From positions 124,001 to 188,000 of the forward strand of contig CALDTY010000003.1 of assembly GCA_937923605.1 (NCBI GenBank): a stretch of DNA of 64,000 nt, written 5' to 3'. The position numbers and the translations under genes were made by a program. The DNA is from Candidatus Absconditabacterales bacterium. Lineage in GTDB: Bacteria; Patescibacteriota; Gracilibacteria; Absconditabacterales; Absconditicoccaceae. Positions within the stretch are counted from its first letter, which is position 1. The number at the start of each line of letters is the position of its first letter. Positions 1 to 64,000 of the stretch are shown piece after piece. Under the pieces are notes generated by a model. It saw only the letters and a list, made by a program, of their open reading frames with translations. It did no database searches and was not told the DNA's origin.

Positions 1-298
1 TAATATTTGATATTGGTCAGGCTAAGGCAACTAGTAACTCATCTCTAATTGGATTTTTATAATAACTTGGGTTCACAATTACTGGTCTACCTCGTCAAAA
101 TCAAATTATAAAGATTAGTATAAATCAAATTGGATCGATATGAACAAGGGGATTTGGAGTTAGTCTACCTTGTAGCTTAGGAGTAGGGTCTCATAATTTC
201 GTACTAGTTCGAGCATGTGCAAATTCATGAATAGAAATCGATATAACAAAAGTTATTGCTAGGTATATCAATTGCATAATATCAAGATTAGCCAACAT
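1..298 (-). CDS. Site-2 protease family (M50) zinc metallopeptidase, partial
   Basis: Membrane-embedded zinc protease of the M50 family, cut by the window start so only about the first 99 residues are visible. The zinc-binding motif HEFAHA sits at residues 24-29 inside the first membrane helix, followed by a helix and the NP..HIDPIGF and GFGRGRPVIVNP segments that are typical of the short soluble-core M50 proteins found across bacteria. Several of its glycines are TGA codons. It begins one base after the stop of the upstream solute-binding protein gene, so the two are probably co-transcribed. Members cleave substrates within the membrane; the target here is unknown. The family call is firm, the role is not. 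Confidence 0.85.
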
Positions 299-299
299 C

Positions 300-2264
300 T
301 TATAAGTTTCTAATAAATGAAATGAAGTTCTTTCGTTGGAACACTTCTGATCGATCAATCGATGTGTGATTCACCATTGATATATCCTTTATGTAAGGTT
401 TTCTTCGTCATAGTACATATAATCTTTCTGGAAAAGGAGATATATCATATGATTCATTAATTAAGTATGATTCTAATTTTTTTCCAAGAATGATAAATGG
501 TATGTTTGCAGTATATAAAGTATCTAACCTAGATTTAACACGGGTTTTCTTTTCTTGAGATCCAAAGAAATATTCTTGAATAAGGGATCCCATTTCTTCA
601 CTTGTGAATCCAGATGGATTTATATAGCGATCTTCAGATAAGAATATATTTGATAGATCTCTTCTGAGTCACATATCTAATGTTCTGATCACTATATCAA
701 AATCTCAGGCTGATATCTTCCCATCTAATTCGTCTGTATTATCAAATCAAATAAATTCAAATAAGTATCATAAATCATTATTTTCCAATGTTTCTTTGAA
801 AATTTTGATACTAGTTGTATTGAGTTCATCTGAGAAATATAGAAATTTAAACTTCTTTTCAATTTCTTTTTCTACTTTTTCTTCATCTTCTTCTTTTTGA
901 TTGTCGTTTAAATACGCAATCTCAATCTTAAAGTTTTCTATCGTTCAATCATTATTAATTCAAACTATTTCGTACGTATTCTGTCAGGTAATTATGTTTC
1001 TAAATGTAGGATTTAGGTTGTAAGATGCTGATTTTGACGAAGTAGAATAAGATTCAGGTGTATATATAGGTCAATTATTATGTTTTATTGTGATAGTATC
1101 ATAAGCTTTTTCAAAAGATAAGCGCAGTGGAATACTAGTTCAAATAGCTGTATCAATATTGAAAATGTAACTTGGGTTATCTTGACCCAGAGTGATATTA
1201 GGTGGAACATCAAATAGTGTAGAGTCTGCTTCTTCAGCTTCATCAATTTCTAAAAAAGGATTTATCTCATTCTCTACCATTTCATCAATGCTATTAAACA
1301 AGAATTGGTCAGGGGCAATATCTGGGTTTCAAATGCTAGCGTTTATAAATAACTTTGCGAGATATGACCTTTGTTCTTTATTTATTTTGGAATCTAATGT
1401 GTTGAAAAATAATGTACTAAACTTGTTGCTGATGTATTTAACTCTATTAAATCATGGTATATCAATCTGTGAATGAACAAGATCTACAGTTCATGCTTTA
1501 TCTTCTGAATAGCTTACAATACCGTTGGTATCTTCAAAGTATTTCACTTGAAAGAATTTTAGATTAAAGTCTTCACATTGACTCAAATCAAATATCGCAC
1601 TATTTTTGTCGCTAGAATTAGTATTGAGTTGGTTGCAGGTGCTTGATATTAAATTGTTTGCAAATGTAGAAGTATACCATGAGTACTCTTGATTTGCTAG
1701 AATATGTTGAGGGAGAATAAAATTCGTAAAAAAGATCATATTGTCGATACTTGCTGAAGGAAAGGTGAAAATTAATTCTGATCCATTAACTTGTGAAGTA
1801 ATATTTTGATATTTTTCTAGATAAGGAAGATTTCGTATATTTTGTGTGAGAATAGTTATGTAAGTAAAATATACATCTTCAATAGTTAGTGGTTCACCAT
1901 CAGACCAAGTATATTTTGAAGGGACTGATACTGAAAAAGTTTGGTAATCATCAGTGGTTATGTCACATAATCAATTTTCATATTCTATTAATGATCCTGA
2001 GAATGATGGTTCAGTACAAGGTTGAAAAAGAAGATGTTGGAATAATTTATCATCATCTTTTTCTGATGCATAAGGCAGAAAGGTGATTGGTGAAGTTGTA
2101 GCTTCCAAAAAAGTTCCTCATTTTCATCAGGATAAACCACCAAAAGAAGAGGCATATAAATAGAAAACATGAAGCCCTAACAACAATCGTAGGGCTATAA
2201 GTCATCAATATATATATTTCTTTAGTATTATTTGACTTGTATCAAATAGATTAGTTATTTGCAT
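300..2264 (-). CDS. ABC transporter substrate-binding protein, family 5 (oligopeptide type)
   Basis: Predicted peptide-binding protein of the SBP_bac_5 (OppA/DppA) family, 654 residues, usual length for the family. A cytoplasmic stub and one membrane helix (about residues 17-40) anchor it; no lipobox is visible. The family signature is at residues 120-134 (WSDGEPLTIEDV followed by YFTY). The gene is readable only with TGA as glycine, with many such codons. The start at 2264 lies within the 3' end of secG (14-base overlap in another frame), and a stop codon is found a short way upstream in frame. It would capture oligopeptides at the cell surface, useful for an organism with few biosynthetic genes; the permease and ATPase genes are not in the window. 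Confidence 0.82.
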
Positions 2265-2481
2265 ATGGTAGTATGATAGAACTAAGAACAAAAATAATAC
2301 TTGTTACATAAGCAACTTTTTTCAAAGTTCACTCAACAGATTTTTTTGATCCATAATCTCATGCTCATCAACCGAATCATGCAATTCAAGCTCATAATCA
2401 TCATTTAGGACTCATCATAAGTACTGATCATACAAATAATATTCACGAAACGATAAGGATAATAATTAACATAGTTCTCAT
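2251..2481 (-). CDS. secG: Preprotein translocase subunit SecG
   Basis: Small subunit of the SecYEG channel, 76 residues. It has two membrane helices (about residues 3-22 and 50-72) joined by the glycine-rich SecG loop: SPKGGLGAGIAGFGGG, then DYGSKKSVEGTLKKVAYVTS. Nearly all the loop glycines are TGA codons, so the gene is invisible under the standard code. SecG aids passage of preproteins through SecYE. The downstream solute-binding protein gene overlaps its last codons. Another ATG lies three codons inside (2472); 2481 was chosen as the longer start. Confidence 0.85.
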
Positions 2482-2627
2482 TTAGATTTTTTCACGAGTA
2501 AAAAAGTTGTTCAAATGTAATTATCTGCAGGTATTTTGCAAATGTAAACACTATATTCTCTGATAACCATTTTGAAATATAAAACTATGTTCACACTTGT
2601 ATTCTTTCTCTTATTGGGTACAAGATA

Positions 2628-2952
2628 TATTCTCATGAGATGATGCTCCGTAAGGAGAGGAAAGTCCCAGCATCATACAACTAAAAGTAGCTAACGGCTA
2701 TTGGATGTTTCGACCAAAGGAACGTGCCACAGAGACTATACTACCAATCTATTTATAGATTGTGAAAGGTGAAAAGAGCAGGTGTAATATTATGTATTGC
2801 TACTGTAACTGAACTTTGATGATGTCAAAGTCAGTGGTAAACCCTTTTTGATGCAAGCTTACTTCGAAAGAGGGTAGTGCTAGATTCCTAATAAAATTAG
2901 GACGAGAGAAATATTATCTAAATACAGAACTGGGCTTATGTAGTGAGAAATT
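2628..2952 (+). ncRNA. rnpB: RNase P RNA (M1 RNA)
   Basis: Catalytic RNA that trims the 5' leader of tRNA precursors. The universally conserved P4 5' strand region GAGGAAAGTCCC is at 2657-2668 and the matching 3' conserved segment ACAGAACTGGGCTTAT at 2924-2939. A P1-type closing stem is formed by TTCTCA (2630-2635) with TGAGAA (2944-2949). Total length is about 320 nt, shorter than the roughly 380 nt of E. coli. A terminator follows immediately. Ends are estimated from the P1 stem. Confidence 0.92.
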
Positions 2953-2978
2953 AAAAGAAGCTTATGCTTCTTTTTTTT
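2953..2978 (+). terminator. Intrinsic terminator of rnpB
   Basis: Nine-base stem AAAAGAAGC/GCTTCTTTT with a TTAT loop and a run of T residues directly after the rnpB 3' end. Confidence 0.8.
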
Positions 2979-3118
2979 ATTGAGTCAATAATAATGCAAG
3001 CGATTATGTATAATCTTGATTTCGCAAGTATATTGTATGTTTAGTTTGATGATTTTTGCTTTTATTGCAGACTAATAGTATAGTAATATTACTTTAAAAC
3101 ATAAAAAAATAAAACATA

Positions 3119-3961
3119 ATGAAAACAAAAATGAATATATTTACTGTACTGTGACGCGAATTACTTATGTTTATATGAGTAATTGCTGCAGTTTGCATAC
3201 TTTGAGTAAGTACAATGTACTATAAAGCTATTTTTATAGCTGCAAAAGATATTATATCACCAATATCAAAAACTCAAAACATAGAAACAAGTTCCTTCGA
3301 AATGCCTAATCTTGAACAAGATATATTGCTGGCAAATGCTGAAGTTGATGAATTACTTTCTGAAATAAAGTATCGTTGATCTCAATCAAATCATCCTAGC
3401 TCAATTCAAGATTATATGGACTCAAAATTAAATGATTATGAATTTTCATTTAATGATTTGCCACCTTGAAGAAGGATTCTGATACATTCTATTGAAGTTG
3501 ATGCTCCTATTGTTGATGTTCCTTATGCAAGTGATGATAAGTTGCAAAATGGAGACTTTGACCAAGAATTAAGAGAATGAGTAGTTAAATACCCATTTAC
3601 TGCAGAGCCTTGAGATAAATGAAATTCTCTTATTTTTTGACATTCAAGTGTGACAGCATGGGAGGACGCCCAGAATCCTTTTTGATACGTCTTTTATAAA
3701 CTCCAAGACTTAGAAGCTTGAGAAAAGTTTGATGTGATATGGGATGGACAATTGTACTCATATCAAATACACGACAAAGTCATTAAGTTACCTAAAGATG
3801 TTGGTGCAGAAATAGAAAAATATGATCAAGCATGAGAAAAATTTTTAACATTAATGGCTTGTTACCCTAGATTGACAGACGCAAAAAGAATTTTGGTAAG
3901 AGCTAAGCAAATCAATAAACACAAAAATCATTATGGAAATATTTTAGCTATGAATAATTAG
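3119..3961 (+). CDS. Sortase family transpeptidase
   Basis: Class D/E-like sortase of 280 residues that would attach proteins to cell wall or link pilin subunits at the outer membrane face. One N-terminal membrane helix (about residues 12-34) anchors it. The catalytic residues are visible: histidine at 175 in FGHSSVT, cysteine at 248 in TLMACYP (the TLxTC-type motif), and arginine at about 257 or 261 in DAKRILVRA. Preceding PGDKGNSLIFGHS and later KLQDL..GE are typical sortase segments. Many glycines are TGA. The next gene, a wall protein, starts 30 bases later. No obvious LPXTG substrate is seen in the window. Confidence 0.88.
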
Positions 3962-3990
3962 GATATTTTTAAGTATTTTGGAATAAAGGC

Positions 3991-5844
3991 ATGAAAAAAA
4001 GTGTTTTAATAATAGCTTTAATAATATTGTTTCCTGCATTTGTGATTGGTCAAAATGAATTTTCTGAGTTTCAAATTTTCAAAGAAGATATTATAAACGA
4101 AGTATATGAAAATGATGAGTATACTCCGTTGATGGACATGAACCAAGCAAAAAAGGATTTAGCGCAATTAACTAGATCCTATGATGATTTGGTGAGTTCA
4201 GTTAAAGTTCTTCAATCTAGAAAATCATCTATGTCAAAGCATTATAATAATGCAAGAGTGTCAGCTCATGCTACACTTCAAGACATGGTTGAAACTCAAG
4301 AGGCATTAACTAAAAGACAAACCCAAGTAACTCTTTCGTTGAATAAAGTGCGTGAATTAGAAGATGATATTGAGCTTCTTTCTCAAGACATAGAAATTTC
4401 TAAAAAACATATTTGAACGTATTCAAAATTTTTATTTAAAACATTAAACGATTTCTATCTAAGTTCTGACGAATTAAGTAGTTTAAAGGTATTAACAAAA
4501 TCAGAAAGTGTCGCTCATACGTTGGGATCAGAGGATATAAGTTCTCTTTTATATCAATGATTAGAAAAGACATTTTTAAAGATGAAACAGTTAACTAATC
4601 AATACGATCAAACTTTACATGAAATACAATCATCAATTGCTAATTATCATTTTGAAATAGAAAATTATCAGAAAGATCTAAATAATCTTAAACAACAAAG
4701 TGATCATGTTGAGCAATTATTAAGTTTTTTAGAAGAGGATAAAAACTTTTTGGAAGATCAGATAGATAATTTTGAGAAATCTGAAAAAAACTTACAGTAC
4801 CAGATTGATCGTATGGATAAAATCACAAGTGAAACAACAAAGTTTTTAGATGAAAACAAAGAAGTAGCAAATTTATTATCAAAAGACGACAAACAAAATT
4901 GATCTGATTATTTTTCTCGACCCATACGTATTCCTGAATTACCAAAATATTCTTTAAAAGACGCTCTTTATGAAAATACTCAATGACTAGTTCTTCCAAC
5001 TGAACAATGACAAGAGATATATGCTCCAGCGCCATGAATTGTTTATAAAGTGCAAGCTGTAGCTGATGTTTGATTAAATCGAGTGATCCTGCTTCACAAA
5101 TATTGATATACTTCTGTTATTCTGCCGCTTTCAGATGTTTTCGTTAGAACAGGAGATGTTGTTAAAAGGTGAGAAATTATATGACGTGCATGAGGTAAAC
5201 CATGAACAATTGGTGCTTGATTAGACAGTTCTGAATCACATTTATATTTTGAGATATTAAAAAATAGTGATTCAATAGATCCACTTTTAGTTATGGATTT
5301 GAGTGTTTTTCAATCAATTGACGATTTACAAGAGAGATATCATCTAAAATGGAAACAAGATTTTATTGCTAGAAATATAGATTTATCCAATTTGCCAAAA
5401 TTGCAATGAGATTCAGTTCAAGAAAGAAGGGATTATTTTTTGAGTAGAAGTTGAAATTCTATATTTTCAGATCCTTGATTATGGGTAAACGCTTCTAAGT
5501 GAACTGGAATTGATCCAATGTTTTGAATTTGTATTGGCGCAGCTGAAACAAGTTACAAAAATTTTAAGTCATGAAATAATATTGGAAATGTTTGAAATGA
5601 TGATAGTGGGAATACGATAGTTTACAATTCACCTCTGTCGTGAGTAGCAGCTATTTTTAAAACGCTCTCTAATCAATATCTAGGTGGATATATGACTATG
5701 GATCAGCTTTCAAGATACGGTAACAAAGATTCATACATCTATGCTTCTGATCCCATTAATCGACAAAAGAACATCATGAGATGTTTATCAATGATATATG
5801 AAGTGAATGTAACAGAAGAATATTTCTATAGAGTATTAAATTAA
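3991..5844 (+). CDS. Coiled-coil LytM (M23)-like protein with C-terminal lysozyme-like domain
   Basis: Secreted 617-residue envelope protein. A signal peptide (MKKSVLIIALIILFPAFVIG) is followed by a long coiled coil (about residues 45-305), a LytM/M23-type beta domain (about 335-450, with GDVVKRGEIIGRAGG) and a C-terminal domain with GAAETSYKNFKSGNNIGNVGND and YLGGYMTMDQLSRYG, which resembles glucosaminidase or transglycosylase-like lysozyme folds. The order coiled coil then LytM recalls EnvC. The LytM zinc ligands look lost: the usual HLH is HLYFE and the expected first histidine is absent. So the LytM part probably binds rather than cuts, while the C-terminal glutamate could be catalytic. 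It follows the sortase gene. Confidence 0.75.
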
Positions 5845-5974
5845 TTGTCATAAGTATATTTCAACTTGTCAACTAAATAATGATATACTGCTTAATAATT
5901 TGACAAAAAACCACCTATTCACTAGAATTATATTGTTCAACGATTGTTGTTTATTTTATTCTCTATATAGAAAC

Positions 5975-6415
5975 ATGTTGAAGAAATTGTTTATGTGACT
6001 TGCTGTGTCAGTATTCACATTAGGAACTATCTGAATAGGTTCGTCTCAATTCGTAAGAGGTACAAACAGTATTCTGGATCCAGTAGGTGATACAGGAGAA
6101 ACTGAAAATCTTGAACTTATTGGTGCTGGTTCAGGACAATGAGACTCGTTTGCAAATGTTGTAAGAGGTTTCATTAACTGGACGCTAGGTATTCTAGCAC
6201 TTATTGCTCTTATTATCTTGCTACGAGGTGGTTTCCAAATGGTTACTGCAGCAGGTGATGAAGAAAAGTACAAGAAATGATTTACTATTTTGAAGCAAGC
6301 TGCGTTATGATTAGCAATGATCGGTGTAGCATGGTTTATTATTAGTCTTATCTTCTTCGTGATTAATATTGCAGGTAGAGGAGGTGAAAACACTTCTGGA
6401 TCTACAGCTGGATAA
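5975..6415 (+). CDS. VirB2/TrbC-like pilin 1
   Basis: 146-residue membrane pilin-like protein. A signal-type helix (residues 5-24) is followed by a short acidic loop and two long hydrophobic helices (about 72-93 and 107-133) around the cytoplasmic loop GDEEKYKKGFTILKQA. This arrangement, with FINWTLGILALIALI and GGFQMVTAAG, is that of VirB2/TrbC pilins of type IV secretion systems, which assemble into conjugative or DNA-transfer pili. First of three paralogues in the block. It shares a stretch of identical DNA with the second copy. Confidence 0.75.
6173..6207 (+). repeat. 35-bp exact direct repeat shared with pilin 2
   Basis: Identical to 6704-6738, including synonymous positions, and encodes the INWTLGILALIA segment of both pilins. 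The flanking codons differ freely, so the identity suggests recent local gene conversion or duplication. Confidence 0.85.
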
Positions 6416-6511
6416 TTATCCATCGATGAAGTATATCTTTGATGGCTGGCTCGTTTGAGTCAGCTATCTAGTGATATGTTTTGTGAGTATAATTTTATTT
6501 TCTATGATGCA

Positions 6512-6946
6512 ATGAAACAGTGACTAAAAGTAATATTGGGTACTCTTGTTACATGATTATTTTTTTGAATATCCTTTGCACAATTAGATAACAAAGATAA
6601 TCCATTTACAGATCCAAAAGACGCTTGAAGTGCAGATCAAGTATGACTTATTGGTACAGATGAATGACAGTGAGATTCTTTGATTAATGTTATCAAGTGA
6701 TTTATTAACTGGACGCTAGGTATTCTAGCACTTATTGCATTGATTGTATTATTGCGATGAGGGTTTCAAATGGTAACAGCTGCATGAGACGAAGAAAAAT
6801 ATAAGAAAGGTTGGACTATTTTGAAACAAGCCGCAATTTGATTAGTAATTATTGGACTTGCTTGGTTTATTATAAGTTTAATCTTTCGATTAATTAACTT
6901 AACCTCAACTGAAGCAGAATGAACCTCAGGAAGCACGAGAAACTAA
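6512..6946 (+). CDS. VirB2/TrbC-like pilin 2
   Basis: 144-residue paralogue of the preceding pilin with the same layout: N-terminal signal helix ending near ISFAQ, a variable acidic loop, two membrane helices flanking GDEEKYKKGWTILKQA, and a short polar tail. It uses far more TGA glycine codons than pilin 1 (for example GGF is TGA-GGG-TTT here and GGT-GGT-TTC there) although the proteins are very alike. An upstream ATG pair at 6504-6509 is in a frame that soon stops, so ATG 6512 was chosen. Confidence 0.75.
6704..6738 (+). repeat. 35-bp exact direct repeat shared with pilin 1
   Basis: Second copy of the repeat at 6173-6207. Confidence 0.85.
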
Positions 6947-6969
6947 ACCATTTATTTGATATAAATCTT

Positions 6970-7140
6970 ATGAATCTTTCAAAAGATCAGCTACAAGAAT
7001 TAGTGAAACAAAAGACTAAGAGAAATGTTCTTGCAAGAGAGTTTCTCCTTAAGATGAAAAGAACACGCAAGTTGGGTAAAGAAATTCAAGTTAAAGTGGA
7101 GGATGATAAAGTCGCAAATCAATTACTGAAAGATATGTAA
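6970..7140 (+). CDS. Small charged hypothetical protein
   Basis: 56-residue, lysine-rich and probably helical protein starting MNLSKDQLQELVKQ. I do not recognise it. An in-frame ATG at 6919 would lengthen it by 17 residues but overlaps the end of pilin 2, so the internal ATG is preferred. It has few glycines and thus no code information. It lies between pilin 2 and the Por-domain protein in the same orientation, probably in one transcript. Confidence 0.5.
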   Translation: MNLSKDQLQELVKQKTKRNVLAREFLLKMKRTRKLGKEIQVKVEDDKVANQLLKDM

Positions 7141-7164
7141 ATTTTATTGTTCACTAAAAATAAA

Positions 7165-7998
7165 ATGCCAGATTTCGAACATCCAGATATTCAGGAAGTT
7201 AGTGAGAAGATTGATACTTCTGAGAACTTAGATCAAACAATTGATGTGTTGTATGATTTACTTTTAAAATTGGATGAAGAGTATGATGAATTATCTTCTG
7301 ATATTGAGACCGAATCTAATAAAATGATACTTGAATTAAATGCAGTAATGTCTGTTTTAACAAGTGATATAATCATTCCATATCTTCAACTTGATGCTTG
7401 AATATCAGATTATTTCCTTGAAGCTACAGCATTAAGACATATGTTTTTTGATTTCTTAGTTGATTGAAATATTGATGAAGATCTTATGAATAGTATGCCA
7501 GAGATGAAAGAAAGTAGAAGGACAAGAATTGAAGAAATCAGAAATCTTAAACCGACATTCAAGGTTTATCCAAATCCGGTAACAGATGTGTTAAATGTGA
7601 CAGTAGATTTTCCCTATAAAATATTGAAAGACAGATCTGGAATTTCATTCCAAGTAGTGGAAATTGGAGGAGGATCAGATATATGAGAATTTGATATATA
7701 TAGTCACTTGCCAGAAATTAATAACGAATGATTTGATAATAGCACTAATGCAAGTGCTAGTTCTGCAAACATGAGAGTTTGAATCTTTGATCTACAGGGC
7801 AACAAAATACTAGATGCATCTCCTACGGTAGATAGTCATTGAAATGTATGAATCCAGGAAGATGTTTCAAATTTACCATCTGGTTGATATGTTATACGTA
7901 TGGAAATTCCTTGAATGGATACAATAGGACCATCTTATACCGAAATTTCTGATGATATTACGAACTGAGTCTATACATCACAATTTATAAAAATATAA
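7165..7998 (+). CDS. Protein with Por-type (T9SS type A) C-terminal sorting domain
   Basis: 277-residue protein. The N-terminal half (residues 1-125) is acidic and helical with no recognised domain and no clear signal peptide. The C-terminal half matches the type IX secretion sorting domain: YPNPVTDVLNV from residue 135, then VGIFDLQGNKIL, DVSNLPSGGYVIRMEI and a final YTSQFIKI. Such domains guide proteins through the T9SS of Bacteroidota, a system not otherwise known in this group. TGA glycines are used (for example in the GGY turn), so the gene is resident in this code. A TTG at 7147 could also start it; ATG 7165 is preferred. It sits between pilin genes. Confidence 0.65.
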
Positions 7999-8016
7999 TG
8001 CATTTATTTATTATTT

Positions 8017-8484
8017 ATGATGAAATTCTTTTGAAAAGTTTTAGTTGCAAGCTTATTTTCTAGCATCATCTTTTGATGATTGATTTTTGCTACTGTGCAA
8101 CAACCAACTGAAGAATGATTTTGAAGTGTAAAAATAGTCACTGATACATGAGGAATTAAGTTGGCTTGAACTGATAAAGATCAGGACACAAATATAATAG
8201 ATGCTATAAAGTGATTCATAAATTGGACTCTGTGAATCCTATGATTAGTTGCTGTGATAATGTTGTTATGGTGATGATTTGTTATGTTGACGGCAGTAGG
8301 TAATGAACGTTTCTGATCTTGATTTACAATTGTTAAAAATGCGTTACTGTGACTAGTGATTATTTGATTTGCCTGGTTTATCGCAAGTATTATCTTTTGG
8401 ATAACAAATCTCCTTGCGCAAGATTCTGAATGAAAATCAGCAGGAACAACATCGATTGTTATGCCATATATGCAAGAATATTAA
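8017..8484 (+). CDS. VirB2/TrbC-like pilin 3
   Basis: 155-residue third pilin paralogue, more diverged: signal helix to about residue 26, then IKGFINWTLGILGLVAVIMLLWGGFVMLTA-type first helix, loop GNERFGSGFTIVKNA, second helix GLVIIGFAWFIASIIFWITNLL and a longer tail. Nearly all glycines are TGA. The start is one of two adjacent ATGs (8017 or 8020). It probably forms part of the same surface appendage as pilins 1 and 2. Confidence 0.72.
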
Positions 8485-8583
8485 AGAAGTTTTTGAATAA
8501 TGAGTGAATTAGTTTGTAAAAGTAGACTTGTTATCTAGTGATTTTTTTCTATTCTCTTTAGCATTTGCAATTAATCTAATGTT

Positions 8584-11001
8584 GTGATTAAAAATCGTAT
8601 AAAAAAGTATCTTAAGAAGATAAAGCAGCATATAAAATCAACATCACAAGAAACTAATGTGATGATCTTTTTTAGTATTTTATTTGCCTTAATTTTTTTG
8701 AGAATTTCTTTTCTACAAGTCATTCAGGCAGCAGCATATGAAGAAAGATTAATAGATCAGCATTATACAAAGTCATCATTGAGTGCAGATAGGGGAAATA
8801 TCTTTGTTACTGATAAGTCTTGAGAAAAAATTCAGCTCACGAATAATGTAGATCTGTACACAATATATGTGGACCCAAAATTCATAGTTGATAAAGATCA
8901 ATTTATACAAGATATTGCACCAGTAATTTATGATCATTTATGTGTTTTTAATGAACTAGATCAGCCTACATTATTAGAATGTCTTCAAAATTTAGAATAT
9001 TTTACTAAAGAGCAGATTCTCCCAAAAAAGAGATATATTTTTTATACATCCTGATCAAATGCTATTGATATAGACGTTTCTCAGGATGGTCAAATTTATC
9101 AAGAAGAACTTCAAGATACACTGGCATTAGCTTCGAGTGGTTGGGTATATGAACATATAGTTGATCATTTGTTTGATGCAATAAAGATCTGAATTAGAGA
9201 GAAAAATTACGTGTGAAATTTTGCTGAGTATCCAGAACTCTTGAAAGAACTAGATGAATTAGATTTTCCTTTTTTGGAAATAATAGAGGATAGCTTTGTT
9301 TATATAGTCCCAAACAAAGTAATTAATAGACAAGCATGATCCGATGCATTAGTGCTTTCTCGTGTTTTAAAGAAGCATACTGATACAGAATACGATACAG
9401 ATTACATTAAAACAAGTCTATTTGTGCCCAGAGAAAATAGATATGTCCGCTTAATTACATGAATTAACGCATCATTAGTAGATAGTATCATAAAAATGAA
9501 AGACGAAAATTACGATATTCGAGTAGAGAACAAAAAAACATCTGAATTTCCTCGCTTGCACGGAGTATGATTTGAAAAATCTCAAAGAAGATATTATCCC
9601 TATGATACGTTTATGTCTCATTTGGTTTGATATGTGGACTCTTCTGGAGATAGTTATTATTGAGTAGAAGAATACTTTAATGATATTTTGGCTTGAAAGG
9701 ATGGAAAAATTGTTGGGCTTGCAACACCATGGATATGACAGGTGTGATCGAATAACATCGTAGTAGAGAAACCAAAGGATTGATCTGATGTATATTTAAC
9801 TATCGATCCAATTGTGCAAAAAGAACTAGAATCTCTTGTACAAAGATACCACTGATACTATAATGCTGATTCAATTGCAATGACAGTAATGGACCCACAT
9901 ACCTGAAAAGTTGAGTCAATGATCAACTATCCAACGTTTAATCCAAATACTTTTGATGAAGAATATGAATTAGAACCACTAACAAAGTGATATAGATATC
10001 TATTAGAGGATTCTACTCGTGTGGAATATCCATTATATGTGCTGTCATGAGACGTTGTTTCTCTTGCTACCACAGAACAAAGAGATGATTTGACTCTGCC
10101 AAAGTATTTCTTCAAAAACTTTTTAGGACCACAAATATTTGTAAATAAGAATATAAGTTATCCATATGAACCAGGTAGTATATTTAAGGCATTAACATTA
10201 TGAATTTGAATCGATAGTGACTCATTGGATATGTATGAAATGTATAATGATCCTGGTATTGTTAAAGTCGGACAATTTACTATTGCAAATATAGAATCGA
10301 GATGTTCATGAGATCATACGTTTCTTCATGCATTGGCATTTTCTTGTAATGTGTGAATGGTAAGGATGGCTCAAAAAATGATGAAGTATGTGTTCTATTC
10401 TTATTTAGAAAAGTTATGATTTGGTCAATTATCATGAATCGAACTTGCAAACGAAGAAGCATGAACACTTCCAGATTTTAACGTTGTATCGAAAGCAAGA
10501 TTTTTCAATAATACCTATGGACAATGAATCTTAACCACACCATTGCAGATGGCTGCAGCATATTCTTCACTTGTGAACTGATGATGGTATATCGCTCCCA
10601 CAATTGTAGAGAATATCTACGATAAGCAAAAGAAACGTTACTTAGAAATAGCAAACAAGAAAAAACAAAAGGTATTTACCTCAACTACTAGTGATGATAT
10701 GAGAAAAGCATTGGTAAATGTTGTCACTCATGGAGCTTTGGCAGAAGAAGTGTATATGCCATGATATAGTTTGTGATGAAAAACATGAACATCGGAGATT
10801 GCTTATCAATGAGTGTATCGTAAAGGAGAGTGATGGACAAATACTTCATTTGTTGGAATAGTTACTGCTACTGATGTAAATTATGTTGTAGCAATTCAAA
10901 TTAGACGTCCAAGAAGTTCTCAACGATGATTGGATACAGCTTGAAGATTATTCTACCAAGCTGCAGAATTTTTGTTAGCATATAATCAGATAGAACAATA
11001 G
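8584..11001 (+). CDS. Class B penicillin-binding protein (PBP2/FtsI family transpeptidase)
   Basis: Peptidoglycan D,D-transpeptidase, 805 residues, single membrane anchor (about residues 24-42). The dimerisation region begins with LSADRGNIFVTD. Catalytic motifs are all present: SIFK at 532-535 (nucleophile S532), SCN at 587-589 and KTG at 733-735 in GGKTGTSE, where the motif glycine is TGA. It is longer than most PBP2/FtsI because of extended segments in the pedestal and after the SRG-like region. Start is GTG 8584: an in-frame stop lies 12 bases upstream and the nearby ATG 8579 is in a frame that stops at once. Works in wall elongation or division. Confidence 0.9.
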
Positions 11002-11012
11002 TTTATATAATA

Positions 11013-11040
11013 TTGACAAAGTGATTGTTATCATTATAAG
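11013..11040 (+). promoter_or_regulatory. Promoter, TTGACA-N16-TATAAG
   Basis: A sigma-70-like promoter in the gap after the PBP gene, about 80 bases ahead of the DsbA-like gene. The same TTGACA-A-rich-TATAAN layout recurs at 37229, 41656 and 60669. Confidence 0.6.
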
Positions 11041-11118
11041 ATGACATACTTTTTTCTATATTACTAAAAATTTATTACTTAGTGATATAGAAACAATTTT
11101 TTATATAGTTACATTAAG

Positions 11119-11922
11119 ATGAAATATATTTTTCACTTGCTTCTTATATTATTGTTGGCATTAATCATCGCTTGAGGATATGAAATCTATGTTGTCCGCG
11201 ATGGTAATGTTGAATGGAACGATGTATATGAAGAGTCAATTCAAAAACTATGATGACGAGAGACTGTTCTAGCTTGAGATATTGATTTCAAAGAGTCTTG
11301 ATTTTTGAAAAATATCTTTTGAAAGGAAAGAAATGATGCATCAAAAGATTATATTGAAAATGAACTTCTAGAAGTTTATTCATATTGAATTATAGACGAA
11401 AAGTTATGATTTCCAAATCTTAGCCTTGCCTGAGCGAATAGATATCATATCATTGAGTATTGTACTCCAGGTATACAATTATGTAAGGATTCAATGAACC
11501 AAAACATGAGACAAATAATTCAATCAAATTTTAAAGGATCTTCTTATGAGTATCAACCATACGTAATTAACTTCTGATGAATTGATGAACGCGTTTGGGC
11601 GTGAAGAGATTGTGTTCCCGTGTCTCAAAAAGATGAGTATTTACAGGCCGTATATGAAACGGATCCTCTAACTCAAGATACACTATCGTTGTTGGGAAAA
11701 AAATTACGTTTACCTGATTTTGATAGTTGTGAAAAAGCGACTAACATAAGATATTCACTTAGAAACCAGATGAGCCAAGCTAAAAGTGTATTTTGATTAA
11801 CAGCATTACCTACATATATAATAATCGATACTGATGAATGAAAGTGGATTAGTATTCCATGATTATATGAAGAAAAATCAATATCTCAGTTGATAGAAAA
11901 TCAATTTCCTTTAGCTAAATAG
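11119..11922 (+). CDS. DsbA-like thioredoxin-fold protein
   Basis: 267-residue exported protein with an N-terminal helix (residues 3-19). The region from about residue 115 reads as a thioredoxin-fold DsbA-type domain: YHIIEYCTPGIQLCKDSM at the position of the active site, a helical insert, and TALPTYIIIDTDEGK, whose ALP-T is the cis-proline loop. The usual CxxC is not present; two cysteines lie six apart (CTPGIQLC). It may therefore act as a chaperone or isomerase-like protein rather than a standard oxidase. Secreted cysteine-bearing proteins in the window (for example 51956) could be partners. Family call moderate. Confidence 0.6.
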
Positions 11923-12001
11923 AGATTTTTTTATAGAAAAAGTTGTAATACGAATAGCAATGCATACATATAGCGTATGTTTTTAGATGCTATTGTGTTA
12001 T

Positions 12002-13204
12002 ATGCGACAACCATCCTCAGAGACTTTATATAGATATGCAGAAATACTAATTTGATTTGCTTTATGAAGTGAATCTTGAATAAAAGCTTGAGATGTAGTA
12101 CTAATTCAAGTTCCAGAATGTGCAAAAGCTATGATATTGCCACTTCAAACTGCAGTCATGAAAAGATGATGACATCCTTTGATTCGTTTTTATCCAGATG
12201 GGATAATAAGGAATTTTTTTGAACTAGCAAACGATGAACAATTAAAATATAAGCCAAAGCATGAAATGTTATGAAGAGTTGATGATATAGATCATCTTGT
12301 ATCAATAATAGCTGATGCTGATAAGCATGAACTTGAATGAATTGATCCAAAGAAGATTATGATGTCATCTAAAGAAACGAAATTTTATAGAGACGCAATG
12401 GACGCTAAAGAAAATAAAGGTGATTTCACGTGGACTTTATGACTATTTTGAACTCCTCAAATGGCTGAAGAAGTCTGATTAAGTTTAGAGGAGTATCGAA
12501 ATCAAATCATCAAAGCCTGTTATTTAGATGAAGAAAATCCTATCGAAAAACGACAACAATTAAGTAATGATATATCTCATGTAAAGGATCACCTCAATTC
12601 ACTTCCAATACAGTGGCTTCATGTAAAATGACAAGACATTGATCTAAAAGTTCAGCTAGGGAAAAATAGACAACGGTTGTGAGGCACATGAAGAAATATT
12701 CCTTCTTTTGAAGTATTTATTTCCCCTGATCGAAGATGAACTGAATGATGGTATAAGTGTAATCAACCGCTTTATAGGTATGGGAGTTTGATAACATGAA
12801 TTGAATTAAGATTTAGTTGATGAAAAGTTGTGGAATCAAGAGCTTCACAACATGAACAGCTGCTTAAAGAGATGATTGCTACCGAAAATGCAGATAGAAT
12901 CTGAGAATTCAGTTTAACAGATACTCGTTTTTCCCGTATAGATACATTTATGTGAGAAACTCTGTATGATGAAAATATGTGATGACCATTTTGAAATACT
13001 CATATAGCACTTTGAAATGCTTATAAAGATAGTTTTCCATGAGATGTATCTTCTGTCACTCCAGATCAACGATTTCAGATGTGATATAATGAAAGTGTAG
13101 TGCATACTGACATTGTTTCTACTAGTGATAGAACAGTTGTTGCTACAATGACAGACGGCTCTGAACAAGTGATTTATCAATGAGGTAAATTTACTTTTCT
13201 TTAG
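12002..13204 (+). CDS. Aminopeptidase, M29 family (AmpS/PepS type)
   Basis: Cytosolic metal-dependent aminopeptidase of 400 residues, the normal length for M29. Diagnostic C-terminal segments are EFSLTDTRFSRI, FMGETLYDENMGGPFGNTHIALG and the DIVSTSDRTVVATMTDG tail; the metal ligands in this family are Glu, His and Asp residues of these blocks. The N-terminus reads VGDVVLIQ-like (AGDVVLIQVPECAKAM). It removes N-terminal residues from peptides, consistent with growth on imported peptides (compare the oligopeptide-binding protein at 300-2264). Glycines are mixed TGA and GGN. Confidence 0.88.
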
Positions 13205-13221
13205 TTCCTGATATTTACTCT

Positions 13222-13827
13222 ATGATTTCATTTTCTTCATTAATCATATATGTGTTGGTCTTACTTTTCTTATGGATCAGACCAGAACGGGATAATGTAA
13301 TTGTACTTGTCATATTGTTGCTATTGATCAAAGATATTTTGTCTTTAGTAGAATTGAAGCCTATGAAGAGATTGATTTATAATTTCTCATTATTAAATAG
13401 ACATTATGAAGCTAAAAAGATCTGAATATTATATTATATTTCTGTTATAAATAGGATATACTTGTTTCCAATCTTATTTATTGCTTATTTTCTGTACTCA
13501 TTCATCTTATTTACGCAGATATGAAGTCTTCATGAATCAATTTGGTTTTATATTATAAACCCGGTAGTTTTTTTATGATTATTGTTTCTTTCTTGAGTGT
13601 TAATTCCTTATAGATTCAATGATGATGCTGTATATTGCGAGCAAGAATCATCATTAAAAATTACTCACATTTATGTTTGAATAACTATTTTTTTATCAAT
13701 ATTATGTACCTATTTATTACACATGCAAATCCAAGATATTAATTTTTTAGGCTTTGTAGTAAGTATATGAATGTGAATATTTATATTTCTAACATGAATA
13801 TATCTAGTTGATATTGATAAACTATAA
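13222..13827 (+). CDS. Multi-pass membrane protein, unknown
   Basis: 201-residue hydrophobic protein with about six to seven membrane helices and the charged loop KPMKRLIYNFSLLNRHYEAKK between helices 2 and 3. I do not recognise the family. It starts 17 bases after the M29 peptidase and ends at a strong terminator, so it is the last gene of the envelope block. Confidence 0.6.
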
Positions 13828-13846
13828 TTTCTATTGTTTAATATAA

Positions 13847-13877
13847 AAAGCCTTCCATGAAATAGAGGAAGGCTTTT
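13847..13877. terminator. Bidirectional intrinsic terminator
   Basis: Eleven-base stem AAAAGCCTTCC / GGAAGGCTTTT with a nine-base loop, flanked by A and T runs, between convergent genes. Confidence 0.85.
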
Positions 13878-13912
13878 AAAAATTTAATAAAGAAATACTG
13901 AAGTAACTTATA

Positions 13913-14284
13913 TTACGCAAGTTGAATTTTTTGATTATATTTTTTAACTAAACTATTAATGGCGTTGGTTAATTTCTTTTCTTTCTCCAAAATAGATAGA
14001 TTAAGATATGAAGAGGTTGAATTTTGAATTCTACATTGAGTATGATAATTTCCGTTTGAGAAGAAATAATCTAATTCAATGTCGCCTATTTCACTATGTT
14101 TAATAAAGGTTTTATCGCTAGCTTTATTTATTATTTCAATCAAATTTAATTCAAGACCTCTAAGTGGCTGCCAATTTCGTAATGTGAAATGTAAAGTATT
14201 ATCTTTTATCTTATTATTGTTTGAGAATAAGAGATATGTAATAATTATTCCATAAGCTAAGAAAGAATAATGTAAGTAATCCAT
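13913..14284 (-). CDS. Hypothetical protein downstream of DMT transporter
   Basis: 123-residue protein with one N-terminal hydrophobic segment (HYSFLAYGIIITYLLF) and a soluble, possibly beta-rich C-terminal part. Not recognised. It starts five bases after the stop of the transporter gene, so the two form an operon. No TGA codons occur in frame, as in its partner. A longer start at 14353 would overlap the transporter and was not chosen. Confidence 0.5.
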   Translation of the reverse strand: MDYLHYSFLAYGIIITYLLFSNNNKIKDNTLHFTLRNWQPLRGLELNLIEIINKASDKTFIKHSEIGDIELDYFFSNGNYHTQCRIQNSTSSYLNLSILEKEKKLTNAINSLVKKYNQKIQLA

Positions 14285-14289
14285 ATTAT

Positions 14290-14733
14290 TTATTTTTGTA
14301 ACAGTGGAAAAATATTTTTGTAATTTAGTAAGATAACACCCAGAAGTGCGCATAAGATACCAGTTAATTCTATTTTGTCTAAACTAAAATTTGGTTTGAG
14401 TATATAGCTTAGTAGCGCAGTAAATAATATCATAATAATAGTGATACTTATAATATATACTGGAGCACTTGCCTCTTGTTTAAGGATCTCTGGATACAAG
14501 AGTAATCCAGTTGTATTGCAAGCTGCAGCCATTAGTCCTACGATAATAAGTGTAGATAAAGGTGTCTGTGAATGATCTAGAGGTGTCGTTAGTGCCATAT
14601 ATCCAAATGGAATACATGCAATCCCAGTCACCATAAACATCCCAAGTGGATGAGTGATTTTATTGATATTGATTAAGAGTGGCCATAAAGACCATACGAA
14701 ACCAATGCAGATAGATATAAGTAGGTTTTTCAT
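14290..14733 (-). CDS. Short EamA/DMT-type transporter
   Basis: 147-residue membrane protein with four to five helices, half the length of a usual 10-TM EamA permease. SLWPLLININKITHPLG, VGLMAAACNTTGLLLYPEIL and ELTGILCALLGVILLN resemble EamA repeats; half-size members dimerise. The substrate cannot be told. All its glycines are GGN, with no TGA, unlike the full-length EamA gene at 58075 which uses TGA heavily; this points to recent import. Confidence 0.6.
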   Translation of the reverse strand: MKNLLISICIGFVWSLWPLLININKITHPLGMFMVTGIACIPFGYMALTTPLDHSQTPLSTLIIVGLMAAACNTTGLLLYPEILKQEASAPVYIISITIIMILFTALLSYILKPNFSLDKIELTGILCALLGVILLNYKNIFPLLQK

Positions 14734-14886
14734 ATGTATTTTTATTTAATCTTTCTTAGTTTTGTCAAGATGAAAATACCTATGTAATTTTGCATTTCAA
14801 GTGCTAAAGTGTAATAAGAGTATAAATAAGTACAAAATATTGTCATAAATATAGTTAATCAATCTTTATATATTCATTTTTCACCT

Positions 14887-16032
14887 ATGAGAGCAATTGT
14901 GTGAGTAAAAGCTATGCAAGAAGTAATGGATCTTATGTGAAGATTTGTATCTCGTCATGCAACCTTGCCAATTCTTGAGAATGTATATATCAAAGCATGA
15001 ATTGATACAATAATTTTTCGTGCCACTGATATGGAAAAATTTATCGAGGTGGAAATGCCTGCTCAATTAGATGATGAATGAGTGATCACCGTGAATGCAA
15101 AAGTTTTTGCTGACATTCTAAAGACAATCGATGATGAGCAAATTACCTTAGTTATTGAGGAGTCTCAACAACAACTCACAATACTCAGTAGCAGTGATGA
15201 ATTTAAAATTAAATGAATTTCATGAAATGAATATGTTGCTGTGCCTGAGGTACAATCTGACGCAAAAGTAGAGTTTGAAACTAGTCATTTTGTACTTTGA
15301 ATTGAAAAAGTAGAATATGCTGTTACTGAAAAAAACTTTTCTCCTGTACTAACCTGAATCTACATGAGAATTAAAGATGAAGAAGGAAAGAAGTATCTTA
15401 TCTTTGTTTGAACTGACTCATTTAGGTTGTCAGAATATAGAATTCCTTTTTATGGTGACACAAAACAGGAATTATCTTTGATTATCCCAAAAGTTCATAT
15501 AAATGATATTAAAAGAGTTGCAGAGTACGCTGTCGGATATTGAGCTGAGAAGTTGTCGTGTAAGTTTGCAAACAATATGGTTGAGTTTACATTTCAGGTT
15601 GAAGATATGACTATAATTTGTAGCACATTATTGATTCAAGGATCCTTTCCAGATTATGAACAAGAGAGCATTATTCCTACATCATATAATTCAAAAGCGT
15701 TGGTTGACGCATGACAATTGGATAAAGCAATTAAGAAAATAGAAATTCTTACCAGAGATATGAATAACTATATTGCTGTGCAGTGAGAATCAGATAAAAT
15801 AAATTTATCTTCTTGAGAAACTGATAAAGGTCACGCTGACACTTCAACGACTGCGCTTATAGAATGAGAAGATTTTTCATATTGAGTAAATTGAAAGTAT
15901 ATTTCAGATTTTTTAAAGTCTGCAGTTAGTGATGAAATTGTTATGCAAGTCATAGATGCTGAAAAACCAATTATATTCAGAGACAAAGATGATGATATGT
16001 TTACGTATGTAGTTAGACCGCTAGTTAAATAA
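14887..16032 (+). CDS. dnaN: DNA polymerase III beta subunit (sliding clamp)
   Basis: Ring-forming clamp that tethers the replicative polymerase, 381 residues, family-typical. The start MRAIVGVKAMQEVMDLM, the ATLPILENVYI block of domain 1, FVGTDSFRLSEYR in the middle domain and the carboxy-terminal FTYVVRPLVK (equivalent of the MPMR end) identify it. TGA encodes many conserved glycines, such as VGTDS. No dnaA or recF lies beside it in this window. Divergent from the DMT pair, with a 150-base AT-rich intergenic region holding its promoter. Confidence 0.95.
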
Positions 16033-16091
16033 CTTTTCCATACTAGACGTTAATAAGTTAATCTGCGAGAACTATTGTTTAAAAAACTTAT

Positions 16092-16898
16092 ATGTCAAAA
16101 GAATATCAATTTTATCAACTTATGGAATATACGACTCCTTATCACAAGGAGTTTTTTGGATATTTTTCTAGCGAACAACCATTAATTTGATGAGAACCTT
16201 TGAAATTAAGTCGAGCAAAACCTTGTACTTCATTAGAAAAATTAAAAAAACAGTTTGAAGTTAGATGAAATATTTGGAAGTACATTCCTTTCGTGGAAAT
16301 GGTTTGCATTACTTGAAAACTAAGTTTCAATCAAGATGATGATTGAGTTTGATTGTGGATCATTGCTAGTCCAAACAGGATGCGATTTGCTTATATAATT
16401 GTAAAAATTATATTATTCTTTCAAAATCAGAAATGGAAAAAGAATGAAGATTTAGCATGGAGAATTGATGCACTTCAAGAAAGTAGCGGATTAGATATCC
16501 AATTTATTAAAGAATGAGAATATGATGTGATTCCAGTCTACCAATGTTCTCATTTATCAATTTGTTATCAGAAATATAATGAATTTCATCGATCGTTTTA
16601 TGAACAAAATTCATGGGTAAAGAACTTTTTGCCTAATTTCCCCAATCAATTTGTAATATGATGTGGCTTAGAACCTAAGATATGACAATCTGGTTTTGCT
16701 AGAAAGATAGAATCTTACTTATCAAATAGTGTTTGAAATGTTATAAATTTTCTTAGTAAACAAATTGTGTTGTTGACCTTTATGATATGGAAATTTTTCA
16801 AGGGATCATCGATTCGTATTTTGGATTGATTAATTCGACGTGACGTGCGACAAAAAGATGAAGTCTTATTAAGGCGAAAAGTATTTAGGAGATCTTAA
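16092..16898 (+). CDS. Nucleotidyltransferase-like protein, degenerate
   Basis: 268-residue protein. The segment FVEMVCITGKLSFN, then DDDGVGLWIIASPNRMRFA (about residues 79-111), resembles the GS...SDIDLLI core of nucleotidyltransferase-fold proteins common in candidate-phyla genomes, but the second aspartate of the DxD pair is not clear, so activity is doubtful. A hydrophobic segment near 235-250 and a very basic tail (RRDVRQ, RRKVFRRS) follow. It lies between dnaN and ftsA in the same direction. Fold assignment is tentative. Confidence 0.45.
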
Positions 16899-17133
16899 CA
16901 TTTGGGGATACATTCATTGTTTGTACCTTGATTATACTACTTACTGTTGATTTATAGATATTTATTGACATAAACAATTTTCTATTTGATATATATTAGT
17001 TATCACTATCTTTGTATGTTGAATTGTGTCTTTTTGTAAATTACATACACATGTGATACTTAACTCACAAAACATTGTTCAAATTACGTTTAAATATATA
17101 TTGACTTATTTTTTTAAAGTTTCAAGTTATAGT

Positions 17134-18312
17134 ATGAATGATATAAAAGCTATTATTGATATCTGAAATTGATACATCAAATGACTTCTTCTTTGAGAAG
17201 AAGGATGAGAAATGACTGTATTAGCAAAAGATATTATCAAAACAAGATGAATGCGTAAATGAAAAGTTCTTGATAATGAAGAATTTGCACACTGTATCAA
17301 TGAGTTACTTGAATCATTTGCTAGAAAAATATGAAATGACTTCGTCGAAGAAGTTATTGTTTGAGTATCTCATCCTGAAACTGTTGTCAAAAGAATTTCA
17401 GAAAGTAAAAGAATTTTATCATGACAAGTTGCTCATGAAGATATTCAACATTTATCTGATGTTGTAAGTGATTCATGAATTAAAGCGAATTACGAAGTTG
17501 TAAAAATTATTCCTGTACAATGGGTAATTGATGATAAGACAAGAGTAAAGGACCCACTTTGAATGGAGGCAAGAAGAATTGACCTCATTGCTGACGTGTT
17601 TATGTTGCCAAAGACTTTCTCTTCAAATATATATGAAGCTTTCGATCGCTTAGATGTGCATGTTATAGATATAATTCCAAATATTTTATGAGCAGTTGAG
17701 GTTTGTTTAGATTTTGATGTAAAAGATCTTGGTGTACTTCTAATTGATCTATGAGCAAATCAAACATCATATGTTGTATATGAAGAAGGATATCCAATCC
17801 TGCATGGTGTCTTACCAATTTGATGAGAAGATGTAACCAAAGATATTTCGATTTGATTGCAAGTTGATATCAAAGATGCTGAACGTATTAAGCGTGAAAA
17901 AGGAGCAATTATGATGGAGAAAGTGAGTAATGAAAACGAAACTATAGATATGGGATTTTTATCAGATATAATGTTAGCTAGGTATGAAGAAATATTTGAA
18001 TTAATTCAAGAACATCTACAAATAGCTAATAAAGATGGTAGATTGCCATGATGAGTTATCTTAACTTGATGAGCATCTAAAGTAAAAAATATTGAGAGTT
18101 TGGCGAAAGATGTTTTTAAATTAGCTGTATTTAGATGAAACGATAAAGTGATGCAACTCGGTGAGCTATCTCATAATCAGCAATTCATTAATGTGATTTG
18201 AAATTATGTGCGATCAAATAAATATCAAAATTCTAAAAAGAAAAAATTTAATTTACGTTTAGACTTTTGATTTATTCGTGGTTTATGAGCATTCTTTAAG
18301 AAAATGTTCTAA
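17134..18312 (+). CDS. ftsA: Cell division protein FtsA
   Basis: Actin-fold ATPase that tethers FtsZ to the membrane, 392 residues. The phosphate-1 motif is IDIGNGYIKGLLLG at the N-terminus, the 1C domain contains VSHPETVVKR and IIPVQWVIDD, the phosphate-2 motif is LLIDLGANQTSYVVYEEG, and the adenosine motif is GVILTGGASKVKNIESLA. The basic and hydrophobic end (GFIRGLGAFFKKMF) is the amphipathic membrane-targeting helix. Most motif glycines are TGA. It lies 68 bases ahead of ftsZ. The 235-base gap upstream is AT-rich, contains a TTGACA at 16965 and no gene that I can support. Confidence 0.93.
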
Positions 18313-18380
18313 TACTTGTAGTATAGATATGATGAAACATGTATGTGAAAATATTATTTTAGTCTTATTATCTTATTATT

Positions 18381-19583
18381 ATGGTAGTACAAGAATTTAA
18401 TCCATCATTTACTCCTGGAGCAAGAATTAAAATTATTTGAGTATGATGATGATGAAATAACTCTGTTCAAAGAATGATCGAAGAGTGATTGGAGGGAGTT
18501 GATTTTGTTGCTGTGAACACAGATGCGCAAGCATTAGCTGGATCTCTTGCTACAAAGAAAATCAATATTGGTCTAAATCTAACAAAAGGTTTAGGAGCAT
18601 GAGCGAATCCTGAGGTAGGTAGAAAATCTGCTGAAGAAAGCGCTGATGATATCAAGGCGATGCTTATGGATGCTGACATGATTTTTGTTACTGCTGGTAT
18701 GTGAGGTGGTACGTGAACTTGAGCTGCTCCAGTAATTGCTCAGATGGCAAGAGAAATGGGTATTTTGACAGTTTGAGTTGTTACAAAACCATTCAGTTTT
18801 GAAGGAAAAAGAAGATTCCAATTTGCATTGGAAGGACTTGAAAGAATGAAGGCTTCTGTTGATACATTGATTGTTATACCTAATGATAAGATATTTAATA
18901 TCATAGACAAAAAAACAACATTCAAACAAGCATTCTCAATGATAGACAAGATTCTATTATTATGAGTTCAAGGAATTGCAGATTTAATTGTAAGACCTGG
19001 AGATATTAATATAGATTTTGCTGACATTAAGATGATTATGTCATGAGCTTGAACTGCATTACTTGGAATTTGATATGGAGAATGAGAAAATAGAGCAGTT
19101 GATGCTGCAAGAAGAGCAATTGATAATCCATTACTAGAAGCTAGTTTAGATTGAGCTCAGAGTATTATATTTGCTGTGACTTGATGAGATGATCTCACAC
19201 CAATGGAAGTTCAAGAGGCATCTAGAGTAGTTGAAGAGATAGCAGATCCAGAAGCGATGATAGTTTGGTGAATGACATTTGATGAAAGTTATCATGGAGA
19301 AGTAAAAGTAACAATTGTTGCTACATGATTTCCGGATATTGTGCAAACATCAATGATAAAAGACATGTGAACTAGAAGAACCGCAAGATCATTTACTGAT
19401 AGAATGTGAGCTTCATGACTTGATAATAGATGAAGTGCTAGAACTTCATGATGAGGTGATTTCGTAAATAGAGCTATGGATGATGAATGAGTTCAAACTC
19501 AAGTTTCAATAGAACAAGAACAACCAAAAAGAGAAGAAGATTTTGAAACACCAGCTTTCTTGAGAAAGAAATTGGCTAGCTAG
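18381..19583 (+). CDS. ftsZ: Cell division GTPase FtsZ
   Basis: Tubulin-like GTPase forming the division ring, 400 residues. The nucleotide loop IIGVGGGGNN starts near residue 23 and is written with consecutive TGA codons; the tubulin signature reads GMGGGTGTGAAPV, with the T7 loop NIDFADI further on. By my hand count 28 of its 47 glycines are TGA. The polar linker ends in [14 protein letters not shown], which contains the conserved C-terminal peptide that binds FtsA. Partner of the preceding gene. Confidence 0.97.
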
Positions 19584-19605
19584 GAATATGTAGTGATAAA
19601 AATAA

Positions 19606-19636
19606 TAAAAAGAGCTGATTCGTTAGCTCTTTTTTA
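19606..19636 (+). terminator. Intrinsic terminator after ftsZ
   Basis: Stem AAAAGAGCT / AGCTCTTTT with an eight-base loop and T run. Confidence 0.85.
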
Positions 19637-19698
19637 TTGCTTGTTCTATATCGTAAAATAAGTAAAATACATTTTATTTATTAGTAATAAAATTGTTA

Positions 19699-20139
19699 AT
19701 GCATTTGAAAATATCTGCCCCTTGATGAGTGGTTTTTGATTGAGTTGTTTCAAAAGTGACAATACCTACTTATTCTTGAGAAATCACTATATTGCCATGA
19801 CATCAACCTTTATCTTCTGTTATTAAAACCTGAGTTGTTTCATTTGAAACTACTGAAGACGTAGGAGAGGGATTTGTCGTAACCCAAAATAAAGTAAATA
19901 TATCTGTTTCTAAATGAATTTTGCTTGTAGATGGTGAAAATGTGCTTCTCACTACATCTGCAGCAACTAGTTCTCCTACACAGACACAAGAAGTATTGCA
20001 AAACATGAGTTCTCAAATGGAGGAAGATCTTGCAAAAATTAGAGATGAAGGCAATGCTGAAGATTTAGAAAAAGCACTCGAAAATATGGAAAAAATACAG
20101 GCTGATATTAAATTAATCAAGTTGAGAAATCTAACCTAG
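19699..20139 (+). CDS. atpC: F-type ATP synthase epsilon subunit
   Basis: 146-residue subunit of the central stalk. It begins MHLKISAPGGVVFDGVVSKV, then TIPTYSGEITILPGHQPLSSVIKTGVV, the hallmark beta-sandwich sequence of epsilon (GEITILPGHQPL), followed by the two-helix C-terminal domain with EEDLAKIRDEGNAEDLEKALENM. Several conserved glycines are TGA. It is isolated from other ATP synthase genes: gamma lies alone at 49407 and no alpha, beta or membrane subunit is in the window. It lies between ftsZ and nadK. Confidence 0.88.
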
Positions 20140-20165
20140 TACATTCTTTGATTTTTTCGAATCGC

Positions 20166-20969
20166 ATGACTTGAGTTACATGGTTTCCAATTTTTTCTTC
20201 TACCGATAAATGTCAGCTTCTTTTACAGAAGATACAACATTTGTTTGCACAAACTTTGATGTCAGATAAAACTAATGCTGATATGATTTTAGTGTGATGA
20301 TGAGATTGATGGATGTTGGAGACAATGAGAGCAAATTATATGTTAGATAAACCATTTTTTGGACTACATTGTGGTACTTTATGATTTTTGATGAATAGAT
20401 GTAAAGATAAATCCTGTGATCTTTCATCAGTTACTGAGGATGATCTTACCTTCATCTGCACTGAACTTGAGGAATTAGAGTACATTAATGCAAATAGTAT
20501 CTGAGTTGAAGTTGAATTACTGAGTTGAGATAAAATTGAATGATTCGCTTTCAATGATATCACTATTGGAGAGAGTATTTTAGATTATTTTAGCATGAGT
20601 ATACAATTACCTGCAGAGATAATTGATGTGTCATGAACATGATTAGTTGTAAGCACTCCATTATGATCATCAGGATATGCAACAAATCTTCGCACTCCGT
20701 TACTGCCTTTAGAAAGAGATATTTGGAGTATTTCTTGAATAGGAACAGGGGAGTTTAGTTTTAGTTTTCTTCAACCACAAGAATTTTCTATTTCACTTAA
20801 CTGAAAATCAAAAGCATCAATTTGACTTGATGGATACAATCATGTGATAAAAGATGTAAAGCATATTAGGTTATTTCCATGAAAACAGAAAGCTACTCTT
20901 GCGTTTCATGCATCACAACAATTTTTGACAAGAAGATTGCTTTTAGCAGAGGAAAAAATGTGAAGATAA
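20166..20969 (+). CDS. nadK: NAD kinase
   Basis: ATP-NAD kinase making NADP, 267 residues. The motif LVGGGGDGWMLETMR (GGDG, residues about 43-50) carries TGA glycines, followed by FFGLHCGTLGFLMN (the GxNxGxLGFL block) and STPLGSSGYATNL (the TPTGSTAY block). Start ATG 20166 is 26 bases after atpC; an internal ATG at 20259 would cut away the N-terminal helix. The end is directly followed by the terminator hairpin at 20975, which serves the opposite strand. Confidence 0.88.
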
Positions 20970-21091
20970 AAAAAATGCTTTTGTAAATAACAAAAGCATC
21001 CTTACGCAAACTGTGAATTTTTTAGACCTAAAAAATGAAAATTTAGAATGGCCCTATTTTTGTTTTTGTAAGGATGCAACTACTATTTGAA

Positions 21092-21117
21092 TTCTGGCGT
21101 TAGTCCCAGGCAACTTT
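21092..21117. repeat. 26-base repeat, copy 1
   Basis: Matches 21158-21183 at 24 of 26 positions. Each copy contains CTGG and CCAG arms separated by eight bases, so each could form a small hairpin with a nearly constant loop. Confidence 0.8.
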
Positions 21118-21157
21118 TTTACAGGCTCTTAAGTAGCTTCGCCCGAAGCTATCATAT

Positions 21158-21183
21158 TTCTGGCGTTTGTCCCAGGTAACTTT
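21158..21183. repeat. 26-base repeat, copy 2
   Basis: Second copy; differs from the first by A to T at position 11 and C to T at position 20. The hairpin AGCTTC-GCCC-GAAGCT lies between the copies. Confidence 0.8.
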
Positions 21184-21269
21184 AAGAATTTCTAGTTACT
21201 TTTAATAGTAACGATATATGTATATGACTCCTTCTCATTAAAAAAATACCCATTTTACTTCTTTTTACA

Positions 21270-21420
21270 AGAAAAAAAGCGACTCTTAAAAAAGAGTCGC
21301 CCATCACAAATTTTACAGATTTTTCTCGACGGTAAGTCTGAGAAAATTAATGTCTTGAGCATATAATGTTCAAGCCTGCATAAAATATTCTTTTATACTT
21401 TTATTTTTGCTTTGGGCGAC
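21270..21420 (-). ncRNA. Candidate structured small RNA with terminator (B)
   Basis: Directly 3' of the ion-channel gene on the minus strand. An outer helix pairs 21413-21420 (GTCGCCCA read on the minus strand) with 21296-21303 (TGGGCGAC); inside is a hairpin CTTGAACAT/ATGCTCAAG. The 3' arm overlaps a strong hairpin, GCGACTCTT / AAGAGTCGC (21279-21300), followed by seven T residues on the minus strand. The layout (outer helix competing with a terminator) is the same as in candidate A. It may be the structured terminator of the channel transcript or a small RNA. Confidence 0.45.
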
Positions 21421-21424
21421 CTAA

Positions 21425-22330
21425 CTATGTAGTTAGAGCTTTTACTTCATCATATGTCTTAGCAGATAATTTATCTGATGGGATATTTACTGTCCCGACG
21501 ATCATATTATCACTTTTAAGTTCATTAATATACTCTAGAAGATCTTGACTAATTCTTTCCGGAGAACTTATTCTTAGTATGATAAATTCTCTTTTGCTAT
21601 TAATCTTCCAGTAATCTAATTTAATTTCCCTTTCTCCACTAAGTTTAACTTCATATCTATCTTTTTCAATGATGGTGCAATTTGGAGTTAATGCTTTCCA
21701 AATTTCTTCACTTTGATATGGTTCAAGAGATAGTGATTCAAAAACATCTAAACTACCATCTTCTCCACGTTTTCCTATTATTGATAGATTATGATTTTCT
21801 AATTGAAACTTTATTTTGTATTCGTTCGTACCTTTCTCTAGTAAGTAAGCTTGTTTTATAAGTAATTCTTTTAGATTAGCTTCCATAAAACGATTCGTAT
21901 ACCTTCTTACCATATCTAGTGATTTATCTTTATAAATAAGATAATTCTCTTCCTTAGTATTTATTCTAGCTTCATTTTTTGATTTTAACTGCAAGCTTTC
22001 TTTTGCTCGATTAAAATACTTATTAATGAGGAAGTATGTTATGAGAAGATAGCCACCCCAGTTTAGGATGATTCCAAAAATTGTATATAGATATCCTAGA
22101 TTTGAATTTGGAGTATATTCTCCTTCTCCAATTCCAGTCATCATATTTAATACATAATAGATTGCCTCATAAACACTTACATAATAATCTGTAGTTAAAG
22201 CGTTTAGATACAATAAAACTATTATAAATAATATTTGAAGAGCACTGATAAGAACAAATTTCTGTTCTCTAAATAAAACTAATGCTACCTCAAGTACAAT
22301 CCCAAATTGTGATTGTTTCTTACGCTTCAT
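21425..22330 (-). CDS. Two-TM potassium-channel-like protein
   Basis: 301-residue protein. Residues 26-46 and about 78-102 form two membrane helices around a pore segment YEAIYYVLNMMTGIGEGEYTP, which aligns with the K+ channel filter TVGYGD but reads TGIGEGE. The remaining 190 residues are a soluble, charged cytoplasmic domain not recognised. Known Ion_trans_2 channels conduct K+; selectivity is uncertain with this filter. The gene has no TGA codons although glycine is common, and lies after an NhaB-type antiporter that shares this trait, so both were probably acquired together as an ion-homeostasis pair. Confidence 0.65.
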   Translation of the reverse strand: MKRKKQSQFGIVLEVALVLFREQKFVLISALQILFIIVLLYLNALTTDYYVSVYEAIYYVLNMMTGIGEGEYTPNSNLGYLYTIFGIILNWGGYLLITYFLINKYFNRAKESLQLKSKNEARINTKEENYLIYKDKSLDMVRRYTNRFMEANLKELLIKQAYLLEKGTNEYKIKFQLENHNLSIIGKRGEDGSLDVFESLSLEPYQSEEIWKALTPNCTIIEKDRYEVKLSGEREIKLDYWKINSKREFIILRISSPERISQDLLEYINELKSDNMIVGTVNIPSDKLSAKTYDEVKALTT

Positions 22331-22356
22331 AGATGTTAAATTTTGTTAGTAATAAG

Positions 22357-22392
22357 GCCACCAAAGTAGTGTTTGAATTCTACTTCGGTGGC
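22357..22392. repeat. 13-bp inverted repeat between antiporter and channel
   Basis: GCCACCAAAGTAG and CTACTTCGGTGGC form a stem with one mismatch and a ten-base loop. There is no T run on either side, so it is not a standard terminator; it may shape the messenger between the two genes. Confidence 0.6.
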
Positions 22393-22411
22393 AAAAATCT
22401 TACGCTATGAT

Positions 22412-24160
22412 CTAGTGATTCAAATCTTGAATATCACTAGAATCATCTGTTTCTTCAGATCCATGAGTACTATGCCCATGAGAATCATCAGATCCATGAG
22501 ACATAGATTCAAGCAGTTTGACTTCAGCCATTACTTTTTCCATAGGAAAAGGCTTATCCTGAATTCTTCCTGTATCATGAACCATTTCAATCCAATATGG
22601 CATACAGTATCGCAACATTGGAATTACTGTAATAGTAAACATAAATGCAAATGGAAGACACATTTTAAGTAACACTTTAGGTGTTAATCCAATTGATTTC
22701 ACAAATGAATTCATAGCCATAAAAAGTAATGGAGCTGAACCTATATAAAGCCATATACTCATTAGTGTGGCTCCACATACTATGCATGCCATAAAAAGTC
22801 GATATAATCTCATTAACTTTATTGGATCATTATCATCAACTGTGATTAAACCCTTTACTACAGCAGAGTTTAATAAGTTCTTAAACAATGTTACCGTGAA
22901 CATATTTTCACTTACTGCTGTCATTCCAGCTGTTGCGACTCCAAATGCAGTAGCTTGAGCAGCAGGATTACCTTCAAATTTTTTAATAGCATATTCTTCA
23001 ACTGGATATTCAAATGTCTTATGTTGCACTAAATTTGCGACTTGTCCAAATAAACAGATCATGATAAATATAACAAATGCCATTATATGTCCAAAATGTT
23101 CACTTAAATACTCATGTTTTTCTGGAGTTACATCAGAATCTGTATCATTATTACCATGCTTATGTTTTACATAATCAGCTCCTTTCATGCACATAACAAA
23201 TACTATAGAAATCAATGCAGCCATATAGATTGTGCCTTCTCCCCACTTGTCTAAAAAAAGCATGACAATAAATCCAACAAATGAAATTCCTTCTATAAGT
23301 ACTGTGTACTTATATCTTGATGTCCACTTTTCTTCTTTGACAGTTTTTTTTAGATTATCCCAAATATATTTTGGCATTTTAGTGCCGTATCCAAATTTTT
23401 GAAATTTTTGACAATATGCTAGTGTACCTAATCCCACAACTAATGTGGTTAAAAATACAGGTAAACATAGCCAGAAAAATTCCCAAAACTCTAGTAGAGC
23501 AGCTAGTGCAGCGATTGGATTATAAGGTTCTGCAGGAATTAAAAGTATTCCAAATATAGTTGCTCCAATACCAGTAGACATTAAATTTGATCTAAGATTA
23601 GCTTCAACTTTAGTGAAATCTTCTTTGGAAACATCCATTTTCAATATTTTACTTCTAATCCCCTTTGCAACAATGATGCCAATTGCAATTACAGTCACAG
23701 CGTCTGCGAATGCTGATATTCCTCCATTAAGTAAACACATAGATAAGCCAACAACTACTGTTCCAGAACTTAATAATAATACTCTTATAAAAAATTCTGT
23801 TATAACTTTTTCGAGCATCATCATAAAGGGTACCACAGTCATAAGCATGAATATAGCAGTTTTTGCATTTACTATTTCATGATTGATTATCTCTGGATTT
23901 ACAAAGCCAAGGAGAATCATTTCTACGACCAAAATTCCCGTTGTTAAACTTGGTAATGCTTTTTCAGTTAAGATAAGCAATACAACAAAGGTTACTAGAA
24001 ATAGTAAAGAGAAAAACACCTCTGGTAGCATGAATCTCAAGGGAACATTTAATACTACCATGAGCATTAAAAATTTCCTTACTCTATGATCCGTTTCTTC
24101 ACCAGCAAAGACATTTTTGAATTCCCCAAACATTTCTTTGCCAAAGTTTAGTATATTCAT
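22412..24160 (-). CDS. nhaB: NhaB-family Na+/H+ antiporter
   Basis: 582-residue membrane transporter, about 12 helices. Segments match NhaB in order: VEMILLGFVNPEIINHEIV, a membrane block ending LLLSSGTVVVGLSMCLLNGG, then ISAFADAVTVIAIGIIVAKG, NLRSNLMSTGIGATIFGILLIPAEPYN in place of the HAGVGTALGG..GEPQN region, FGYGTKMPKYI, and SENMFTVTLF for SDNVFVGTIY. NhaB exchanges sodium for protons across the membrane. The carboxy end is histidine- and acid-rich (SHGSDDSHGHSTHGSEE), perhaps a metal- or pH-sensing tail. I count 37 glycines, none TGA, in a genome where more than half usually are; a recent import is likely. Stop is TAG. Confidence 0.75.
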   Translation of the reverse strand: MNILNFGKEMFGEFKNVFAGEETDHRVRKFLMLMVVLNVPLRFMLPEVFFSLLFLVTFVVLLILTEKALPSLTTGILVVEMILLGFVNPEIINHEIVNAKTAIFMLMTVVPFMMMLEKVITEFFIRVLLLSSGTVVVGLSMCLLNGGISAFADAVTVIAIGIIVAKGIRSKILKMDVSKEDFTKVEANLRSNLMSTGIGATIFGILLIPAEPYNPIAALAALLEFWEFFWLCLPVFLTTLVVGLGTLAYCQKFQKFGYGTKMPKYIWDNLKKTVKEEKWTSRYKYTVLIEGISFVGFIVMLFLDKWGEGTIYMAALISIVFVMCMKGADYVKHKHGNNDTDSDVTPEKHEYLSEHFGHIMAFVIFIMICLFGQVANLVQHKTFEYPVEEYAIKKFEGNPAAQATAFGVATAGMTAVSENMFTVTLFKNLLNSAVVKGLITVDDNDPIKLMRLYRLFMACIVCGATLMSIWLYIGSAPLLFMAMNSFVKSIGLTPKVLLKMCLPFAFMFTITVIPMLRYCMPYWIEMVHDTGRIQDKPFPMEKVMAEVKLLESMSHGSDDSHGHSTHGSEETDDSSDIQDLNH

Positions 24161-24519
24161 TGATTTTAAGTTTTATTTTTGAAAATTAGTTAATTTATCG
24201 ATTTTTTTATAAGTATATCAACTCATGGACTATGTGCCCTCTGACTTCCAAGATCATCTCTCGGAAACGAAAATAATAATGGTTTCATATCCAAGATTTT
24301 TTTGATGATATGTATCATTTTTCTAGCGGTGTAGAAAGATATAGATACATGGAAAATGTTAATTCCGCACTGTATTTAATTATAGAGAAGTAAATACTTC
24401 TTTCAATGGATTGTCAATATGAAGTGTTTATAAAAAAAACATTATCACTATAAAAATAATAGTAATTGAAAATATGGTTTCATCTTTACTCAGACTCAAG
24501 AAAACCTACTATATTAGTT
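24161..24519. other. Intergenic region between nhaB and tsaD
   Basis: 359 bases between divergent genes. A near-palindrome AGAAGTA-AA-TACTTCT at 24386-24401 could be an operator, and TTGTCA (24411) with TATAAA-like hexamers further on may be part of the tsaD promoter. Short frames such as 24223-24324 have no support. No RNA gene recognised. Confidence 0.5.
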
Positions 24520-25608
24520 ATGAAATCAACTACCTTAGCCATTGAATCAACATGTGATGATAGTTCTATAGCAATAGTAACCTTAGCCGGTGGTGATTTT
24601 AAACTTGAAAAAATGATTACTCATACCCAAGGTATGCATCAAAAATACGGTTGAGTTGTTCCTGAATATGCAAGTAGAGAGCATACTGTTTGGTTACCAA
24701 AACTCATTGAAGAAATGAATATTAAACAGTTAAATTGAAAAGTACTCACGTTGATAGATTGAAAAGAGATATATATAGATTCTATCTCTGTTGCTTCGCA
24801 TCCATGATTACCTTGATCTATTGTTGCTTGAGTGAGCACAGCTCATGCTTTATGACATAGTTTTTGACTACCTGTTATTGAAGTTAATCATATTATGTGA
24901 CATGTTTTTTCAATCTTGCTTGATCGTAACATATCTATACTCGATCTTCCGTATTTATGTCTAACCGTAAGTGGAGGTCATAGTGATATATATTTGGTTC
25001 TTGATAATAAAATACATATAGAATCCACATTACATAATCACTTGTTTCATAAACTTGATCATGTATGAGTGTGAGAAGTTATTAATGTGGGACCTTACCA
25101 AGCGATAAAACTTGTTCAAACCATGGATGATGCTGTAGGAGAGGCTTTTGACAAAGTTGCAAAGATGTTAGGATGACCATATCCTGGAGGTCCTTGGATC
25201 AATAAGTTAGCTGCCACATGAGTAAAAGATGAGAGAATAAGTCAACGTCTACGTAAAATTGACATATCGGGACAATTTAGTTTTTCCTGAATTAAAGCCC
25301 AGGTGCATTCATTAATTGAGTATTTGAAAAGAGAGGAGATAGTACTTGATGAGTCTATGCTTGCAAATATTTGTCGGCTGTTTCAAGATCGTGTAACTAC
25401 TGCTTTATCGCAAAAATTTCAACAATCTATTGATACTCATTCTCCAAAAACATTATGAGTTGTTTGATGAGTCTCAGCTAACACCGTCTTGCAAGATAAG
25501 AGTATAGCAATGTGAGAAATTTATTTTCCTACAAAAATACAATACTGTAGTGATAATGCTGCTATGATAGGAGTAGTAGCTCTATTATCATTATTGAAAC
25601 TTGACTAG
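24520..25608 (+). CDS. tsaD: tRNA N6-adenosine threonylcarbamoyltransferase TsaD
   Basis: Universal enzyme that completes the t6A modification at position 37 of ANN-decoding tRNAs, 362 residues. LAIESTCDDSSIAIV opens the protein, GGVVPEYASREH is the first metal-binding block (HTQGMHQKYGG just before), NHIMGHVFS holds the HxxxH iron ligands, then LTVSGGHSDIYLV, DDAVGEAFDKVAKMLG and GGVSANTVL. TGA encodes many of these glycines. Start ATG 24520 fits the family; an in-frame ATG at 24466 would add 18 unrelated residues. Confidence 0.94.
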
Positions 25609-25644
25609 TTCATAAGATGTATTATACTAAAAAAAGATGTAAAT

Positions 25645-26052
25645 ATGAACAAAAACACAGCTTATTTTAAGCGACAAGGATTAATTCTCTTGTCAGAGAG
25701 AAATAAAAGCAATTTGTCTCTTCAAGAAATTAGCGAAAAATCTGGACTCACACAAGTGAAGATAGTGACAATTGAAGCAGGTTTATATGTGTATAGAAAA
25801 TCTCTTTTAAAGTTATTATCTTTTTATAACATTGATCCTCATGTATTTACATTTAAAGTTATGTTTGAGGTGAATGAAAACTTCTCTTACGATTATTATG
25901 TAGATAATCTTGATGCATTGAAACAATCCTTTGATATAATGAAAGTTGTTATCTATGAGGATACTCCAAGAATTCTTAGAGAACGATTTATTAAGAGATT
26001 AAATGAGGTAAAGCAATGAAATTTAATTTATTTGCCCTTCTTATGTATTTAG
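25645..26052 (+). CDS. XRE-type HTH protein
   Basis: Putative DNA-binding regulator. Residues about 10-60 read as an XRE helix-turn-helix (RNKSNLSLQEISEKSGLTQV, KIVTIEAG), followed by an unrecognised C-terminal half. In code 25 the frame runs to TAG at 26050 giving 135 residues. The natural domain end, however, seems to be ...RLNEVKQ, followed by TGA at 26017-26019 that overlaps the next ATG as ATGA; the last 11 residues (a glycine from that TGA, then NLIYLPFLCI) would be readthrough. No other TGA is in frame. This looks like an operon imported from a standard-code donor. Confidence 0.65.
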
Positions 26053-26276
26053 GAGGGTTTTTTTATCTTATTTTTTCTCAAGTAATAAAATTAATGATAG
26101 TAGATCATGAACTTGAAAGATCTCAGTTTTCAATTATGAAGTCTATCAATTCCAGTTGGTCTTGTGAAATTTGTGAACAATTAGATATGGACGGTTCACC
26201 AGAAATATTAACTGATGTAGTAATGAATGGCTCTCATAAGATGCTTACGAATAACTGAAATGGATGATCAATATAA
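26016..26276 (+). CDS. Small membrane-anchored protein downstream of HTH gene
   Basis: One N-terminal membrane helix (LFALLMYLGGFFYLIFSQVI) and a soluble part with CEICEQLDMDGS. In code 25 it ends at TAA 26274 (86 residues); under the standard code it would end at TGA 26256, two bases before the next ATG at 26260. Not recognised. It overlaps the HTH gene by ATGA, suggesting coupled translation in the original host. Confidence 0.5.
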
Positions 26277-26421
26277 CGAATTCATATTAATTCATCTGAA
26301 TTCTTGAGAGGCAACAAAAGAGTCAATGGACCGTGTTTATGTTTGTAAGAATTTCGAATTGACTCAAAATCATTTGGCACATCAAAATTTTTCTCTATTC
26401 GTCAAAAACTTGGAGCTATAA
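26260..26421 (+). CDS. Possible third small gene of the HTH operon
   Basis: 53 residues starting MDDQYNEFILIHLNS, then one TGA (glycine in this code), then EATKESMDRVYVCKNFELTQ to a TAA. Position right after the standard-code stop of the previous gene supports it; the internal TGA means it would be read only in code 25 or is cut in two. Weak support. Confidence 0.3.
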
Positions 26422-26695
26422 TCGAATAGTATTTTCACATTTTACGTTTTTTAAATGTATCAACTTTTTTGATGACACTTTGGGTTACGATTCATCAAAT
26501 TCAGTAGATTGTATCTGTTGGGTATACAAAAATACTTCATTTTTGGGCCCATTTCACATAGTATGACATATTTTCTTCAAATGTCGACATTTTGATGTTC
26601 TGCATGTATCAATATAACGCTTTAAAAGGGTATCTACGTATACTTAGATATATCTATTTTGTAAGGATTTATCTGAAAATATACATATAAATTTT

Positions 26696-29600
26696 ATGAA
26701 AACTCTCCAATGGTGTCAGTATAAAATTCAAGAAACTGTGAAGATCAATCCTTCGCTAGAGTATAATTTGTCATTGTTAACTAGAGAAGCGTTTTGAATT
26801 GATAAGGCAGAATGTCTAACCATTATGGATCCATTAACGATCCAAACGTTTTTGTTATCAGGAAAACAAGTACCAATGCCTGATGAACTAAATCCTGATT
26901 TAGTTCATAACGTTTGAGATAACGAACAAGAAGCACAACCCCAAGAAGATGATATTGCGTCTTCACTTCAAACAACTTTAAGTGAATGATTATGAGATAT
27001 AGGAACACAAGCAGTTTGATATATTAAACAGTTTTGAATTATTCTTTGATTGCTTATTCTTTGATTGATTATTTGGAAGTTAATTAAGTATGTCTTTGAA
27101 TTTGTCTATGATGTATTTAATGCAAAAAGAATGATTTTTATGAAGATTATATTGCCAAGATGAGATAGTAAATCTGATCGTGAAGTGCAAAAGGAGTTAG
27201 CAAAAGATATGAAGGAAAAGATATGACGTATGTCCCAGGTGTACAAGAGTATGCATAAACTATGAGAGTTATGATTTGCTGAATGAATGATGGATTTTAT
27301 TTTTAATAAGCCAAAGTTTACCTTGTCGTTGGTATATGAAAAATGACTAATTTCTTTTGTTGTGTGAACCTATCCTGAATATAAAAAGATTTTAGAATGA
27401 TCTATTTCTGCTCAGTATTCAAATGTTTCTATGGAACAGGTGCCTCCTCCAAATTTTAAAAGAAAAAAGTATCGAGATATCTTGGCAGTCGAACCAAAGA
27501 AAAATCCAATGTATCCTATTCGTATTTTCAAACAACTCGAGGATGATCCTTTAAATAATATTGTAGACTCTATAGCTAAGGTGAGCCCAAGTGATAATGT
27601 ATATATTTTGTGGAATTGTAAACCAATTTGAAATCGATTTAATAAAGGTGCAAAAAAACGAGCAACTTGATTATATAGGAATGATAAAACGTTTGTGAAG
27701 CCAGATCCATTACGAAAAAGAGTTCTTATGTGACCCATAAGGATGATAAGATTTCTGTCTGGGACGGGTTGAGAAAAAAACCAGAGTGAAACAGCGTTGA
27801 AAACCTGATGACAAAATATGGTGCGTATGCTAAAATCTCAAGAAGATTCTATTAACACAATGTGAGAAGAGGCTGCAACTCAAGCATTTCAATCATCGTT
27901 CCTTTTAGTGTCATGTTCTGATGAGAGAGGTAATGCAGAAGAGAATGTTCTAAATATGTTTGCAAGTACAAGTGTATATACTGATGAATATAATAATGAA
28001 TTTGATAAGTCTGATTTAAAGGCAGATATCCTAGAGTTTATGTTTAAGCCATTATGGATGTTCGCGGCTAAATTTTCTCTACCAAATTTCTTTTTTAAGA
28101 GAAATATATTTTCTGCAAATGAATTAACTACAGTGTTTCATTTGCCAGATAGTATGTTTAATCGTTCTCCAATCATTAGATGGATGGACTATAAAATGCT
28201 TGCTGCACCTGATAATGCTCCCACACTTAAGGATGAAAATCCTGATTTTGCCATATCCTGAATTATTGCTGAAGATTATAAGGGAGGTAATATGAACAAA
28301 ATCTTGGAAGAAGTTAAACATCCTTCAGTAGTGAAATATGATAAACCAATAAAGACAAAAGAGAAGGTTGATAGTAACTATGTTCCAATTGAATGAGAAG
28401 AGATTGTAACTAATGATGACTGAGATACATTTGTTGTACGTTCTACACCAGATAAAAGATTTGCACTCAAGACGTATAAAGATGGAATATTGTTATGAGT
28501 AAATGTGCATAGAAATAAGTATACACCTATATATATGAAAAGAGATGATCGTACTAGGCATCATTATATTATTGGTAAGTCTGGTACAGGTAAATCGGTT
28601 TATATATCATCACTAGCTAGACAAGATATCTGGAATGGAGACGGGGTATGTGTGATCGATCCTCATGGAGATTTAGTAGAAGAAATTCTAGAGTATATTC
28701 CAAAACATAGAGCAAAAGATGTTATATATTTTGATGCAGGAAATGAGGAACGTCCGATGTGACTAAATCTTTTCCAAATTAAACATATTGCTGAGGCAGA
28801 TAGAGCAGTCAATGATGCAGTAGAAATGTTTGTAAAGATGTTTGGACCTGAGATATTTGGACCACGTATTCAAGAATACTTTAAGTATGGATCATTAACC
28901 TTACTTGAAGATATGGAAGAATGAGCTACATTGATTGATGTGCCAAGATTATTTACAGATGAAGCGTATAGGGCTTATAAAACATGAAGAGTAAAAAATC
29001 CTGTCGTTCGTAACTTCCGAGATAAAACATATAACGCTATGGGGGATAGAGAGAAACAAGAGATTATTCCATATTTTACATCTAAGTTTGTGTCATTTAT
29101 TACAAATTCACTTATTAGAAATATTATTGGTCAGACGAAGTCATGATTTGATTTTGAGGATGTGATGAATAATCAAAAAATTCTATTGATCAATTTATCG
29201 AAAGGTAAAATTGGTCAATTGAATGCTCAGTTGTTATGAATGATTATGGTATCTAAAATCTATAATGGAGCTATGGCGAGAGCTAAAATTGAAAAGAAAG
29301 ATCGTAAAGATTTTTACCTATATGTAGATGAATTCCAAAATTTTGTTACAGACACTTTTGCAGATATTTTATCTGAAGCAAGAAAATATAGATTGAACTT
29401 AATTATGGCTCATCAGTTTATTGCACAACTTGATAGTAATGCATGATCAAATATTTGAGAAGGGAAGAGTAAGGTGAAAGATGCAGTGTTTGGTAATGTG
29501 TGAACAATGCAGTCATTTAAGGTCGGTGCGCCTGATGCAGAATTTTTGGAAAAGGAGTATCAGCCTGTGTTAAGTGCTCAGGATATACTTGGTATTTCAA

Positions 29601-29896
29601 ATTATAAAGCATATATAAAATTGAATATTAATAACTCAACTACCAGGCCTTTTTCTATGAATTCTATTTTTACACAAGAATATAGAAACAAAAAAGTTCG
29701 TGATATTCTTAAAGAGTATAGTGCAAAGAAGTATGGTCGTAAAAAAGAATTTGTAGATACAGAAATCGCGGCTAGAATTTGAATAGCGGAAGAAGATCCT
29801 CCAGTTGAGGCGCAAGGAGAAGAAATGATAGAGACGTGAGAGCCTGAAAATATTACAACTTGATGAGATCAGTCAGATAATCCAGATAGTTGATAA
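26696..29896 (+). CDS. Type IV secretion coupling-type ATPase (TraD/VirD4-like)
   Basis: 1066-residue membrane ATPase of the TraG/VirD4 and DUF87 type typical of candidate-phyla type IV systems. An N-terminal soluble region leads to a membrane segment (about residues 105-135), a long alpha/beta region, and the motor domain with Walker A GKSGTGKS at 627-634 (HHYIIGKSGTGKS) and IDPHGDLVEEI. Walker B is YVDEFQNF with the acidic pair at 878-879, then LIMAHQFIAQLD. The tail is acidic. It would pump DNA or protein through an envelope channel; the three VirB2-like pilins at 5975-8484 are plausible partners. The frame uses TGA throughout. The 274 bases before it hold no gene I can support. Confidence 0.85.
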
Positions 29897-29935
29897 TATT
29901 CAAAATAGATGCTTTTTTTATAATCTTATGATCGG

Positions 29936-30196
29936 ATGCCAGAAAAAAATAAACTCAAGGTAGTACACAGAAAGAAAGAACTATCCGAATTGCAAAAGTT
30001 ATATAATCATGATACCAGTGATCTTGTAGAAGTTTTGTATCAAAAAAAACTAGAAAAGCATATTAGTGAAACTAAGAAAGAAATTGATAGTCTCATGAAA
30101 GTGGTTCCTCAAGATCGTTCTACGAAACAAGAATTAGAAACTTTATTAAAAGAGGAAAAAAGTAGTGTAGATTTATATAATAAAATAGCTTCATAA
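29936..30196 (+). CDS. Small coiled-coil protein, unknown
   Basis: 86 residues, strongly charged and helical (LEKHISETKKEIDSLMK, LETLLKEEKSS). Not recognised. It follows the secretion ATPase by 39 bases and its TAA overlaps the next ATG as TAATG, so it belongs to that operon. Confidence 0.6.
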   Translation: MPEKNKLKVVHRKKELSELQKLYNHDTSDLVEVLYQKKLEKHISETKKEIDSLMKVVPQDRSTKQELETLLKEEKSSVDLYNKIAS

Positions 30197-30474
30197 TGTG
30201 AATAGAGAAGTATTGATTACATGAAAACAGTGAAGTACAGATTGCTTGATTAGAGCAATTGTTTTCGGAAATTAAATCTGAATTAGATGAGTTTAAATCA
30301 GAAACTATCGCTACTATTCAATTTAATGATAGTGAAATGATGAAGAAATTAACAACTTATGCTGATGAAGAAGGAAATATTGATGCGAATGCTTACGATG
30401 CATTTAGGAAATCAGATAATCCTTGAAATATGCTGCAGGCAAGTAAAGATGAAATCAGAGTGAATCTTAGTTAA
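30196..30474 (+). CDS. Small acidic helical protein, unknown
   Basis: 92 residues, readable only with TGA as glycine (MGIEKYGLHENSEVQIAGLEQL). Acidic, with ATIQFNDSEMMKKLTTYADEEGN and a tail ASKDEIRVNLS. Start overlaps the preceding stop (TAATG), indicating translational coupling. Not recognised; possibly an accessory of the secretion ATPase. Confidence 0.55.
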
Positions 30475-30484
30475 TTCGAACCAA

Positions 30485-30661
30485 TTACTTTTTTAATTCA
30501 ATTGGGAAACTTACAAGTAAGTCATCTTCTTTTAAAGGATCTTTTATTGTGAGAATTCAGTTCTTATCTTTTTTGATAGTATCTGGAAAAATGAAAAAAT
30601 TCTGTATATCTTCAGATAGTAAAGAAGTATTTTCATGGATTTCTATTTCATGTTCAGCCAT
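30485..30661 (-). CDS. Small protein, unknown
   Basis: 58 residues beginning MAEHEIEIHENTSLLSED, with one TGA glycine (KDKNGILTIKD). Not recognised. Convergent with the preceding gene, ending ten bases from it. Confidence 0.45.
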
Positions 30662-30685
30662 TTTGTATATGTGATTAAAATAAGA

Positions 30686-30713
30686 GATGCGACCTAAAGA
30701 ATTAGGTCACATC
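30686..30713 (-). terminator. Likely intrinsic terminator
   Basis: GATGCGACCTAA pairs with TTAGGTCACATC (one mismatch, loop AGAA); a T-rich stretch follows on the minus strand, downstream of the 40-residue gene at 30735. Confidence 0.6.
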
Positions 30714-30734
30714 GGTTTAAGGGCGTTAAAAGTT

Positions 30735-30857
30735 TTAAGTTAATAAAGCATCTAATCTCTTAAGCATAGCTTGGATTCTTTTTTTAGCTGCGTTGAGAAT
30801 TGCGAGATTTTTCTTGTCTCTCAAGATACTTTCTTTAATTTGTTGTACTTTTAACAT
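30735..30857 (-). CDS. 40-residue basic peptide, unknown
   Basis: Very short basic helical protein (MLKVQQIKESILRDKKN, then LAILNAAKKRIQAMLKRLDALLT). Supported by an own ATG, a TAA, and a terminator-like hairpin after it. Not recognised. Confidence 0.45.
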   Translation of the reverse strand: MLKVQQIKESILRDKKNLAILNAAKKRIQAMLKRLDALLT

Positions 30858-31091
30858 AATTACATTTTTTGTATTATCTTTATAACTACGGATAAGATAA
30901 AGTCAATACTAATCATGTCTTCATTCTTGACCTATCAATGTAGATTACTATAGTATTAGTTAGTATTGATAAGCATTAGTTAGCATGAGAGAGTCATTAT
31001 CTACATAAGATCATGTAATCAATCACATACAAATTCTTCGTAAGGATGAATTGCTTTCTAATTTCTCTTTTATGATTTAATTTTTGAACAT

Positions 31092-33005
31092 ATGGCAGCG
31101 AAATATGATGCATCCCAGATTAAGGTTCTAGAGTGATTAGAACCAGTCAGACATAGACCTTGAATGTATATATGATCCACTGATGCAAGAGGATTGCACC
31201 ATATGGTATATGAAATAGTTGATAATGCTGTAGATGAGGCTTTAGCATGACATTGTCAAAACATCACATTGATTCTTGAAAAATGATCAAAAGTAACAGT
31301 TATGGATGATTGACGTGGTATACCAGTTGATGTTCACAAAAAGACATGAAAGTCTGCATTAGAAACAATTTTGACAGTATTGCATGCTTGATGAAAATTT
31401 GAAAAATGAGCGTATAAAGTGTCATGATGATTGCATGGAGTTTGATCTTCAGTTGTAAATGCATTATCTAGCAAAATGCGTGCTGAAATTCACAAAGATG
31501 GTAAAGTTCATATGCAAGAATATAAAAGATGAGTTCCACAATGAGATATAGAGGTAATTTGAAAAACTGATAAACAATGATCTGTAATTATCTTTACGCC
31601 AGATGATACAATTTTTGATACTATGGATTTTTCTTATCATACATTGTCTACTAGAATTAAACATGCCGCATATTTGACTCCATGAGTATCGTTTACAATA
31701 GTGGATAGAAGGACCAGTAATCTTAAGGAAGAAAGATTCTACTATGAATGATGAATCAAGACATGGTTAAGAAATCTAGTGTGAACACAGACAGTTCTTT
31801 CACCCATTTTTTATCATATAGAAGACTTGGAAGAATGTCAGGTAGAAATAGCATTTCAGTTTGTGGATAGTACAAATGATAATCTATTGTCATTTGCAAA
31901 TAATATTACAACGAAAGATTGAGGTACACATGTGCTATGATTTAAAGATGCTATACTTGTAGCAGTAAATGATTTTGCAAAAGATCAATGAGAAATTGAC
32001 AAGAAGATAGGTGAATTTACTATTAGTGATATTACTGATGGGTTATATAGTATTGTAACTGTTAAAATACCAGAACCTCAGTTTGAAGGACAAACAAAAT
32101 GACGTCTATGAAATTGATATGTGCGCAAGGAGGTTGAGAAATCTGTAGTTAAATTTCTAAAGACGTATTTCAAAGAGAATGAAGACATAATCAAGAATAT
32201 TATTGAGAAAGTTAAATTGTCGGCAAAAGCAAGAATTGCTGCCAAACTGGCACGTCAAACTGTTATGAGAAAATCGGCATTGTTATGATGAGTTTTGCCT
32301 TGAAAACTGGCTGACTGTAGTACAAAGAAAAACGTAGGAACCGAATTATATATTGTGGAAGGTAATTCTGCGTGAGGTAGTGCTAAGCAAGCTCGTAATT
32401 CTAAATTTCAAGCTATTCTACCATTGAGAGGTAAGGTACTTAATACAGAACAAGCTGCGCTATGAAAAATACTAGCTAATAACGAAGTTAAGTCACTTAT
32501 TATGGCTATTGGTGCATGAATGAAGGAAAGTTATGAAGATGACAAAATAAGATATGAAAGAATTGTAATCATGACGGATGCTGATGTAGATGGAGCGCAT
32601 ATTAGAACGTTATTACTCACCTTTTTCTTCCGTTATATGAGGCCACTAATTGAGAACGAACATTTATTTATTGCCGTTCCTCCTCTATATAAGTTTAAAC
32701 AAGGTAAAAAAGAAAAGTATATATATCCGCCAGATGATCAACTTGATTTAGAAGAAGCTATGGCAAAGCATAAGTTTGAAGCTGAAAAAACTCAAGTTCA
32801 AAGGTATAAAGGTCTTTGAGAGATGAATCCAGAGCAATTACGAGATACTACTATGGATCCAGAAACACGTATGATGATGAAAGTTACAGTTGAAGATGCA
32901 GAAGAAGCTGACAAGTTATTTAGAATATTAATGTGAAGTGACGTGCAAAGTAGAAGACACTTTATACTTACGAATGCGAAGAATGTTAGAGAATTGGATG
33001 TCTAG
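31092..33005 (+). CDS. gyrB: DNA gyrase subunit B
   Basis: Type II topoisomerase ATPase subunit, 637 residues. GHKL ATP site: [26 protein letters not shown], and [18 protein letters not shown]; the QTK loop reads EGQTKGRLGN. The Toprim domain has [18 protein letters not shown] and [19 protein letters not shown]; the last conserved block is QRYKGLGEMNPEQL. The usual EGD is EGN here, but the catalytic Glu and the DAD residues are kept. ParE cannot be strictly excluded because gyrA is not in the window. Many glycines are TGA. Confidence 0.92.
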
Positions 33006-33036
33006 AAATTTATTATAGTAATTATATGATGTAACA

Positions 33037-33071
33037 AAAAAAGCTTAGCATAAATTTGCTAAGCTTTTTAA
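33037..33071. terminator. Bidirectional intrinsic terminator after gyrB
   Basis: AAGCTTAGCA / TGCTAAGCTT stem (33041-33050 with 33057-33066) flanked by A and T runs between convergent genes. Confidence 0.85.
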
Positions 33072-33091
33072 AAGTTTCAATGATCTGATTA

Positions 33092-33493
33092 TTAAATTCT
33101 GAAAAACCTGATATTAGTATTATCAAATCTTTCATTGGTAATTAATTCTGAAGGCAAGTAGCATTCAATCCCATCTTGATTCACATAGCAATAATTAGTA
33201 TTGGCTAGGATATTTTGGTTGAACCAATTTTCTCTATTGCTATCCCCACCAGTTTGATGAGAGATTTGAGTAAGAAATCTGCCAGGTCTTATTCTCTTTG
33301 GCCTTTCTTTTAATTTAAGTGGCTTGGAAAGATCTTTAAAATCTTTTCCTAGTATTCTTTCCTGTTTAAACATATAAAATCTATATGTTTTTAATGTTTG
33401 AGTAGAATTCTGTTCTCGATGTAGTGTTGGGTACGAGAAAGTAGATAATTCATTACTTAATCTAGGTCTTGTAGTAGGCGATGTAGCTGTCAT
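33092..33493 (-). CDS. Hypothetical basic protein
   Basis: 133 residues, rich in R, K, T and N, no membrane segment, with FKDLSKPLKLKERPKRIRPG in the middle and YCYVNQDGIECYLPSE near the end. Not recognised. Only five glycines, all GGN, so the code says little. Monocistronic, converging on gyrB. Confidence 0.5.
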   Translation of the reverse strand: MTATSPTTRPRLSNELSTFSYPTLHREQNSTQTLKTYRFYMFKQERILGKDFKDLSKPLKLKERPKRIRPGRFLTQISHQTGGDSNRENWFNQNILANTNYCYVNQDGIECYLPSELITNERFDNTNIRFFRI

Positions 33494-33643
33494 TTACTTC
33501 TTTTTTTAAATTTTTTATTGATAATGAAATAGTAATGATTTATATAGATTTCACACTTTATGTCAAAGAATTTTTAATCTAATAGCATCCATTGAAGTGA
33601 GTTATAATAAAGATACAATAAATCAGTTTAAACTATTTCTATA

Positions 33644-34204
33644 ATGCAAAACATCACAAATTTAATTTTTGAATGCTTTCACTTAAAAAGAATTAAACAT
33701 GAAGGTTGGCGTATGGCTTGAATAGAATTTCCTGATTCTATCGCTGAACATAGTCTCAATGCAGCTCAGATAGGATATATCTTAGCTCAAATGGAAGGAG
33801 CTGACGCAAATAAAGTTACTGCTATGTTAGTGTGGCACGATTTAGCTGAAACTAGAATTTGAGATATACACAAAGTATGATCTAGATATATCAAATGAAA
33901 AAAAGAATTCGAGAAAAAGGTAATGGATGAACAGTTGCATGAGATTTCTTTTTGATCAAGTATATTGTGATTGTTTAATGAATATGAACAAAGAACAAGT
34001 TTGGAGTGAAAGATAGCTAAAGATGCAGATTATTTAGAACAAGCATTTCAGGCAAAAATATATGTTGAACAATGATTTCATGGTGCTCAGGATCGAATAG
34101 ATAATGTGTGATGAGCACTAAAAACAGATGCTGCAAAAAGCATTCGAGAACAAATGAATGCAACCAGTTATATAGATTGGTGGCAATGATTAAAATCTTT
34201 ATAG
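33644..34204 (+). CDS. HD-domain phosphohydrolase (YfbR/5'-deoxynucleotidase type)
   Basis: 186-residue protein of the HD superfamily. Metal ligands are visible: H in DSIAEHSLNAAQIGYI, HD in MLVWHDLAETRIGDI and D in IAKDADYLEQAFQA. In YfbR-like enzymes these remove phosphate from deoxynucleoside monophosphates, a nucleotide-salvage or pool-cleansing role. ruvA starts 13 bases later, so the two are co-transcribed. TGA encodes the glycine of RIGDIH. Confidence 0.8.
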
Positions 34205-34217
34205 TGTTGTACTATTT

Positions 34218-34769
34218 ATGATACATCTAATATCTGGAAAATTGAAAGAACATGGAAATGAGTTTTATATAGAAAACGATTTTTTTGGTATTGAAGTAGA
34301 ATATGCTTGAACCAAGAAAAAATGACAATGGTATCTATATCCAATTATTGATCCCAATCGTCATACAATAAAATATTACGCATTTGATAATCATAAACAG
34401 AAAGTTAGATTTTTAGAAATATGTAAAATTCAAGGAATCTGATGAAAGAGTTGATATATTATTGCTTGTCTTGATGATAAGAAGGTAAAACAAGCAATCG
34501 AAGATTTTGATATCAAGTTTTTTACAAGTCTTCCATGAGTATGACCAAAAACAGCCAAAAGATTGCTTGTTGAGTTAAAAACTACCCTAGAAGATAGTGA
34601 TGTAAAAAAACTATCAATTAACGATAAATTACTAAAGAATATACTTACGTCATTACATGAACTTTGATATGAACGTTCGAATATCAAAAAACAACTAACA
34701 TTGTGTCCAGTTGACCTTACAAAAGATAATTTGCCCGAGATTATGAAACGATTAGTTGAGAATTTATAG
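34218..34769 (+). CDS. ruvA: Holliday junction DNA helicase subunit RuvA
   Basis: 183-residue branch-migration factor that binds four-way junctions and loads RuvB. The N-terminal OB domain begins MIHLISGKLKEHGNEFYIE; the helix-hairpin-helix motifs are KIQGIGGKSGYIIACL and SLPGVGPKTAKRLLVELK, with TGA for most hairpin glycines; the C-terminal RuvB-binding domain is DKLLKNILTSLHELGYE. Length is family-typical. ruvB and ruvC are not in the window. Confidence 0.9.
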
Positions 34770-34793
34770 TGTTTTTCATTTTATACACAAACA

Positions 34794-37223
34794 ATGCTGA
34801 ATTTTTGAATTCTTGGTATGAATGCTAGGAACTTGCAATATATAAAGAAGTTTAATCCTCAAAAATCAATTCGTTTGGCAAACGATAAATTTAAGTCTAA
34901 GAAATTTTTAAATGAAAGATGAATTCCAGTACCTAAAACTTTTGACCTAATCACAAATCGTTCAGATTTGTATACCTATGATTTTAAATCACTTGGAGTA
35001 GAGGAACTAATTGCGAAACCTTGTAACTGAAGTAGATGAAGAGGAATATACCGCATAAAACCAATTGAAACTCCTGAAGATGCGCATCTTTTATGAGACG
35101 ATTCTATGTTTGATCTTTTTTTTAACCAACAATCGCTTTATAAAGATCAATGGTATAAAGTAGGTTCAGAAGTAATTCCTGACCAAACATTAAGAAGATA
35201 TCTGGTAGATGTATTGGATGGGAAAAACTCAATGTGACGGTGATGAGATAATATTTTACTAGAAGAACTCATAGTTCCTGGATCATGATTTGAGCCATTT
35301 TGCACCGAATGATTAGCAGACATAAGGGTTATTGTTTTTAACTTAATCCCTGTCGCAGCAATGCTTCGTGTTCCAACAGTTGAATCTGATTGAAAAGCTA
35401 ATTTAGATAGATGATGAATTTGATTATGAATTAATGTAAGTACATGAAAAGTTCGTTCAATGTTTCAGAATTGAACAATATATAAGAAAGATTTCCCATC
35501 AGAATATGAAAAAATGGAGGGTAAAAAGATATCGTATTGGAATGATATTTTATCTTATTCCTCTAAAGTTCAGTACTTTACTAATTTATGATATTTAGCT
35601 TTAGATTGGGTCATCACTGAAGAATGACCAAAATTACTCGAGATCAATGCTAGAGCCTGATTGAAATTTCAACTTGCAGCAATCTTGCCACTTAGAAGAA
35701 GACTAGATAAAATCAAAGATATGAAAGTAAATGATCCTGAGAAATGAGTAGAAATAGCCAAGACTTTATTTACTGAAGATAAAGGGCAACTCATATCTGC
35801 ATCAAAAGTTATTTATTTATCACAACATTGAAAACTTAAAAAGGAAACTCAAGAAGGAAAAAAAATCACTATGGATGTTATAGTAGATGTAGATATCAAA
35901 AGACAAAGAACCACAATATGAAATCAAGTTAGAGATTTTCTATGAGATGAAATTGTTTCGTTTTCATTGGAATTGCAAGACAGTCATATTACATTTCATG
36001 ATTTTTCATTTAAAGGATCCAAGAAAACTGAAGATAACACCATTATTTTAGGTAGAGATCTTGCTCAAGAGTATTATTTGAAGCCAATTAAGAAAATATT
36101 CACTTCTCAGCATGTTATATCTAATAAGAATGTTATTGAACATGAATTGGACAAGTTACATATACTTGATGAAAATTTGTTCAAGCTAAGTAAGTTGTTA
36201 AATCTTTCAAGAATATTAAAACCAACAAATTACTTGGAAGAGTTAGATAATTTTATTACATGGAACGGTCATTATAACCCTAAATTTACATACAATCGAC
36301 CTAGTGATAAGAAACTGCATTCTATCTATCAACAAATAAATCGCTTAAAAGAAAAGTATTTTGATTATTCAAGTTGAATGAAAAGTCCTTTTTCAATTAT
36401 ATTTTTAAATAAAGCTAATGAACTACTCAAGAAACACGCATTATTGGTGGCGTATAAGAAACAAAAATATTCTGAAATACTAGAATCAAATAAAGCTCTT
36501 TTTTGACCAATTGATCCAGAATTAATTAAAGAATCAAAACGAATGATTTTTGATCACGAGAATGATGACCATCAACTGTGAAGAAAACTACAAAGTTTAG
36601 AAATTAGAGAATATATACTGTCATATTTGACTCAACAATGATTTCATTGAGTCCATGTTTATTTTGATTCAAATACTACTTCTAGACTTACAGTGGCAAG
36701 AAGTGCCAAAAAAATAAATATTAAAATTATGCAATGATTGATTATTAGAGAAAAGGACCTACAAGCGACGTTAGCTCATGAGGTTGATGTACATGTGAGA
36801 AGATATATGAATTGATCAAAAACCTGACGACATATTCTACGTCAATGAACAGCACATTTTATTTCAGATGAAGAAGGTCTGGCGGTTACTGAAAGCCTAA
36901 AATACCTTCCAGAATGATACGAAAGGAAATGAAGATTTTTAAGATATTACTATTTGTCTTTAGTTGCGAACAAAGATTTTGCAGGAATCGCTTCAATTAT
37001 CATGTGACTTAGAAATGTAACCTTAAGAACAGCGTTTTCTGATGTGCTGAGAGTGAAAAAATGAATTCAGAATACTTGATTTATTGATGAATGAGCAGTG
37101 TATTATAAGGATAAAGTATATTTAGATGGACAGAAGAAAATCCAAAAGTGGATAGATGCTTGATGAGATACAGAGGATTTGATGGTAGGGAAAATAACTA
37201 TTCAAGATTTAGAGATTGTTTAA
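34794..37223 (+). CDS. Fusion of ATP-grasp alpha-L-glutamate ligase-like domain and MATCAP/DUF1704 metallopeptidase
   Basis: 809-residue two-domain protein. Residues 1-330 are an ATP-grasp ligase of the RimK-related alpha-L-glutamate ligase-like family: GILGMNARNLQYIKKFNP, LIAKPCNGSRGRGIYRI for the nucleotide loop, and LLEINARAGLKFQLA for the magnesium-binding end. The C-terminal part (about 480-800) is a DUF1704/MATCAP-type peptidase: zinc motif HEVDVH (H662, E663, H667; HExxxH as in tubulin carboxypeptidases) and the QEGLA-like motif DEEGLAVTE at 692-700. A linker domain joins them. Ligase adds, peptidase removes; target unknown. Followed by two more metallopeptidase-like genes. Confidence 0.78.
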
Positions 37224-37228
37224 ATATA

Positions 37229-37256
37229 TTGACAAATAAGTAATTTTATATATAAC
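37229..37256 (+). promoter_or_regulatory. Promoter, TTGACA-N16-TATAAC
   Basis: Near-consensus hexamers with 16-base spacing, about 40 bases ahead of the gene at 37295, giving the second peptidase its own start site. Confidence 0.6.
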
Positions 37257-37294
37257 TAATTATACTAAGTTTTATATATCTATATTTTTTGTCT

Positions 37295-38881
37295 ATGTCT
37301 TCAGAAATCACATGAGTTAATGAATCAAATAAGTTTGAGCTTCCTGTTGTAAATCAGGAATTCGCTGAGTTGTTAGTTGAGTTAGTAGAATGATTTGCAT
37401 GACCATTGGATGGTGAAATCTCATATACTAAAGCGGATGATAATTGACATAGAAGAGCAATTGATTTTTTTGGAAAACAGAGTTTTGATTGATCTAACAA
37501 AATCTGACTAAAAGATATACAATCTTTTAGAAATAGAGTATTTTCAAAACTCACTAAAATTGAAGAAATGAAAAGCTTCATGAATTCACATTTTGAATGA
37601 GCTCTTTTGAAAATTTATACTGATGCAGTTGGAGAGTTTGAACTTAAATTCAAAATGTTTAACCATGCTGTATGGTTAGAAGCACAGAAATGATGATATA
37701 ATTTATCAGATATAGAACGTGATTCTCATTTGAAAGAAGTAAGAAGTTTAATGACTCCAATTTGGGGTGAATCAATACTATCATCTCAAGAAAGAGTGGT
37801 ATGAGCTTATGAAGATATTTATGATGCATTTCATAGAAATTCAAATAACCTCACTGATAAGGAAAAAGAAGTATTAGTAGAATTCTTTGAGTTGTTAGAG
37901 ACACAACACTGAATCGATACATTCCAATATAAGCTTGATAAAGCAGTTGTTGAAACACTGACTTGAACAAAGCAGAACAGTATTTTTGAAAAAGCGTTAG
38001 ATTCTTCTTATCAATGTGCATTATTTTCTTGAATTGTTGATTTAGAACAGAAATTGAATGCTGAAAGAGGAGCTATTTGATGATGAAATCGACAAATAAT
38101 TTCAAGAGAAGGAAAATGAAGTTACGCAGTTTCTCATCAAAAAGAAGTAGGTTATGCTCCCTGAGTATGAGAAAGAATAGTTAAACAGTTAATTCCAACA
38201 CAAGGTCATGAGACTAAGCATGTAAGAAGTTGAAAAAATACGAATGCAATCTTTTGAAAATGATTTAAAACTAGATGATATCTTTGAACTGAAGAAGCAG
38301 TAGCAACTTCTGAAGAATGAATAACGAAATGAGTTGTTCAGAAAATAGAAGATTTGGATAAACTTAGAAAAAAATCAGATGAAAAAACTAGAGCATTAGT
38401 TGTTTGTGAGCATTATGGATTTGATGAATCAGTGAAGTTGATTGAAATTTTTGTTAAGCTTTGATTACATGAAATTGGATCAGTAAAGACAAATCCAGAA
38501 GCAAGAGTGCTGAGATCAAAAAGAATGTGACCGTTGGATATTCCATATGCAAGCACGAAAGATAGAGCATATTTAGATGGACTTGATGATGTTATACTCT
38601 ATCTAAAAGAAGCTAAAAGTATGGAAGAAATGTTTTCTAGGTTGCAAACTCTTCATCAATTTAAGGCATGAATTAAGGATTTAGAGAATATTGAAAAAAT
38701 AAAAGAAGAGCTATGAATTGAAGACAATTTACTGCATATGAATTATTTTTTGACAAGACGTTTGTGGCGTGCGTTGGAATGATTGGACGAAAATGATGTG
38801 CAAAAATGATCACTTGATGAACAAATCTATAAAATCAAAGTTGATATTAGTCAATTACTTGATATAGTGCAGTCTGTTTAA
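37295..38881 (+). CDS. Putative HExxH metallopeptidase related to MATCAP/DUF1704
   Basis: 528-residue soluble protein, mostly helical. A zinc-type motif occurs at 305-309, GHETKH followed by VRSGKNTN, and 24 residues later a candidate third ligand in LGTEEAVATSEEG (E333 or E334), recalling the DUF1704 order HExx(x)H...EEGLA. The first 280 residues and the last 150 are charged helices not recognised. The spacing and the VRS..N signature resemble the C-terminal domain of the preceding protein, so I infer relationship rather than show it. TGA glyc­ines are abundant, including a GGG run (TGA x3). Confidence 0.55.
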
Positions 38882-38902
38882 CTTACTGTATTATAAGAGA
38901 TT

Positions 38903-40015
38903 ATGGCGATTTGACTAAACTATAGTTATCATAATTTTGATAATTGAGCAAAATTACTTCCACAATATGTATTCCTCCTGGACCATGATGACACAATTAC
39001 AAAGTTTGATCATGATCATATTTTGGAACACGTCAATGATGGCAAGTTAGAAATGATGTTAGCAGCGACATCTAGTGATGTGTATTTTGAGGATTCACTA
39101 TTGAGGAAGATAAACTTGGAAGCTTTTCCATATCAGATGCAATTAAAGTTTGCACAGATGGACATTCAAAATGATGTCTCAAGAAATAAAAGAATTATTG
39201 AGTTATTCAATACTTTTTTTGATATAGATTATGAGAACGTGTTGGATACTTATTGCAAAGAATGTAATAGAGAAGTGGCAAAAAAGACTTATCTAGCTCA
39301 CGATAAGTGAAGATATAATGATATTTTTAAAGCTGCAGGATTATTTACTTGATTTGTATTAACGTTGTTGCAAGAAAAGTGATATACCAAAGAAGCAACA
39401 GCATTTCAGCGTTTCTTGCATACAGATTTATCTCTGACTCATATTCCTTGAATATCAGGAAATACAAAATATGACGGAAATAAAGTTATTGTTGAAGTAT
39501 GAAATAATACATATACGACACTTTTTCATGAACTAACTCATGCAATTAATAGATTTTTTAGAGTGCAATATTATAAAGACGATGTTATTTGCTATGATAA
39601 TTTGACGAAGACTAACGAATGATTAGCAAATTTTGTCGCATACCATCTTTTGGATGCATTTGTCTCAGAAGATGTTGATGCAATAAATGAGATTAGTCTT
39701 TCTCCAGTGTTCTTTTCTATGTACATTGATATTTATGCAACAACTCGTGAATTTTGATCACATGATAGAAAACATAATTTTGACCTTATTTATCAGGAAT
39801 TACAAAAATTTGAAGGCGATTTACTTACAGATCAGAAAGCTTCATTTTATTATGAACGCTTTTATAAGTTTTTTCACTATGATCAGCATATGTATTTCTA
39901 CCCAAAGGAAGTCATGTATTATCTTTGATATCATGGAATTTTAGATCTGTTTAATTCATCACAAGATAAATGAGATTTACTAATCCAATGTTTACTATCT
40001 AAGGTGTGTTTATAG
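38903..40015 (+). CDS. Putative gluzincin-type metallopeptidase (HExxH...NEGLA)
   Basis: 370-residue soluble protein. The zinc-binding HELTH motif is at 209-213 (TTLFHELTHAINRFF) and a glutamate-bearing motif NEGLANFVAYHLLDAF at 238-253, the HExxH-then-E arrangement of gluzincins and the EGLA wording of DUF1704. The N-terminal half is unrecognised and contains CKECNREV. It starts 21 bases after the second peptidase and its stop is one base ahead of ung, so it belongs to the same transcript. Substrate unknown. Confidence 0.6.
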
Positions 40016-40016
40016 A

Positions 40017-40694
40017 ATGAAGATTAACCTGTCAGCTTCATGGCAAGATATTTTAGGTTCGGAACTCAATTCACTATATTTCCAACAATTACATAATGAG
40101 CTTAATGATATTGCTATATCTTGATCAATAGTCTTACCAGGAGAAGAAGAAATCTTCAATGCATATAATAGTGTGGATATCGATGATGTTCGTGTAGTTA
40201 TTCTTGGTCAAGATCCCTATCATGGCCTTTGACAAGCACATTGATTTTCATTTAGTGTTAGAGACTGAGTAAAAATTCCACCGTCTCTCAAAAACATCTA
40301 TAAAGAGATACAATATAATGTATGAGGTGAAATTCCAGAAACTTGAGATATATCAATGTGGGCTTCTCAATGAGTTTTTCTTTTAAATTCAATTTTGACA
40401 GTTACATATAAACTACCAGCGTCTCATAGAAAGATAGGCTGGGAAAAGTTTACTGATGCAACTATAAAAGCTATTTCAGATACTCAAGGGTGAGTAGTAT
40501 TTATGTTGTGGTGAAATTATGCAAAATCTAAAACAACATTGATTGATGAATCTAAACATCTTATATTGCAAGCACCTCATCCATCACCACTTTCAGCATA
40601 TACCGGATTTTTCTGATGTAAGCATTTTATTAAAGCGAATGATTATCTAAAAAAACAATGATATAAACAGATTAAATGGCTTGCTAACAAATAG
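40017..40694 (+). CDS. ung: Uracil-DNA glycosylase, family 1
   Basis: Base-excision repair enzyme removing uracil from DNA, 225 residues. Catalytic water-activating loop [11 protein letters not shown], followed by QAHGFSFSV and [11 protein letters not shown]; the uracil-binding and leucine-loop segment is [14 protein letters not shown] encodes some of the conserved glycines (GLGQAHGFSF). ATG begins two bases after the preceding stop. Confidence 0.95.
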
Positions 40695-40769
40695 CTATCA
40701 TAAGCTAAGGTCTTATAATTGATTCTCATAAGTATCATCTTATGGTAGTGCTATTTATACGACTCGAGT

Positions 40770-41633
40770 ATGTTATCACTTGTTAAGAAGATTTGTTCAG
40801 TTCTCATGATTCTCTGATTTTACGTTGTAGGAATATTTTTGCATGCTTATAATCCTACATTAGATGAGAAAAGTTTGATTGTAAATATACAAGGGAAGAT
40901 AGATGAATTAGCAGTTCAAGATTTGACGTCAATTGAACCCCTTTATGATAGGGTAGTTGCGGTTCGTAAATCTAAAGAGATGTCATCAGATTATCCTGAA
41001 CGAAAAATGTATATCTTGCAACAGTTAGAAATATATATTTATGATAGTTATCTACAATTAAATGAACAGAAAATTGATTTAGAATCAGATTATTCAATTT
41101 TAAAATATGTAGATCAAGATATTGCTTTTACTAACAAATATTATATCCCTGCTGACTTAACAATGTTATTTCCTACTGAAACTCTAATTTTGTCTACTAG
41201 TGATGATTTGTCTTATATGATGATTCGTGAAACAGTTTTACCGTGGTTACAAGAATTAGCATTCGCATTTGAAAAAAAGTTTTGAACGCCAATGAAAATA
41301 AACAGTGCTTGGAGATCGTTTGAATTTCAAAGAGATTGATTTACCCAAGAATGCAGAGATAGTTGATTATGCGCAAAACCAGGACATTCGGAACATCAAT
41401 CATGATTATGTGTAGATATAAGCTGAATGTTTTGAGATCAGTATATGTGGATGAAAGAACAAGCTCACCTGTACTGATTCCATCAATCTTATCAAAAATG
41501 AGCTGAGATAGATTGATACCCAGAAGAGAAGCGACATTGGAGGTATCTTTGAGTCGAACTAGCAACTGAATTGTACGAATCCTGATTAACGTTTACTGAA
41601 TGGTTTAAGATAAATAAAGACTTAATTGACTAA
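40770..41633 (+). CDS. D-alanyl-D-alanine carboxypeptidase, VanY (M15B) family
   Basis: 287-residue exported zinc peptidase trimming peptidoglycan stem peptides. Signal or anchor helix at residues 8-25; the VanY domain occupies the C-terminal half: INSAWRSFEFQRDGF, GHSEHQSGLCVDISG (zinc His and Asp) and EKRHWRYLGVELA (third ligand H in HWRY). A cysteine pair at CRDSGLC may form a disulfide. Belongs with the sortase, PBP and LytM-like proteins as wall machinery. Confidence 0.88.
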
Positions 41634-41655
41634 GAGAATCGTTTCATAAAATTTA

Positions 41656-41683
41656 TTGACAATTACTCCTAAATAATTATAAC
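41656..41683 (+). promoter_or_regulatory. Promoter, TTGACA-N16-TATAAC
   Basis: Hexamers with 16-base spacing, about 80 bases before the metallophosphoesterase gene. Confidence 0.6.
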
Positions 41684-41765
41684 AAAATGTTATAAAGGTT
41701 TTTCTCATTTATTAGTTTAAGGACTCTTTTAAGGCATTTTTATAGAATTTTTCTAGCATACTACA

Positions 41766-42653
41766 ATGTGATATATTTGGATTTATCAATTTATATACCG
41801 GTGAAGTTTTCTGTTTGCTTGATTTTTATTATTAACAGCAATAAGGAAATTAGTTAGAATAAGATTAGTTTGATTTGTATTCTGGGTTTGATTATTTACT
41901 TTGTTTGTTCGAGCAAGACGACGAGAGACCAGAAGCGTACACATAGATGAACACTTGATTGAGACATGATTTACTAAGGATCTCGTCCTAATTTCAGATT
42001 TACACTTATGAGTATATAAATGATCAACTTATTTGAATAAGGTCGTCAATGAAATTAATAACATACAAAATATTGATGCAGTTATGATTGCTTGAGATTT
42101 AACATATCATCCATTGAAAAAAGATGCTGCATCACTGGAACAATTATTTTCACCTTTATCAAAAATAGATAAACCAGTGTTTGCAGTGTTATGAAATCAT
42201 GATGTAGAGCATCCTTGACCTATTCTAAGGAAAGAGTTAATTCAAGCATTGAATGCAAATGGCGTTATTTTCTTGCATAATGATATTTATGATTTTACTT
42301 GAGTAACATTAGTTTGATTATGACCGACAATGTCTTGAGAAGATGAAACATCACTTTTGAGTCAATGTACAGACGACGATAGCGTAATAGTGTTGGCTCA
42401 TAATCCAGATGTCACATTATCATATGGCAACAGATTACCAGACCTCACTATTGTGTGACATACTCATTGTGGTCAAATAAGACTACCGTTTATTCATGAT
42501 ATAATTCGTCCATATTTCTATCCAGTAAGATGAGATTTTGATTGTTGAGAATATGAGGATGATAATTTATTTATTTCAAAATGAATATGAGAAGTATGAT
42601 TGCCAATGAGATTTCGTAATCCTCCTACAATAGACGTCTTGCGTTTAAGGTAA
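41766..42653 (+). CDS. Metallophosphoesterase (YaeI/YkuE-like), membrane-anchored
   Basis: 295 residues. N-terminal membrane segments to about residue 50 end in a basic cluster RARRRETRS. The calcineurin-type metal-binding blocks are complete: LISDLHLG, MIAGDLTYHP, VLGNHDVEHPG, VLAHNPD and VGHTHCGQIRLP. Most block glycines are TGA. Relatives hydrolyse lipid-linked or other phosphoesters at the membrane; the substrate here is unknown. Confidence 0.85.
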
Positions 42654-42693
42654 ATTAATTTACAAATCATGTATTTAGCACTTATTATTTACT

Positions 42694-43392
42694 GTGCGTT
42701 TGTTTCATACTAAGGTTCAAGTTGAATGAGAAATATTAATTATTACTCAAGAACGTGTTTTAAAACACGCTAAAGTTTTGAGGTTGAATGTATGAGATAC
42801 AATTGCAGTTCAGCAACAGGATGAAAACTCAACAACGAGACGAAGCTGACAAATTTTGGAACTAGATAAAGTAAAAATCACTTTGAAGATTATTAGTAAC
42901 GATACTGTTTCTCATTCTGATGAGTGACCATGAATGCTAATTTGAATGCCAAATTCAAATGAAAAACTACATACTGTCGTCCAAAAACTTACTGAAATAT
43001 GAATTCAGGATATAGTTTTTTGGAAGAACGATTGGTCTCAAGGATTAGAAATAAGTGACAAAAAAATGTCAAAATTGTGTAAAATATCTCTAGAAGCAAT
43101 TGAACAATCAAACTGACGAAAAGCTCCAACTATTTCTCAAGTATCAAATATCCATGAGCGAGTAGTGTGAAAAGAATTAGTATTATTTGATTTTGAATGA
43201 GAATCATATTCAGAATTGTCAGGAATGCCAAAAGATCGTTTGTATTGAGTAGTTTGACCTGAGTGACATTTTTCTCCACGTGATTATGAAACGATTTGAT
43301 TTCAAATTGTAAAAAAAATAAATTTATGAGATTCTATTTTGAGAACTGAAACCGCTGCAATAGTAGCATCTTGGTTTCTAAAGAATATATAA
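42694..43392 (+). CDS. rsmE: 16S rRNA (uracil-1498-N3)-methyltransferase RsmE
   Basis: SPOUT-fold methyltransferase, 232 residues. The knot motifs are AIEQSNGRKAPTI (the EQSGR box), VVGPEGHFSPRDYE and INLGDSILRTETAAIVASWFL (the LG..ILR.ETA box). Start is GTG 42694: an in-frame stop sits 18 bases upstream and no ATG lies between. It modifies U1498 in the small subunit. Confidence 0.9.
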
Positions 43393-43460
43393 AGAATTTG
43401 CAAAATATGAAATATCTAACTATACTTTAATCAGTTGTATTATTTATATTATTGATTGTG

Positions 43461-43733
43461 ATGAAAAATTGGTTATTTACATTTGTATTTCTTGTCTTGT
43501 TTTTGCTTATCCTTTGAGGAATTTGGTATTTAGCTTGAGAAACATGAAATCTATTTCAAGATTCATTTAGTCAAATAGAATCTCTTAGAACAGATTTAGA
43601 TAGGGCTGAAACAATGATAGGTCAAATGCAAAACGATCTAAATGAGTCGATTTTAGACTTGTCAGATGTTTCAACGTTAGTTAAAGAGCAAGACAGACTG
43701 ATTGAAAATCTCTCTATTCAACTTAGTCAATAA
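43461..43733 (+). CDS. Small membrane protein with coiled coil
   Basis: 90 residues: one N-terminal helix (LFTFVFLVLFLLILGGIWYL) and a polar helical rest (SQIESLRTDLDRAETMIGQM) likely to form a coiled coil. Not recognised. Ends at a terminator ahead of ileS. Confidence 0.55.
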
Positions 43734-43754
43734 ACAGATACATACATACACCAT

Positions 43755-43782
43755 GAAACTTACCTTTTGGTAAGTTTTTTTG
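43755..43782 (+). terminator. Intrinsic terminator
   Basis: AAACTTACC / GGTAAGTTT stem with TTTT loop and T run, between the small membrane protein and ileS. Confidence 0.85.
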
Positions 43783-43848
43783 TTGATTGTTTTGACCTAA
43801 TAAGTCAAATACTTATAAAGTAAAATATATTATTTGTCACTAAATCAC

Positions 43849-47328
<3,480 letters not shown>

Positions 47329-47331
<3 letters not shown>

Positions 47332-47359
47332 AAAATGCGTTAGACAAAAGCCTAACGCA
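47329..47359 (-). terminator. Intrinsic terminator (minus strand)
   Basis: TGCGTTAG / CTAACGCA stem followed by a T run on the minus strand, downstream of the DUF389 gene and overlapping the ileS stop. Confidence 0.75.
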
Positions 47360-47445
47360 CATCAACACCTTAAAAATGGAGATATTTGACACTAATTCAG
47401 TCATCAAATCTAAGCTATCTATAAATAAATTTCTTAGAATAGCAA

Positions 47446-49008
47446 TTATAAACTTAAGCTCTCCAAAAATTCAACTACAATTTCTAGGTTAACTTCTCTT
47501 GCAAATTCTTCTTGTAGTAATGTTTTCCAATCAGATAATTTATCCTGTAAGGATTTCTTACTAGAAGTGCTTGTAAGATTTAGAGCTACTAATAATTTAT
47601 CTCTTTTCCCTTCTTGTTCAGGTGTGATATAGATGAGATCAATATTATTTATTGTTGTTTTTTTGGAAAAGAATGTCGAAAATGATTCTTTTACTGTATC
47701 CAAATCTATATCTTTTTGTTCTTTTACCTTTTCAGGTTCAGTCCAATTTTCCTGTCGTTGTATGGATAAGATATCAACTAAATCTTCTTGATCTTGAATA
47801 TAAGACAGTAGTTTTTGTTTGAATTCAATTTTATTTTTTACCTTATGTTCTGTATAAAGTGCTAACTGAGCAAAACGTTTTGTATCTGTAAAATAATCTG
47901 TACTTAGTAAACTAATATTTCAATTATAGATAACATCCAAATAATATTTTATATGTTGACGTATCTTATCTTCTGGACTCAGTTCTTTTGCCTGTTTAGC
48001 AGTCACTGAGGTTAGTGGAATAAGGGTAACATCTAAGGAAACATCTTTTTGTAAGGCTGCTGCTAATTCTTGAGTAAGAGATTGTTTTTCATTGTCAGTT
48101 AGTTTGTCAATTTTTTCTTGAGGAATCTTGAGAGATAATGAAATATTCTTTTCTCCAGATTCTGAAGAAATATCAAGTGATTCCACACGTATTTTCTCAT
48201 CGATCTCATTTAAGAAATTATTTGTAATAGAATGAATAGTCTTTTCAGTTGAGATATTTTTTGTAATATTGATGAGACTGCTAGTTAAAGGAATTCATAA
48301 AAGCACAAGCATCCCGAATACAAATCAAATATTCATGACACTTCTTTTTAAATCACTTTTTTGATTTGGGTAGAATCAAAAAATATAAAAAATCAATATT
48401 CCTCAAATTATAATAGCTATCAAATTTGTCATAAACAGAAGAGTACTTCATCGTCATATTGTCCAGCTTCAAAAAGCAATTCATATTCAAATCACACTCA
48501 AAGGAGGCACTAGCGAAGCAGCCATTGCTACTCAGGCTAGTCATGCAGCCATTTTTTTATATCCCAATGCTAGAAACGCAACCAATCATGAAGCAAACGC
48601 AATTCATAAATCTACTAGTGTTGGTTGGGTTCTACTGGAGATCTCATTTGTTACTTCAGTAAGTGGTATAAGTCGGGTAAATATTATTGCAAGTAGAATA
48701 CTAGCTCAAATACTTGAAAGTAATAAAATCAACGAATGGGTAAATAATTTCTTATTTCAAGTCGCTATTGCAAAAGATACTCACTGTATAGGTCTCATAA
48801 TTGGAGCAATAAGCATAGCTCAAATAACCACAGGAGTTGCGTTTATCAATAATCATAAAGTTGCTATTAGTGCAGAAAGGAGCATTTGAGACCAATATTC
48901 TACTGATGTACTTACATCATCTATCATTGATTGAGCTATATTTTGTTTCATATCTCAGTCAAGATCTCGAAACGCTATTTTATCGACTAATTCAGGTGTT
49001 TTATCCAT
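47446..49008 (-). CDS. DUF389 family membrane protein
   Basis: 520 residues. Residues 30-260 hold the DUF389 membrane domain of about six helices with the signature LLSALIATLGLLINATPVVI and GAMLIAPIMRPIQGVSFAI, then GLAGVAMAASLVPPLSVIGIG. A long soluble C-terminal part (about 260-520) has two similar alpha/beta segments containing KDVSLDVTLIPL and EVNLEIVVEFLESLSL. Function of DUF389 proteins is unknown; some are linked to ion or metabolite handling. Membrane-domain glycines are mainly TGA, which splits the gene under the standard code. Confidence 0.82.
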
Positions 49009-49100
49009 ATTTAAAATCAGAAATACTAATTGATATACATATGTATATCTCTATATATATTACTGAAGTTATTATTTTTTAGCAAGTAAGCTAGCTTGAC

Positions 49101-49343
49101 ATGTGGAGTAATTCAATATGGAATCTCTTATTATTAGTGATCTGAATGATGTTCGCTGGTTTAATTTGGATTACTTATTCTTGAACTGACTCTCTTATAA
49201 AATTAGTTGAGAATAATGACTCAACAGTATTTTGAACTAGTTCATATGAGGGGATGGTATATTATGTTGATGTCGAATGAAATGAATATAAATTAGTTTG
49301 ATCAGATATTGAAGTATTTTGTAAAGATGTATTAGATAAATAG
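49101..49343 (+). CDS. Small single-TM protein
   Basis: 80 residues with one membrane helix (LLLLVIGMMFAGLIWITY) and a short polar tail (EGMVYYVDVEGNEYKLVGSD, a possible beta hairpin). Not recognised. Immediately upstream of atpG. Confidence 0.5.
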
Positions 49344-49406
49344 TGCATATTACATGTGTAATGTGTACAATATTAGATATAAATTTTGTGTTTTTTATGA
49401 TAAATT

Positions 49407-50285
49407 ATGGCAAATTTAAGAGATATTAAATCTAAGATAAAATCAGTTGGAAATCTTAAAAAAATTACGAGAGCTCTTGAAGTGGTTTCTACAGTTAAGT
49501 TACAAAAATTAAAAGATCAAGCGGAAGCTTTGAAATCATATTTTGTAGATCTAATGACTATTGTTAGTACAGTTTGATCTGAAATATCGATATTTTGAGA
49601 TCAAAAAAGCACGAAGGCTGAAAAATCTCTTGTTATAGTATTTACTTCAGAGAGATGACTTTGTGGTTGATTGAATTCTAAGTTATTGAGAAAAGTATCT
49701 AAGGATATGAAAGATAAAGAAGTAGATTATTTTGTCGTATGAAAAAAATGATTAGAATATTTTAAGAGAATTTGAGCTAATATAGTTTGATCATTACATA
49801 TTTGAGACAAGTTTTCTGAACAAGATTTGCTGCCATTGTTTACATTTTTTGATGTATCTGTAAATGAAGGGGTATACAGCGACGTGCAGTTATATTTTAA
49901 TTATTTTAGAAATAGTATTGTACAAATCCCATCAGTTATTGAGTTGTTTCCACTAAGACAAGAATCATTTGAATCATTTTTACAAGAAATCGATATTGCT
50001 TTGGAAACGCCAGATGTAGGAAATAAAGAACTACTAATAGAGCCAAATATAGAGTCATATCTTGTAGAACTTAGAAGACAAATCAGGAACTATGTAATAT
50101 CTTCAGCTCTTTTGCAGAATAAAACTGGTGAGCATGCAGCACGTATGATCGCAATGAAGAATGCAAAAGATAATGCTACCGAATTTAGTAAAAAACTTAA
50201 ACTCAATTTTAATAAAGCGCGTCAAGGAGCAATTACTCAAGAAATTTCTGAAATAGTAAGTGCCAAGATTGCTATTGAAAATTAA
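49407..50285 (+). CDS. atpG: F-type ATP synthase gamma subunit
   Basis: 292-residue central rotor shaft. N-terminal helix ANLRDIKSKIKSVGNLKKIT, RALEVVSTVKLQKL, the Rossmann-like core with FTSERGLCGGLNSKL, and the C-terminal helix EHAARMIAMKNAKDNATEF, then RQGAITQEISEIVSAK. TGA is used for the GLCGG glycine. It is not next to other ATP synthase genes; epsilon is at 19699. A SufU-like gene follows after eight bases. Confidence 0.93.
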
Positions 50286-50293
50286 ATTATATT

Positions 50294-50692
50294 ATGACAG
50301 AAACAGCATTACTTTTACAGGCATATAGCGCTGATCCCATTGCTAGATTTGTAATGGAAGACTTTGATATATCAAAAGAACAACATAACTCTGTCTGTGG
50401 GGATTCATTATGTGTATATATAAAATTCGATTGAGATATAATTAAAGATCGAAGTCGAGAATGACCAGCTGAAATGCAAACAACAGCAGCAGCAAGTATG
50501 TTATGAGAAATTATACAATGAAAGAATATAACAGTAGTTCTATGACGAACATATGAATTTATTAAACAGTTATGACTTGATCTAAGTCCTAGACGTAGGA
50601 GATCATGAGTTACTGCGTTATTAGCAACTAGAAATGCTCTTCATCAACGGCTAGATGATTGAATTCTTGATACTTATCAAGATATGATGTAA
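50294..50692 (+). CDS. SufU/IscU-like protein lacking scaffold cysteines
   Basis: 132 residues of the IscU/SufU fold: NSVCGDSLCVYIKFDGDIIKD at the start of the domain, a middle AAASMLGEIIQGK helix and LLATRNALHQRL near the end. Normal scaffolds bind the cluster with three cysteines. Only the first (C35 in CGD) is kept; the second position in GxGCxIS reads GPAEMQ and the third near the end reads RRRRSGVTALL. It may assist sulfur transfer or SufBC without holding a cluster. sufC and sufB are at 51210 and 59263. Confidence 0.65.
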
Positions 50693-50695
50693 AGA

Positions 50696-51064
50696 TTAAG
50701 CTGCATTAGCGAAGTCAATATCGGATTCACCTAATGAATCTTGATGCGTTTTAAATTCAACTTCATTTGAAAATTCATCCAACCAAGCGTCATCATCTTT
50801 TTCTAATGATTCTTTTTCTAAGTAAGATTCATCAATTGCTACTCACTGAGCAGTAAGATTATCCGTATGGAATCATAGTTCTTCTCAATCGACCAAGCTA
50901 TTTATATCTTCAACACTAAGAGTTGTATTATTTAATTCATCTACAAGTCTTTTTTGTTTTGCGTCGATATCATCTAGATACTTTCTGTCTTGTACATGTG
51001 TTACAAGATCATCTAATGAATCTGATTTGAATTCATTATCTATAATTCTTGTTTCTCAGGTCAT
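50696..51064 (-). CDS. Acidic hypothetical protein
   Basis: 122 residues, strongly acidic and probably helical (SDSLDDLVTHVQDRKYLDDI, LEKESLEKDDDAWLDEF). A few TGA glycines are in frame (MTGETR, VDGEELGF), so it is a real gene in this code. Not recognised. Converges with the SufU-like gene with three bases between stops. Confidence 0.5.
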
Positions 51065-51209
51065 ATTGTATAATTTATTAATAGTAAATACTGATAGTAT
51101 AGTGAAGCTCTTTTTTCTTGTCAAATTTTATGGTATTTTTTCGTAATTCTGCGTTGATAGCAGTTTAAATATGGTTAGTATGAGACTATTTATGAAATAT
51201 ATTTTTCAC

Positions 51210-51929
51210 ATGCTACATATTCAAGATTTAGAAGTGCAAATTGAGGATAATAAAGTGTTAAATTGAGTATCTATGGAATTTGAACTTGGCAAAAACTATT
51301 GTATCTTGGGAAAGAATTGATCATGAAAGTCTTCTTTAGCGATGACGATAATGTGACATCCTACATATGAAATTTCACATGGTGAGATATTATTAGACCA
51401 GGCTGATGTGCTAGAAATGGATCCAGAAGAAAGAGCGAAGGTATGAATATTCTTGGCTTTCCAAAATATTCCTGAAGTCAAATGAGTGAAATTGTTTGAA
51501 TTTCTACGTACGATTTATAATTCTCGTCGAGAGAAAAAAGAATCTTTTGTTGCTTTTAAAAGAACTATATTACCATATCTGGAAGAATTAGGAATTGATA
51601 AAGAGTTTCTTTGGAGAGATCTAAATGTTTGATTTTCAGGAGGCGAAAGAAGAAAAATTGAAATTTTACAATTAAAATTATTGGAACCGAAATATATATT
51701 TTTAGACGAGGTAGATAGTGGTTTAGATGTAGATGCATTTAGGTCAGTAGCATCCCTTCTGCAAGCAATAAATTCTTCGGAAAATACCTTTGTAATTATC
51801 ACTCATTACTTTACGATATTGGAGTATATTGATGTAGATAAAGTATTTGTCATGGAAGATGGTCTTATTAAAAGAGAGTGAGGAAAGGAGATTGCAGAAG
51901 AAGTTCAAAAACTATGATTTGAAGCTTAA
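51210..51929 (+). CDS. sufC: SufC, ABC-type ATPase of Fe-S cluster assembly
   Basis: 239-residue cytosolic ATPase that drives the SufBCD scaffold. Walker A GKNGSGKSSLAMTI, the Q loop with FLAFQNIPEVKGV, signature GFSGGERRKIEILQL, Walker B YIFLDEVDSGLDVDAF, and the switch histidine in VIITHYF. Sequence details (FQ.P.E..GV and DE.DSGLD) are those of SufC rather than a transporter ATPase. Start 51210 gives the usual MLHIQDLEV; two further in-frame ATGs lie upstream (51192, 51180). Its partner sufB is 7.3 kb away. Confidence 0.92.
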
Positions 51930-51955
51930 TTTGTTTTATATGTAGGTATTATAAT

Positions 51956-53758
51956 ATGAAGAAATCACTGTTATTAATTATCTTTTTTCTAACTTCTAGT
52001 GTAGTGGTATGATTCAATTGGCCTGATTCTATGACTCCTGAGACCTATTCTCATATTGTTTCAGACCAACAACAGAATAATGTATACCAGGATGCAACAA
52101 GTTCATACATGCAGGTAGATAAACTTTGTGAAACTATACAATCATCTCCTTTATGAGATACTCATTTCCAAAATCTTGGTCTAACTATTTCTCCAGAAGA
52201 AGAGTCTATAGGTAAATATAGAATAAAACGATCTACTTGAATCCGATCAGATCGATATACACCTGGTTTAGATGATATAGATTGGAAGGATAATTGTGGA
52301 GATATGTATTATTTATGATGAACAGCCTGGGATATCGCAAGACCAGAAGAATGTGCAAGAAGAATGTGGTCATATTTTGCAGATCATGAATTTGAAGTTG
52401 AAATATGTGATTATAATAAAGATGAAGTTATAAATACGCAAAATATTGCAGAACCAATGCAAGTGTATGAAGATCAAATAGCAGTTGAAGAAATTGCAAT
52501 TCGTCCACCTTTGCCATCAATGTTACCACCAATACCTCCCATGCCTAGTATGTTTCCAATGGAAGAAATATATCCTGTATATCCTGTGTATCCAGATTAT
52601 TGATATTGAGGAGGTGAGTTAGAAATGTTCTACTACCAATTTTGTGATTCGAGTACCGACGTATTAAATTGCGATAGATATACTGATGTAGCGCAAAGAT
52701 TAGATCCAAAAGTTATGGAACTTGGTAAGATGATAAAGACTTCATTTGATGAAGAGAAGATAGAAGATATAAAATGGATGATTAGAAACATTATTGAACA
52801 AAAATTTTATTCAGTATCAACTGAAAAGGCTAAATTCACAATTTCTTTTGTATGGGTAGCTCTTCAAGAATATTTATACGAAGAAGATGTGGAAGATATT
52901 TGATCTCGACTATGAGATGCAATTACAAATTTTAAGAGTCAATGAAAAATAAATAGTATATCAGAAGCTCCATGAGATTTAACTTCTATTCAATGAAATA
53001 TTATTACATCTAGTAATAATAAATTTGGAATTGAAATTGAAGCGTTATTTGACTCTGGCCGTCCAGTTACTCCAGATCAATGATATGAATTGATGGCTCA
53101 TTTCTGAACAAAATGACCTTACTTTATAGATCGAGAAGATATGAGATATGCTCAGTATGATTCATCAAGTAAAGTATGGAAATTTGATGGTGATGAAGAA
53201 ATGTATCGCATGTGATCTAGAATACCAGATGAATCATCAGTTACATTCTATCTAATATGCTATCATTGTGATGGAGAAGAATTTCACCCGGACTTTTGAG
53301 ATCAGAAAGTTGCAGATAGTGCCACATATACATTTCAAAAATTGAATGATAATATGTCGTATGATATAGCATTAGATGTATCAAATCTTAATTATGTTTA
53401 TAATGATGAAGATATAGTTATTGATGTAACTTACACGTTGAGCAATAGTTGAATAGAAGTTATTGCATGAGCTAGAACAAATATTTGGGCATATCCCATG
53501 AAGGATAGAGGTCGATATGGTGAAGACGAAGTAAATCGTACGATAGTTTCTGCAATGTGTGGATCAGAACAAATTTCATCTGATCAATTTCTTGAAGGTA
53601 ATATTATGATTACAGCTTGAGAATCTTGCACTATTTCAGAAAGAGTAATAGTAAGTAACTATAATAATAGTGATATGGATGTAAGTATTGAAGTGGAATC
53701 TCGTAATGATCAAGATCGAAATAACAATCATTGGAATGAACTTTTATCAGCAAATTAA
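51956..53758 (+). CDS. Large secreted protein, unknown
   Basis: 600 residues with a signal peptide (KKSLLLIIFFLTSSVVVG). The mature part has scattered cysteines (for example DNCGDMYY and PEECARRMW), a proline- and methionine-rich linker (about 180-205, PPLPSMLPPIPPMPSMFPM followed by repeated YPVYP) and a C-terminal region of likely beta domains ending in SIEVESRNDQDRNNN. Not recognised. A 98-residue membrane protein follows two bases later. It may be a surface protein stabilised by disulfides. Confidence 0.6.
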
Positions 53759-53760
53759 AC

Positions 53761-54057
53761 ATGACTAACCATACTTCTTGAGAATCTAAGAAATATCGAT
53801 TTGCACCTAAGGTATACGGTCGATGAATAGTGCCCATTTCACGAGAATGATGGGTAATTATTGTGATGATAATTGCGATTGCTCTTACTCTCGCTCCGTT
53901 GATATTATGAAATTCTGATCAACCTAGTGCAGTTAGAATAATTACCTTTATAATTCTTATTCTGATTATCGCAATCTTGCCTATGTTTGCTCTAAAGTCA
54001 CGTATGAAAGGTACTTTAAAGTGGAGATGGTGAGTAAAAGATGTAGATTGGAAATAA
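53761..54057 (+). CDS. Two-TM membrane protein, unknown
   Basis: 98 residues, basic ends and two helices (WVIIVMIIAIALTLAPLILG and IITFIILILIIAILPMFAL). Starts two bases after the secreted protein gene, so co-transcribed. Not recognised. Confidence 0.55.
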
Positions 54058-54090
54058 TTTTTTGATATTTAGTGTGCAATCTAATTGAGA

Positions 54091-54549
54091 ATGAAATTTT
54101 ATACAAAGGAAGAATATGATCACTCCGTACCGAAAGATAAGTGAATAGCATATTGTCCGTTTTGTCGAACCGATAAAAAATGGAAAATGAATGAACATTT
54201 ACTTCGAGAAAATACGTGATGGTTTATTGTATATTCCATAAAACCATGTGCTGGTATACATCGTTATAAGAAGCATCTTATTTTAGTGCCAAAGAATCAT
54301 CATCTAAATACTCCAACATTATCTAAAGAAGAAATAGCTCAAAAACAAGAAGCTGAAGCTTGGTTAGAAAATTATTTTGCAGGTAAGCAATATTTTTCGT
54401 TTTTAAGGCATACAGATGGTATCAAATCAATTCAACATATACATTATCATTATCTAGAAGGACAATTGAGGTATAGAGATATTGCCAAATCTTTATTGTT
54501 TTATGATAGACAACAAAAAAAAGCTGAGAAGAAGAATTCTGATACTTAG
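54091..54549 (+). CDS. HIT-like (GalT-related) nucleotide-binding protein
   Basis: 152 residues of the HIT superfamily. YCPFCRTDKKW near the N-terminus (a CxxC pair, as in zinc-binding GalT-like members), HRYKKHLILVPKNH in the middle and the histidine triad HIHYH at about residues 117-121 in SIQHIHYHYLEGQL. Such proteins hydrolyse or transfer nucleoside phosphates. Start ATG 54091. Confidence 0.75.
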
Positions 54550-54554
54550 ATTTT

Positions 54555-55376
54555 ATGAAATCATTATACATGAAAATAATTCAAGCTAATATTTGGTTGG
54601 GTAATAAAGCAGAGAACTTGAAACAATTTTTATTAGATGAAAATGCAGATATCATTCTCATGCAAGAATTTCCAAGTTGAATCTTGAATAATTGATCATT
54701 AGATCTTGAAAAAATGTGTAGTGACTTGTGATATAATCTTACTAGATGATTATCTTTTGGTCTTTTATCTAAAGATAATGAGTCAATTTGAACACAGTGA
54801 ATTGCAATAGCTTCAAAGCTTCCTGTGTTGTTTAAACAGATAACGTATTTGCCAATCTTATGATGATATCAAGAATTTAGTGAAGATGAAAATCCTTTCG
54901 ACAAATCTATTGATAGAAGCTACCAAGATACGTTAAAGTTGCGAGTCAAAAGCTGGTCTATCCCAGCACCTATACTTAAAGTTTGATTTATGTGTTGAGA
55001 TCAGCAGATAAGTTTTATAACTACTCACTTTAAAGCTTCTGAAAAATGTACAAATACATTTCTAATGCTTAGACATGCTGAATATATTGCATCCATAGTT
55101 AAAAAGATAGATTGAGCTGTTATTTTTTGATGAGACTTAAATATCTACCATGATGCACCTATTTTAGAGCCACTCAGAGAGGCAATGACTCAAGTGACAT
55201 GTACACAAATGAATACGTTGAATCCTCGTATTCATCCAGGATTTAGGAATGATATTCCATCAACATGATTATGAGTTGATCATTTTTTTGTAAAATGAGT
55301 TGAAGTTACCTCTTTTGATGTTTATAAACACGTTGATATAAGTGATCATTTACCTTTACAACTTCATATAAAATAA
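54555..55376 (+). CDS. Endonuclease/exonuclease/phosphatase (EEP) family protein
   Basis: 273 residues. Family blocks: KIIQANIWLGNK (Asn), ADIILMQEFP (metal-binding Glu), ISFITTHFKAS, AVIFGGDLNIYHD (GDxN) and DISDHLPL (SDH), all key residues kept. Substrates range from DNA to phospholipids and are not evident. No signal peptide. Its TAA overlaps the ATG of the next gene (TAATG). Confidence 0.8.
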
Positions 55377-55714
55377 TGGCTTGAGTCGTACAGGAAAAGA
55401 TGATTGAGGTCGTTAATCTCATTCCAAAGGGAAAGGTTACATCTTACGGTCGTGTTGCCCAAGTAGTATGAATACTAACTAGTAGAACTATAACTGCTCA
55501 AGTAATTTGACGATTATTATCATGACTTCCTGAACATCAACGGAATAAACTTCCTTGGTGGAGAGTGGTAAATAAGAAGTGAGTAGTTACAAGTCTTAAG
55601 CTTGGTGAAAAGTGATTGAGACAAATCAAATTATTGGAAAAAGAATGAATAAAGATAGTAGATGATCAAATGGATATGAACGTATACTGATATAATTTTA
55701 ATGATATTTTATAA
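55376..55714 (+). CDS. Alkyltransferase-like protein (MGMT-fold DNA-binding)
   Basis: 112 residues of the O6-alkylguanine transferase DNA-binding domain: VVNLIPKGKVTSYGRVAQVV, LLSGLPEHQRN and LPWWRVV. The active-site PCHR is not present, so this is an ATL-type protein that flags alkylated bases for repair rather than a transferase. Readable only with TGA as glycine. Coupled to the EEP gene by TAATG. Confidence 0.85.
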
Positions 55715-55726
55715 CTACAAATTGAT

Positions 55727-55840
55727 ATGGGAAAAAAAGAATCACGAATGCATGTTGCAAATTTATTGAAAATGATGGTTATATGACTTCTTGTGATTAT
55801 TCTACTGATTGTAGCATATATTTTTATAAGTAACAGCTAG
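55727..55840 (+). CDS. 37-residue single-TM peptide
   Basis: MGKKESRMHVANLLKMM followed by one helix (VIGLLVIILLIVAYIFI) and a short end. Too small to place; tightly packed between ATL and Nudix genes (12 and 2 base gaps), which supports it. Confidence 0.45.
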
Positions 55841-55842
55841 GA

Positions 55843-56262
55843 ATGAGAGCAATCAGAAGTCCATATTATAGAGTGAGTATTAAATGACTCATAACAAACA
55901 ATGAGAATAAATTTTTACTTGCAAAAGATCTAGACGGGAATTGGTGTTTACCTTGAGGATGATTAGATTGGGGAGAAGATATACAAACATGTATAACTAG
56001 AGAAATAAAAGAAGAAATGTGACTTGAAGTTATTAGTTTTAATCAAATTCCAAAAGTTTTTGCTGTGGCAAGAAAAGTAAAATGTGATCTGGATGATTTG
56101 TGGTTAGCAAATGTGTTATATGAAATTAAGGTTAAAGATTTAAATTTTGTAGCCTCAAATGAATGCCAAGAAATTTGATTCTTTAATTTTGATGAAGCTA
56201 AGAATATAGAGATGTATGCCAATGTTAGAGCAGTATTGGATGAGCTCGAAAAAATCACATAG
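55843..56262 (+). CDS. Nudix hydrolase
   Basis: 139 residues with a complete Nudix box: LPGGGLDWGED followed by TREIKEEMGLEV (residues about 41-64), three of whose glycines are TGA. Hydrolyses nucleoside diphosphate derivatives; the KFLLAKDLDGNWCLPGG opening is general. A second Nudix domain exists inside IleRS (43849). Confidence 0.87.
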
Positions 56263-56322
56263 CTAATTGACATTAGATAGATGATGTATATAAAAAAGTA
56301 TATATAAACAAAAATAGTACCT

Positions 56323-56430
56323 ATGTTGATTAGTATGTTAGTTTTAATTGTTGGTATTGTGCTCATTCCTTTGGTTTCTCCATTATTATTGCCATTAGTT
56401 ATTTATTATTCAATCAAAAAGAAAAAATAA
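56323..56430 (+). CDS. 35-residue membrane peptide
   Basis: Almost wholly hydrophobic (LVLIVGIVLIPLVSPLLLPL) with a KKKK end. Own ATG and TAA. Not recognised. Confidence 0.4.
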   Translation: MLISMLVLIVGIVLIPLVSPLLLPLVIYYSIKKKK

Positions 56431-56434
56431 TTTT

Positions 56435-56632
56435 ATGAAACAATTAGTACTAGAGTTACTTGTTGTCTGCTGTGTTGGAGTAATCTACTTATTATGCCTC
56501 ATCATTAAATTCTTGTGTGCAAGTATATTTATAGGTTCTAGTATGGGTGACGATAATTCAATGGGCGATTCGCCTGGAGGTCAATGACCTCTTTTTTTAT
56601 TGAAAAAAAACAAGAATCATTATACATACCCT
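56435..56632 (+). CDS. Membrane segment in frame with RNase HI
   Basis: Sixty-six codons with two hydrophobic stretches (LELLVVCCVGVIYLLCLIIK and LCASIFIG), then GDDNSMGDSPGGQ, TGA at 56585, and a run-on of GPLFLLKKNKN into the RNase HI start at 56633 with no TAA or TAG. Under the standard code this would be a 50-residue peptide ending at that TGA, which lies inside a terminator-like hairpin. Either a membrane-tethered RNase HI or a separate peptide whose stop is lost; I cannot decide. Confidence 0.4.
56576..56598 (+). terminator. Terminator-like hairpin inside an open frame
   Basis: GGAGGT / ACCTCT stem around a CAATG loop, followed by seven T residues. It ends the upstream membrane segment but lies within the continuous code-25 frame that leads to RNase HI. 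Confidence 0.5.
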
Positions 56633-57259
56633 ATGTCAGTAAAAAAAGTAAAACGATATGTCGTGCGAAAATGAAAACAACCTGGAGTGTATACGAGCTG
56701 GAAACAGTGCCAAGCTCAGGTGAGAGGTTTTCCTGCTGCTAGATTTAAGTCTTTTACGAGTAAACAAGATGCTCATCAGGCATTTGAGTTGTGATATGTA
56801 CAAGGATCTTCTACAAAGTTATTTGTTCAAGAATTGATAAGAAACTGAGTGATAGGAAAAGAAAGCATCTGTGTAGATGCTGCATGCAAATGAAATCCAT
56901 GAAATTTAGAACGAAGATGTGTCCGCACAAGCGATCAGAAAGAACTCTTTCGCTCAAAGCTTTACTATGAATGAACCGTGAATATAGGTGAATACTTAGC
57001 TTTACTTAGATGAATGAAATGGCTTATAGATAATAAAAAACATACCTGGACGATTTACAGTGATTCCCGTACAGCCATGGCTTGGGTAAGAAAAGGTAAA
57101 CATAATAGTATGCTGAGTCGAACCAATAATAATATAGAACTTAAGCATGCTTTGGAGCAGTGGGAATTATGGTTTCATAAAGTGAAACCAGATATAAATA
57201 TTGTAAAATGGAACACCAAAGAATGGTGAGAGATTCCAGCCGATTTTGGGAGGAAGTAG
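56633..57259 (+). CDS. rnhA: Ribonuclease HI with N-terminal hybrid-binding domain
   Basis: Degrades RNA in RNA-DNA hybrids; 208 residues from this ATG. The N-terminal 45 residues (RKGKQPGVYTSWKQC, then QVRGFPAARFKSF) form the hybrid-binding or viroplasmin domain known from eukaryotic RNase H1. Catalytic acids of the RNase H fold: D in ICVDAACKGNPG, E in NIGEYLALLRGMKWL, D in IYSDSRTAMAWV and D in PADFGRK. An in-frame ATG at 56435 would add a membrane segment (separate entry). Confidence 0.9.
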
Positions 57260-57261
57260 TA

Positions 57262-57292
57262 TTGACAATAATAATGAAATATTTATTATAAA
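57262..57292 (+). promoter_or_regulatory. Probable promoter, TTGACA ... ATTATA
   Basis: TTGACA at 57262 and ATTATA/TATAAA at 57285-57292 (17-19 base spacing), three bases after rnhA stop and ahead of the orphan gene at 57335. Confidence 0.5.
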
Positions 57293-57334
57293 AAATGTAA
57301 ATACATTAAATAATTAAAATAAAACTATAGAAGT

Positions 57335-57958
57335 ATGAGTTCAATAATGATCCCAACAAATGGGTACGTAGTTACAAAAACATTGAAACAATTTGGAACA
57401 AAAACATTCCAAGAATTAGAACGTTTCTTGAACGAAAAGTTGACCACCATTGCTGCTGGGCTTGGTGGAGAGTTAGATTCTTCATTCTCTGATCATCTAG
57501 AAAGACAAGGAGCATGTGTTAGAATCATTAATTTGGATGATCCAGGTGTAGAGTATCATGCTCCATTTGGTGTTATTAATACTCAGATGCGACTAAATGA
57601 GACAATGCATAATTCGCATGAAAAAAGTGTAAGATTAAGGTCAGATTATGAGAGTGATTCCATATTTACTTGCTCTGGATGGACAGCTAAACCTGATTTA
57701 GAAGAAAAATCACAGAGAACATATCAAGGCTCAGTTTTATTCTCTGCTGATGTTAGTTATATTATATCAATATCTGGATATGCTGCAGAACTTGATGCAC
57801 TTCTTTGTCTGCTGATTGCGGAATTCTTAGGACTAATTGAATCTGCAACATCTCAAGCAGCTAAAACATTGGTGTATTATCCAAAGATGCCTAAAAATAA
57901 GTATCTCCTTGCATATGAAGCAAAAAGAGAATTGATAAGAAATGCTAATGCTAACTAA
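57335..57958 (+). CDS. Orphan protein without TGA codons
   Basis: 207 residues, not recognised. No signal peptide. A middle part with RRIINLDDPGVEYHAPFG-like sequence (VRIINLDDPGVEYHAPFG) and a helical, hydrophobic stretch AAELDALLCLLIAEFLGLIE near 150-170. All of about twelve glycines are GGN; neighbours use TGA freely. It has its own promoter and terminator, so it stands as a single imported unit. Confidence 0.6.
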   Translation: MSSIMIPTNGYVVTKTLKQFGTKTFQELERFLNEKLTTIAAGLGGELDSSFSDHLERQGACVRIINLDDPGVEYHAPFGVINTQMRLNETMHNSHEKSVRLRSDYESDSIFTCSGWTAKPDLEEKSQRTYQGSVLFSADVSYIISISGYAAELDALLCLLIAEFLGLIESATSQAAKTLVYYPKMPKNKYLLAYEAKRELIRNANAN

Positions 57959-57979
57959 GATTATTTTAAATATTTTAAA

Positions 57980-58010
57980 ATGCTTGTATCTTTGATGCGA
58001 GCATTTTTTA
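57980..58010 (+). terminator. Intrinsic terminator
   Basis: ATGCTTGTATC / GATGCGAGCAT stem (with G-T pairs), TTT loop and T run after the orphan gene. Confidence 0.8.
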
Positions 58011-58074
58011 TTTATAGCAAAACGAAATGAATAGTATGTGTGGTAACAGATTTCAAATTCATTATTAAACAAGT

Positions 58075-58944
58075 ATGAACAAATATATCTGAATCGGATC
58101 TATGATCTTATCAGGAACCTTTTTTGGTTGAGTGTGGTATTTTTCTAAGTTACTTATCCAAGATATTCCGCCGCTCACTTTTACAACATTGAGATTATGA
58201 ATAGGATTTCTAATCTTGTGTATACTAGGTCGAAAATTGATACCAGAATTACAAAAAATTTCAAAAAAAGATTGGAAAAATATTATAATAACCGCGTTGT
58301 TTGGTATGGCTCGATGAGCAATTTGTTTTACACTAGCTGTTAAGCGAACCACAGTGACCAATGCAGCATTTATGTTTTTTGTGCCTGCAGTTATCTTGCC
58401 GCTTTGATGAGCATTATTTACAACGTTAAAGATAAGGTATACGTCATACATAGCTGTTTTGTTATGTCTTGTTTGATTATATTTCCTTTTTGATCCACAG
58501 ATTATAGGAACTAGTCTTATTGGTAATGTCTTTTGACTGCTAGCATGATGTAGTAATGTGATCTATATTCTTATGGCTAAAAAAATATCTCACCTGCCAG
58601 GAAAATTAACAAGTATAGCTACTTTTTTGGTGTTAAGTTTATTTTTGATGTGTCTTACCTTAGTAGTTGAATGATATCATCTATCAACAATTGATCTAGC
58701 ATCATGGAATATACTTTGATATATATGATGATGCATTTGAGGTGCATATTATTTTTTGAATATTTGAATCAAGAACCTATCAACATATCTGGTATGAGTT
58801 ATGGTGATTCGAGAGCCTATAGCGTCCTTTCTTCTTTGAGTGCTTTTTCTTTGAGAAGTTATTTCACTACCAGTTATGATCTGATTGTGAGCCATCTTAC
58901 TTTGATTTGGATTAATTAGTATGGATAAAGGTTTGATGGAGTAG
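58075..58944 (+). CDS. EamA/DMT family permease
   Basis: 289 residues, ten membrane helices in two EamA repeats: GIGSMILSGTFFGGVWYFSK opening, KRTTVTNAAFMFFVPAVILPL closing the first repeat, and STYLVGVMVIREPIASFLLG, which holds the EP motif of the second. Exports or imports small metabolites such as amino acids; substrate unknown. TGA glycine codons are abundant, unlike in the half-size homologue at 14290. Confidence 0.82.
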
Positions 58945-59262
58945 CTTTAGTAGCTTTAATCTAGAAAATAAAGAGTTATAATTATTGATTTTGTGTTAGA
59001 GTATTTTTAAAAATTATGATAGTACTACGAATACTATATGTTACTATTTGATTTATTAGTCAATAAGAAAAAACCATGTAGAAAAAAGATGCTGACGAAC
59101 TTCTTCACTTTTTTCTTAGTCTTTGCAACATAGGTCTTTTGAGTGATATATTGAATATCAGGTAGTGATAATAATATCTTGATACCATATGTTTTATGAC
59201 TATGATTTTTATTGGTTTTAATATATAAATTCTTTTTGTTTACATAATATTTCTTACTACAA
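58945..59262. other. Intergenic region before sufB
   Basis: 318 AT-rich bases. A minus-strand frame (59034-59327) overlaps the start of sufB and has no internal start or recognisable content; a 31-codon plus frame at 59038 is equally weak. No stable hairpin stands out. Presumably holds the sufB promoter. Confidence 0.4.
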
Positions 59263-60666
59263 ATGACATCAACCCAACAAGAAGACATTAACCTCCGCGA
59301 AGCGCTAGATTCCTCAGATGATTTCAAATACTCTCATCAGATAAAAGGTCTAAATGAAGACACAGTGAGAAAGATATCTGAAGAGCTTGATGAACCAGAG
59401 TGGATGCTCGAACATAGACTCAAATCACTTGAGTTGTTTTATAGTATGCCTATGCCAACGTGGGGTCCAGATATTTCATGATTGAATTTTGATGAGCTAG
59501 TATACTATGCATCTCCAGAACAGCGTGAAGCAGAAAATGATTGGGATAAAGTAGATCCTGCAATCAAAGCTAAATTTGAGAAGCTATGAATACCTGAAGC
59601 TGAGCAAAAGTATTTGGCAGGCGCAGGGTGACAAATGGATAGTGAAGTAGTGTATCATAGTATCAAAAAGAAGCGAGCCGAGAAGGGTGTTATTTTTGAA
59701 GATATGACTGATGCAGTAAAATCTCATCCAGAGCTCGTAAAGAAATACTTTATGAAACTGATTCCAGCAAATGATCATAAGTTTATGGCATTACATGGAG
59801 CAGTGTGGAGTGGTGGCACCTTTATCTATGTGCCTAAGTGAGTAATTGTAGATGAACCATTACAGGCATACTTTCGTATGAACTCTTTGTCAGGAGGGCA
59901 GTTTGAACATACCTTGATTATTGTAGATGATGACGCTAGATGTGATTACATAGAATGATGTTCTGCACCAAAATTCAACAAATTATCGCTTCATGCATGA
60001 TGAGTCGAGGTATATGTAGGAAAGAACGCTCATATGAGATATAGCTCAGTAGAGAACTGGTCTATCAACACATATAACCTTAATACAAAAAGAGGAATCG
60101 TAGAAGATGATGGATTTTTGGAGCGAGTTAACTGAAATTTATGATCATGAGTGACTATGCTGTATCCTTGTAGTATTCTTAAGGGTGATAGATCTCGCTC
60201 TGACCAACTTGGAGTAGCTGTTGCTGCTGCAGGACAACATCAAGATACTGGATCTAAAGTCATACATATAGGAAAAGATACAAGTAGTACTATCATATCA
60301 AAATCAATTTCAAAAGACTGATGAATAGCAACCTATAGATGAATAGTAGATGTAAAAGCATCTGCAACCTGAGCTACCAATGCTACCGAGTGTGATGCAT
60401 TACTTATGGATGATGAATCTGTTTCGACAACGATTCCTCACATCAATGTAGAAAACGGTGAAACCACTATAGCTCATGAAGCAAGTGCAGGAAAAGTAGA
60501 TGAAGAAATGATGTTTTATCTACAGTCTCGTGGATTGGATGAAACCCAAGCAATGACGATGATTGTAAATTGATTTATCTCTCCGATCGTGAAAAAATTA
60601 CCTTTAGAGTACGCAGGTGAATTAAATAGATTGATTGAAATGGAAATGGAAGGAAGTGTGGGATAG
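59263..60666 (+). CDS. sufB: SufB, Fe-S cluster scaffold subunit
   Basis: Scaffold of the SUF pathway, 467 residues. [17 protein letters not shown] and [10 protein letters not shown] near the N-terminus, [56 protein letters not shown], then HVGKN-like [18 protein letters not shown] and the end block [22 protein letters not shown] (normal active-site region, with H and E conserved). Assembles clusters with SufC (51210). No sufD or sufS is in the window. TGA glycines occur in conserved positions (KGVIVD). Confidence 0.95.
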
Positions 60667-60668
60667 TA

Positions 60669-60696
60669 TTGACAAATATTATTATTTACATATAAA
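60669..60696 (+). promoter_or_regulatory. Promoter, TTGACA-N16-TATAAA
   Basis: Consensus -35 and near-consensus -10 with a 16-base spacer, 28 bases before the next ATG. Confidence 0.65.
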
Positions 60697-60723
60697 TAAT
60701 TCATTTATATGCTATACATCTAG

Positions 60724-61305
60724 ATGGAAGAATTTTCAGACCCAAATGATTTAGATAACTTAGAACCTTGAAATCGAACTGGTGGAGAGATGATTGATGA
60801 TGAAGAAGATCCTCATCAGTTAGAGATAAGTGATGATCGTATAGCTATGTACCAAAAGATACTGGATACCTATGGACCTATAGAAACAGTTTTTTACCCA
60901 TCGTGTGCTCGTGATGTGACTCCGAGTGAAGTATTTGATCAAGTCTTATATCAAGATGTAGATCATCTTGCTATGAAACATCTTAGACAGAATTGATATC
61001 TAGGGATAACTTGAGATGTGAAATATTCTTATACAGATGTACAATATGATTTGGTGGTTATTCAAAACCCATGAGTTGAAACTGAGCGAATGACGAGATA
61101 TGTGAAACCTTGATGATTGGTTCTTGCGAATAATTACCACGGTGATGCTGATTACTTATCACATGATACAAGATTTGAATTTCTTGAAGAGATGTCAGAA
61201 TGAAAAAATTTTAAAGCAAGAACAATGAAAATATTAGAGAGTGATCAAAACATACCTTTCTCAAAAAGAGATTATGGACAAGTTTTGTTTAAAAGAAAAA
61301 AATAA
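60724..61305 (+). CDS. Rossmann methyltransferase-like protein
   Basis: 193 residues. After an acidic N-terminus, VFYPSCARDVTPSEVF takes the place of the SAM-binding loop, DVDHLAMKHL the second strand, YDLVVIQNPG the fourth, and MTRYVKPGGLVLANNYHGDA the typical strand-5 block of class I methyltransferases. The glycine-rich loop is atypical, so SAM binding is uncertain; similar small proteins are widespread in candidate-phyla genomes. Substrate unknown. Confidence 0.6.
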
Positions 61306-61336
61306 CCTCTCACAAACGTGAGAGGTTATCATAAAA
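61302..61336. terminator. Bidirectional intrinsic terminator
   Basis: ATAACCTCTCAC / GTGAGAGGTTAT, twelve perfect pairs with an AAAC loop; A run before and so a T run on the minus strand, closing the three-gene minus operon and the plus gene alike. Confidence 0.88.
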
Positions 61337-61338
61337 AG

Positions 61339-61722
61339 TTACTCAAATTTTATACTATATTCATGTTTATTTGCATAAAAATCATTCAATCCTGACCAAC
61401 TGATTATCATCAAGATATTGAGTAAATTAAGTACAAGTACCGCTAAGAAAGAGTAGAAGACAAGAGAAATAAAAATACTTAGAGGTAGTATGAACAAAAT
61501 AAGATATTCAAACCTATCATTTGCTGAAGATCTAGCAGTAAATAAGCAAATACATAAAAAGATAATTTGATTTATTGCTATAAAGCTATAGTCGAATTGA
61601 TGTGTTTGAAACCATAACAATTCGAAATCAGTACAAAGTATTTTTCCAATTAATACAGCAATTATTGATACAAATATTGCTCCTATAGTTAATTGTTTTA
61701 AAGATATTGCGTATGCTCCCAT
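61339..61722 (-). CDS. Four-TM membrane protein, unknown
   Basis: 127 residues, four hydrophobic helices, with a loop TARSSANDRFEYLILFILP. Not recognised. Last gene of the TGA-free operon, 25 bases after the previous stop. Confidence 0.55.
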   Translation of the reverse strand: MGAYAISLKQLTIGAIFVSIIAVLIGKILCTDFELLWFQTHQFDYSFIAINQIIFLCICLFTARSSANDRFEYLILFILPLSIFISLVFYSFLAVLVLNLLNILMIISWSGLNDFYANKHEYSIKFE

Positions 61723-61747
61723 AGTGTTGTGTTTTTAGTTTACGAAA

Positions 61748-62647
61748 TTACAATTCAGGACAGCCAATGATGTCTTTGTTGGACTGTACGCTTAACAGAG
61801 GGATATTATTTCCTGCACCAAGGTTGTTAGATGCTAAAGTAATTATATTAGATCCATTAAGCTTTAGTGGATTTTTATATACCGTCATTCCTTTTCTCAT
61901 TTTTAATGTCGTAATGCTAATTGCTTTGAATCCTTTGTGATTCATGTTAAATACATTTTCTTGTTTAGCTTCACTCACATATGCTTTACCTATATTCATT
62001 CTGACAACAAGGTCAGATATGTCAGGCTTATGATGAATCGATACAGATGGAATAATGACAGCGTCATATCCCATTTCAAGAGTTGAACTATTAATTTCAT
62101 TTGGTCTTCTCATGATATCGAGAGATTTTTTATAAAGTTCAAATCCTTCATAATACTCATCAACTGGAGTGATAATTACTCTATACATGCCACCAGTAGA
62201 AAAGACACTTACAGAATTCGTTGATGCATGATGTACCATATCATTAAAAGCAATGCCACTATCTTCGCCATGATCATGTCCTTCAATATCAACTAAATTT
62301 GTTTTCTGTGCTTTTCTATCATATTCTCTCAGAATGTTAAACAAACCAACGACTCCAAAGTCAGGAGGTGTTATTTTGTTAAATTCAAGTGTACCTTCAT
62401 TTTCTTTGATAAAGGCATTTAGTTTATGGTGGTCTTGACCTGCCATACATTTTACACTTGGATCTCTTAGTAAGATAGGTATCTGAGATACATTTCTCTT
62501 GTAGTGCTGAATTACTTCTCTTTGTATATTAGTTCCTCCAAGTAAAGGGTTAGTCAATTGTTGAAAGTCTAATGCCTTATGTATCGCTAGAAAAATAGTT
62601 GCTATCGATATACTATTTGATGGTTTATTGAATACTTCGTGATTCAT
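61748..62647 (-). CDS. Unknown protein of imported operon
   Basis: 299 residues, soluble. Histidine-rich middle part (VDIEGHDHGEDSG, DMVHHASTNS, VSIHHKPDISD) could bind metal. I do not recognise a family. About twenty glycines, none TGA. Starts ten bases after the cyclase gene, so the two work together. Confidence 0.6.
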   Translation of the reverse strand: MNHEVFNKPSNSISIATIFLAIHKALDFQQLTNPLLGGTNIQREVIQHYKRNVSQIPILLRDPSVKCMAGQDHHKLNAFIKENEGTLEFNKITPPDFGVVGLFNILREYDRKAQKTNLVDIEGHDHGEDSGIAFNDMVHHASTNSVSVFSTGGMYRVIITPVDEYYEGFELYKKSLDIMRRPNEINSSTLEMGYDAVIIPSVSIHHKPDISDLVVRMNIGKAYVSEAKQENVFNMNHKGFKAISITTLKMRKGMTVYKNPLKLNGSNIITLASNNLGAGNNIPLLSVQSNKDIIGCPEL

Positions 62648-62657
62648 ATGTTGATTT

Positions 62658-63371
62658 TTATAATTTGAAATTTTTTATTAATTTGATTGTTGATGGGACG
62701 GCATCCATTTTTGGATAAGCTGATGGGGTGATATTTATTTTGTAGCTTCCATCTTGTATTTTCATTGGAATATATACTAACTCAGTAATGGTGTTTTCAT
62801 ATCTCCAATGATTATTATAAAAAAATGCTTTATGTGCCATCATGAGTCCAGCTGAATTTTCTCTTTCTACACTTGGTAAATCAGTTACAAAATGATTTAC
62901 TTTATTTCCTATCCATTTCATAGCTTCATTGCTAAAATAAATTGGATTAGTATTAGAAAAAGAATCAATTTTCTTGTTTAATGCTCGAACAACTAAACAG
63001 TCTACATCTTTTAATTGTTCTTCATTTACTACATCTAGTAGATTTTCAAGTGTAATAACCGAGTCAATTTCGCCGTCAATATTACTACTAATTTTAGTGT
63101 TTTTAACAGTAGTTAGAAGACTATTCATCAAAAAAGGCATTTTAATGTTATGAATATATGGGCCATCGTTTACAACATGTCTACAAGATTCGGTATGAGT
63201 TGTAATGCCATGAACCATTACACCATCAATAATGTAATTGTTAAATGACTTTCCTGCTTTGATTGAAGTTTCACCATATCCTTCGATATTCATCGGATAG
63301 GTTTTGTAAAGTTCTAAACCACCGTAAGCATCGACGGTTCCCACAGCTCGTGTAATGTTAAAGATTTCCAT
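62658..63371 (-). CDS. Cyclase family (kynurenine-formamidase-like) hydrolase
   Basis: 237 residues of the PF04199-type cyclase family. GITTHTESCRHVV takes the place of the HxGTHxDxPxH metal motif, DVDCLVVRALN and NPIYFSNEAMKWIGNK the middle, DLPSVERENSAG, MAHKAFF and TITELVYIPMKIQDGSYKINI the end; the last blocks closely match family members common in Bacteroidota. In the metal motif the GTH is TES, so the ligands are partly changed. About 13 glycines, none TGA; TAA stop. First gene of a three-gene operon, likely imported. Confidence 0.7.
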   Translation of the reverse strand: MEIFNITRAVGTVDAYGGLELYKTYPMNIEGYGETSIKAGKSFNNYIIDGVMVHGITTHTESCRHVVNDGPYIHNIKMPFLMNSLLTTVKNTKISSNIDGEIDSVITLENLLDVVNEEQLKDVDCLVVRALNKKIDSFSNTNPIYFSNEAMKWIGNKVNHFVTDLPSVERENSAGLMMAHKAFFYNNHWRYENTITELVYIPMKIQDGSYKINITPSAYPKMDAVPSTIKLIKNFKL

Positions 63372-63721
63372 TCTTATTTAATTTTATTGTTAGGTAATAT
63401 TATTTTTATTTTAGATTAGTTTACATTATTGCAATTAAACTTCAAGAGTATTGACAATTAGTTGATAAAACTATTCTAGTTGTTATGTCTTGCAATTTTA
63501 CTGTATATCATCAAAAACAAAGTATGACATATAGTGCAGTATTTAATTTCTTCAATTTATATCTTCCAAGTAGGAGGTAGAGTTTTGTAGTAATTATATA
63601 CTAAATAACTGTATCTTCCTATGTATTGGGAAGTTTTTTTAAATCTTACTTATTATTATGTATTTTGCATTCATCTAATCAGAGTAATCTTAAGTTGTCT
63701 TTTATTCTTTGATTACTTATT
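63372..63721 (+). other. Intergenic region with possible small RNA
   Basis: 350 bases between divergent genes without a credible frame. TTGACA at 63451 with TATTCT at 63472 could start a plus-strand transcript, and a hairpin (CTTCC / GGAAG at 63615-63633) with seven T residues could end it near 63640. Between them are paired segments around ACTGTATAT and ATATAGTGCAGT (63501-63541). Confidence 0.4.
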
Positions 63722-64000
63722 ATGGAACATCTACGAATGTTATGAACTATCATTTGAATACATGCTTTAGCAGTAATTAGTCCATGACCAGATTTTATTG
63801 TTGCAGTTAAAAATTCAATGACACACTGAAGAAAAATAGGATATTGGACTGCATTGTGATTTGGTTGATGAATAGCTCTACATATCTTCTATTGTTTGAT
63901 GTGATTGGCGCTAATTATCTCACAATCAATAGTTGTGTTTACCGTGATTAAGCGATGTTGAGCTTTGTATCTTATGCGACTTTGAGTACAGAGTATAATT
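63722..64000 (+). CDS. LysE/RhtB family amino-acid exporter, partial
   Basis: First 93 residues of a LysE-type permease, cut by the window end. ISPGPDFIVAVKNSMTHGRKI is the family hallmark (PGPD), followed by GYWTALGFGGGIALHIFYCL and a second and third helix. TGA is used for most glycines, including the GGG (GGT TGA TGA). Exports amino acids or related solutes. Confidence 0.85.

Follow-up and report, generated by a model that had tools for sequence, protein, structure and literature searches.

TGA-free antiporter and channel genes in a chromosome that reads TGA as glycine: a probable import from standard-code bacteria and the gene class it exposes

Why should two adjacent genes contain no TGA at all in a chromosome that spells most of its glycines with that codon? 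The question is raised by an antiporter gene and a channel gene of a code-25 Candidatus Absconditabacterales bacterium. Both lie in the window, by which we mean the whole 64,000-nucleotide stretch of DNA that was analysed (G000:C3:124001-188000, G000 being the window's genome). The two genes and their non-coding surroundings are as follows.

22412..24160, minus strand: NhaB-like antiporter gene, 582 aa, 0/37 glycines TGA, stop TAG (code-25 open reading frame, PF06450 match, structural model)
22357..22392, minus strand: strong hairpin with a 13-bp stem in the intergenic gap, fold z -5.4
21425..22330, minus strand: NaK-like 2TM pore-loop channel gene with a C-terminal region, 301 aa, 0/14 glycines TGA, stop TAG
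21277..21302, minus strand: terminator-like hairpin with a run of T, beyond the 3' end of the channel gene

Both open reading frames lie at the coordinates and on the strand given in the original prediction, neither contains TGA, and both end in TAG. Read in code 25, the glycine codons of the antiporter gene are GGA (21), GGT (7), GGC (6) and GGG (3), and those of the channel gene are GGA (8), GGT (3), GGC (1) and GGG (2). ftsZ (18381-19583), the comparison gene of the original prediction, does use TGA for 28 of its 47 glycines, and the 43 host genes of the window, in which CGA is read as arginine and used 92 times, together use it for 742 of 1132 (0.655). At this pooled rate the probability of finding no TGA is vanishingly small for 37 glycines, as had been argued (log10 P = -17.1), and very small for 14 (log10 P = -6.5), and chance is therefore excluded for the pair.

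The pair is one of many TGA-free genes, a class absent from the original prediction. A sample of 339,647 bases of G000, comprising the window and 16 further stretches, was searched with mechanically called, greedily non-overlapping open reading frames. These were scored over a core that began after codon 30 and stopped 10 codons short of the end, where this core had at least 10 glycines; frames with fewer core glycines were left unscored. Thirty of the 208 scored frames, about one in seven, are TGA-free (0/613 glycines). None has a TGA share greater than 0 but no more than 0.1; three fall between 0.1 and 0.3, and most others lie between 0.5 and 0.9. Genes of G000 thus form a TGA-rich and a TGA-free group, and hardly any falls in the gap. 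TGA-free frames also occur in runs: among frames with at least five core glycines (43 of 252 TGA-free) there are 20 adjacent TGA-free pairs, compared with a mean of 6.76 and a maximum of 14 in 5000 shuffles. Elsewhere in the window the class includes 57335-57958 (0/12), 61748-62647 (0/20), 62658-63371 (0/13) and some shorter frames. Pfam names in the G000 set include adenylosuccinate synthetase, ABC transporter, OmpA-family protein and aldehyde dehydrogenase, and three of ten TGA-free proteins searched against Pfam gave no match. The adenylosuccinate synthetase is the sole copy in G000 and has no match in G001-G004. Among other code-25 relatives sampled, TGA-free frames number 7 of 266 in G002, 6 of 262 in G003, 0 of 139 in G009 and 8 of 91 in G013, where chance would give 0.23, 0.16, 0.00 and 0.28, respectively.

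Some TGA-free proteins begin with what we read as Bacteroidota-like signal peptides. Por_Secre_tail (PF18962), which we take to be the sorting domain of the Bacteroidota type IX secretion system, has 43 matches in 17 of 37 relatives, 39 of them within the window's family; by our count from the match table, the match is free of stops in 36 of these 39, and in 30 it falls within a standard-code open frame 280 aa or longer. Fifteen of the 39 genes were fetched. Fourteen, from ten code-25 genomes, use TGA for 0 of 1052 core glycines, against shares of 0.17-0.86 in neighbouring genes. The fifteenth (L290, in G010) has a lone TGA at codon 418, just beyond its sorting domain (350-414) and followed by a 57-residue tail; this codon is probably the old stop of the donor, now read as glycine. 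Similar endings occur at L156:5639-6226 and L258:4024-4950, giving three such frames in the genus or family. The sorting-tail family can itself adapt to the code, as the window's TGA-rich relative at 7147-7998 demonstrates (10 of 17 glycines TGA). Of the type IX machinery, SprA_N and GldM_1st had no match in the 37 genomes, in a search run without a positive Bacteroidota control. The TGA-free class shows a standard-code ancestry, partly of Bacteroidota type, and we infer that the pair shares its origin.

We therefore favour, with a probability of about 0.6, the reading that the pair is a horizontally acquired module from standard-code bacteria, inserted at a hotspot of exchange once the lineage had separated from the sister species G003. 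The original prediction had also proposed acquisition from a standard-code host; it stands as the best-supported reading mainly because of the features of the TGA-free class, rather than because of the pair's own tree, and no donor was found. The flanks of the proposed site of exchange, with core gene names at the locus assigned by inspection of the sequences, are listed here.

20148..20969, plus strand: nadK-like gene, 17/24 glycines TGA, one flank of the exchange site
24466..25608, plus strand: tsaD-like gene, 18/31 glycines TGA, the other flank
26063..26605, minus strand: sua5-like gene, 11/13 glycines TGA, flank common to G002 and G003

The order in G000 is ftsA, ftsZ, atpC, nadK, the channel and NhaB-like genes on the minus strand, tsaD, a small regulator, sua5 and a gene for a 1066-aa ATPase. 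G003 has ftsA, ftsZ, a channel-like gene, NhaB, sua5 and the ATPase gene, with the pair in the same relative orientation; judging from an opposite-strand frame, atpC probably lies between ftsZ and the pair. NhaB stands alone in G002, without a channel (ftsA, ftsZ, atpC, nadK, NhaB, sua5). In G001, tsaE and tsaD come after nadK, and neither an NhaB nor any other TGA-free gene stands between, and in G004 the end of nadK is followed by TGA-free genes that include a glycosyltransferase (0/15) and a methyltransferase (0/11). The site after nadK thus accepts differing TGA-free cargo by species. The G003 copies are TGA-free (NhaB 0/40, channel 0/11), and G002 NhaB has one TGA among 36 glycines, at codon 6, upstream of the start of the G003 protein, so that the body of the gene is TGA-free. 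Were the imports independent, it would be a coincidence that G000, G002 and G003 each acquired an NhaB-type gene at this one site. Joint acquisition of the two genes, as originally proposed, is plausible, since G003 has both gene types in the same order, orientation and site.

The presence of the pair at the same junction in G003 also bears on a very improbable alternative, namely that foreign contigs or chimeric joins created the pattern during assembly or binning. G000 is a draft of 34 contigs totalling 1,310,105 bases, its contamination put at 2.64%, but the pair sits inside a contig of 214,533 bases between TGA-rich genes.

The copies in G000 are not vertical orthologues of those in G003, because the identity between the two genomes is only 26% for NhaB and 27% for the channel, against 92% for FtsZ (87% for FtsA, 80% for the ATPase and 61% for Sua5). 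Even so, relatedness between the two channels extends along most of the protein (24%, E 1e-6). Across the alignments of FtsZ, FtsA, ATPase and Sua5, G003 uses GGN at 108 glycines, of which 63 are TGA in G000, and so a pair resident since the split and unprotected would hardly have stayed TGA-free. By our own arithmetic, 51 TGA-less glycines would have a probability of about 4e-20 had they been resident since the split from G003 and free to change. The original claim of a recent arrival thus holds relative to that split, if TGA is not selected against, and no further.

Selection against TGA in a long-resident pair, for example one expressed when the TGA-reading glycine tRNA is scarce, is the alternative that this proviso leaves. 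We consider it unlikely, and yet a live rival, for which the NhaB genes of G002 and G003 make the strongest point. These are 74% identical and share 30 glycines, none of them TGA, of which 20 have changed GGN codon; in FtsZ and FtsA together, 38 of 79 glycine pairs are without TGA. Four-fold sites have diverged in NhaB (105 of 156) much as in FtsA (63 of 94), and each NhaB divides its glycines among the GGN codons as its own host does (p 0.88 in G002, 0.34 in G003), which favours residence. Either the two NhaB genes are separate imports or they have been protected from TGA. The occurrence of TGA-free NhaB-type genes at this locus in G000, G002 and G003, and the lack of frames with intermediate TGA, fit selection as well. 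Against it, the NhaB genes of G000 and G003 are not orthologues, the class holds patchy and Bacteroidota-type genes with a probable fossil of a donor stop, and other code-25 genomes have few TGA-free frames or, as in G009, none. G002 NhaB as a whole, moreover, fits the codon table of G003 better than that of its own host, a shift seen in only 6% of G002 host genes. The original prediction had named nearest homologues confined to code-25 genomes and likewise lacking TGA as a pointer to selection. Half of this holds: the positional homologues in the code-25 sister species are indeed TGA-free, but in sequence they are no nearer to the window's antiporter than gammaproteobacterial NhaB.

Codon usage was compared with the rest of the genome, as the original prediction had suggested. 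Outside glycine and arginine the TGA-free genes are host-like, and among five codon tables that of G000 fits 29 of 30 best, but AT-rich standard-code genes look much alike: the same table is the best fit for 75 of 113 of them, a control that includes two genes from L009, the window's antiporter locus. The fit to the host table was accordingly set aside as a sign of adjustment to the host. TGA-free genes do fit it better than the control (median percentile 0.27 vs 0.07, p 2.6e-4). In G002, the host of higher GC, they are AT-richer than host genes (GC3s 0.258 vs 0.369, p = 0.002), with no significant difference in G003 (p 0.061) or G013 (p 0.8). The GGN split is mismatched to its own host for the G003 channel (p 0.00015) and the window's NhaB (p 0.029). 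Taken together, the codon evidence leans towards AT-rich donors.

How the TGA-free frames end is relevant to a further alternative, in which a mobile pool readable in both codes cycles between code-25 and standard-code hosts and is purged of TGA as sense codon and stop alike. A precedent has been proposed for code-11-compatible phages (PMC10746230), and cycling would give zero TGA without intermediates. Among 35 long TGA-free frames only one has a later TGA after the frame, and the other 34 lack TGA even at the end. TGA is, however, the stop codon of just 7 of 101 AT-rich standard-code genes, and this lack is expected anyway; the readthrough-tail test is non-discriminating because such stops are rare, and the missing TGA stops were likewise discarded as evidence against raw import. 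Three frames in the genus or family have probable terminal TGA stops, no mobile-element gene was seen among the neighbours of the pair that were searched, and the antiporter has no match in PHROGs. These points make a bilingual pool quite unlikely.

The original prediction had suggested looking for mobile-element borders around the pair, and none was seen, in a search for integrases that covered part of the neighbouring genes. A pair of 35-nt repeats, at 21083 and 21149 (21083-21183), was rejected as a border: it has no further copy in the genome, and its folding is no stronger than that of shuffled sequence. A promoter scan returned no more sites than shuffles. Phage origin of the pair was also rejected, PHROGs being blank for the antiporter and giving only weak matches for the channel (E 0.004).

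The antiporter is a remote relative of NhaB. It matches PF06450 over its full length (residues 18-533, 117.1 bits against a cut-off of 27), scores far below the equivalog models for NhaB (TIGR00774, 119.4 vs 826.1 bits; PRK09547, 126.9 vs 640) and keeps 55 of the 145 columns that are invariant in 19 NhaBs. Its predicted model (pLDDT 73.7, pTM 0.73), built on an alignment that held 19 NhaBs and hence leaning towards the NhaB fold, suggests a fold of the ion-transporter superfamily. It aligns with ArsB (10tp_A, Z 22.8, rmsd 4.7, 420 residues) and with NaS1, NaDC3 and INDY (Z ~20-22), whereas sequence identity to the ArsB and DASS/INDY proteins is ~10-15% and a CitMHS match falls below cut-off. 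Two codons mark the putative substrate site.

23702..23704, minus strand: Asp153 codon, equivalent of KpNhaB Asp146
22907..22909, minus strand: Glu418 codon, replaces KpNhaB Asp404

The mapping of Asp146 and Asp404 was checked by their spacing of 258 in a Klebsiella locus. According to one study, these aspartates form the substrate site of KpNhaB, Glu mutants of KpNhaB retained most function, and Glu at the Asp146 homologue of VaNhaB abolished exchange (PMC6817889). The site that is sensitive in VaNhaB is Asp in the window's antiporter. The protein thus resembles NhaB in its full-length PF06450 match, Asp146 equivalent and predicted ion-transporter fold, but lacks the NTGTN/TPNGQAA stretch, has Glu for Asp404 and carries an extra loop and a His-rich tail. 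Na+/H+ exchange is likely, with the ion uncertain.

NhaB genes are patchily distributed. PF06450 matches 32 of 353 genomes of the class at E 0.001, 14 of them above cut-off, and strong NhaB (>600 bits) is present in four (G002, G003, G250 and G334), the window's copy being weak. A full-length homologue of the channel was found in G003 only among the 353. This patchiness of NhaB and channel, the runs of TGA-free frames and the 0/51 TGA of the pair are all observations on the side of import. Queried against 379 genomes of the phylum, the window's antiporter matched G000 and G250 only. A genome scan with the family alignment yielded at least 515 confirmed relatives among at least 589 pattern matches, and the best 80 of those relatives are 22-27% identical to the window's antiporter. 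With the antiporter as a single-protein query the genome scan returned none, two scans of viral contigs found no relatives, and the 16 relatives found among plasmid records are all <25% identical. No donor or close relative of the pair emerged from the plasmid, viral-contig, phylum-genome and genome scans. In the tree, which includes two wrongly extracted rows (L140 and L142), the NhaBs of G002 and G003 are sisters and lie with G334 beside Gammaproteobacteria (SH-aLRT 99). The phylogeny that the original prediction had called for places the window's antiporter on a saturated branch outside the other NhaB rows.

The channel is distinguished by its predicted pore.

22109..22138, minus strand: pore filter TGIGEGEYTP, channel residues 65-74, aligned to NaK, positions common to the G003 protein

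Two helices and the pore loop align with NaK (phmmer E 4e-4). The Ion_trans_2 score of 16 bits is under the cut-off of 22.5, the C-terminal region of ~190 residues has no Pfam match, and a single-sequence model is poor (pLDDT 42.8). VGDG or VGEG in NaK entries, VGEG in the top entry, aligns with IGEG of the channel, which differs from NaK in the Gly that precedes the filter (TG-IGEG) and in its long C-terminal region. The NaK filter is described as non-selective (PMC9822992). The channel would be expected to be non-selective or of altered selectivity, because its filter aligns best to NaK entries. The potassium control originally proposed for the pair is not supported: the K+-selective TVGYG-type filter is not present in the channel, and IGEGEYTP, in its place, aligns to non-selective NaK.

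If the favoured reading of acquisition is correct, a module of antiporter and NaK-like channel would have entered the code-25, Gracilibacteria-type chromosome between nadK and tsaD/sua5 after the lineage had split from G003. TGA would be absent as it is a stop in the source and residence has been too short to gain it. The antiporter may move Na+ or another ion against H+, the channel may leak cations non-selectively under the control of its C-terminal region, and together they could tune cation and pH balance. In the view of the Vampirococcus authors, cation homeostasis is what the antiporters of cells like these are for (PMC8080830).

In Vampirococcus, 126 genes gained by transfer are reported, and the isolation of recoded genomes from gene exchange is argued both ways (PMC8080830); lateral transfer is also noted in a Gracilibacterium (PMC6851277), and two further papers treat code 25 (PMC13059738, PMC11452946). 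Gracilibacteria phages compatible with code 11 resemble the pair in lacking in-frame TGA in a code-25 host, but here the genes are chromosomal transport genes, the antiporter without a PHROGs match and the channel with one of E 0.004; the phage paper describes all prophages as TGA-rich (PMC10746230). A literature search that covered few subscription journals turned up neither a TGA-free class of chromosomal genes nor sorting-tail proteins described for Gracilibacteria, and no paper in it pairs "type IX secretion" with "Gracilibacteria".

On its own the pair is modest; more interesting is the gene class, all-or-none in its use of TGA, that it brought to light. In G000 the recoded codon marks immigrants, and each import can be recognised from its own sequence, with no need of a donor database. 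Steady import would leave a few intermediate frames, and there are none: no frame among the 208 is just starting to gain TGA, an observation that goes against import. Their absence poses the question of rapid turnover of imports versus active protection from TGA. A speculative idea, to which we give low odds, is that TGA-free genes form a "host-language" compartment, which a code-25 epibiont would maintain in a form readable in the standard code because its standard-code partner cells share or express these genes. If this were true, the type IX sorting-tail proteins, which occur in genomes without a match to any core protein of that system, would be cargo destined for the envelope of Bacteroidota, with the transport pair as another such set.

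Bacteroidota-type proteins carrying the Por_Secre_tail sorting domain (PF18962) are present in code-25 genomes (loci L287-L301, ten family genomes). Across 14 of the 15 sorting-tail genes at these loci, TGA encodes 0 of 1052 core glycines (excluding the first 30 and last 10 codons). SprA and GldM, core proteins of type IX secretion, have no match in the genomes searched. Two further genes bear on this family:

L290:6629-8056 (code-25 relative G010), sorting-tail gene with a single TGA
window 7147-7998, TGA-rich gene for a PF18962-matching protein (10 of 17 glycine codons TGA)

The lone TGA in the first lies four codons past the end of the sorting domain and is followed by a 57-residue tail; it is probably the donor stop codon, now read through as glycine. 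The window protein is related to the TGA-free sorting-tail proteins but has become adapted to the code.

The TGA share of glycine spreads widely within one family: in genome samples, it is 0.33-0.39 in G002, G003 and G013 versus 0.67-0.72 in G000 (the window's genome) and G009.

Other TGA-free genes, and repeats near the antiporter-channel pair, are as follows:

window 61339-63371, adjacent TGA-free genes (TGA 0/20 and 0/13) with a small neighbour
window 57335-57958, lone TGA-free ORF, 207 aa (TGA 0/12)
L156:15867-17048 (G000), TGA-free adenylosuccinate synthetase gene
window 21083-21183, a pair of 35-nt repeats, 83% similar to each other
L070:732-3052 (genus mate G004), glycosyltransferase, methyltransferase and third ORF, all TGA-free, directly after a nadK end

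The second gene of the adjacent pair (0/13) matches Cyclase PF04199. The synthetase is the sole copy in its genome, with no match in four genus mates. The 18-nt core of the repeats occurs nowhere else in the genome. The G004 nadK site is the same as that of the antiporter-channel pair, with different cargo.

Follow-up and report, generated by a model that had tools for sequence, protein, structure and literature searches.

The window, i.e. the whole analysed stretch of 64,000 nucleotides from a member of the Absconditabacterales, whose class comprises tiny bacteria with a probably symbiotic lifestyle, carries a group of three genes on the + strand. They encode a fusion protein of 809 amino acids (protein 1; 34794..37223), a protein of 530 amino acids if read from a TTG codon (protein 2; 37289..38881, with an alternative ATG start at 37295) and a protein of 370 amino acids (protein 3; 38903..40015). 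All three open reading frames require genetic code 25, in which TGA specifies glycine, and 41 such codons lie in frame in the gene of protein 1; reading with table 11, under which the region falls into fragments, was replaced accordingly. A scan of named organisms for the fusion returned one contig, assigned to Candidatus Absconditabacterales, and the viral contigs scanned gave no match.

Domains and active sites of the three proteins

Protein 1 consists of three domains rather than two: an ATP-grasp ligase of the RloC/RimK type (residues 12-308; 34827..35717, + strand), a relic retropepsin-like domain of the RimB/RloA or PF05618 type (about residues 316-433; 35739..36092, + strand) and a MATCAP (DUF1704) peptidase (residues 487-808; 36252..37217, + strand). 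The fusion of ligase and peptidase, already proposed in the earlier note, is confirmed by matches to PF14397 (4.5e-45) and PF08014 (1.9e-17; 63.8 bits against a curated Pfam cut-off of 27 bits), by a PDB profile match of the peptidase domain to KIAA0895L (E 6e-33) and by an AF2 model (pLDDT 85.6), which resembles human MATCAP (7z5g; E 1.2e-10, probability 1.00) as well as the RimK-RpsF structure 5zk6 (E 5.7e-8). The two motifs reported at the outset were located, HEVDVH (the HExxxH zinc motif) at residues 662-667 (36777..36794, + strand) and DEEGLA at residues 692-697, whose EEGLA portion (36870..36884, + strand) contains the expected third zinc ligand. In an alignment of 34 rows, comprising protein 1 and 33 diverse homologues, the zinc-site residues H662, E663, H667, E694, G695 and A697 are invariant, and the motifs are therefore not a product of chance; in the ATP-grasp domain, the catalytic-type residues K75, E157, D271, E283 and N285 are invariant. 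Two further families match significantly and far under their curated cut-offs, namely TIGR02421 'QEGLA' (69.6 vs 338.65 bits) and TIGR02291 'alpha-L-glutamate ligase-like' (177 bits vs an equivalog cut-off of 314.2); judged by its profile score, the ligase is a relative and not an equivalog of the latter.

The middle domain aligns with the DTG-bearing domain of unfused homologues (hhalign 98.9%, E 2.4e-17), one of which exceeds the PF05618 cut-off with its retropepsin-type domain, and features IVDVDIKRQ in place of the DTG active site. Neither this relic nor the RloB-like seven-transmembrane (7-TM) partner described below figured in the earlier note.

Protein 2 is, on profile evidence, a standalone MATCAP paralogue. 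Its score on PF08014 amounts to 12.1 bits, under the 27-bit cut-off, and its placement rests on the profile-profile comparison with the MATCAP domain of the fusion (hhalign 99.1%, E 7e-19) rather than on Pfam alone. The motif HETKH, read directly from the DNA (38207..38221, + strand), occupies residues 307-311 counted from TTG or 305-309 counted from ATG, and is followed 24 residues further on by TEEA. It constitutes an HExxH with a one-residue deletion relative to the HExxxH typical of MATCAP, which stands in register in 16 of 17 rows of protein-2 homologues.

Protein 3 is a probable zinc peptidase with weak kinship to MATCAP, as far as its sequence tells. It is found in two genomes of one genus only, and its HExxH motif HELTH (residues 209-213; 39527..39541, + strand), likewise one residue shorter than HExxxH, is kept in the sole homologue (56% identity), as is the NEGL of NEGLA (residues 238-242; 39614..39628, + strand). 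PF08014 gave no match on this protein, a PDB sequence search yielded no significant one and hhalign against MATCAP reached only 0.2-0.8%; a combined MATCAP profile scored 16.3 bits, and the MATCAP signal within a set of 690 proteins was 7.7e-5. MATCAP was also the top Foldseek match, at a non-significant E of 0.11 and for a low-confidence AF2 model (pLDDT 50). The HExxH motifs announced for proteins 2 and 3 are where they had been placed, while the idea of three peptidases of like signature stands by homology for proteins 1 and 2 and weakly for protein 3. Of the checks suggested at that time, the profile search has protein 1 above the cut-off, protein 2 recovered by profile-profile comparison and protein 3 without a match to PF08014, and in the structural comparison the fold of protein 1 agrees with MATCAP and that of protein 3 does not reach significance.

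A membrane-protein partner and an apparent exchange of the peptidase

A 7-TM protein of the RloB kind (PF14402) is encoded in 75 of the 82 genomes of the class that contain the fusion, as opposed to 1 of 36 without it (Fisher p 8e-22, with genomes counted regardless of kinship). The PF14402 gene occurs in 20 related loci and adjoins the gene of the fusion or of protein 2 in most of them; the neighbourhood is conserved in relatives, as the earlier note required. The genome of the window has its own 7-TM gene on another contig, unlinked to the fusion, and the encoded protein ends in ...IKNYFEEE. PF14402 remained unmatched in seven fusion genomes, at least one of which (G037) possesses a sub-threshold copy.

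The C-terminus of this protein is constrained. The last two residues are exactly Glu-Glu in 67 of 74 proteins of the class and never include Asp, and entropy amounts to 0.5 bit at these two positions vs 2.5-3.75 at residues -3 to -20, while the spacing between the last helix and the Glu-Glu end varies. Among the 660 background proteins, with the 7-TM copies excluded, about 6 end in this way. The tail is absent from one fused clade (G005, G010, G011 and G015) and from G013, in which the catalytic residues are still present. In Pfam searches the membrane protein shows PF14402 alone or together with PKD or Y_Y_Y, and a transglutaminase domain was not detected on the class proteins. A plasmid search retrieved two RloB relatives from Gammaproteobacteria as well as one match to PKD only; two gammaproteobacterial RloB proteins, from a system with a separate RloA-type peptidase, have no Glu-Glu tail.

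In the rest of the phylum, ligases of this kind as a rule bear a retropepsin with an intact DTG. D[TS]G is retained in 54 of 57 complete unfused ligases vs 3 of 71 fused proteins (68 of 71 having lost it), and PF05618 found no match in 118 genomes of the class. The three unfused ligases devoid of D[TS]G (NTG, NTG and NTS) have a MATCAP gene directly adjacent and a Glu-Glu-ended 7-TM protein; thus, where DTG is lost, MATCAP is either fused or the next gene. Operons with ligase and MATCAP as separate genes exist besides the fused form (L218, L284 and L285). Overall, the 7-TM protein ends in Glu-Glu in 79 of 87 cases with a lost DTG vs 1 of 54 with an intact one, counts that trace back to few independent origins of the swap, of which two only are well supported on the tree, so that a sign test cannot reach 0.05. 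In genomes collected after this rule had been noticed, the proportions were 12/12 and 0/24, respectively. One DTG-intact lineage (L237) nevertheless has a poly-Glu tail. Taken at face value, the pattern suggests an apparent takeover, in the same ligase system, of an aspartic retropepsin eraser by the zinc-dependent MATCAP.

A proposed writer-eraser cycle and its alternatives

The fusion is very probably an Rlo-like ligase with a swapped eraser, and would form the cytoplasmic, enzymatic part of a writer-eraser system akin to Rlo, a logic for the locus which the earlier note had anticipated and which these data support. The ATP-grasp half would serve as writer, joining amino acids (one or several, with glutamate as the most likely kind) to the carboxylate of a C-terminus, and the MATCAP half as eraser, taking the added residues off again; the middle domain may be the leftover of an earlier retropepsin eraser displaced by MATCAP, and proteins 2 and 3 may provide additional trimming peptidases. 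Since the fusion travels with a Glu-Glu-ended membrane protein across many genomes, this tail is the indicated target, and we assign a probability of about 0.55 to the C-terminal tail of the 7-TM protein being the substrate of the fusion. Counting seven membrane passes from the outer domain, we infer that the tail lies on the cytoplasmic side. Its state would adjust envelope or osmotic functions, in the manner of the rlo genes in Pseudomonas.

Alternatively, the ligase might produce free polyglutamate or a small peptide to be trimmed by the peptidase, with the 7-TM protein exporting or sensing the product and the Glu-Glu tail serving as regulatory mimic or docking site. Poly-alpha-glutamate peptides made by RimK are the subject of entry 5zct according to its title, RloA cleaves polyglutamate (PMC12239564), and some related loci contain several more ATP-grasp ligases, a GNAT and a Mur-ligase-like gene, reminiscent of small-peptide pathways; on its own, however, this reading does not account for the occurrence of Glu, and never Asp, at the two final positions or for its link to the change of eraser, and we regard it as unlikely, if worth keeping in view. 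The tail could also be a mere docking motif that recruits the enzyme to the membrane for the modification of another protein, as might be expected from the clade that lost the tail with the enzyme intact and from the seven fusion genomes without a PF14402 match. The exact C-terminal register and the variable helix spacing are better suited to an enzyme acting on a free carboxyl end, which renders docking alone rather improbable.

As targets, FtsZ, a host protein and ribosomal protein S6 are very improbable, even though tubulin and S6 are substrates of MATCAP and RimK, respectively, in other systems. With its ...RKKLAS end, the FtsZ encoded in the window is unlike what a Glu-tail system would call for, and a host protein or a surface polymer, both raised in the earlier note, are unsupported here; the fusion shows no evident secretion signal, as judged without a dedicated predictor. 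S6 has an acidic tail with a single final Glu in the window genome (...IKQE) and in one relative of the genus, but none of about 30 S6 C-termini of the class, some of them uncertain reads, ends in Glu-Glu.

If the 7-TM tail is indeed modified, it would represent a second bacterial protein with reversible C-terminal tail addition after S6, so far the sole described case of bacterial C-terminal poly-alpha-glutamylation (PMC11957791), and would reveal a role of MATCAP peptidases in the absence of tubulin. Moreover, the comparative pattern names a candidate substrate with a defined Glu-Glu end for an Rlo-type system, and documents an apparent exchange of peptidase class, from aspartic to zinc, within one ligase system.

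Relation to known systems

The rloABC operon of Pseudomonas aeruginosa encodes a secreted retropepsin (RloA), an inactive transglutaminase-7TM protein (RloB) and an ATP-grasp protein (RloC), and loss of the erasers is rescued there by loss of rloB or rloC (PMC12239564). The present system shares the RloC-type ligase (PF14397), which in relatives is linked to a PF14402 7-TM gene and a peptidase suited to Glu-rich ends. In contrast, a presumably cytosolic MATCAP in the same chain as the ligase here provides the peptidase, the retropepsin is a relic instead of an active secreted enzyme, and the 7-TM protein combines a PKD-type or unassigned outer domain with a Glu-Glu end in lieu of a detectable transglutaminase. 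In the RimABK system, RimK extends the C-terminus of S6 with Glu (PMC11957791), and an ATP-grasp C-terminal glutamate ligase is likewise paired with a glutamate-removing peptidase, RimB (PMC11957791); here, on the other hand, the partner is a membrane protein, the peptidase a zinc rather than an aspartic enzyme, and the S6 proteins read are devoid of a Glu-Glu end. The TIGR02421 and TIGR02291 families contain domains as in the fusion, though they are modelled as separate proteins and their curated cut-offs lie far above its scores.

Human MATCAP acts beside Glu-Glu at the C-terminus of tubulin, and tubulin tyrosine ligase, which performs the opposite step, is also ATP-grasp-like. MATCAP/TMCP1 (KIAA0895L, PDB 7z5g) has in common with the fusion the zinc peptidase built on HExxxH and EEG, and differs in that the system considered here is bacterial, unites both predicted activities in one chain and operates without tubulin. 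We tentatively suggest, as a possibility somewhat short of even odds, that these bacteria possess an equivalent of the tubulin tyrosination cycle, in which a single chain would add residues to the Glu-Glu end of a membrane protein and take them off again.

Gene layout and the three domains of protein 1

Under genetic code 25, in which TGA specifies glycine, long open reading frames (ORFs) fill a region that table 11 breaks up. The three genes lie on the forward strand where the earlier note had placed them (protein 1, the fusion, 34794-37223, 809 aa; protein 2, 37289-38881; protein 3, 38903-40015), head to tail with gaps of 65 and 21 bases. The motifs reported for them are likewise borne out, although the HExxH of proteins 2 and 3 lacks one residue relative to the HExxxH seen in protein 1. 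The genome is a draft, 83.5% complete, and its closest named relative is Candidatus Absconditabacterales.

Protein 1 comprises three domains: ATP-grasp, a retropepsin-like middle domain and MATCAP. The proposed joining of a ligase to a MATCAP/DUF1704 domain is upheld by Pfam (PF14397, residues 12-308, 4.5e-45; PF08014, residues 487-808, 1.9e-17), but the two-domain layout gives way to one with a third domain at residues ~316-433, which hhalign aligns to the retropepsin domain of unfused homologues, i.e. RloC-like ligases without an attached MATCAP (98.9%, 2.4e-17); in some of these PF05618 exceeds its cut-off. In protein 1, IVDVDIKRQ stands in place of the catalytic DTG. The NCBIfam relatives TIGR02291 and TIGR02421 score far under their cut-offs, and the family profile retrieves human KIAA0895L/MATCAP from the PDB at 6e-33. 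The AF2 model (pLDDT 85.6) matches MATCAP 7z5g at 1.2e-10 and RimK structures, including RimK with S6, at 3e-8 to 6e-8. Ligase and zinc-site residues are invariant across 34 homologues with identity as low as 27%.

Proteins 2 and 3 and their surroundings

The suggestion of three adjacent peptidases with a similar signature stands by homology for proteins 1 and 2 and becomes tentative for protein 3. Protein 2 groups with MATCAP domains when profiles are iterated (profile-profile 99.1%, 7e-19), and HExxxH is kept in 16 of 17 rows of its family, the window copy (HETKH) being one residue short. The neighbourhood is conserved: across the family, many genomes carry a protein 2 homologue close to the fusion, and in the class genomes G002 and G012 the two adjoin. 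Protein 3 was found only in the window genome and, in identical gene order, in a single congeneric genome; a weak MATCAP match around its C-terminal KxxxYxxGY region, the motif order and a structure match below significance suggest kinship to MATCAP.

Two genes downstream of protein 3 lies a VanY-type D-Ala-D-Ala carboxypeptidase (40770-41633), and the UDG-VanY order is also kept in G002. Seven related loci (L086, L087, L090, L091, L092, L098, L100) carry additional ATP-grasp ligases (RimK-like and others), GNAT, Mur-ligase-like and SIMPL proteins near the fusion and a standalone MATCAP, which gives the impression of a wider gene cluster for making peptides. Elsewhere in the window, long ORFs at 21425-24160 (-), 57335-57958 (+) and 61748-63371 (-) contain no in-frame TGA whereas neighbouring ORFs contain many; one encodes an NhaB-type antiporter (22412-24160), and between 20 and 24 kb the GC skew reverses. 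These features suggest that the ORFs were acquired recently from a donor using the standard code or, where unannotated, are chance ORFs. In addition, sortase, M23 peptidase and T4SS pilin-like genes are consecutive at 3119-6412, and upstream of gyrB lies a protein of 1066 aa (26696-29896) that contains a HerA/TrwB-type ATPase domain.

A membrane partner and its Glu-Glu tail

Of the 41 loci examined, 20 carry a PF14402 7-TM gene, families using the standard code included, and this gene mostly adjoins the fusion or a protein 2 homologue. Among 118 class genomes it occurs in 75 of 82 with the fusion vs 1 of 36 without (p 8e-22, without correction for relatedness); in the window genome a single copy lies on a different contig. 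PF14402 is the membrane part of Pseudomonas RloB, whose operon also encodes the RloC ATP-grasp and the RloA retropepsin (PMC12239564). The domain is found in 99 of 333 genomes across the phylum Patescibacteriota, against the 96% of RloB matches assigned to Proteobacteria in the Rlo paper (PMC12239564), and in complete loci across the phylum an RloC-like ligase nearly always comes after it.

Exactly Glu-Glu terminates 67 of 74 class 7-TM proteins, with Asp never at either position, and these two positions are conserved far above any of the 18 residues before them. The background is ~6 in 660 proteins once redundant 7-TM copies are discounted, and two gammaproteobacterial RloB proteins, unlike those of the class, lack this end. 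One clade has lost the tail and kept the enzyme. We infer the membrane side of the tail from the number of helices and from an N-terminus that resembles a signal.

The tail follows the state of the retropepsin. D[TS]G is kept in 54 of 57 complete unfused ligases; a MATCAP gene directly adjoins each of the other three (NTG, NTG, NTS), overlapping the ligase gene by four bases at locus L285. Among fused proteins, 3 of 71 have D[TS]G at the site, a further match (L085) falling elsewhere. Glu-Glu ends accompany 79 of 87 cases in which the retropepsin is lost or MATCAP is fused vs 1 of 54 in which the retropepsin is intact. In fresh genomes, sampled only once this rule had been noticed, the tail was present in 10/10 class members and 2/2 new unfused DTG-less cases vs 0/24 intact ones, and MATCAP genes near intact ligases (L203, L205, L206, L286) come without it. 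The tree gives two clean independent origins and an uncertain third, numbers at which a sign test cannot reach significance. PF05618 was detected in none of 118 class genomes, but the scores of this model are weak for the intact domains of the phylum as well. At L237 (5208-7392), possibly an intermediate state, a 7-TM protein ending in EEEEEEEREEE adjoins a ligase whose DTGE retropepsin is intact, and a MATCAP gene is nearby. Two RloC-retropepsin proteins (L221, 2408-5173, 921 aa; L222, 3218-5782, 854 aa) have ~400 additional C-terminal residues. We found no fused RloC-relic retropepsin-MATCAP with a Glu-Glu-ended membrane partner in the literature covered, which excludes the 2009 amidoligase survey.

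A candidate writer and eraser

The simplest reading is that the ligase-peptidase would lengthen and shorten the 7-TM protein at its Glu-Glu end; the ligase may instead produce a free peptide, or the 7-TM tail may serve in docking. The simplest reading unites facts from three known systems. Human TMCP1/MATCAP has tubulin tails as its substrate and acts there beside Glu-Glu. RimK adds Glu onto an encoded C-terminus, from which RimB takes it off (PMC11957791). Pseudomonas without its RloA erasers is sick and is fully or partially rescued by deletion of rloB or rloC (PMC12239564), as expected if ligase and membrane protein together make a product that needs erasure.
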